IMG/VR virus record: IMGVR_UViG_3300032334_000897
Span: 1 to 31,083 of that record
Reading direction: 5' to 3' (one strand)
Source of the DNA: a virus
DNA: 31,083 nt
A model generated the notes under the pieces. It was not told the DNA's origin and ran no database searches. It saw only the letters and a list, made by a program, of their open reading frames with translations. The number at the start of each line of letters is the position of its first letter. Position 1 is the stretch's first letter. Positions 1-31,083 of the stretch are shown one piece after another. Made by a program: the position numbers and the translations under genes.

Positions 1-16
1 GCGTAAGGAGCCTCAC

Positions 17-355
17 ATGAAGGGCAAGATGCATCAACACAAGCACCCCCGTGCGGCTCACGCATCGGGTGGCAAGGCAGAACATCCAATGACGGGTGAA
101 TTTGCGCACGACGAAGCACCTAGCGAAGTTTATGCTGGTGCAGTTTCAAATGTAGTCAAGGAAGCAAAGGAAAAGAAGCACGGCGGTCGCTCAAAGCGCA
201 AACATGGCGGCATGGCCGTTCATGGTGCGGTTGCAAAACATCGTGCGGATCGTCCGAAGCGCAAAGCCGGTGGCCGCGCAGGTTCAAACATGAACCCGCT
301 CTCCTCGGCGGCTAAGGGCGTAGAGCCTTCGGGCCACAAGTCCTACGTTTCGTAA
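17..355 (+). CDS. Small basic His/Lys/Arg/Gly-rich phage protein
   Basis: A 112-residue protein of very low complexity, rich in histidine, lysine, arginine and glycine, with two similar basic patches (GGRSKRKHGG near residues 56-65 and RPKRKAGGR near 79-87). The ATG at 17 follows a strong AAGGAG site at 5-10. A TAA at 4-6 is probably the end of an upstream gene. Small basic proteins of this style occur in structural clusters of podovirus-like phages, so a DNA- or capsid-associated role is possible, but that is inference from composition and position. A terminator-like hairpin follows at 367-393. No enzymatic motif is visible. Confidence 0.75.
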   Translation: MKGKMHQHKHPRAAHASGGKAEHPMTGEFAHDEAPSEVYAGAVSNVVKEAKEKKHGGRSKRKHGGMAVHGAVAKHRADRPKRKAGGRAGSNMNPLSSAAKGVEPSGHKSYVS

Positions 356-366
356 GACTGTTGATC

Positions 367-393
367 GGTGGGGGCGCAAGCCCCCATCTTTCT
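367..393 (+). terminator. Hairpin with GCAA tetraloop, terminator-like
   Basis: Arms at 367-375 and 380-388 pair over nine positions (one G-T) around a GCAA loop, followed by TTTCT. The structure lies between the stop at 355 and the start at 407. The U tract is short, so it may terminate only partly or act as an mRNA processing or stability hairpin; genes continue in the same direction. Confidence 0.5.
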
Positions 394-406
394 ATTGGAG
401 GGCGAT

Positions 407-649
407 ATGACAGCCGCATGGACACGCAAAGAGGGCAAATCTCCATCTGGTGGGCTAAATGCAAAGGGCAGGGCTTCTGCTCGTGCAGAAGGTCACAACC
501 TAAAAGCGCCTACCAAAGACACGGATAATCCGCGTCACGACAATTTTTGCTCTCGAATGACAGGCATGAAGCGTAAGATGACAGGATCGGCGAAGGCCGC
601 TGATCCAGATAGCCGTATTAACAAATCACTTCGTAAGTGGGGTTGCTGA
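407..649 (+). CDS. Small conserved phage protein, DUF6321-like
   Basis: An 80-residue basic protein. The frame is open from a GTG at 368, but that lies inside the upstream hairpin; the ATG at 407 has GGAGG at 398-402 and is the likely start. The sequence pattern (MTAAWTRKEGK, then GGLNAKGRASARAEGHNLKAP, then NPRHDNFCSRM and a C-terminal SLRKWGC) matches what I recall of the DUF6321-type proteins in phage structural clusters. Function is unknown. The stop TGA at 647-649 shares its last base with the next ATG, so the two are probably translationally coupled. Confidence 0.75.
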   Translation: MTAAWTRKEGKSPSGGLNAKGRASARAEGHNLKAPTKDTDNPRHDNFCSRMTGMKRKMTGSAKAADPDSRINKSLRKWGC

Positions 650-816
650 TGGAAAAGGCTTTTTGGGATAAAAAACTTCCTGAAGATCACCACACAAAAC
701 ACCTGAATCATAAACAGAAACAGGCGGCGAAGGCTCGTGCCCGTGCCTCTGGTCGGCCTTATCCAAATCTGATAGATAATGCGGCAGTAGCACGTTCCAA
801 AAAGAAGGGTAAATAA
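649..816 (+). CDS. Small basic phage protein (55 aa)
   Basis: A 55-residue, lysine/arginine-rich protein starting MEKAFWDKKLP and ending SKKKGK. The ATG at 649 overlaps the stop of the preceding gene by one base, and the TAA at 814-816 lies two bases before the next ATG, so it fills the gap between its neighbours exactly. The motif RASGRPYPNLIDN near residues 33-45 resembles other small phage proteins found beside capsid genes. A longer minus-strand open frame over 626-850 is antisense. Function is unknown; a head-associated role is inferred from the neighbours. Confidence 0.75.
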   Translation: MEKAFWDKKLPEDHHTKHLNHKQKQAAKARARASGRPYPNLIDNAAVARSKKKGK

Positions 817-818
817 TT

Positions 819-1619
819 ATGTCTGCTTTTGTAACCACTGGAACTGTCAATCAATCCATCACCCGCACGGGTCGAAATGAACCATTTGAACTTCAAGTTT
901 CGCGTGGTCAAATTTCTGATCATGCTCCGACAAACATTTTTGGTTATGGAACTACTCCTGCAACGGCAAATTTATTCCGCACTGTTTGGGAAAATATGGC
1001 TACGACGGAATATGTATTTCCGGCATCAGCCGTTACGATGAATCTTGTTAGTGCGACAGTAGGTGACACAGCAACAATTACAATTCTTGGCTTGGATGCT
1101 AATTATAATTCAATTACGGAAAATCTTGTCTTAAATGGCACGACTAACGTGCCAACCGTTAATCAATATCTACGCGTCAATAATATGTTTGTTTCAGTGG
1201 GTAGCGCAACAAATCCATCTGGCGTCATTACACTAACAAATGGCGGTGTGACCTATTCCCAGATCAATACGGGCGTATTTAACGGAGTAACTTCAAGCCT
1301 TGGAGCCTCTCAACAAGCGGTATATACGGTTCCTGCCGGATATACATTCTACGGCTATCGTTATGGCGCTTATTCATCATTCAATGGCAACACCGCAAAT
1401 TACACAACGTATCGCGCCATTACTAATTCATCGTCGGGGGTTCAAAAATTAATTGTAGCAACCCCATTTAACACAACATATGAAGTTCAGCGGCATTATC
1501 CATTTGGATATGCTGAAAAAACTGATCTTCGTTTCCAAATTGCTTCAAGCGCGGCATCAGCGGCAGTTGTTAGTGTTAATATCGGCGGGGTTTTGGTTAA
1601 GAATGAAGTGACACTCTAA
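819..1619 (+). CDS. Putative virion structural protein (266 aa)
   Basis: A 266-residue protein rich in Thr, Asn, Ser, Ala and Val, with alternating hydrophobic and polar residues typical of a beta-rich virion protein. It has no signal peptide, membrane segment or catalytic motif. The ATG at 819 is preceded by GAAGGG at 804-809. It sits between the small basic proteins and the first adaptor, where podovirus-like phages often carry head-decoration or minor capsid proteins. The length is short for a major capsid protein and I do not recognise an HK97-type pattern. Assignment as structural is by context. Confidence 0.65.
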   Translation: MSAFVTTGTVNQSITRTGRNEPFELQVSRGQISDHAPTNIFGYGTTPATANLFRTVWENMATTEYVFPASAVTMNLVSATVGDTATITILGLDANYNSITENLVLNGTTNVPTVNQYLRVNNMFVSVGSATNPSGVITLTNGGVTYSQINTGVFNGVTSSLGASQQAVYTVPAGYTFYGYRYGAYSSFNGNTANYTTYRAITNSSSGVQKLIVATPFNTTYEVQRHYPFGYAEKTDLRFQIASSAASAAVVSVNIGGVLVKNEVTL

Positions 1620-1629
1620 GGGGTAAGCC

Positions 1630-2322
1630 ATGACCACAAGCGGCACTTATGCATATAACCCGTCGCTTGGTGAGTTGACGCTATATGCGTTTAACCTCTG
1701 CGGCGTTCGAAATACGGCACTCGCTCAAGAGCATATGTCATCCGCTAAGACAGCGGCTAATTTGATGCTGTCCAGTTGGTCAAATAAGGGCGTTAACCTA
1801 TGGAAAGTTGACCTCGTCACAGTTCCGCTTGTGACGGGAACATCGACTTATTCGGTCGATTCTTCGACGGTTATGATCCTCGATGCCTACGTTACCACTA
1901 CTTCTGGTGGGCAAGACATCGACAGAATCATCCTTCCTGTTTCACGTTCTGAATATGCCTCGTATCCAAACAAGGAACAGCAAGGCTTTCCTACAACTTA
2001 TTGGTTTGATCGCCTGATCAGCCCGACAATCACGATCTGGCCAGTACCAAATACATCAAATGGCCCGACATCACTGTCCTATTATCGGGTTACACAAGTT
2101 CAAGATTCAAATTTTGTAAGCGGCCAGACGGTGGATATTCCTTATCGTTGGTTGGAAGCGTTCGCTATGGGCTTGGCTTATCGTTTGGCTATGGTCTGGG
2201 CGCAACCTTTGGTGGGCCAATTGAAGCCTCTTGCCGACGAGGCATGGGGCAACGCCGCGCAACAAGACACTGAATATGTTCAAATGTATATCAGCCCTCA
2301 AATCAGCGGGTATTTTAGGTGA
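1630..2322 (+). CDS. Head-tail adaptor-like protein (P22 gp4-type), copy 1
   Basis: A 230-residue protein with a helical N-terminal part (LGELTLYAFNLCGVR to LMLSSWSNKG, about residues 13-57), a beta-rich middle (TGTSTYSVDSSTVMILDAYV) and a helical C-terminal part. This order resembles the P22 gp4-type head-tail adaptor that extends the portal ring. RBS AAGGGG lies at 1618-1623. A second protein of similar architecture is encoded at 9027-9761. Its final codons overlap the GTG start of the next gene (GTGA at 2319-2322). The alternative is a different neck protein; similarity is by pattern only. Confidence 0.55.
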   Translation: MTTSGTYAYNPSLGELTLYAFNLCGVRNTALAQEHMSSAKTAANLMLSSWSNKGVNLWKVDLVTVPLVTGTSTYSVDSSTVMILDAYVTTTSGGQDIDRIILPVSRSEYASYPNKEQQGFPTTYWFDRLISPTITIWPVPNTSNGPTSLSYYRVTQVQDSNFVSGQTVDIPYRWLEAFAMGLAYRLAMVWAQPLVGQLKPLADEAWGNAAQQDTEYVQMYISPQISGYFR

Positions 2323-3044
2323 GAGCAACAGGCAGAGCCAGTGTTAGCACCAGAAGCCCAAGAGCGTTCGGCGTATGTGACCGTTGCGGGATTTGGTATA
2401 ACCACTTTCAGTTGAAGTGGCAGTTTGATTGGGCGGGTGCAAGCCTGATCAACAAGCGCATCCTTGTGTGCAACACATGCTATGACACCCCACAAAATCA
2501 GCTTAGGGCTATTATTCTTCCTGCTGACCCTATGCCTATCTCAAATCCTCGCACAGAACCCTATTTTAGCGATGAAGTTGATTATCGTGTTGTGTCTGGA
2601 CCTGTTCCTACTGATCCTGTGACGGGTCTCCCTATTCCGGGGACGCTCGATACTCGCGCAACGCAGAATAATGATTCGCGTGTAACCCAAGAAACCGGCG
2701 CACCGACTGGTTTGGATGCCAATGCCCAGATGTCATTGGTCGATACGTTCACTTGGGGTGCTGTTGTCCCTGTTCTTTCGATCACATCAAACGGAACAAC
2801 TATCGTTACTGTCACCTGTTCAGCCGCTCATGGCCTATCGACAAATGATCAAGTGGCCGTTGAGGGCGTTTTGGCCGCCGCTAGTGGCTTTTATAGCGTC
2901 ACGGTGACGTCGGGTACGGCATTTACTTATATGATCAACTCTCCTTTGGCCGCTCAGAGTCTTCTGGGGGCGACAACTCGCATTATTACTGTTAATGTGG
3001 GTCTGCCTTATGATCTGACGCAAATTCCTAAGACGGGTATCTGA
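2319..3044 (+). CDS. Virion protein with CxxC zinc site and beta module
   Basis: A 241-residue protein starting at a GTG whose bases overlap the stop of the upstream gene, indicating translational coupling. The N-terminal region has two CxxC pairs (CDRC near residues 20-23 and CNTC near 51-54) that could bind zinc. A proline-rich linker follows, then a C-terminal beta domain (about 150-222) with an AAHGLSTNDQVAVEG motif. A similar AHG module occurs in the next protein (AAHGYGKGQSV). The position among adaptor and fibre genes suggests a neck or tail component. I cannot name the family. Confidence 0.6.
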   Translation: MRATGRASVSTRSPRAFGVCDRCGIWYNHFQLKWQFDWAGASLINKRILVCNTCYDTPQNQLRAIILPADPMPISNPRTEPYFSDEVDYRVVSGPVPTDPVTGLPIPGTLDTRATQNNDSRVTQETGAPTGLDANAQMSLVDTFTWGAVVPVLSITSNGTTIVTVTCSAAHGLSTNDQVAVEGVLAAASGFYSVTVTSGTAFTYMINSPLAAQSLLGATTRIITVNVGLPYDLTQIPKTGI

Positions 3045-3045
3045 G

Positions 3046-5046
3046 ATGGCAAGCATTCAAATTCCAAATCTTCCCGCTGTAACCTCACTTTCTGGCAGTG
3101 AGCAGATGGAGGCCGTCCAAGGCGGCGTGTCGTCTCGCGTTACGATCAATCAAATTTCTGCTTTTGCGGGTAGCCAATATGGTTTGACGCCGATTGCTTC
3201 AGGCGAATTGCTTGGAAACATCAGCGGCGTTTCAGCAATTCCTGTAGGCAACGCACTCACTGCCTACATGGACAATGCTTTTGGTACGACTCAGGGTGCA
3301 ATTGTCTATCGTGGCTCCACCAATTGGCAGTCTCTTAATCCCGGCGTCCTTGGCCAAGCCCTGACCACCAATGGCCCAAATGCCAATCCGCAATATCGTG
3401 ATTTCTCTGGCGGCGGCACGGTTCTTCAAATCACAGCGGGAACCAATCTTGCGGCGACGCCTGTAAACCCGATCACATCATCCGGCACAATCAGCACGGT
3501 GATGGACCCCGCGTTCACCACATCGGTGACAACGCCAATTCTTTATGGCGGCACAACGGCGTCGTCTTCATTGACACTCCAATCCACGTCAGGTTCTGGA
3601 ACATCTGACAACATTATCTTTAAGACTGGTAGCGGCACGACCGCTATGACGATTGGAACGGCGCAGAACGTCAACATTGGGACAGGTGCTGTTTTATCTA
3701 CCGCTACGTTGCGTCTTAATAAAAATATAACAGGAGGAACAACAGCTTATGGTATGTTAAGCCAAGGCACTGTTCAATCTGACGTAACTGCAAATGCTTA
3801 TGGCAATATCGCACAGCTTAACACGGCAGCGGCTTCATTTACCTTAACAGGCTTACAGCATTTTACTGCGGCGCAAGGAACTATCGGCCTTGGATCACAA
3901 GTTACAAATCAATATGGATTTAATGCGGGTTCAAACTTAATCGGCGCAACCAATAACTATGGTTTTTATAGTGCAACACCATCCGTAACCACCGCTACAA
4001 TCAGCAACGTATCTGCTGACGGCGCGACTGCAACAATCACTACATCTGCGGCACATGGATACGGCAAAGGCCAATCCGTCATTGTTGCGGCAACAACAAA
4101 CACATCTTTGAATGGCACATTTACCATTACGTCTGTGGCTTCAACCACGACATTTACTTACGCAATTGCCGCAACTGTTGCGTCGCAAGCAGACACGGGT
4201 AGCACATACGTCAACACGGGACGGTTTAATTTTTATGGTGCGGGAACTGCGCCAAATTTATTTAATGGATCATTACAAGTTGGATCGGCATCAAATACGG
4301 GTGGTGTTGCATTAAGTTCAACACAACCAGCGCATTTTAAGGCTGGTGCATCGGGAACATATACCGACATTGTTTCGTCGGGAACGGTATCAAACGCTTT
4401 TTCGTCATTGTTTGTGCCGGGAACTTTTGCGGCTCGTCTGGCAACGACATACACAACTGCCGCAACGGTTTACATTAGTGCCGCCCCAACCGCTGGCACA
4501 AACGTCACATTTGGTATTGCATATGCCCTTTATTCAGCGGCGGGTGCAAACTATTTTGGTGGCGCTGTAGTATCAAACACATCCACCACAACGCCAATCA
4601 TTTATGGCGGCACAGGCGCGGCATCGTCTCTCACGTTGCAATCAACAAGTGGTGCGGGAACGACTGATAGCATTTTAATGAAGGTCGGCAATGCGGGTGC
4701 AACAACTGCTCTGTCTATCGCTACAACTGGCATTGCATCGTTCCCGACCACTGGCGCGACAGGAATGGTTGTTGGCACGACCGCCCAGAGGCCGACACCT
4801 GCAACTGGTTATTTCCGATTTAATACGTCAGGTCCACGTTTCGAGGGATATGACGGCACAAGTTGGACGCCCTTGGCCGTGACCACCGGCGGCGGGGACG
4901 ATATAATTTTTACATTGAATGAACAAACCGTCACCACAAACTACACAGTTCCGGCCAGCACAAATGCTATGTCTGCGGGGCAAATTGTGGTAGATTTAGG
5001 CATTCAAGTCACGGTTACCACTGGTTCGCAGTGGAATGTTGTTTAA
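3046..5046 (+). CDS. Tail fibre-like repetitive virion protein (666 aa)
   Basis: A 666-residue protein dominated by Thr, Ser, Gly, Ala and Asn, as in phage tail fibres and appendages. A roughly 45-residue repeat appears twice: beginning TPILYGGTTASSSLTLQST at residue 163 and TPIIYGGTGAASSLTLQST at residue 516. Between them lies an AHG-type beta module (about 317-389). The C-terminal third contains RPTPATGYFRFNTSGPRFEG and WTPLA, a pattern often seen in fibre shafts. No enzymatic residues were recognised. Its N-terminus (IQIPNLPAVTSLSGSEQMEAVQ) resembles virion-anchoring starts of other marine phage appendage proteins. Role inferred: appendage or fibre subunit. Confidence 0.7.
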   Translation: MASIQIPNLPAVTSLSGSEQMEAVQGGVSSRVTINQISAFAGSQYGLTPIASGELLGNISGVSAIPVGNALTAYMDNAFGTTQGAIVYRGSTNWQSLNPGVLGQALTTNGPNANPQYRDFSGGGTVLQITAGTNLAATPVNPITSSGTISTVMDPAFTTSVTTPILYGGTTASSSLTLQSTSGSGTSDNIIFKTGSGTTAMTIGTAQNVNIGTGAVLSTATLRLNKNITGGTTAYGMLSQGTVQSDVTANAYGNIAQLNTAAASFTLTGLQHFTAAQGTIGLGSQVTNQYGFNAGSNLIGATNNYGFYSATPSVTTATISNVSADGATATITTSAAHGYGKGQSVIVAATTNTSLNGTFTITSVASTTTFTYAIAATVASQADTGSTYVNTGRFNFYGAGTAPNLFNGSLQVGSASNTGGVALSSTQPAHFKAGASGTYTDIVSSGTVSNAFSSLFVPGTFAARLATTYTTAATVYISAAPTAGTNVTFGIAYALYSAAGANYFGGAVVSNTSTTTPIIYGGTGAASSLTLQSTSGAGTTDSILMKVGNAGATTALSIATTGIASFPTTGATGMVVGTTAQRPTPATGYFRFNTSGPRFEGYDGTSWTPLAVTTGGGDDIIFTLNEQTVTTNYTVPASTNAMSAGQIVVDLGIQVTVTTGSQWNVV

Positions 5047-5065
5047 GAGGCGCAAGGGGTAAGAC

Positions 5066-6484
5066 ATGACTCTCAATCTTAATGGCACATCAGGCGTCAG
5101 CGGCGTTGACGGTTCGGCTTCGACCCCGTCTTATCAGGGATCGTCTTCGGCTACGACAGGTGTCTTCTTTTCTGGCTCGGCCCTTGGGCTTTCCACTGGC
5201 GGTGCGGAGCGTGTTCGCTTTGATGCAACTGGAAACATGGTTTTCAGCACTGCCGGTCAGCGCATTCAAGGTGACTTTGACAACGCTACGATTAACAGCA
5301 GAACTTCGTTCCAAACGAAGACAACAAACGCCTCCACAGGCGTATATTTCTTGCCAAACGGCACATCAACAGCTTCATCTGTTCAAGTTGCAAATAACTC
5401 TGATCCAACGAACGCATCAAAAATCCTTCTTGCGACCAACGCTTCAACCGATGTGCAGTTGGTTTCAGGTGTTAACGGCTCAGGTACATATCTTCCGCTG
5501 ACGTTCTATAACAACGGCTCGGAACAGATGCGTCTCACGACTGCGGGTAACCTTGGCATCGGTGTCACTGCACCTGCAACATCACTTGCTCTTCGTGCTG
5601 GTACTGCAACAGTTGCTCCACTTGGCTTTACAAGTGGCACCAACTTAACTTCTGCCGTTGCCGGAGCAATGGAGTGGGACGGTCGCGTTCCATACATGAC
5701 ACCGCAAAGCACTGAACGTGGTGCGCTTCTCGCTCCTCAGTATTACGAAGTTTACAACACGGCCATCACAGGCCCGACAATTGCCAACACTGGTCAAACA
5801 GCAACCTTTACAATTGCCGCACCTGCTGTTGTTACTGTTACTACTGCCCCTAACAACGGAACAATTGTTACCTTCACAACCACTGGTGCGTTGCCGACAG
5901 GTTTGACAGTTGGTGTGCAGTATTTTGTAGTCAACGTGGTGGGCGCGACATTCCAAGTTTCGCTTACACGCGGTGGCACAGCTATCACGACAACAGGTAC
6001 ACAGTCGGGAACGCATACAGCTACATTCCATTCGTCGATCTTCAACGTTGGTTGCAACCTCAGTGCAAACACACGTTATGCCTACGAAATTTATACGTCT
6101 GCCGCTAAAACATCGGCAAACGCGGCAACTATTCAGTATTCAATCACACAGGCAACTGGTGCATTGGCGTCTCACGCATATGAAGTTCTTTCGAACACTG
6201 CGGCGGCGGCAACAACGGTTGCGGCCACATCTCAAATGGCCAACTACATTACAACAGGCTTCCTGACCCCAGTTTCCATTACTGCGGCCTCGGCGGCGGC
6301 GGCATCTGCACATACCATTCTTATTAAGGGCGTTATTGATACTTCAACAGCATCGACAAACGTCAATTTTAATCTTGGCTTCAACGCGGCTCCGACAACT
6401 TCGACGTTCATTCAGGGATCGTATATTTTGATTTATCCGATTTCTGTTGCCAACGCGAGTACTTCAGTTGGCACATGGGCATAA
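5066..6484 (+). CDS. Tail fibre-like virion protein (472 aa)
   Basis: A 472-residue, Thr/Ser/Ala-rich, beta-repeat protein immediately downstream of another fibre-like gene, with a GGGGTAAGAC spacer before its ATG. The first 200 residues contain fibre-type phrases such as GSEQMRLTTAGNLGIG. A beta module at about residues 254-320 (nucleotides 5827-6026; TFTTTGALPTGLTVGVQYF) recurs in the gp10-like protein at 9765 and the fibre at 19366. The C-terminal portion (YAYEIYTSAAKTS onward) looks like a compact beta sandwich. Likely a fibre or head fibre; partner not determinable. Confidence 0.65.
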   Translation: MTLNLNGTSGVSGVDGSASTPSYQGSSSATTGVFFSGSALGLSTGGAERVRFDATGNMVFSTAGQRIQGDFDNATINSRTSFQTKTTNASTGVYFLPNGTSTASSVQVANNSDPTNASKILLATNASTDVQLVSGVNGSGTYLPLTFYNNGSEQMRLTTAGNLGIGVTAPATSLALRAGTATVAPLGFTSGTNLTSAVAGAMEWDGRVPYMTPQSTERGALLAPQYYEVYNTAITGPTIANTGQTATFTIAAPAVVTVTTAPNNGTIVTFTTTGALPTGLTVGVQYFVVNVVGATFQVSLTRGGTAITTTGTQSGTHTATFHSSIFNVGCNLSANTRYAYEIYTSAAKTSANAATIQYSITQATGALASHAYEVLSNTAAAATTVAATSQMANYITTGFLTPVSITAASAAAASAHTILIKGVIDTSTASTNVNFNLGFNAAPTTSTFIQGSYILIYPISVANASTSVGTWA

Positions 6485-6493
6485 GGATTGATC

Positions 6494-6817
6494 ATGGCCT
6501 TCACATACACTTGGGGCGTTAATTCAATGGAATCATACCCCGAAGCCCAAGGGCTTACGGATGTGGTTTGCACGGTAAATTGGGTTTGCAATGGAACCGA
6601 CGGAACCAATGATGGTGCTATCGTCGGCTCTATTGGTGTCACTCTAAATCCCGATGCGCCATATACGCCATATGCAGAACTTACTCAGAATCAGGTTGTC
6701 CTTTGGGTGCAAGAGGCTCTTGGTCCTGATATGGTAAAAGACATTGAGACGGCAGTTGGAGTTCAAATCACGAACAACTACTATCGTCCTGTCGTTCTTC
6801 CGAATCCTTGGTCTTAA
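6494..6817 (+). CDS. Conserved small phage protein, DUF7936-like
   Basis: A 107-residue acidic protein. The frame can be read from a TTG at 6488, but the ATG at 6494 has AAGGA at 6483-6487 with six-base spacing and is preferred. The start MAFTYTWGVNSMESYP, the segment LTDVVCTVNW and the end VVLPNPWS match my memory of a small family common in aquatic phages (DUF7936), which has no known function. It is located between fibre genes and the lysis cassette. No membrane segment is present, so a structural or chaperone role is more likely than lysis, but this is inference. Confidence 0.65.
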   Translation: MAFTYTWGVNSMESYPEAQGLTDVVCTVNWVCNGTDGTNDGAIVGSIGVTLNPDAPYTPYAELTQNQVVLWVQEALGPDMVKDIETAVGVQITNNYYRPVVLPNPWS

Positions 6818-6837
6818 AATCTGTCTGGGAGGGCAGT

Positions 6838-7002
6838 ATGGAAAACAAATCTGTAACGCTGATGTTTACAATTCAGGAATTAAATCTTGTCTTGGCAAGC
6901 CTTGGCAAACAGCCATTTGAGGCAGTTTCTACATTGGTCAATCGGATCATTGCAGATGCTCAGGCTCAACTGGACGAGAAAGAAGCCTCTTCCACGGAGT
7001 AA
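6838..7002 (+). CDS. Small hypothetical protein (54 aa)
   Basis: A 54-residue protein starting at the ATG at 6838, which has a strong GGAGG at 6828-6832; the upstream TTG at 6808 would overlap the preceding gene and lacks a site. The sequence is mostly helical: FTIQELNLVLASLGKQPFE followed by VSTLVNRIIADAQAQLDEK. This pattern (a short strand, then a helix of NLVLxxLGKxPFExVxxLxxxI type) is recurrent in small phage proteins beside lysis genes. No function is assigned. Confidence 0.7.
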   Translation: MENKSVTLMFTIQELNLVLASLGKQPFEAVSTLVNRIIADAQAQLDEKEASSTE

Positions 7003-7006
7003 CCAG

Positions 7007-7192
7007 ATGATCTTGCAAGTCGATGAACACTTGAAACAAATTTTTGATGCAGTTTCTATATCGACTGCGGTTGGTGCTATTGTGGGCATAATTCCTTCTA
7101 TTTCTGGTCTTATTACGATTGTTTGGATGGGCATCCGAATTTATGAAACGGATACCGTTCAAAAACTTTTGAAGCGCAAAGATCAAGAATAA
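7007..7192 (+). CDS. Small one-TM holin-like protein
   Basis: A 61-residue protein from the ATG at 7007, with GGAG at 6996-6999; a longer frame from 6887 would run through the preceding gene and is not credible. A hydrophobic span at about residues 17-43 (STAVGAIVGIIPSISGLI then TIVWMGI) is followed by RIYETDTVQKLLKRK. The P-S-I core with a downstream IRIYET-TVQ motif is typical of a small class of holin-like proteins in podoviruses. It opens a run of four consecutive membrane proteins before an endolysin. It may be the pore-forming holin or a regulator of the 175-residue holin at 7971. Confidence 0.65.
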   Translation: MILQVDEHLKQIFDAVSISTAVGAIVGIIPSISGLITIVWMGIRIYETDTVQKLLKRKDQE

Positions 7193-7202
7193 GGGGGGTT
7201 TT

Positions 7203-7673
7203 GTGGACCCTTTTACAATCCTTGCTGGTGCCACCGCCATCTATAACGGACTTAAATCGGCAGTAAGCGCCGGTGAGGACGTTGTGGACACGGCTCGTCG
7301 TGTCAGCGGGTTGATGTCTGAAGTTGCCAAAGTTGTGCAACTTGTTTCCCTGCCTCACAAAAAGAAAATGTTTCAGTCCACCGCTGACTATGAAGCGGAG
7401 GCGATGAAACGTTACAGCGCCAAGGCAAAAGCCAACCAGTTGGCCCTTGATGCGAAGAATTTGTTCATTTCCATGCATGGCAAACACGCATGGGACACCA
7501 TTCAAAAGCAAGTTGCTGAAATGAAAAAAGAGGCGGCGCGTCAGGCGCGTTTGGATGCTGAGGCCGCTGAAGAGGCGAAAAAAGATGCAATCCTTGTTGG
7601 TAGCATTGTTGGTGGGCTTATTCTCGCTATGGGTGCTATTGGGTTAATTTTGGTTTTTAAAGGATCGCACTGA
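7203..7673 (+). CDS. Tail-anchored coiled-coil membrane protein
   Basis: A 156-residue protein with a GTG start at 7203 after AAGGGGGG at 7191-7198. The first 135 residues are soluble and strongly helical with charged heptads (KQVAEMKKEAARQARLDAEA), and a single hydrophobic segment (VGSIVGGLILAMGAIGLILV) lies at about residues 131-150, leaving a very short tail. This suggests a tail-anchored protein with its body in the cytoplasm, the reverse of an inner-membrane spanin. The N-terminus (MDPFTILAGATAIYNGLKSA) matches a family I associate with aquatic phage lysis regions, of unknown function. Its stop overlaps the next ATG. Confidence 0.6.
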   Translation: MDPFTILAGATAIYNGLKSAVSAGEDVVDTARRVSGLMSEVAKVVQLVSLPHKKKMFQSTADYEAEAMKRYSAKAKANQLALDAKNLFISMHGKHAWDTIQKQVAEMKKEAARQARLDAEAAEEAKKDAILVGSIVGGLILAMGAIGLILVFKGSH

Positions 7674-7945
7674 TGGAACATTTTGATTTCTCCAAGATCA
7701 TCAACATGCTGTTCCCTGTCCTTGTGGCGGCAATTGGTTGGCTTTTGAGCCAAATCAGCACCCTGACAATGAAGGTCCAAGACCTTGAAAGCAAAATGCC
7801 TATGCTGATTACGCCTCAAGGCATACCTACTGACAGCCCTCTTTCGGCGGAGGCTCGGTATAAATTGCGTGATGAATTGACCGGCAAGATTAACGAGCTA
7901 TCTGTTCGTGTTCGCATCCTTGAAAAGGTAACAGAGGGCAAGTGA
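7673..7945 (+). CDS. N-terminal TM, coiled-coil protein; spanin-like candidate
   Basis: A 90-residue protein whose ATG overlaps the upstream stop by one base. A hydrophobic segment at about residues 11-26 (MLFPVLVAAIGWLLS) is followed by a helix with heptad-spaced hydrophobics, a PMLITPQGIPTDSP turn and a second helix (INELSVRVRILEKV). One N-terminal membrane segment with a coiled-coil ectodomain resembles an i-spanin in outline, though the protein is short and I see no outer-membrane lipoprotein partner. It lies in the lysis cassette. An accessory lysis role is plausible but unproven. Confidence 0.6.
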   Translation: MEHFDFSKIINMLFPVLVAAIGWLLSQISTLTMKVQDLESKMPMLITPQGIPTDSPLSAEARYKLRDELTGKINELSVRVRILEKVTEGK

Positions 7946-7970
7946 TTGGCCCATTAAACGGGGATTAAAG

Positions 7971-8498
7971 ATGGATATTCTTAAGACTTTCGGCCCTTTA
8001 ATTGGGTCAGTTGCTCCGACGATTGCTACCGCACTTGGCGGCCCTGTTGCGGGTATGGCAGTCAAAGCCTTATCCAACGCCCTCTTTGGGCATGGCGATG
8101 CAAACCAAGATGAAATTCAGGCGGCTCTCGCCAACCCGACAGCAGAGCAGTTGTCCGTTCTCAAAAAGATTGACGCTGATTTCAAAGTCCAAATGAAGTC
8201 ATTGGACATTGATCTGGAACGCATTGCGGCAGGTGATCGCGCATCGGCTCGTGACATGCAGAAGGAAACCAAGGACTGGATACCCCGCGCTTTAGCGGTT
8301 GGCGTCACCTTTGGGTTCTTCGGCATCCTGTTTTATATGCTCATTTTCGGCCTTCCTACCACGGGCAATGAAGCCATGCTCCTGATGTTGGGGGCATTGC
8401 AGACGGCTTGGACGAGCATCATCGCCTTCTTTTTTGGCGCTTCTTCAAAAGATTCAGCTACAGATAAGATGCTCTTTAATTCAAAGCCTTTGGAGTAA
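7971..8498 (+). CDS. Holin, GTA_holin_3TM-like
   Basis: A 175-residue membrane protein. The N-terminus (GPLIGSVAPTIATALGGPVAG, residues 8-28) is amphipathic to hydrophobic, a charged helical middle follows (about 45-105), and two clear membrane segments lie at about 107-127 and 135-156 (the second with WTSIIAFFFG). The pattern, including the charged stretch ending KDWIPRALA and a final FFFGASS, fits the family named holin of 3TMs in gene transfer agent release (PF11351), known from alphaproteobacterial phages and GTAs. It lies directly before the endolysin. It would open the inner membrane at lysis time. Confidence 0.75.
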   Translation: MDILKTFGPLIGSVAPTIATALGGPVAGMAVKALSNALFGHGDANQDEIQAALANPTAEQLSVLKKIDADFKVQMKSLDIDLERIAAGDRASARDMQKETKDWIPRALAVGVTFGFFGILFYMLIFGLPTTGNEAMLLMLGALQTAWTSIIAFFFGASSKDSATDKMLFNSKPLE

Positions 8499-8501
8499 GC
8501 C

Positions 8502-9014
8502 GTGAAAGACAATTTTGAGCAATGCCTTGCCTTGGTCCTTAAGCACGAGGGCGGCTTTGTAAACCATCCTAAAGACCCCGGCGGCATGACGAATCTTGGC
8601 GTCACCAAAAAAGTTTGGGAAGAGTATGTAGGCCATCCGGTCGATGAAGCCGCCATGCGGGTTTTAGGGTCGGATGATGTCGCGCCGCTTTACAAAAAGA
8701 ATTATTGGGACAAGATTAAAGGTGATGTTCTTCCGGCAGGGGTCGATTACGCCTGTTTCGACCTTGCCGTTAACTCAGGAGTTGGCCGTGCCGCGAAGTT
8801 CTTACAACAAGCAGTGGGTGTTAGTGCGGACGGCGCAATCGGCCCAGCCACTTTGGATGCTGTTGAAAAGGCAGACCCTCGCTCTTTGGCGACGGAGATA
8901 TGCGATTTAAGGCTTAACTTTTTGCAAAGTTTGCCAACTTGGGCTACATTCGGAAAGGGTTGGGGCCGTCGCGTTGCCGAGGTCGAAAAAACTGCTTTTG
9001 AAATGGTTGCTTGA
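8502..9014 (+). CDS. Endolysin, glycoside hydrolase family 108
   Basis: A 170-residue peptidoglycan hydrolase. The GTG at 8502 follows GGAG at 8492-8495. The N-terminal GH108 domain shows the HEGGF motif with the expected catalytic Glu16, followed by DPGGMTNLGVT (residues 25-35) and a YWDKIKGD segment. The C-terminal half (about 95-165) contains QQAVGVSADGAIGPATLDAV, a typical peptidoglycan-binding 3 domain. Length and domain order match the family (N-acetylmuramidase type). There is no signal peptide, so it should depend on the adjacent holin for access to the cell wall. Confidence 0.92.
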   Translation: MKDNFEQCLALVLKHEGGFVNHPKDPGGMTNLGVTKKVWEEYVGHPVDEAAMRVLGSDDVAPLYKKNYWDKIKGDVLPAGVDYACFDLAVNSGVGRAAKFLQQAVGVSADGAIGPATLDAVEKADPRSLATEICDLRLNFLQSLPTWATFGKGWGRRVAEVEKTAFEMVA

Positions 9015-9026
9015 GGAGAGACATAA

Positions 9027-9761
9027 ATGGACTACGCCTCATACAAGCAACAAGTCTATATCATGGCGGGTTATACGGTCGATCCAATCACAGGAACCGT
9101 AGCATCGTATGATAAGAATTATGAGGCCATCCTACCAGACATGATTAATTACGCTGAACTGCGTATGCAACGTGATCTTGATTTTCTCTCAACGCAAATT
9201 AGCGACACTTCATACAGCTTAAACTCAGGTAGCAACACTCTTGCATTGCCTACGTCATCATTTGTAACGCTCCAATCAATTCAGTTGTCGAGCGTGACGC
9301 CGAATGTCCCTTTGCTACCTACGACCAAGGAATTTTTGCAAAACGTCTATCCAGTAGGATCAACGTCAGGCGTTCCGCAGTATTTTGCTGTCTATGGCGG
9401 CGACAGTGCTACGGCGGGTCTCCAGTATCAAAATGTGATTGTTGGCCCCATTCCAAATGCGTCCTACACATTGCTTTTGACTGGAACGATCCGATCCCAG
9501 ACGCTGTCGGCAACCAACGACACAACATTCATTTCTGTCTATTTGCCAGACCTCTTCATCATGGCAAGCATGATCTACATGAGTGCTTACCAGAGAAACT
9601 TCGGGCGAATTTCCGATGACCCGCAAATGGCTCAAACTTATGAAAGCCAGTATCAGGCTCTCCTGAAGAGCGCGACAATGGAAGAGTTCAGAAAGAAGTT
9701 CCAAGCGTCTGCGTGGTCTTCGCTTACGCCTTCACCTGTTGCTTCTCCGACGCGGGGGTAA
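9027..9761 (+). CDS. Head-tail adaptor-like protein (P22 gp4-type), copy 2
   Basis: A 244-residue protein with a strong GAGGAG site at 9013-9018. A helical N-terminus (about 1-60, with MINYAELRMQRDLDFL) precedes a beta region (SYSLNSGSNTLALPTSS and onward) and a C-terminal helical part with MIYMSAYQRNFGR. The pattern of a Pro-rich beta motif, then PQYFAVYG, then VGPIPNASYTLLL is typical of gp4/gp6-like adaptors in podovirus-like phages. It is followed directly by the gp10-like hub gene, the same order as gp4-gp10 in P22. This copy is therefore the stronger adaptor candidate of the two in the window. Confidence 0.65.
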   Translation: MDYASYKQQVYIMAGYTVDPITGTVASYDKNYEAILPDMINYAELRMQRDLDFLSTQISDTSYSLNSGSNTLALPTSSFVTLQSIQLSSVTPNVPLLPTTKEFLQNVYPVGSTSGVPQYFAVYGGDSATAGLQYQNVIVGPIPNASYTLLLTGTIRSQTLSATNDTTFISVYLPDLFIMASMIYMSAYQRNFGRISDDPQMAQTYESQYQALLKSATMEEFRKKFQASAWSSLTPSPVASPTRG

Positions 9762-9764
9762 AAA

Positions 9765-12308
9765 ATGCCCCACGCAACAATGAAACTCATTCCGGGTATC
9801 GACACCAACAAGACACCCGCCTTAAATGAGGCCGCATTTTCAGAATCTCAATTGATTCGGTTTGTCCCAGACCGAAACAACATGGGCCTTGTCCAAAAGA
9901 TTGGCGGTTGGATTGATTGGGCCGGTCGTCAGATTTTGGGCATCAATGAATTGCATCCGTGGCAAGACAATAATGCCGATGATCGCCTTGCAATTGGCGC
10001 TGACGCTGAATTGAGTTTCATTTCAAGCCCATCCAAAAATTATACGGTTTTGACGCCGCAAGTTACGTCGGATGATATTTCTATCAATCCTACAAAAACT
10101 CCAACAATCAACATTTCAACTTCGACTGTTACGGTGGCGGCCCCTGCCCCGCCCGATGGAACGCCTGTTGTTTTCACGACAACAGGAACACTGCCAACGC
10201 CGCTTGTGGCCGGAACTACATATTATTCAGTCAATTCAACAAATACGACATTTCAAATCTCATCAACCGTTAGCGGATTTGCCATTACGCTGAGTGGAAG
10301 CCAATCTGGCACTCCAACAATGACAATCCCAACGTTTTTAACGACGTCAGGCTCTTCAACTGTGACGATTGTTGATACTAATTTGGGGATTCAATCAGTC
10401 ACATTTTCTAATGGATCGCCAACCGTTGTGACTGCGGGATACTCTCCGCAATCTGGCACTGAAGTTGTTTTTGTTGGAGCATCGCTCCCATCCGGCGTTA
10501 CAGCCGGAGTGAAATACTATGCTCAAAAATTGACAGCGACGACATTCAATTTGACAACTTCGGCTGTTGGTCCATTTACATATATCAATACGACATCGAC
10601 TGGTTCTGGAACAATTTATACTCCTGACCAAATTCGTGTTGGATATACAATCAATCTTCAGACGCCAATTAGCATTTCAAATTTGCTTTTGAGTGGTGTT
10701 TACAATGTAACATCATACTCATCGAATAAGTATTACAGCATTTATACAATCTCTGGCGGCACAGCCGCGACTGCAACATCCTCAACTGGGGTGTTGCCTA
10801 CTTTTGCTTTCTCTGCTGGGTTCTCTTACATCACTGTAACAGAGCCGAATCATCCATATATCGATGGAAGCATTGCAACATTTCTGTATCCAACAACGGC
10901 AAATGGCGTAACAGTTTACGGAAATTATGTCGTTTCAAATGTGTCTTCTACTCAATATACAATTTTTGCTAATGCCGCCGCAGTAGCAACAACCACCGTC
11001 TCCATGAATAATGGCGCGGCGCACATTCAATACTTTTACAACATTCCATCTGCATATTCTGCGGGTGGATATGGCACGGGTCAGTATGGTTATGGTGGTT
11101 ATGGTCAAGGTCAGACGCTAGTCTATCCAAACGCACCGACCATCACGACGACAGACTGGGTGATTTGTAATTTTGGTGAAATTTTAGTCGCCAACCCAGA
11201 AGCGGGTCCGATTTATTACTGGTCTCCGACAAGCAGTACGACGACTGCTCAATTGCTAACAACCGCCCCATTGGTCAATAATGGCACATTGGTAACCATG
11301 CCAAGCCGCCAGTTGGTTGCCTATGGATCAACGTTGACGGGCATTCAAGACCCACTTCTTGTGCGCTGGAGCGATGCCGGTGACCTCAATGTCTGGCAAG
11401 CAACTGCGAACAACCAAGCCGGTTCTTATCGTATTCCTGAAGGAAGCACGATTGTCGGCGCTTTGCAGGGTCCGCAACAAGTTTTAATTTGGACCGATCT
11501 CTCTCTTTGGTCCATGCAATATGTTGGCGCACCTCTTGTATTCTCATTCAACAAACTGGCCGATGGTGTTGGTTTGATTGGGAAGAAGGCCGCCGGTGTT
11601 CTTGGCAATGCTGTCTATTGGATGTCTCCAAAGCGTTTCAATGTCTATGCAGGGAATGGTGCTCAGACAGTAAATTGCCCAGTTTGGGACAGAGTTTTCC
11701 AAAACATTAATTTAAACTATGTGTCTGAAATTCGTTGTGCAACGAATAGCATCTTCAATGAAGTTACATGGTATTATCCGTCGGCAAGCAGTACGACCAA
11801 TGATATGTATGTAAAATATAACACTGATAGTGATCAGTGGGATTATGGCGAATTGGATCGTGTCGCATGGGCCGACCAATCTGTTCTTGGTATGCCGCTT
11901 GGGGCCACATTGGACGGCTATATTTATCAGCATGAAATGGGATACAACAATGGAAACCTACCGATTATTTCGTCGTTCAAAACTGGTTACATGCAGTTGA
12001 ATGAGGCGGACAATATAGTCTTTGTTGATCAAATTTGGCCTGATTTTAAGTGGCAGACAACTGATGGCGAGACAACTTCCGCTACAGTTTATATTACATT
12101 TTGGGGCGCAAATTACCCCGGTGATACGCCTACTCAATATGGCCCGTTTCTAGTGACGCAAACTACGCAATATGTTTCGCCTCGCATTAGAAACAGGCTT
12201 TTAGCAATTGAAGTCTCCACGTCTCCTGATGGCGTCACGGCTGAATTGAATACATTTTTCCGAATTGGCGCACTTCGTTATCGCTTTCAACTTGATGGAA
12301 GATACTAA
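9765..12308 (+). CDS. P22 gp10-like packaged DNA stabilisation / tail hub protein
   Basis: An 847-residue protein. The N-terminus (LIPGIDTNKTPALNEAAFSES, then IRFVPDRNN and VQKIGGW) and the beta-propeller-like later part (LVRWSDAGDLNVWQAT, LIWTDLSLWSMQYVG, WMSPKRFNVYAGNG, WDYGELDRVAWAD) follow the pattern of gp10-type proteins that close the head after packaging. Two copies of a beta module lie at nucleotides about 10131-10330 and 10381-10620, and a Tyr/Gly-rich stretch at about residues 432-447. The inserted modules make it much longer than P22 gp10 (about 470 residues). It follows the second adaptor by three bases and its stop overlaps the next ATG. Confidence 0.65.
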   Translation: MPHATMKLIPGIDTNKTPALNEAAFSESQLIRFVPDRNNMGLVQKIGGWIDWAGRQILGINELHPWQDNNADDRLAIGADAELSFISSPSKNYTVLTPQVTSDDISINPTKTPTINISTSTVTVAAPAPPDGTPVVFTTTGTLPTPLVAGTTYYSVNSTNTTFQISSTVSGFAITLSGSQSGTPTMTIPTFLTTSGSSTVTIVDTNLGIQSVTFSNGSPTVVTAGYSPQSGTEVVFVGASLPSGVTAGVKYYAQKLTATTFNLTTSAVGPFTYINTTSTGSGTIYTPDQIRVGYTINLQTPISISNLLLSGVYNVTSYSSNKYYSIYTISGGTAATATSSTGVLPTFAFSAGFSYITVTEPNHPYIDGSIATFLYPTTANGVTVYGNYVVSNVSSTQYTIFANAAAVATTTVSMNNGAAHIQYFYNIPSAYSAGGYGTGQYGYGGYGQGQTLVYPNAPTITTTDWVICNFGEILVANPEAGPIYYWSPTSSTTTAQLLTTAPLVNNGTLVTMPSRQLVAYGSTLTGIQDPLLVRWSDAGDLNVWQATANNQAGSYRIPEGSTIVGALQGPQQVLIWTDLSLWSMQYVGAPLVFSFNKLADGVGLIGKKAAGVLGNAVYWMSPKRFNVYAGNGAQTVNCPVWDRVFQNINLNYVSEIRCATNSIFNEVTWYYPSASSTTNDMYVKYNTDSDQWDYGELDRVAWADQSVLGMPLGATLDGYIYQHEMGYNNGNLPIISSFKTGYMQLNEADNIVFVDQIWPDFKWQTTDGETTSATVYITFWGANYPGDTPTQYGPFLVTQTTQYVSPRIRNRLLAIEVSTSPDGVTAELNTFFRIGALRYRFQLDGRY

Positions 12309-12649
12309 TGGCATCCATTGATGACGTCTTTGGCGCTCTAAAGAACCAAGTTCTTGCGGTTAACACGCAAACGTCTGCGGGGAACACTCTCGCAGGGACG
12401 AATAATACTCGTGAAATTTCAGTTGGAAGTTTAGTCAAATCAGGAACAACTTGGGTTGCGACGGTCAGCGTGATTGTGGGTGGGTCGTCTGGCTATATTT
12501 ACGACACCAATTCTTCTTCAAAACTGACTGGCAATAGAGTTTATGTTCTTCCGACAGTTGTTGGTGTATATCAGGTTCAGATTCCCTGTAACAATGGATT
12601 ATACGTTGCGCCGGGTTCGGGTCAGGTTGTTGCCATAGGCTACACATAA
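12308..12649 (+). CDS. Small putative virion protein (113 aa)
   Basis: A 113-residue protein whose ATG shares a base with the stop of the gp10-like gene, implying coupled translation. The sequence starts with a short helix (SIDDVFGALKNQVLAVN) and continues as a small beta domain (GTTWVATVSVIVGGSSGYIYD, VYVLPTVVGVYQVQIP) ending VVAIGYT. The tight coupling suggests it works with the gp10-like protein, perhaps as a tail needle-base or cap, but no family was recognised. There is no membrane segment or catalytic motif. Confidence 0.65.
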   Translation: MASIDDVFGALKNQVLAVNTQTSAGNTLAGTNNTREISVGSLVKSGTTWVATVSVIVGGSSGYIYDTNSSSKLTGNRVYVLPTVVGVYQVQIPCNNGLYVAPGSGQVVAIGYT

Positions 12650-12658
12650 GGTGATGTC

Positions 12659-13246
12659 ATGCCATTGAAAAAGGGTACATCCCAGAAGGTCGTCAGTTCA
12701 AATATCAGTGAAATGATGCAATCTGGCCACCCGCAAGATCAAGCGATTGCGGCGGCTTTGCATGCGGCGGGTAAATCAAACCGTGCCTCTGGCGGCATGG
12801 CGACACCATTGACCAATTCGGATGTCCCTGATGCGGCGGCGGCTGACCCAAAATCTCATGTTGGTCCTATTCATGCGCCAGTTGCAGGTCGAACAGACCA
12901 TCTCCCGATGCATGTTCCTGCCGGTTCGTATGTAATCCCCGCCGATATTGTTTCTTCGCTTGGAGAAGGCAACACTGAGCATGGCCATAAGGTTCTCGAT
13001 AGCCTTTGCCATGACCATAAAATGCAAGCCGCCAAGGCATCTGGTGGCGCAACTGCTCAAGAAGATTCAAAACTTGCCCCGATTGTCGCGGCGGGTGGTG
13101 AATATGTCATTCCGCCAAGTGTTGTGAGGTCGCTTGGTGGTGGTGACATGGATCGCGGTCATCAAATTTTGGATGATTTCGTCGTTTTAGCCCGAAAAGA
13201 CCTCATCAAAACGCTCAAAAAACTTCCTCCTCCGAAGAAGGACTAA
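12659..13246 (+). CDS. Conserved phage protein with duplicated YVIP motif
   Basis: A 195-residue protein with AAGGTG at 12648-12653. The N-terminus (LKKGTSQKVVSSNISEMM, then GHPQDQAIAAALHAAGKS) is a common phage element of unknown role. The rest contains two related segments: AGSYVIPADIVSSLGEGN with EHGHKVLD (about residues 86-114) and GGEYVIPPSVVRSLGGGD with DRGHQILD (about 144-173). The copies probably represent an internal duplication. A lysine/proline tail closes the protein (LKKLPPPKKD). Position before the internal virion genes suggests a virion or scaffold role; this is inference. Confidence 0.65.
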   Translation: MPLKKGTSQKVVSSNISEMMQSGHPQDQAIAAALHAAGKSNRASGGMATPLTNSDVPDAAAADPKSHVGPIHAPVAGRTDHLPMHVPAGSYVIPADIVSSLGEGNTEHGHKVLDSLCHDHKMQAAKASGGATAQEDSKLAPIVAAGGEYVIPPSVVRSLGGGDMDRGHQILDDFVVLARKDLIKTLKKLPPPKKD

Positions 13247-13248
13247 AG

Positions 13249-13815
13249 ATGCAAATTGTTGAGAAAAAGAAGCGGGTTCGTATTTCAAAAAGCGCACGGA
13301 AGCGTCGTGAACCTGTAAAGATTATTGAGACGCCTTGCCATGTGAGGGTTGCGACACGAGAAGATTTGTTCGGGATTTTGGATTTGGCCCGAATCGTTCA
13401 CAAAGAAAACGGCCTTTTTGACTTTAATGAAATCAAAGTTGCTGAAGCCCTGTGGCCAGCACTCAATCAGGCGAATGGCATTCTCGGCGTAATTGGCGAA
13501 CGTGACAAACTGGAAGGTTTGGTCATGCTTTCTGTGGCCAGTTATTGGTATTCAGACCGCCAATTCCTCGAAGAAAAGTGCGTTTTTGTGCATCCTGACT
13601 TCAGACATGCCAAGGATTCACGGGTTCAAAAACTCATTGAGTTTGCAAAGAAAGTGGCGACCGATCTTGAGATGCCACTCATGATTGGGATTTTGTCAAA
13701 TACGCGCACAAGTGCTAAGATCGCACTTTATGAACGGAATTTTGGAACTCCTGCGGGAGCGTTCTTTCTTTGGGGCGCAAAAACAGGCTCTGAAGACAAC
13801 GTAGAGATGGACTGA
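13249..13815 (+). CDS. GNAT-family N-acetyltransferase-like protein
   Basis: A 188-residue protein. After a very basic leader (about residues 1-25, KKKRVRISKSARKRR), the GNAT pattern begins at VRVATREDLFGILDLARIV, continues through GLVMLSV and the beta4/alpha3 region KCVFVHPDFRHAKDS, and ends with SNTRTSAKIALYERNFG. The usual acetyl-CoA loop (R/QxxGxG/A) is degenerate, RHAKDS, as in a phage subgroup I recall from structural clusters. Substrate is unknown. Position between virion genes suggests modification of a virion or host protein, or a structural reuse of the fold. Confidence 0.75.
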   Translation: MQIVEKKKRVRISKSARKRREPVKIIETPCHVRVATREDLFGILDLARIVHKENGLFDFNEIKVAEALWPALNQANGILGVIGERDKLEGLVMLSVASYWYSDRQFLEEKCVFVHPDFRHAKDSRVQKLIEFAKKVATDLEMPLMIGILSNTRTSAKIALYERNFGTPAGAFFLWGAKTGSEDNVEMD

Positions 13816-13827
13816 TAGGGGTCTGAT

Positions 13828-16800
13828 ATGGGTTCTAAAGGCGGATCAACGACGAACACGACCAATCAGCCTCCTAAAGAAGTGATGGAGATGTACAAGT
13901 ACATCACTTCTCAAGGTAAGGAACTTCAGCAAAAACCTTACGAGGGCTATTCAGGTCAGCTTGTTGCGCCGCTTAACCCAATTCAAGAGCAATCCATCTC
14001 TCAAGTCCAAAATTCCTCACAGGCCGCATCGCCTTATTTGCAAGGCGCAGGGGCATCGACTGCCGCCGCCGGTTATGGCTACACGCCCCAAGGCTTTCAG
14101 CAGGGCGTGGGCCAGTACATGTCCCCATACATGCAGAATGTCGTTCAGGGGACTATGGCGAATCTTGCAGAAAATCAGGCGCAACAACGCAATTATTTGA
14201 CCAATAAGTTGATTTCTGGCGGCGCTTTTGGCGGTGATCGCGGCGGCGTCATGGCCGCTGAACTTGCTCGTCAGCAACAACTAGCAACGGGCAAAACAAT
14301 CGGTGATCTGCTTCAAGGCGGCTACACTCAGGCCGCCGATCTTTACAACAAGGGTCTTGCCGGTCAGCTTACTTCGGCGGCTCAATTTGGCGATATTGGG
14401 ACCAAACTTCAGGGGTCACAGCTTTCTGGCGCAGAAGCATTGGGCAAAGCGGGAAGCGTCCCTTATTCTATTGCTCAGGCCCAAAATGCGGCAAACTATC
14501 AGCAATTTGCCCAACAACAGGCATATCCGTTTCAGTCTCTCGGATTTCTTGCCAACATTGCGTCAGGGCTTGGTGGTGGTATGGGTGGCTCATCTTCGAC
14601 CACAACGCCCGGCCCGTCTGCTCTTGGCCAAATCCTTGGCGGCTTAACCACGCTTGGATCATTGTTCCAGTTCTCTGATAAACGCATGAAGGATGACGTC
14701 GAAAAGATCGGCGAAACCTTTGATGGACAGCCTATCTATTCGTTCAAATATAAGGGCGAAGACAAAACCAACATTGGCCTTATGGCTCAGGATGTTGAAA
14801 AGAAGCATCCTGAAGCGGTTAAGAACGTCGGCGGCTTGAAGGCTGTCAACTATGAGGCGGCAACGCGAGGCGCGGCTGATCGAGGCCATTTTGCAGAAGG
14901 CGGTGCCTCTCAGGGTGGCCTTGTCCCTGCGGGTATGGAACGCATGGCGTTTGCTCGTGGCGGCATCGGCTTGACGCCCTATATCGATGACCCTCTCTAT
15001 GAATTTATGGGCGCAAACGCAAAAGTTCCGTTTATTTCTTATATTCCTGCACTCGACATCAAAGGCAGTGGCGGCAGTAGCAAGATTCCGACTGCGCCCG
15101 AATATGAAGATAAGCCATCCGAATGGGTGAAGGGCATTCAGGCCATGCCTGAGTGGCAGAAAGCCAATTTGAAATCAAACTTGAAAAACTTTCTTGACCC
15201 TAAGTCTTATAGTTTGGGTGACAATTATTGGGTTACGGAATCTGGCGACGTCAGACGCTTTGCTGAAGGCGGTTTAGTGCCGCGCACAGCACACGCTGAT
15301 GGCGAACCTGCTCCGATGGGCGACGATCAGACCGTTCCCGCAGATCGTAAGATGAATGTGTTTGAGCATATTCTTGGTCGGCCATTGTCCGATGAAGCCC
15401 GTTCAGGCATGTTGGCGGCGGGTCTCGGTATGCTTGCCAGTAGGTCGCCATTTGCCAGTGTTGCCGTCGGTGAGGGCGCACTTGGTGGTTTGAACACCTA
15501 TTACAATGCCATCAAGAACAAGATGGAACAGACCAAGACTGCCTTTGACATTAACAAGGGACAGCAAGAAATCGACATCCGTCGCGGCGAACTCGGCGTC
15601 TCTCAGCGTCAGGTTGCCATCAAAGAACTTGAAAACAAAATTGCAATTCTCAACATGCTTCGCGCTCGTGCGGCGGGTTATCTCGCAACGCCGGGCGGAA
15701 CCATTCCTCCTGATCTTCAATCAGACATTGACGCATTGATGCGGGATACGGGGGTATTGAGAAGCGCAATTAATGTAGGCACCGCGACCCCTCCATCAAT
15801 GTCATCATCTGGCCTTGCTGGGGGTGTGACAGCCGCTCCTGAACAGGGTGGCTTGGTTCCTCCTGTCGTCACGGCTCCCTCTAAGCCTCCCGCAACAACG
15901 ACAGCGGAAACTACCGCTCCAGTTGTAAAATCTGAAACCGCGACGGCACCTGCACCGACCACAACAACGACGCCGCCTGTCACAACAGAAAAGCCTGTTG
16001 TTGAAGTTTCGCCTACTGAAACCAAGGCATCTACTGGCTTCAAATTGCCTCCTTCAATGGACCCAGAGGTTTTGGAAGCTGATGCCGCCAGAATTGCTCA
16101 ACTTGGATTTGGCGAACAAGCCGCCGAGAAAATCAAACGTGCGACTGAATTGAGAACAGCAATTGGTCGTGACGGTGGTCTTTATATCAATGGCCAATTT
16201 GTCCCGCTCCCTGATTATGCGGAGCAGATTGCCGCTCGTGAGGCAAAGAAGACAAAGGCACAGAAGGAAGAAGAATCGAAGTTTGAATTGGTTGATGTCA
16301 TGCAACCTGATGGCACAGTGATTCAAATGCCAAAATCAGAGGCATTGAAGTCTGGTCAAGTCATAAAAAGTATTCCTGCCGCAACTCTTGAAGCGCAGAA
16401 ACTGACTGCAACCGAAAATTCAAAGAGAAGCGTCGAAGCAGGTCAGTTTTTGTCTGAATTGCCAGCCGTCAATCAAATTCAAAACGGCTTGATCAATGCT
16501 TACACCAAGATTGATATGAACCGTGCCACGCCTTTACAGGCTGACATCATTGGAACGATCAAATCATTCCCTGCTTTAGATAATACATTGAAGAGCATGG
16601 GTATTGATGTTGATAAAAATGGCTTCCAAGGCATGGCCGATGCCGCCGCCAAGGATGCGATTACCGATGCATTTAATCGCCTCTCATCAAATGCCGCATC
16701 AAGAACTACAAATATGCAATTGAAAGAAACATTGCTATCTGTCGCAGATACACCCAAGGCACCTGCCGCTAGATACCAAGTCATCGTTCAGCAACAGGCG

Positions 16801-17121
16801 ATGATTATGGCGGAAGAGGAAAAATATCGCGCATGGAACAAAGTTGCGGGTAAAGAAAGTTGGAGCCAGTTTATTGATAAGTGGACTTCAAATCCTGAAC
16901 ATTCCATTGAGCATTACATGCAAAAGGCGACCGATAAGGTTCCTTATTTCAAGGGCATGACCGAGGCCGACATTAATAACCTTGAATATAAGCGCGGTGG
17001 TGAATCTGCTCAAAAGCCTTCGGCTCCGAAGAAGATTGTCCGTAGTGGCAAGGTTCTTGAGGGGCCAAATGCCGGTAAGACGGTTATAGAGTATTCCGAT
17101 GGGACGCGGGAGTATCAATGA
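13828..17121 (+). CDS. Large internal virion-type protein with internal S74 chaperone domain
   Basis: A 1097-residue protein. Residues 1-270 are Gln/Ala/Gly-rich and helical with repeated QQ and GGAFGGDRGG motifs. Residues about 283-347 match the intramolecular chaperone / peptidase S74 domain: SDKRMKDDVEKIG, then YSFKYKG, then GLMAQDVEKKHPEAV, with Ser283 and Lys288 in the positions of the catalytic pair. Two FAEGG motifs follow, then a helical region, a Pro/Thr-rich linker (about 690-740) and a helical C-terminal domain. An S74 domain is normally C-terminal; here it is in the first third. The C-terminus overlaps the next gene (ATGATGG). Likely a DNA-ejection or internal core protein. Confidence 0.65.
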   Translation: MGSKGGSTTNTTNQPPKEVMEMYKYITSQGKELQQKPYEGYSGQLVAPLNPIQEQSISQVQNSSQAASPYLQGAGASTAAAGYGYTPQGFQQGVGQYMSPYMQNVVQGTMANLAENQAQQRNYLTNKLISGGAFGGDRGGVMAAELARQQQLATGKTIGDLLQGGYTQAADLYNKGLAGQLTSAAQFGDIGTKLQGSQLSGAEALGKAGSVPYSIAQAQNAANYQQFAQQQAYPFQSLGFLANIASGLGGGMGGSSSTTTPGPSALGQILGGLTTLGSLFQFSDKRMKDDVEKIGETFDGQPIYSFKYKGEDKTNIGLMAQDVEKKHPEAVKNVGGLKAVNYEAATRGAADRGHFAEGGASQGGLVPAGMERMAFARGGIGLTPYIDDPLYEFMGANAKVPFISYIPALDIKGSGGSSKIPTAPEYEDKPSEWVKGIQAMPEWQKANLKSNLKNFLDPKSYSLGDNYWVTESGDVRRFAEGGLVPRTAHADGEPAPMGDDQTVPADRKMNVFEHILGRPLSDEARSGMLAAGLGMLASRSPFASVAVGEGALGGLNTYYNAIKNKMEQTKTAFDINKGQQEIDIRRGELGVSQRQVAIKELENKIAILNMLRARAAGYLATPGGTIPPDLQSDIDALMRDTGVLRSAINVGTATPPSMSSSGLAGGVTAAPEQGGLVPPVVTAPSKPPATTTAETTAPVVKSETATAPAPTTTTTPPVTTEKPVVEVSPTETKASTGFKLPPSMDPEVLEADAARIAQLGFGEQAAEKIKRATELRTAIGRDGGLYINGQFVPLPDYAEQIAAREAKKTKAQKEEESKFELVDVMQPDGTVIQMPKSEALKSGQVIKSIPAATLEAQKLTATENSKRSVEAGQFLSELPAVNQIQNGLINAYTKIDMNRATPLQADIIGTIKSFPALDNTLKSMGIDVDKNGFQGMADAAAKDAITDAFNRLSSNAASRTTNMQLKETLLSVADTPKAPAARYQVIVQQQAMIMAEEEKYRAWNKVAGKESWSQFIDKWTSNPEHSIEHYMQKATDKVPYFKGMTEADINNLEYKRGGESAQKPSAPKKIVRSGKVLEGPNAGKTVIEYSDGTREYQ

Positions 17122-19358
17122 TGGCCGAAGAAAAAATTCAGTGGGATCAGCCATCATCGACTGAAGAGAAAATTCAATGGGCGCTCCCAACGGCAGAAGA
17201 AGAACATCAAGGCCGCGTTGAAAAATACGAGCCTTGGGCTTCTGATATTGCCAAAAAAACTAGCCCAACAGTCGCTATGGGCGCGAATATCGCTCATGTT
17301 CCAATTGTTGGCCCTTTGATTGAAAAAGGGATGGCCTACGGAACGGCGGCAACAGGTATTCCAATTGTTGAAGGCGATACGACAGAAGAGCGTTACCGCA
17401 ATCTTTTGGCGCGTAATCAAGCCCTCGATGAGGCAATGAAAAAACAATATCCGATTGCCAGTAAAGTTGGAACGGCATCGGAAATTGCCGGTAGTGTTAT
17501 GGCAACGCCAGAATTGGGCGTTGCGGCAGGATTGACAAAGGTTGCCCCATCACTGGGAAGATCAATTCCATTTTTTGCTAGGTCGATTGAGGGCGCAGGT
17601 TATGGCGCGGCATCAGCGGCGGCAGAAGGCCCACCCGGCGAGACAATGGAAGAAAGAGTTAAACGCATGGGTCCAGAAGCCGCAATTGGCTTTGCGGCTC
17701 CTAATGTTCTTCATGGCATCATAGGTTCGGGTGCGTGGGCACTTGGAAAAGGCAAGAATTTGGTTGCCGACATATTTAATCCAGAAGGCGCTGAAATCCG
17801 TGCTTTGGCTAAAGAGGCCGCAAAAACACCGGGTAAAGCATCAACCGCCGGTCTTTCTCCTGAAGAATATGCGGCGGCTGTCGCTCGTGGCGAAGATGTT
17901 TCTCTGATGGATGTGCAAGGTGCAAAGGCGCGTGTTGCACATGCGGCTGAACGTCTGCCAGAAAATCAAAACATTTCAAATATCAATGAAGCACTTCTTC
18001 AAAGATACAATGAATCGTCACAGAGACTTGGGCAAAACATTGATCGTGCCTTTGGTACGCCAATTGATGCGGCGGCTATCCGCGCTCAGGCGTTGGAAAC
18101 TGCAAGGGTTAATAACAAGCCGCTTTATGAATCGGCTTACGCGAAGCCAATCGATTATGCGTCTGAGTCTGGTCAGAACATCGAAAATATAATCAACACA
18201 CGGGTTCCCTCAAATGCTCTTAATAGAGCCAATGAATTGATGAGATTAGAAGGCAAACAATCTCAACAAATTTTGGCCGATATTGCTGACGATGGCACAG
18301 TTGTGTTCAAGCGTATGCCAGACACCATGCAAGTGGATTACATCACTCGCGCATTGAATAATTTGGCAGAGTCAGGTGAAGGCGCGGGGGCAATGGGCGC
18401 TCAGACGCAACTTGGCGCGGCATATAAGGCTCTCGCTCGTGATTTGCGTGATAACTTGAAAATTGCTGTTCCAGAATATGGTGCGGCAGTCGATAGTGCA
18501 GGTCGCTATATCAAGCAGAATAATGCTTTTGACGCGGGTATAGATTTCTTCAATTTGGCCAACGTATCGAGCAAGACAGCCGATCCTAAATTGGTTGGTC
18601 AGCAATTGAACAATTTCAAAAAGGTTTATTCGGATACCGATAAGGAGATGATGGCTCAAGGTCTCGCTTCTTATATCAAGGAAAATCCTTATGAAGCCGC
18701 GAAGGTTTTTGCGAAGGGCGACAAGGTGACTATGGACCGTTTCAGGACGGTGCTTGGCGCGGATCGCTTTAACCAGATTGATGATGCTCTTCGGGTCAAC
18801 CGCCTTGCGGCGATGACAAAAGAGATTGGCAATGCAAGCCAGTCAAAGAACCTTTTTGGCCCAATTGCCGCCGGTATTGGTATTGGCACCGGCGCAGTTT
18901 ATGCCATCGAGAATGCGCCGCAAATTTTTGAGCATGTAAAAGACAACCCTTTGGCGTCGGTGGGCGTTTTGACGTTTCTGGCCCTTGCCGGTGCCGGTAA
19001 GGCCGCAATTGGGGCGCAGGGCAATCGTCGCGCCGCCGCTCTTCTTGGCCTTGCCGCATCAGATAATCCTGAAATTTCTCAGAAACTGCTTGAGGTGGCA
19101 CAAAAGGATGCTCGTGTTCGTGAGGCATTGAGAAACCTTGAATCTCAGGTTTCAAGAACCTACGCCGCAATGCATGCACAAGAATCGGATAATCAGAACC
19201 GCGAAGGACGGGCATCTGGCGGTCGGGTCGGTGGAGCGGCTGAATCGCTTCTCCGCGACTTGAAAAGGCGTCGGGTTATGATCAATAATCAGACCGAACA
19301 GATGCTTTCCATGCCAGATGATGCTATTGTCCAAGCACTTAATGCCGCCAAGAGGTAG
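17118..19358 (+). CDS. Large internal virion / ejection-like protein (746 aa)
   Basis: A 746-residue, Ala-rich, mostly helical protein beginning at an ATG that overlaps the stop of the 1097-residue gene. The N-terminus carries two copies of a short motif (EEKIQWDQP at residues 4-12 and EEKIQWALP at 15-23), a style common in large internal proteins of podovirus-like phages. Weakly hydrophobic Gly/Ala stretches (for example near residues 595-610 and 620-640, IGIGTGAVYAI and LASVGVLTFLALAGAG) could insert in membranes during DNA delivery. No lytic transglycosylase motif was found. The pair of genes probably forms an ejection apparatus; this is inference. Confidence 0.6.
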   Translation: MMAEEKIQWDQPSSTEEKIQWALPTAEEEHQGRVEKYEPWASDIAKKTSPTVAMGANIAHVPIVGPLIEKGMAYGTAATGIPIVEGDTTEERYRNLLARNQALDEAMKKQYPIASKVGTASEIAGSVMATPELGVAAGLTKVAPSLGRSIPFFARSIEGAGYGAASAAAEGPPGETMEERVKRMGPEAAIGFAAPNVLHGIIGSGAWALGKGKNLVADIFNPEGAEIRALAKEAAKTPGKASTAGLSPEEYAAAVARGEDVSLMDVQGAKARVAHAAERLPENQNISNINEALLQRYNESSQRLGQNIDRAFGTPIDAAAIRAQALETARVNNKPLYESAYAKPIDYASESGQNIENIINTRVPSNALNRANELMRLEGKQSQQILADIADDGTVVFKRMPDTMQVDYITRALNNLAESGEGAGAMGAQTQLGAAYKALARDLRDNLKIAVPEYGAAVDSAGRYIKQNNAFDAGIDFFNLANVSSKTADPKLVGQQLNNFKKVYSDTDKEMMAQGLASYIKENPYEAAKVFAKGDKVTMDRFRTVLGADRFNQIDDALRVNRLAAMTKEIGNASQSKNLFGPIAAGIGIGTGAVYAIENAPQIFEHVKDNPLASVGVLTFLALAGAGKAAIGAQGNRRAAALLGLAASDNPEISQKLLEVAQKDARVREALRNLESQVSRTYAAMHAQESDNQNREGRASGGRVGGAAESLLRDLKRRRVMINNQTEQMLSMPDDAIVQALNAAKR

Positions 19359-19365
19359 GTGAGAC

Positions 19366-21084
19366 ATGACGACTACATTTACATCCAATAAGAACCTTGG
19401 TGAACCCGCGTATGGCGATCTCAACTGGAACTCGCCGCTCAACCTGAACTTCACGCAAATCGATCAGGCTTTCGGTTCTTATTTTACGATTTCAACTACT
19501 GGCGGCACAACGACGCTGACAACCGCAACCCCTGTTGACGGAACCACCGGCGCATATTGGTACACAGCCCAACAGTGGAAGATCACAGGAACACTCACAT
19601 CCAACGCGATCATCACCATCCCAGTGACGCTTGGATCGGGAACGCTTGGCGGTTCATGGATTGTCGCCAATAATACGTCTGGTAGTTACACGGTCACCAT
19701 TAAAACGGTTGCAGGAACTGGCGTTACGATTGCTCAGGGCAAAATTGGCTCAATTTATTCCGATGCGACAAACGTCTATTACAACGATTCAAACGTGCTT
19801 TCGAATGGCCTTGATGCAATTCTTGGTACGGTGACGGCCACATCTTTTTCGGACGCCGGTAATGCGCGTTTAAATACGTCATCAGGCATTACGACAATTA
19901 AGTATCCAGACGTTCAAACGGTTACGATCTCTAACGCATCTCCGTCTGTTATTGCGCTGACCTCATCGACGCCAGTGCTTCCAACACTCAACTCTCCAGT
20001 TATATTTTCAACAACTGGGTCACTTCCTTCGCCGCTTGTGGCGGGAACAACTTATTACGTTTACAACCCATCAGGAACCACCTTTAATTTAGTGGCGACC
20101 TACGGAAGCTCGACGACGATCAACACGACAACCACGGGTAGCGGTATTCACACAGCTACATTTGGTTCTGGATCGGCACTCGATGTGAACGGCTCTGTGG
20201 CCATCAACGGTCAGTTGGCGTTTAGTTCTAACCCCGGCACTGTTGGACAGCTTCTTACATCAGGCGGCCCCGGCACAGCACCGTCTTGGTCGTCTGCGGC
20301 GGCTTCAACTGGCCGTATTCTCTCGGCTCCAATTATTAAAACATCAGGTACCTCATATGTCCCATCGTCCCTTTCAGTGACTTCTATTTATGTTGAAGTT
20401 CTAGGCGGCGGCGCTGGGAATGGCAGTGCGGGAGGCGCTTCAACTTTTACAAATGGCGGCTCTATTTCAATTACTGCCAACGGTGGCTCGGCAGGGTCAA
20501 ATGCTAGTGGCGGGAGCAGTGCAACTGCTCCGGGAGGCGCAGGAGGAACTGCGACTGGAGGGCAATTTAATTCGCCCGGTGGGCGTGGTGGGCAGTCAAG
20601 CGGTAATCAGTATGGGCAATCAACAATTGGAGTTGGAGGGTCGTCATATTTTGGCGGTCCGGGTGCTTATGGATCAGGAAACCCAAATGGGAGCGCAGGA
20701 TATAGCCCCGGAGGTTGCATGACCCCAGATTCATCGAGTGCGGCAGGTTGTGGCGGAGCCGGTGGATATGCATCTGGATATTATTCAGTTCCAACTGGTG
20801 CTGTTGTTTCTGGAACAATTTCTGGAGTAACTCTTACTGTTAATGCCGTCACATCGGGTACATTGGCCGTAGGCTATAACATCGCCGGTGGGACAATTTC
20901 CGCAAACACTAACATTACTGGATTTAATTCTGGAACGGGTGGCGTCGGAACCTACACAGTAAATAATAGCCAAACGGTTGGAACATTGACAACAATCACT
21001 GCTCTTCAAAATTACACTTACGCAATTGGTGCGGCAGGAACCAGTGCCACCGCCGGTGTAATTCGTATTACGGAGTTTTCATAA
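19366..21084 (+). CDS. Receptor-binding tail fibre with glycine-rich tip
   Basis: A 572-residue protein. The N-terminus ([19 protein letters not shown], then FTQIDQAFG) is a recurrent virion-anchoring start of phage fibres. A shaft of Thr/Ser/Gly-rich beta segments follows, including the beta module (nucleotides about 19921-20162) shared with other virion proteins. Residues about 345-480 are extremely glycine-rich ([33 protein letters not shown]), resembling fibre-tip sandwiches used for receptor contact. The end ([20 protein letters not shown]) is a typical closing strand of such glycine-rich domains. The next gene starts on its stop codon. Confidence 0.75.
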
Positions 21085-21335
21085 TGAGTGAAACAGGGAA
21101 AGTTGCCGCAATTATTAACTCTGATGGCATTGTTGAAAATATGATTGTTTGGGATGATCAAAGTTTCCCCCCAGAAGGGAAAACTGTGGTTGTTTTGGAT
21201 TATCCATGCGATCCGGGAATTGGTTGGATTTATGTGGATGGTCAGTTTACCAATCCAAATCCAATTGTTATTCCATATATTCCAGTAATTGAGACTCCAA
21301 CTCCGTCGAGGGATGAAATTAATGTCATTGCTTGA
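21084..21335 (+). CDS. Small fibre-linked protein, possible fibre assembly factor
   Basis: An 83-residue acidic protein starting on the last base of the fibre stop (TAATG). It reads as a small beta domain: VAAIINSDGIVENMIVWDD, then VVVLDYPCDPGIGWIYVDGQF, then a Pro/Ile-rich tail. A short protein with a D(Y)-x(4)-PGIGWxYxxGxF pattern directly after a fibre gene is common in phages and is often considered a fibre assembly or tip-accessory protein. Here that role rests on position and pattern. Its last 14 bases overlap the cupin gene. Confidence 0.6.
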   Translation: MSETGKVAAIINSDGIVENMIVWDDQSFPPEGKTVVVLDYPCDPGIGWIYVDGQFTNPNPIVIPYIPVIETPTPSRDEINVIA

Positions 21336-21636
21336 GAAGAAAATTTCACTCGGTGATCTGACATTGATTGTTTATGATTTTGCAGAATTGGGCGATGTTC
21401 TGCCAATGCATTCTCATAATTACATGGACAATCATATTACAATTGTTGCTCGTGGATCATTCAAAGTATGTGGCAAAAATTGGGAAAAAACTGCTGACGA
21501 AGGAACAGTTCTTGATTGGTCCGAAGGACAAGAGCATGAATTTACATCATTGTCTGCAAATGCACGGCTTGTGAACGTAAGAAAACACTTCTTCAATAGA
21601 AATCCAATTGAACAGGTGGGTACGGTTTACGCTTGA
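21322..21636 (+). CDS. Cupin-fold protein
   Basis: A 104-residue single-domain protein. The ATG at 21322 has GAGGG at 21308-21312; ATG 21313 is too close to that site. The cupin motif 1 is visible as PMHSHNYMDNHITIVARGSF (His30, His32 and His38 as metal ligand candidates, a Gly after six residues), and motif 2 as EGQEHEF with His72. Such domains bind a divalent metal and serve as dioxygenases, isomerases or sugar-binding proteins. It overlaps the fibre-linked gene by 14 bases and the methyltransferase start by one. Substrate unknown; linkage to fibre genes suggests virion or receptor chemistry. Confidence 0.75.
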   Translation: MSLLEKKISLGDLTLIVYDFAELGDVLPMHSHNYMDNHITIVARGSFKVCGKNWEKTADEGTVLDWSEGQEHEFTSLSANARLVNVRKHFFNRNPIEQVGTVYA

Positions 21637-22244
21637 TGTCAAAAAGCCTTTCGGCAATTAACGATCTTCTTTACGTTAAAAAGCTAAAATACGCTCAAGA
21701 AATCAACATCTACGCGGCGATGCCTCAAGATGTTCAATATCCTATGCCGATATTCGCAGATACCATTATGTGGGGATGCGCCTATTTGAGTGGCCAAGTG
21801 CTTTGTCGATATATTTTGGACAATCCAGAGATGTTCAAAGACAAGAGCGTATGCGACTTTGGAGCGGGTTCTGGCATTGCCGGTATTGCGGCAAAAATGG
21901 CAGGTGCAAAAAAAGTCACATGCGTGGACCGCGACCCAATGTCAGTCATAATGTCTGAGCAAAATGCTGAACTAAATGGCGTTGATCTTCGTTATATGTG
22001 GGGGACATGGGGCGACATACCTAGATGCGACATATGCATGTTCTCTGCATTTGAATACGACATCAGAAACGAACCGCCATTCCGTCAATTTTTATCTAAA
22101 TTTGACGGGACAATTTTATATGTCACCAATCAAACATCGGTAATCAAACGAAGTGAATTTGAAAAATTGTCCTCAATGGACGTCGCAATGAATAATAGCG
22201 AAAAACACTTCACGTTTGATGTTTTGGTTCGCTATCCAGATTAA
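21636..22244 (+). CDS. SAM-dependent methyltransferase, METTL20/PrmA-like
   Basis: A 202-residue class I methyltransferase. The ATG at 21636 overlaps the cupin stop (TGATG); a TTG one codon earlier is less likely. The N-terminal region has MWGCAYLSGQVLCRYILDNP, motif I is VCDFGAGSGIAGIAA (residues 72-86) and the acidic end of strand 2 is CVDRDP (96-101). The segment before motif I resembles the ETF-beta lysine / PrmA-like protein methyltransferases rather than DNA methyltransferases: there is no DPPY or PC motif. Substrate is not determinable. Its overlap with the cupin and fibre genes suggests a protein substrate in the virion or a receptor-related small molecule. Confidence 0.8.
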   Translation: MSKSLSAINDLLYVKKLKYAQEINIYAAMPQDVQYPMPIFADTIMWGCAYLSGQVLCRYILDNPEMFKDKSVCDFGAGSGIAGIAAKMAGAKKVTCVDRDPMSVIMSEQNAELNGVDLRYMWGTWGDIPRCDICMFSAFEYDIRNEPPFRQFLSKFDGTILYVTNQTSVIKRSEFEKLSSMDVAMNNSEKHFTFDVLVRYPD

Positions 22245-22331
22245 TTGAATTGGGGTAGCATAGGTCTGCCTTGCGTGGGGGCAGACCGAAGGGGGCTACG
22301 CTTATACCTCCCACCCCCTCCGGTCCCTCGA
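22245..22331. terminator. Convergent intergenic region with nested hairpins
   Basis: This spacer separates the ends of a plus-strand and a minus-strand operon. Arms GGTCTGCC (22263-22270) and GGCAGACC (22280-22287) pair perfectly around a nine-base loop. An outer pair GTAGC (22255-22259) and GCTAC (22295-22299) encloses it. A shorter CCCT/AGGG pair lies at 22325-22337, overlapping the minus-strand stop. No T-run follows on either strand, so it is a bidirectional terminator candidate or an mRNA end-stabilising structure. Confidence 0.5.
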
Positions 22332-22706
22332 TCAGGGCTGATTCACACCAGCCAACTGATTTGCCAATTCCGAAACAATTTTCAATTGACTAAGATCAGG
22401 CTCTGTCGTTGATTTTGACAATTCAGCCAATGTTGCCGCAGTCGCCACGACACGTTTATGCTTCTCAGCGTTTGTCGGGTCTTGGCTTGCGTGAACAATT
22501 GCATAGCAGTGGATCACACGAGCGATGTCTGTTGGATTGATCGTGGCATCATACAGGGACGCCATGACCTTCGCCACGCGGTATGCATTTAGCAATGGAT
22601 CGCCGTCTCTAGCGGCGGCGGCTTCCATCCCTTTTTGAGCAGATTCTAAAAATCCTCTCCAGTTGTATTGCGACGAACTACCGTTCCGTCCATTTTGCGT
22701 TTCCAT
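22332..22706 (-). CDS. Hypothetical phage protein (124 aa)
   Basis: A 124-residue mostly helical protein. The frame stays open further upstream to 22961, but that part is antisense-frame to the HNH gene; the ATG at 22704-22706 has AAGGA at 22713-22717 with six-base spacing, which fixes the start. The N-terminus is Asn/Gly/Ser-rich (ETQNGRNGSSSQYNW), followed by helices containing LLNAYRVAKVMASLYDAT and IARVIHCYAIVHASQD. It overlaps the end of the HNH gene by 61 bases. It is last in the minus-strand operon. I do not recognise a family. Confidence 0.65.
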   Translation of the reverse strand: METQNGRNGSSSQYNWRGFLESAQKGMEAAAARDGDPLLNAYRVAKVMASLYDATINPTDIARVIHCYAIVHASQDPTNAEKHKRVVATAATLAELSKSTTEPDLSQLKIVSELANQLAGVNQP

Positions 22707-23023
22707 TTCGATTCCTTTCCAAAAGGCAGTGGTGTTTTTGATTTCTTGATCCCCAAAACTGAGGCTTTCTGTCTTTTCGCTTTGGCCGCTCGGCTGTGGT
22801 CCTCCTTTGTTTTCTGTGTCGCGCAGGGTAGGCAAGTCAGACGAATGTTCTCGTCCGTGTCCGTCCCACCCAGTTCCAGTGGTCTCATGTGTTCGTAAAT
22901 GTGTTTCCCCGGCATCAGCCGCACGGAGCATATCGCGCAGAGACCTTTTTCCCGTTCCCATATGGCCAACTTTCTTCGTGTTGATAGGTTGCCGCGCTTG
23001 GTAGTCCCGACATCCTCATTCAT
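22646..23023 (-). CDS. HNH endonuclease-like protein
   Basis: A 125-residue protein of the HNH type found in alphaproteobacterial phages. It shows CAIC (Cys29, Cys32), EHMRPLELGGTDTDENIRL (His45, Asn59) and CLPC (Cys64, Cys67) followed by ATQKTKEDH, then a basic tail with KWKRKMDGTVVRR. The histidine usually placed directly after the last Cys is Ala68 here; His76 might compensate, otherwise activity could be altered. The start overlaps the upstream gene by eight bases. Phage HNH proteins of this kind act in packaging, nicking or as homing enzymes; being inside a recombination operon, a DNA-processing role is likely. Confidence 0.8.
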   Translation of the reverse strand: MNEDVGTTKRGNLSTRRKLAIWEREKGLCAICSVRLMPGKHIYEHMRPLELGGTDTDENIRLTCLPCATQKTKEDHSRAAKAKRQKASVLGIKKSKTPLPFGKESKWKRKMDGTVVRRNTTGEDF

Positions 23024-23480
23024 AGATCGTTCTCATTGGCATTAAATCAGATTGCGGAACCCACCAAGCCCCGCCGCCCGTTTCATCTGGCGGTCTCCAG
23101 TATTTCTCGCTTTTGGCATCGTCTGACCAAATCCAACCAATAATTTTGAATGTTGGAGGCTGAGAAATGACCAGAATATATTGCTCTCTTTTTACATCAT
23201 TCTCACGAATCAAAAGGTTGCCATTCAAATGGTTCGTCGATCTAACTTGAAAACCCGCGACATCAGCTTCTTTACCGGCATTCACGGTTGGAACCCAATA
23301 CATGTTCAGATATTTGGCAACCGCCATCTCTGCCGCCGCGCCATCGATGTCCATCGCCCATTCGCTTTTGGTGGAATGAAGTTTGTTGTTCAGCTTTCTT
23401 TGAATTGACGCCACGCGACGCATCGAGCCAACTTGTGCGGCGACATAAAGTTCCGCGTTATTCAACACAATTTCAATCAT
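23016..23480 (-). CDS. Putative PD-(D/E)XK-like protein
   Basis: A 154-residue protein starting at the ATG that overlaps the upstream stop by four bases (ATGA); a longer frame to 23570 lies over the neighbouring gene. The order helix with Glu51 (DGAAAEMAVAKYLN), then EADVAGFQVRST (Asp73, then Gln78-x-Arg80), then a strand YILVISQP and GWIWSDDAK resembles the core of PD-(D/E)XK nucleases, with QxR at the usual (D/E)xK place. The end AWWVPQSDLMPM also recurs in phage proteins of this layout. If the fold is right, the missing Lys may mean a weak or non-catalytic member. Low certainty. Confidence 0.55.
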   Translation of the reverse strand: MIEIVLNNAELYVAAQVGSMRRVASIQRKLNNKLHSTKSEWAMDIDGAAAEMAVAKYLNMYWVPTVNAGKEADVAGFQVRSTNHLNGNLLIRENDVKREQYILVISQPPTFKIIGWIWSDDAKSEKYWRPPDETGGGAWWVPQSDLMPMRTIYE

Positions 23481-23821
23481 TGGAATTTGCTTCCCGCACG
23501 ATGAGAAGCCTGTTCCGTTCTCCATGCCTCGATAACAGTGTCGGCCTTGTTGCGCTGAGAGCGATGCCACTCGTCCTGCTCCACGGCTTTTGCCTCCTCT
23601 TCACAGGCGGCAATGTAATCTGAATGGCTTTCTGCCCATGCCTCTCTCATGGCGGCACTGCTCTCAGGTGAGCGAAGCATAAGCATTGCTCTAGTCTGTT
23701 TGCGATTAAACTCGGCCCTGACACGTTGTCCACGAGCCGCCGCAATCAAATCACTGCAATTTGAAAGATACTGAAGAGCGCCTTCAATCCACTCTTCAGA
23801 AATCAGCCTGTTTTGTTTCAT
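23477..23821 (-). CDS. Conserved helical phage protein (114 aa)
   Basis: A 114-residue almost wholly helical, charged protein: LQYLSNCSDLIAAARGQRVR, EFNRKQTRAMLML, YIAACEEEAKAVEQDEWHR, KADTVIEAWRTEQASHRAG. This pattern (AAARGxxxRAEFxRKxxxA... and ...ADxxIEAWRTEQASxRA) matches a small family I recall in siphovirus and podovirus replication/recombination operons, function unknown. The start overlaps the end of the upstream gene by 26 bases and its stop overlaps the next start. The gene was accepted on its tight operon packing and typical composition. Confidence 0.7.
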   Translation of the reverse strand: MKQNRLISEEWIEGALQYLSNCSDLIAAARGQRVRAEFNRKQTRAMLMLRSPESSAAMREAWAESHSDYIAACEEEAKAVEQDEWHRSQRNKADTVIEAWRTEQASHRAGSKFQ

Positions 23822-24275
23822 ATTTTAATCTTTCAATTTTGGGCTTGAGTGCAACCCAACACTCAACATTTTGATTTGGAGTAGGCAGAGCATCTAGGCA
23901 GACAAGGATTTCATTGTCTTCAATCCATCCGCCGCCAAGGACATTCTTCTTGGTCGCTCCATTGCGGTCTGTTCTATAAGAAAGAACAGTCCAGTTTTGA
24001 ATCCATTCTTCATCCAATGGAGAATGATCGGCGGGGCGAAGAATCACACGACAGAAGTTATCTTGATCAGCAATCGGCAACGCCTCGAAAAGGATGTTGA
24101 TTGTGTCCTTCCGTGTGCTGTAACCACGGCCAATAACAACTTCACGAGCCGTCATAGTGATCGGATCAGGTCGCCATGATGTAGCAACCCAATCAAACCG
24201 ATATGCCGAATGATCCTCAGCCTCGTAAACGGGAGGCTGAGGTTGACGCGAAAAGGTGGGTTTATGTCCACGCAT
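23796..24275 (-). CDS. Hypothetical protein (159 aa)
   Basis: A 159-residue protein starting at ATG 24273-24275, with AAGGA about eight bases upstream on the minus strand. After a Pro/Gln-rich N-terminus (FSRQPQPPVYEAEDH) it seems to contain two related halves, each with a Leu-Pro-x-x-(D/N)Q-(D/N) element: FEALPIADQDNFCRVIL near residues 63-79 and CLDALPTPNQNVECWVAL near 126-143, suggesting an internal duplication. Family not recognised. It lies between the SSB-like gene and conserved helical gene in the recombination operon. Confidence 0.65.
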   Translation of the reverse strand: MRGHKPTFSRQPQPPVYEAEDHSAYRFDWVATSWRPDPITMTAREVVIGRGYSTRKDTINILFEALPIADQDNFCRVILRPADHSPLDEEWIQNWTVLSYRTDRNGATKKNVLGGGWIEDNEILVCLDALPTPNQNVECWVALKPKIERLKYETKQADF

Positions 24276-24285
24276 TACTTATTCC

Positions 24286-24540
24286 TTAAAATGGGATTTC
24301 GTCGTCTATATCGATGTCAACTTGAGTTTGAGGCTTTTTGCTCGACGACTTTTGTTCGTCTGCCTTTTCATATGAAAAAGACAGGAACTTTTTGCCATTT
24401 TTGGCGACTTTCACCCAGATTGATTGCTTGTATTCAACGCCATCAATTTCCAGTGTGCCGCGATATGAGGGTTGATTGTCGGCTTTCTTGTAGTCGTTAT
24501 AGAACGCTACGCCGCGCATGTTGTTGTCGTAATCAGCCAT
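24286..24540 (-). CDS. SSB-like protein with acidic C-terminal tip
   Basis: An 84-residue protein with an OB-like beta pattern (MRGVAFYND, SYRGTLEIDGVEYKQSIWV, AKNGKKFLSFSYE) and a linker leading to IDIDDEIPF at the very end. The terminal D-D-E-I-P-F is the hallmark tip of bacterial single-stranded DNA-binding proteins, which recruits repair and replication partners. It is shorter than canonical SSB (about 150 residues or more) and the core resembles a DUF736-like domain. Overlapping the ERF gene by eight bases, it probably supplies single-strand DNA binding for annealing recombination. Confidence 0.65.
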   Translation of the reverse strand: MADYDNNMRGVAFYNDYKKADNQPSYRGTLEIDGVEYKQSIWVKVAKNGKKFLSFSYEKADEQKSSSKKPQTQVDIDIDDEIPF

Positions 24541-25288
24541 TGTTATTGCCCTTCAATTGATCGATGCGCGATGCACAAGCATCCGCCATTGTCTTATATT
24601 CTGCGTTGTTTGCCTCAATTGACATCATCGCCCGATTTTTCGCTTCCGACTTCCAGAAGTCACGGACTTCCTTTTCGGATTTTGCAAAAATAAGCGCCTC
24701 GACAAACACCTTGACGTATTTATCCAAGTCTTCAGCGGAAGGCACAAAATTGTCGGCATACGCAATTGGCGCAATACCGCTCTTTGCCTCAGTTTTTGAA
24801 GCAGATTTCCGACCCGAAGTGACTTCGTTTTTGATTTCGACTTTCGGTTGAGTTTTTTGCTCTGCGGGTGGCGGAGCGGTTTCGTCTTTCTCAGGATCAT
24901 CGCCTGTCTCAATTTGAAACAGCTTGAAGAGCAGATATTTGTTTGCGCCAGTGATGGCCTTATAGACGCCTTTGTCGCCAACAACGCCGCTTTTTGCGCG
25001 ATCATTGCCACATCCAACTGCAACAATTTTATCTGGCCAAACTTCACCTGAAGTGTGGGCCAAGGTATATTCCACGCCGATTGTGGTGTTCCCGTGGGCG
25101 TCAATTGCGCCAACATTGGTCACACTTGGAATCAAAACCAGACCATTTTCGATCATTGCGGGGCGCAGACTTTCCAGAAGGTCCGCCTCACTCGCATACT
25201 TGTAGCCATGAAATTTGTTCTCTCCGCCCTTTTGGACGTAAGACACAGTTTTCATAACATTATTAAGGGATTGGATAATGTTTTTCAT
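24533..25288 (-). CDS. erf: ERF-family single-strand annealing protein
   Basis: A 251-residue recombinase. The N-terminal ERF domain (PF04404) is clear: VQKGGENKFHGYKYASEADL, LRPAMIENGLVLIPS, DKGVYKAITGANKYLLFKLF and IETGDDPEKD (residues about 15-135). A Lys/Pro/Glu-rich linker and a C-terminal helical segment (about 185-245) follow. ERF proteins anneal complementary single strands and support circularisation or replication-linked recombination of phage DNA. A Gp157-like gene is directly upstream and an SSB-like gene directly downstream, which makes this a compact recombination cassette. Confidence 0.9.
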   Translation of the reverse strand: MKNIIQSLNNVMKTVSYVQKGGENKFHGYKYASEADLLESLRPAMIENGLVLIPSVTNVGAIDAHGNTTIGVEYTLAHTSGEVWPDKIVAVGCGNDRAKSGVVGDKGVYKAITGANKYLLFKLFQIETGDDPEKDETAPPPAEQKTQPKVEIKNEVTSGRKSASKTEAKSGIAPIAYADNFVPSAEDLDKYVKVFVEALIFAKSEKEVRDFWKSEAKNRAMMSIEANNAEYKTMADACASRIDQLKGNNNG

Positions 25289-25292
25289 GTTT

Positions 25293-25811
25293 TTACCTGA
25301 TTGTTAGCGTTTCACCGCCGTTAGAGAGTTGTGCGCCGGGAACGTCTTCGCCAGCCTTTAGTGCATTCCCGATCAACGTCTTGCTCGGTGCTTTGCTGAT
25401 ACGCATGAATTGATCGGGGATCAATCCCTCATCCACAATTTCCACACTCTGCGGCTTTGCGGTGATCGACACGGTTCCAGTCGGCGCGGTGATTTTGCGC
25501 GTTTGTGCCGCATCCATGAGGCGTTTGATGAGGGAGCGATAAATCGAGTTTCGCGTGTTCAGACGGTCGATCCTGTCGTCCATTCGGTCTCGCGCAATTT
25601 TAATTCCATCAATGTAACCTGTATTTATATATATATTAATTAATATCCTATCTATGATTTCAATTAGATCAGTGGAACCTTCAAGTAAGTCCTGCTTAAA
25701 TTCATCATCATCAATGATTTCAGGATTAAAAGTCAGAATGCTTGCCATGAAAGTAGAAATTTCTTTCTCTATGGTAGGCAATTCCAGTTTGAGTCTGTGA
25801 AAGTCTTTCAT
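25293..25811 (-). CDS. Gp157-family (siphovirus Gp157-like) protein
   Basis: A 172-residue protein opening the minus-strand operon, with GAGGA four bases before its ATG. The helical N-terminus ends in INTGYIDGIKIARDRMDDR, the typical Y-I-D-G-x-K core of the Gp157 family (PF05565), followed by INLxR-type helices and a beta C-terminus with PQSVEIVDEGLIPDQFM and ending in GAQLSNGGETLTIR. Members often neighbour ERF or RecT genes, and one has been linked to inhibition of a host nuclease. Part of the coding sequence (about 25618-25660) is unusually AT-rich, with AUA/UAU codons unlike the rest of the gene. Confidence 0.85.
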   Translation of the reverse strand: MKDFHRLKLELPTIEKEISTFMASILTFNPEIIDDDEFKQDLLEGSTDLIEIIDRILINIYINTGYIDGIKIARDRMDDRIDRLNTRNSIYRSLIKRLMDAAQTRKITAPTGTVSITAKPQSVEIVDEGLIPDQFMRISKAPSKTLIGNALKAGEDVPGAQLSNGGETLTIR

Positions 25812-25874
25812 TCGGTCCTCTTGTCAGGGGGTAAATCTAGTGTTATCAGTTTGCAGTCAATGCAAGGAATGTCA
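25812..25874. promoter_or_regulatory. Divergent control region between the two early operons
   Basis: This 63-base spacer separates the starts of the leftward recombination operon and the rightward replication operon, so it should hold two diverging promoters. An inverted repeat TTGCA-gtcaa-TGCAA at 25851-25865 is an operator candidate. A TTGACA on the minus strand (plus positions about 25870-25875) is a possible -35, but I could not find a well-spaced -10 on either strand. AAGGA at 25864-25868 is the ribosome site for the gene at 25875. The XRE-type gene at 26105 is a candidate regulator. Confidence 0.5.
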
Positions 25875-26108
25875 ATGATTGAAAGATTGGAACCCCCAAT
25901 CCCCCTGATAACCCCCAAGGGCAGGGCAATGGCGCATTTCTTGATCGATTATGGGTTTGAGCATCACCTGATGTGGGTGTGCTTTCAAGATGATACGGGT
26001 GAATGTTGGACATGGGACAATCCGAAAATCAGGCTTCAGCCGAATCAGTCGGCCAACCGATTGGGGACAAGCCAAATTGGCGGGATGGAGTTAACGAACA
26101 CCCCATGA
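25875..26108 (+). CDS. Small conserved phage protein (77 aa)
   Basis: A 77-residue protein. The ATG at 25875 follows AAGGA at 25864-25868 by six bases; the ATG at 25869 touches the site, and starts further upstream lie in the control region. The sequence MIERLEPPIPLITPKGRA, then AHFLIDYGFEHHLMWVCF and GECWTWDNPKIRLQ is a pattern I recall in rhizobial phages next to early genes. The function is unknown. It heads the rightward operon, and its stop overlaps the next ATG (ATGA). Confidence 0.75.
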   Translation: MIERLEPPIPLITPKGRAMAHFLIDYGFEHHLMWVCFQDDTGECWTWDNPKIRLQPNQSANRLGTSQIGGMELTNTP

Positions 26109-26290
26109 AGCGGTGGCGCAAGCACTTCAACGTCACTTTGGACGATTTGTCATTTTCCACGGGACTTTCGGTGGCATCACTATCTCGCATCGAGCGATAC
26201 AAGCAAACGCCGCTAATTAATGCGGCGCAAAAAATTATTGTTGCATCGCAAAATGCTCTTTGCCCCGATGATTTTTTTGGTGTGCCATGA
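26105..26290 (+). CDS. XRE/Cro-type HTH DNA-binding protein
   Basis: A 61-residue protein starting at an ATG that overlaps the previous stop by four bases; longer frames from 26003 lie over the upstream gene. The sequence WRKHFNVTLDDLSFSTGLSV, then ASLSRIERYKQTPLINAAQK, is an XRE-family helix-turn-helix, with recognition helix at about residues 19-28. It is small, like lambda Cro, and second in the rightward operon, so it could regulate the divergent region at 25812-25874. No partner repressor with a dimerisation domain was seen in the window. Confidence 0.75.
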   Translation: MKRWRKHFNVTLDDLSFSTGLSVASLSRIERYKQTPLINAAQKIIVASQNALCPDDFFGVP

Positions 26291-26661
26291 TTGTTTTGGA
26301 ACTTCCCTTGGCTCCGTCGGTTAACGCCTTGTGGAAGGTTGGGCCGAAAAAATTATACAAATCACCTGAATATAAATCTTGGCTCGAAGAGGCCGGATGG
26401 ATGGTTAAGCAACAAACGAAGCAAACAATCGATGGTGAATACGCTATCCACATCAGGGCATTGAAGACAAAAAAACGCAGAGATTTAGATAACATTTTGA
26501 AAGCAACCAGTGATCTACTGGTTGAGATGAGGGTAGTCGAGGACGATTCGCTGTGCATGGCATTGGCGGCTGAATGGTCAACAATTGGAACAGTGCCAAT
26601 GATTGTAACGATCTATCAAATGGGTGAAGCAGATGAACACCGATCAAATGACATACAATGA
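26287..26661 (+). CDS. rusA: RusA-family Holliday junction resolvase
   Basis: A 124-residue protein, close to the usual RusA length (120 residues). The acidic signature is present: RRDLDNILKATSDLL with Asp66, Asp68, Lys72 and a later EDDSL with Asp87, at the same relative spacing as the catalytic Asp70, Asp72, Lys76 and Asp91 of E. coli RusA. The start LELPLAPSVNALWK matches the family N-terminus (PPSxNxxW). It resolves four-way junctions made during recombination-linked phage replication, consistent with the ERF cassette across the control region. Its ATG overlaps the HTH stop. Confidence 0.9.
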   Translation: MIVLELPLAPSVNALWKVGPKKLYKSPEYKSWLEEAGWMVKQQTKQTIDGEYAIHIRALKTKKRRDLDNILKATSDLLVEMRVVEDDSLCMALAAEWSTIGTVPMIVTIYQMGEADEHRSNDIQ

Positions 26662-27064
26662 ACTTCGCGCACACTATCTGGCCGTCAAAAAACGGCTTGG
26701 TGGCTTAGGTAAATCAGCCGGTCTCGTCCCAATCGAGGCTATCAAAAAACGCCCGATTGAATTGCCAATTGAGGTGATTGAAGAGAAGGTTGAGGAGCCT
26801 AAAACTTTTAGAGTTGATACGGTTCCGATGAACAATTTTGGCAAATTGCTGATCAAAATTGCCCGTGAAAACGATGTCGATCCCAACTTTTTGGTCGGCT
26901 CGTCTCGCAAGGCTCATTTGGTCAAAATTCGTCGTAAGGTTGTTTGGCAAGCGGTTCACGATCTAAAGTATCCGGCAAACCGCGTAGCAAAATGGCTCAA
27001 AAAAGATCACACCACGATCCTTCATGACCTTTACTGCTATGAGCGTGACCATGTCGGCGCATGA
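26633..27064 (+). CDS. DnaA domain IV-like DNA-binding protein
   Basis: A 143-residue protein. The ATG at 26633 is preferred; a GTG at 26624 is possible. The first 70 residues are a basic helix and a Pro/Glu-rich linker. The C-terminal part (about 73-137) reads LVGSSRKAHLVKIRRKVVWQ, then YPANRVAKWLKKDHTTILHD, which is the layout of DnaA domain IV (PF08299) with the DHTT signature at residues 125-128. The AAA+ ATPase part of DnaA is absent. It overlaps RusA upstream and helicase downstream. It may bind DnaA-box-like sites at a phage origin or act on the host initiator. Confidence 0.8.
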   Translation: MNTDQMTYNELRAHYLAVKKRLGGLGKSAGLVPIEAIKKRPIELPIEVIEEKVEEPKTFRVDTVPMNNFGKLLIKIARENDVDPNFLVGSSRKAHLVKIRRKVVWQAVHDLKYPANRVAKWLKKDHTTILHDLYCYERDHVGA

Positions 27065-28559
27065 ACTTCGAGACTACCAAAAAGACGCCATATCGGCACT
27101 GAAGGCATCGCTTCGCTCTGGTAAGCGGAGACCTGTATTGCAGATGCCAACAGGGGCCGGAAAGACTGCCACGGCAGGGGCCATAATCAACATGGCTATG
27201 GAAAAGGGTAACGGGGTTATGTTTTGCGTCCCCGCTATCTCCCTCGTCAACCAGACCGTCGAATCATTTGAGCGTGACGGGATTTTCGACATCGGCGTGA
27301 TGCAAGCCTATCATGAGCGCACAGATCATACCGCCTCGATTCAGGTGGCATCGATCCAGACACTTATGCGTCGTCATATTCCCAAGACATCACTGGTCAT
27401 CGTCGATGAATGCCATGTGCAATTCAAGTTTTTGGACAAGTGGTTCAAGCAACTTGAGGAGAGCAAGGTTCCTGTCATCGGCCTATCGGCAACGCCGTGG
27501 GCCAAAGGCATGGGCAAACTTTATGATGATTTGATTATTGGCACGACCACGCAACGCCTGATCCACGAGGGCTATTTGTCGAAGTTTCGTGTCTTTGCCC
27601 CCGCCCACCCCGATCTCACTGGGGTCAAAATCGTTAAGGGCGATTACGAAACCAAAGGGCTATCGAAGGCCATGCAACAGGGAACGCTCGTTGCCGACGT
27701 TGTCTCAACGTGGCTAGAAAAAGGCGAAGATCGGCCAACTTTGTGCTTCGGAGTTGACCGCGCACATGCCAAAAAACTGCAACAGCAATTCCTCGATGCC
27801 GGTGTTCCGACTGGTTACATGGATGCGTTCACCGAAGTTGAAGAGCGAGAAGCAATCGCTCGACAATTCTCCAATGGCAATCTGAAGGTTGTCTGCAATG
27901 TCGGCGTTTTAACCACGGGGATCGACTGGGATGTGCGTTGCATTATTCTGGCTCGTCCGACTAAGTCAGAAATCCTATACACCCAGATCGTCGGTCGCGG
28001 CCTTCGCACGGCTAAGGGCAAGGATTATTGCCTCATTTTCGATCATTCAGACACTACATTGCGCCTTGGGTTCGTGACTGACATTCATCACGACACATTG
28101 GACAGTGGGGAAAAGAAAACGGCGGCAGAGCAGGAAAAGAAAATCCGCCTTCCGAAGGCGTGTCCAAAGTGCGCCTATATCAAGCCAGTTGGCGTTCGTG
28201 AGTGTCCGTCATGCGGATTTAAGGCCGAACCCGTTTCCAAAACCGAGACGGAAGAAGGCGAACTTTTGGAATTGACGCCCAACAAAAAACAAATCTCGAA
28301 AACTTGGACTGCGGCGGCGAAGAGCCTTTTCTATGCGGAATTACTCGGATACGCTCGAATGAAAGGTTACAAAGACGGCTGGGCTTACCATGCTTACAAA
28401 CAGCGGATCGGAGTAGGACCGGCAACAAGGCCATCTCCGATCTCACCTACCCCCGCGACGATTTCTTGGATTCGTCATTTGAATATCGCTAGAGCAAAAC
28501 AAAGAGAAAAAAATGAACTTCGCAACGGCTCAAAATCAGGCACAAGGAAAGTGGCATGA
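27051..28559 (+). CDS. SF2 DNA helicase (UvsW/RecQ-like class)
   Basis: A 502-residue DEAD/DEAH-box helicase. Relative to the ATG at 27051: LRDYQKDAI (Q-motif like, residues 6-14), Walker A MPTGAGKT (32-39), DECH box (119-122), SAT (146-148), TTGIDWD (288-294) and motif VI QIVGRGLR (312-319). A zinc site CPKC/CPSC lies at 371-388. A start at 27024 is also open; 27051 gives a shorter overlap with the DnaA-like gene. The C-terminal end (ELLGYARMKGYKDGWAYH) is shared with phage helicases and overlaps the primase gene by 47 bases. It probably unwinds or remodels replicating DNA. Confidence 0.85.
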   Translation: MSAHELRDYQKDAISALKASLRSGKRRPVLQMPTGAGKTATAGAIINMAMEKGNGVMFCVPAISLVNQTVESFERDGIFDIGVMQAYHERTDHTASIQVASIQTLMRRHIPKTSLVIVDECHVQFKFLDKWFKQLEESKVPVIGLSATPWAKGMGKLYDDLIIGTTTQRLIHEGYLSKFRVFAPAHPDLTGVKIVKGDYETKGLSKAMQQGTLVADVVSTWLEKGEDRPTLCFGVDRAHAKKLQQQFLDAGVPTGYMDAFTEVEEREAIARQFSNGNLKVVCNVGVLTTGIDWDVRCIILARPTKSEILYTQIVGRGLRTAKGKDYCLIFDHSDTTLRLGFVTDIHHDTLDSGEKKTAAEQEKKIRLPKACPKCAYIKPVGVRECPSCGFKAEPVSKTETEEGELLELTPNKKQISKTWTAAAKSLFYAELLGYARMKGYKDGWAYHAYKQRIGVGPATRPSPISPTPATISWIRHLNIARAKQREKNELRNGSKSGTRKVA

Positions 28560-29445
28560 CATTCTGTCTCGCCTTGGTGTTGACGGCAAATATCTTACTG
28601 GCAAGCACAGTTCATGTCCGGTGTGTGGCGGCAAAGACCGCTTCAGATTTGACGACAAAGGTGGCCGTGGCAGTTGGATATGCTCGTCATGTGGAGCGGG
28701 AGACGGCTTCGCCCTCGTGTCCAAAGTGAAGGGCATGACTTTGGCGGAGGCCAAGGACATCGTCGAGCCATTGCTTCCGTCGGTTGAGGCAAAGCCGGTC
28801 AGACAGCCCATCAGTGAGGGAGAGGCGCGGTCGAAGGCCAAGAAATTTTGGTCAATGACGACTGCCGTCACAGAGGAAAGCCCTGTCGCACAATACATGA
28901 TCAATCGGCTTGGCAAGTGGGTTGATTCTGATGCGATCAGGATGGCTTACCATGCACATCCCGCCGAGAAGGGGAGCAATTACCCTGTGATGGCGGCCAA
29001 GGTATCGGATCATGCCGGAGGCGGCGTGTCAGTCCATCGGACGTTCTTGTTGCCGACTGGCAGGAAGGCGGGGCATCTGTCGCCGAACAAGATGCTGATG
29101 CAAGGCGTACTTCCACAAGGATCGGCTATTAGGCTCTTTCCTGTGACAGACCATATGGCAGTGGCCGAGGGTATAGAAACGGCTCTGGCGGCGTTCTTGT
29201 GGACTGGGATACCGACATGGTCGGCGATCAATGCCCCCCTAATGAAATCGTTCGACCCACCAAAATCTGTGAAAAAGTTAACCATTTTTTCAGACAATGA
29301 TGCCAATTATACTGGGCAGTCTGCGGCATACGAACTTGCCCGGCGACTGGTGATGGGGCGAAATATCAGCGTTGAAGTCCGCGTCCCTCCGAAAAAAGGC
29401 GAAGATTGGCTCGATCATTATGTGGGGAACAGAGGAAATGAATGA
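28513..29445 (+). CDS. Zinc-ribbon / Toprim primase
   Basis: A 310-residue primase-type protein. The T7-gp4-like zinc ribbon has CPVCGGKDRFRFDDKGG and SWICSSCG (Cys35, Cys38, Cys57, Cys60). The Toprim domain shows MAVAEGIETALAA (Glu219) and LTIFSDNDAN (Asp261, Asp263), the expected acidic residues. No helicase domain is attached; the separate SF2 gene directly upstream may supply unwinding, although it is not of the DnaB/T7-gp4 class. It synthesises primers for phage DNA replication. The domain order and length fit the Toprim_3-containing phage primases. Confidence 0.88.
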   Translation: MNFATAQNQAQGKWHDILSRLGVDGKYLTGKHSSCPVCGGKDRFRFDDKGGRGSWICSSCGAGDGFALVSKVKGMTLAEAKDIVEPLLPSVEAKPVRQPISEGEARSKAKKFWSMTTAVTEESPVAQYMINRLGKWVDSDAIRMAYHAHPAEKGSNYPVMAAKVSDHAGGGVSVHRTFLLPTGRKAGHLSPNKMLMQGVLPQGSAIRLFPVTDHMAVAEGIETALAAFLWTGIPTWSAINAPLMKSFDPPKSVKKLTIFSDNDANYTGQSAAYELARRLVMGRNISVEVRVPPKKGEDWLDHYVGNRGNE

Positions 29446-29644
29446 AAAATGGCGGGTTGTTTACGATAACGACCAAATTTTCACGATATTTTGGTGCGGG
29501 AAGCAGGTTGCGTGGTCTCAATGGTCGCCGCTTTATCAGTTGTGGCGGGTGCTGATCTGCGACACTGGAGAAATGCATCACGTTGAAACATCGGAATTGG
29601 CCCTCGATGTTTGCGCCGGATATTTGGGTGTTGACAGGGCATAA
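29438..29644 (+). CDS. Small hypothetical protein (68 aa)
   Basis: A 68-residue protein rich in tryptophan and other aromatics: WRVVYDNDQIFTIFWCGKQV, then WSQWSPLYQLWRVL and HHVETSELALDV. The ATG at 29438 overlaps the primase stop by eight bases; GAGGA ends one base before it, which is close, so ATG 29420 is an alternative. The beta-strand pattern suggests a compact domain. I do not recognise a family. The 3' end contains the TTGACA of a downstream promoter (29631-29636). Confidence 0.65.
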   Translation: MNEKWRVVYDNDQIFTIFWCGKQVAWSQWSPLYQLWRVLICDTGEMHHVETSELALDVCAGYLGVDRA

Positions 29645-29700
29645 ACTCAAGCGTAAAAGGAATCATCAACGGGGCGATGCCCAAACCAACGGAGGCGAAT
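29631..29700 (+). promoter_or_regulatory. Promoter plus conserved 5' leader hairpin, copy 1
   Basis: TTGACA (29631-29636) and a weak -10 TAAAAG (29654-29659) are separated by 17 bases. The predicted transcript begins near 29662 with ATCATCAACGG, continues into a small hairpin GGGC/GCCC (29672-29675 and 29679-29682), and then CAAACCAACGGAG, whose GGAGG (29691-29695) is the ribosome site for the ATG at 29701. The same arrangement, with a different stem sequence, lies at 30750-30824. Confidence 0.65.
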
Positions 29701-30021
29701 ATGTTGTCAGTCTGGAACCACGAAGGCCAAATCGATCACGAACTCGATGGCCATGAGTTTCTTTTCCGCGATGCCAAAGTCTATGTGAACGCAAACACGA
29801 CTGTCGTCTATGGCCGTCAGTGGGGCGAACTCATGTGGGAATTTGACGAAATCAATATCATTTACGTCACCGACATCGACGGCGAAGACCTGAACCTGAC
29901 GCAAGACGAAGAAAAGGAATTGGCAAAGGTCATCGCTTACGAACTTTCAAACGACAGCAACATCGAGGAAAAAGTCCATGAGGATCACTCAGAAACCCTG
30001 TATTGGGAGCGTCGCGCCTAA
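29701..30021 (+). CDS. Hypothetical acidic protein (106 aa)
   Basis: A 106-residue acidic protein. The ATG at 29701, five bases after GGAGG, is preferred over 29677, which lies inside the conserved leader. The sequence has a beta-rich first part (VWNHEGQIDHELDGHEFLF, AKVYVNANTTVVYGRQW) and a very acidic C-terminal half (LTQDEEKELAKV, SNIEEKVHEDHSE). An acidic mimic or a protein-binding role is conceivable, but there is no recognisable family. It is the first gene after its own promoter and overlaps the following small gene by 44 bases. Confidence 0.7.
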   Translation: MLSVWNHEGQIDHELDGHEFLFRDAKVYVNANTTVVYGRQWGELMWEFDEINIIYVTDIDGEDLNLTQDEEKELAKVIAYELSNDSNIEEKVHEDHSETLYWERRA

Positions 30022-30145
30022 GCGCGGCACTGTGATAAGATACGAAACTTGGGAGGACGGCACAGTTGTCGCCCTCCGCGAAAATGAAGTTGGCGATAGA
30101 TGGTATGAAACTGTCATCGACAAAAATGGCAACCACACGTTCTAA
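29978..30145 (+). CDS. Small hypothetical protein (55 aa)
   Basis: A 55-residue protein from the ATG at 29978, with GAGGA at 29966-29970 seven bases upstream, and stop TAA at 30143-30145. The sequence MRITQKPCIGSVAPKRGTVI, then YETWEDGTVVALRENEVGDR and WYETVIDKNGNHTF looks like a small beta barrel. It overlaps the end of the acidic protein and finishes nine bases before the oxygenase start, so it occupies otherwise unexplained DNA with good spacing. The function is unknown. Confidence 0.7.
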   Translation: MRITQKPCIGSVAPKRGTVIRYETWEDGTVVALRENEVGDRWYETVIDKNGNHTF

Positions 30146-30154
30146 AGGTGAAAA

Positions 30155-30745
30155 ATGCTCGTTAATGATGTCAAAGTCCAATCAAGTCTGTTCGCCAACA
30201 TTGTCACTTGGGATGGAGTATTTTCAGCAGAAGAGGCTCAAAAAATTATTGAAATTTGCGAGGCGGAGGAGTTGAGAAAAGGCACAGTAATGGATGCAAA
30301 CAAAAGTAGTGAAGGTCGAATTTCTAACATTAATTTTCATCACCCGAACGATAAAACGAAATGGATTTTTGAAAGGCTGAATCGGTTTTTAGCCGAAGTT
30401 AACGATAAGTTTTTTGGCCTTGATCTTGTCGGTTTCGATTTTTTTCAATTTTCAACATATGATGCCAAGGAAAAAGGTCACTACGATTGGCATATAGATA
30501 GTTCCTTAAATGTAATCGACCACGATACGCATGGGCTTCATAGAAAGATGTCCCTGACGATCTTATTGAATGATGATTTTGAGGGCGGAGAATTTGAGGT
30601 CAACACAGGCAAGCCAGAAATTGTGCCATGCTTGAGGGGCAGGGCCATCGTATTTCCTTCATTCATTCTCCATCGAGTGAAGCCAGTTACGATGGGGGTT
30701 AGGAAATCCTTGGTCGTTTGGGTTCTTGGAAAAAGATGGAAATAG
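30155..30745 (+). CDS. 2-oxoglutarate/Fe(II)-dependent oxygenase
   Basis: A 196-residue protein of the PiuC/prolyl-4-hydroxylase-like fold. The iron ligands are visible as HID (His113, Asp115) and His173, and Arg183, ten residues after the distal His, is in the position that holds 2-oxoglutarate. The intervening KMSLTILLNDDFEGGEFEV and RGRAIVFPSFILHRVKPV are typical of the family. RBS AAAGG lies at 30144-30148. Phage members can act on protein residues or nucleotides; no substrate can be inferred here. It ends four bases before the second conserved promoter. Confidence 0.88.
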   Translation: MLVNDVKVQSSLFANIVTWDGVFSAEEAQKIIEICEAEELRKGTVMDANKSSEGRISNINFHHPNDKTKWIFERLNRFLAEVNDKFFGLDLVGFDFFQFSTYDAKEKGHYDWHIDSSLNVIDHDTHGLHRKMSLTILLNDDFEGGEFEVNTGKPEIVPCLRGRAIVFPSFILHRVKPVTMGVRKSLVVWVLGKRWK

Positions 30746-30749
30746 TGTG

Positions 30750-30824
30750 TTGACACTATTTACGGCTGAGTTTATTGTGATTCCATCATCAACGGCGCTG
30801 AGGCGCAAACCAACGGAGAGTAAC
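30750..30824 (+). promoter_or_regulatory. Promoter plus conserved 5' leader hairpin, copy 2
   Basis: TTGACA (30750-30755) and TATTGT (30773-30778) are 17 bases apart. The downstream leader shares ATCATCAACGG (30785-30795) and CAAACCAACGGAG (from 30806) with the element at 29631-29700. Between these lies a GCGC/GCGC stem (30795-30798 and 30803-30806) with TGAG loop where copy 1 has GGGC/GCCC, so base pairing is kept while sequence changes. The GGAG at 30814-30817 serves the ATG at 30825. Confidence 0.65.
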
Positions 30825-31083
30825 ATGGCTAAGGCAACAAAAATCAATCACTGGGAAGGTCTCTCGGTTCAGGAAATCATCGATGCCGCCGCTAAATTGT
30901 CGGCTGAGGCTTCCTTGATCGCAAAAAAACTTGATCAGGCTAAAGAAATCATCCGTGGCCTTGGCAAGGAACAATCCCACGCGGGTAATTTCTTCATCGC
31001 ATGCGTCGGCAAGGACAGCATTGGCTTCCGCGTTGATCGCAAGCGCATCGAAGAAGAGATGGGCAAGGATTGGATCGAAGACC
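30825..31083 (+). CDS. Hypothetical phage protein, truncated by window end
   Basis: An open frame from the ATG at 30825 that runs to the window end (86 codons seen). The sequence MAKATKINHWEGLSVQEII, then AAAKLSAEASLIAKKLDQA, FFIACVGKDSIGFRVDRKR and EEMGKDWIED has a helical first half, a small beta hairpin and a helix ending in W-I-E-D. This layout resembles small phage proteins near recombination nucleases that end in a DxxxVxxxLGxxWxxxH pattern; function is not established. It has its own promoter and conserved leader. A minus-strand frame here is antisense. Confidence 0.7.
   Translation, partial: MAKATKINHWEGLSVQEIIDAAAKLSAEASLIAKKLDQAKEIIRGLGKEQSHAGNFFIACVGKDSIGFRVDRKRIEEEMGKDWIED

Follow-up and report, generated by a model that had tools for sequence, protein, structure and literature searches.

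Two genes near the end of the viral record analysed here are each preceded by the same cassette, a promoter followed by a short 5′ leader with a G+C hairpin, and the leader recurs in other uncultured viral contigs. We regard it as almost certain that this anatomy is real, and that the leader is a conserved element of the 5′ UTR at the level of RNA. We are less firm on how it acts: with a probability of about 0.5, the minihairpin in this gene-independent cassette (promoter plus 5′ UTR) acts by its shape and stability, most likely as an architecture for protection and ribosome loading.

The window, by which we mean the whole stretch of DNA analysed, is the entire virus record of 31,083 bases. 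An earlier note had described two TTGACA promoters leading into near-identical hairpin leaders, and direct reading of the window confirmed both. The features are as follows.

29631–29659, + strand: promoter 1, with −35 TTGACA (29631–29636), a 17-nt spacer and −10 TAAAAG (29654–29659), from sequence and family geometry
29662–29700, + strand: leader 1, probable 5′ UTR, covariance model match of 52.9 bits, E 3.9e-11
29672–29682, + strand: hairpin 1, GGGC-GAU-GCCC, 4 bp with a triloop, from sequence and covariation across relatives
29691–29694, + strand: Shine-Dalgarno 1, GGAG, 6 nt 5′ of the ATG at 29701, from sequence
29701–30021, + strand: gene 1, 106-aa acidic protein of family A2, with homologues behind leaders in relatives
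30155–30745, + strand: 2OG-Fe(II) oxygenase gene (Pfam PF13640, E 2.7e-14; phrog_61, E 2.5e-34)
30750–30778, + strand: promoter 2, with −35 TTGACA (30750–30755), a 17-nt spacer and −10 TATTGT (30773–30778), from sequence and family geometry
30785–30824, + strand: leader 2, probable 5′ UTR, covariance model match of 54.0 bits, E 2.1e-11
30795–30806, + strand: hairpin 2, GCGC-UGAG-GCGC, 4 bp with a YNMG tetraloop, from sequence, covariation and loop-class conservation
30815–30818, + strand: Shine-Dalgarno 2, GGAG, 6 nt 5′ of the ATG at 30825, from sequence
30825–31083, + strand: gene 2, family A1 protein, truncated by the end of the record, with homologues in 19 other loci

In both copies TTGACA is followed by the 17-nt spacer, a −10 hexamer, ATCA(A/T)CAACGG, the hairpin, AAACCAACGGAG and ATG. 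The window contains the pattern AACGG-N-ACCAANGGAG-N-ATG exactly two times, and none of 100 shuffled versions contains it. Judging by the spacing from the −10, transcription is predicted to start at about 29665 (the A of ATCAACGG) in leader 1, and at 30785, 6 nt past the −10, in leader 2. The −35 of promoter 1 overlaps the end of the upstream ORF at 29372–29644. Its −10, TAAAAG, is weak and was not picked up by a generic promoter scan of the window, yet it fits the layout common to the family, in which TTGACA and TAnAAn are 17 nt apart and the leader begins about 6 nt further on. The oxygenase gene sits between the two cassettes and has no leader of its own; the relatives that were read carry other small genes there. 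Folded as single sequences, the window copies were no better than shuffles (z of +0.6, +1.1, +0.45 and −0.04), and the evidence for the hairpin is comparative.

Pattern scans of IMG/VR found the same leader in other uncultured viral contigs, and a covariance model was built from 30 leader copies. The model matched 19 of the 20 viral records searched, with two to four copies in most, clustered on one strand; most of these records had been picked because a copy had already been seen in them, and the fraction is not a prevalence. The leader is carried by about 18 uncultured viral contigs besides the window record. Run on the 31,083-base record, the model gave two matches only (E 2e-11 and 4e-11; the next had E 0.46), so that the further copies, for which the earlier note had suggested looking with such a model, lie in relatives and not in the window. 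The record ends 256 nt past the second start codon, and a further copy may be missing.

A less biased sample comes from 19 loci found by homology to the A1 protein. The hairpin is present at the same upstream position in 14 of these, and absent from five, which belong to two lineages (L221/L222 and L224–L226). A hairpin-less leader, ACCAACAACGC-AAACAACGGAG, stands before the A1 genes in these loci (870 in L224, 2972 in L225 and in L226, and before 3001 in L221 and L222), and L225 and L226 bear the full hairpin leader ahead of another gene. Other phages (L271 and L308, which were promoter-anchored matches, and L241) have a TTGAC promoter that leads through ATCAACAACGGAG to a start codon, the hairpin being absent; the TTGAC promoter with ATCAACAACGGAG is a minimal form of the leader. 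Elsewhere, in different phage contigs, a strong G+C hairpin is repeated immediately 5′ of AACCAAAGGAG-type Shine-Dalgarno sites that apparently have no promoter (L011 at 3479 and 3757, L016 at 6376, L026 at 2993, L039 at 5469 and 5760). This is possibly a broader phage habit of combining a hairpin with a Shine-Dalgarno site.

Rfam contained no family that matched the window at the gathering score, and the best sub-threshold matches were those of chance. A nucleotide search of 50,697 phage records gave no match, and neither did the covariance model on three of the closest named relatives, MW202675, PS-1 and YA3 (loci L228–L231). A pattern scan of 398 Pseudomonadota and 399 Burkholderiales genomes produced nothing convincing (four matches, all without the hairpin), and a shallow covariance model scan of 385 genomes of the class to which L154 belongs (Alphaproteobacteria) produced no convincing leader. 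As evidence against capture of a host leader by the phage, its absence from the sampled bacterial genomes is weak. The matches listed from a loose pattern scan of bacterial genomes, and from a promoter-anchored scan, were mostly chance, though the latter was the source of hairpin-less leaders. When the letters of the leader were sought in the open literature, the best matches listed were only papers on unrelated subjects, and no described motif like it was found in the searchable open literature.

The hairpin is maintained by compensatory change. Out of 36 distinct leaders, 33 have a perfect G+C stem of 3–4 bp; of the other three, one carries one mismatch and two lack the hairpin altogether. 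The hairpins take 17 distinct forms, with the arms GGGC/GCCC, GCGC/GCGC, GCAC/GTGC, GTGC/GCAC, GGC/GCC and GCC/GGC. The alignment contains 18 double-change cells, compared with 5.8 ± 1.5 in shuffles, and has a covariation score of 0.225, compared with 0.044 when shuffled and at most 0.052 when the pairing partner is slid; it was fitted to the model and places hairpins with a triloop or a 3-bp stem out of register, which brings its paired fraction down to 83.5%. The first collection of leaders required a stem, which makes the protein-anchored A1 set the fairer test. The tree of A1 proteins is short and resolved in part only; it requires at least five changes of the stem and two changes in whether the hairpin is present. 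The earlier note had read covariation from the two window copies, and had made its case depend in part on the stem being conserved in homologous leaders, as indeed it is. That the shape is kept while the letters change favours a structural role in the mRNA.

The loop is also constrained. The stable YNMG class, which includes the UNCG fold (PMC5633025), makes up 25 of the 27 tetraloops in distinct leaders, where random letters would give 1/16. The YNMG loops seen are UACG, UGCG, UUCG, CACG and UGAG, and the remaining two tetraloops are AACG. The loop of window copy 2 (UGAG) fits this class; that of window copy 1 is a triloop, as is often the case for copies of the leader 1 type. The YNMG loops are closed by C-G, and both arms of the stem change in a compensatory way. 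The loop preference argues for function as RNA. Across leaders the flanks, CAACGG and CCAACGGAG, hardly vary. In the sequences compared, the hairpin is a shape class and not a fixed sequence, which fits either a structural role or a protein that reads shape. The hairpins within one record always differ (0 of 23 pairs identical), but this is not significant (P = 0.26) and does not show that identical hairpins are avoided within a genome.

The promoter was compared across 38 distinct copies, of which 27 have TTGACA as the −35 and the others a near variant. The spacer is mostly 17 nt, and the −10 is TAnAAn-like; a 5-of-6 match to TTGACA is found in 42 of 46 copies, against 6.4 after shuffling. 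In most copies the −35 starts 34–36 nt upstream of ATCAACAACGG, where the leader starts, and the gap from the −10 to the leader is 6 nt. Given this promoter geometry, with the leader beginning about 6 nt past the −10, the leader probably makes up all of the 5′ UTR of the transcript that it heads, 37–41 nt in length. Its order is rigid, namely an unpaired tail of 9–10 nt, the hairpin, a linker of 7–9 nt, GGAG, 6–8 nt and AUG. Both the distance from the end of the conserved stem to GGAG and that from GGAG to AUG stay within these limits in every hairpin copy. The hairpin is only 10–12 nt long and is placed at about +10 to +22 of the predicted transcript.

Promoter spacers of separate cassettes in the same record have an identity of 0.57, against 0.34 when permuted (0/5000). 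Within a lineage, the spacers between −35 and −10 share the blocks GTGGATGCGTT, ATAAAGACTGCCG and GGTTGAAA (loci L028, L033, L059 and L089; L010 and L023; L030 and L061). Such blocks may mark an operator or an activator site, specific to the lineage, within the promoter. The likeness within records would be produced by a lineage-specific promoter factor combined with a leader read by shape, or by partial homogenisation of the promoters.

BLAST clustering places the leaders before at least 10 unrelated small-gene families, and the shared unit is therefore the leader and not the coding region, as had been proposed from the two window genes; the clustering bears out that these are unrelated to one another. 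In relatives the order is conserved as helicase, primase, a small gene with its end in the promoter, leader 1, and leader 2 with A1. Leader 1 precedes an A2-family gene in most relatives, and a third leader sometimes follows leader 2 and A1; in several relatives this third copy lies 0.7–2 kb beyond. Window gene 1 is 28% identical to A2 and gene 2 is 29% identical to A1, in each case to the first row of the alignment. For gene 1 (106 aa), Pfam gave nothing and PHROG a marginal match only; no relatives of it or of the window primase came up in a peptide-pattern protein search. The A1 protein of the window (30825–31083) has no Pfam or PHROG match, and the A1 family and its homologues (alignments A1 and A5, about 100 aa) have no convincing Pfam, PHROG or PDB sequence match; tblastn found no A1-family relatives in the 50,697 phage records. 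The structure of A1, predicted for a relative, is a long helix, a β-hairpin and two short helices, and a fold search with this model gave no structural match.

The mechanism that we favour is as follows. The cassette would belong to a group of uncultured tailed phages, in which it sits ahead of small genes by the helicase-primase block. A host-type (sigma-70-like) promoter would set the transcript start at the first A of AUCA(AC)AACGG, giving a 5′ UTR of 37–41 nt composed of a CAA-rich unpaired 5′ tail, a G+C minihairpin (YNMG/UNCG or triloop), an A/C-rich unpaired linker, GGAG and AUG. The hairpin would be an obstacle to scanning or decay, and a folding anchor beside an open ribosome landing region. 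Any gene behind the leader would be expressed strongly and similarly, and unrelated small genes would thereby share one expression class.

Several simpler versions were considered. Opening of the Shine-Dalgarno site by the hairpin is unsupported in folding models, in which the predicted accessibility from Shine-Dalgarno to AUG is 0.55, and also 0.55 with a shuffled upstream leader. The conserved stem stops 7–9 nt short of GGAG in all hairpin copies, and a riboswitch or RNA thermometer, in which such a hairpin would pair with the Shine-Dalgarno site or start codon, was rejected. At 37°C the hairpin competes with coding-region pairings in several copies, and its mean pairing probability is 0.59. 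RppH and RNase E require a 5′ end that is single-stranded (PMC3997798), and since the 5′ tail of 9–10 nt is free, a plain block of the 5′ end is unlikely; the hairpin could still hinder decay machinery moving inwards, with a ribosome on the nearby Shine-Dalgarno site. Entered into the E. coli standby-site formula As = 15 + P + D − H (PMC3936740), the leader geometry gives, by our own arithmetic, an As of about 27, which is in the range of unstructured leaders. A hairpin that is neutral for ribosome access, yet strongly conserved, calls for a more specific role. The shared cassette of the earlier note stands. The role suggested for it, in binding a translational regulator or in mRNA stability, stays a candidate: the predicted accessibility is unchanged, and the free 5′ tail speaks against the classical 5′-terminal block. 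Also counting against the mechanism favoured here are the two A1 lineages without the hairpin, and the other phages with a hairpin-less ATCAACAACGGAG leader.

The 5′ UTRs of ompA and papA have a short hairpin upstream of the Shine-Dalgarno site, which is compatible with translation and transferable between genes. These stabilisers block the 5′ terminus, whereas the phage leader has 9–10 unpaired nucleotides there and a hairpin of 10–12 nt; the stem does not lie within a few nucleotides of the predicted start, and a 5′-terminal stem-loop of the ompA type was rejected. The 5′ leaders of T7 mRNAs, for example that of gene 10, are similar in that several genes are headed by one leader type, which combines a strong Shine-Dalgarno site with a hairpin close to the 5′ end. 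However, the late leaders of T7 follow phage-polymerase promoters and their hairpin includes the 5′ end, in contrast to the sigma-70-type promoter and unpaired tail seen here. In T4, initiation regions of early mRNAs carry C(UUCG)G hairpins, and these UNCG-type hairpins near initiation sites are one point of likeness. Another is GGAG as the Shine-Dalgarno sequence of early genes, which is described together with RegB in PMC3014915. The T4 hairpins are mostly intergenic, whereas the phage leader is a fixed 40-nt 5′ UTR at +1.

A serious though tentative alternative is that the minihairpin and its flanks are the site for an RNA-binding protein of phage or host, which reads the YNMG shape and the single-stranded flanks and switches the early-gene set together. 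There is a precedent in enterovirus 3C protein, which binds oriL, where natural variation in domain d is confined to YNMG tetraloops and triloops (PMC5633025); this is a replication element of an RNA virus, and the analogy extends to shape reading only. Conservation of loop class and not of stem letters, together with the nearly invariant flanks, would suit such a protein, and a specific role of this kind would explain why a ribosome-neutral hairpin is conserved. On the other hand, there is no candidate protein: A1, which is often behind the leader, has no known fold match and is also found in a leaderless record (G018, the L221 record). In addition, loop size shifts between 3 and 4 within one genome. 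A full RNA-level regulon, in which one protein reads the YNMG minihairpin between CAACGG flanks and controls all leader-bearing early genes, with lineage-specific factors on the spacers, is unlikely.

We consider it very unlikely that the leader RNA modifies the emerging RNA polymerase, in the manner of lambda nut boxB or HK022 put, so that it reads through later terminators. The likeness is a small promoter-proximal hairpin in early phage transcripts, here at about +10 to +22. But every gene is served by a promoter and leader of its own, and these cassettes lie less than 1–2 kb apart, so that read-through is not needed, and the stems are only 3–4 bp and differ in sequence between copies of one genome. 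Lambda boxB is a sequence-specific pentaloop accompanied by boxA, whereas the phage leader keeps its shape and varies its letters; with variable loops of 3–4 nt in place of a fixed pentaloop, a lambda nut-type site was rejected.

That the palindrome works as DNA, as a repressor operator just past the transcript start, is highly improbable. It is an inverted repeat immediately behind a promoter, and the likeness of spacers within a record hints that some sequence-specific factor acts on the promoter itself; however, an operator would keep its letters, and here there are six arm sequences and no identical pair within a record (though, as noted, not significantly so), and the loops obey an RNA stability rule. 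Chance likeness or a fresh, functionless duplication can be dismissed: there are only two copies in the window, which fold no better than shuffles, but it is refuted by the copies in relatives, the covariation and the stem changes on the A1 tree, with compensatory changes in orthologous leaders of phages whose A1 and A2 are at about 26–35% identity.

Hairpin leaders in the 5′ UTRs of phage early genes are already known, and the present one is a new and well-supported family. This 5′ UTR element is small and modular, lacks an Rfam entry, is backed by comparative evidence of unusual clarity and is reused before many unrelated early genes. Its 17 natural stem-loop variants form a series for studying how a tiny stable hairpin, between tail and Shine-Dalgarno site, alters mRNA life and translation, and the leader is possibly useful as an expression part. 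For uncultured phages, it provides a handle on early (host-takeover) genes of unknown function.
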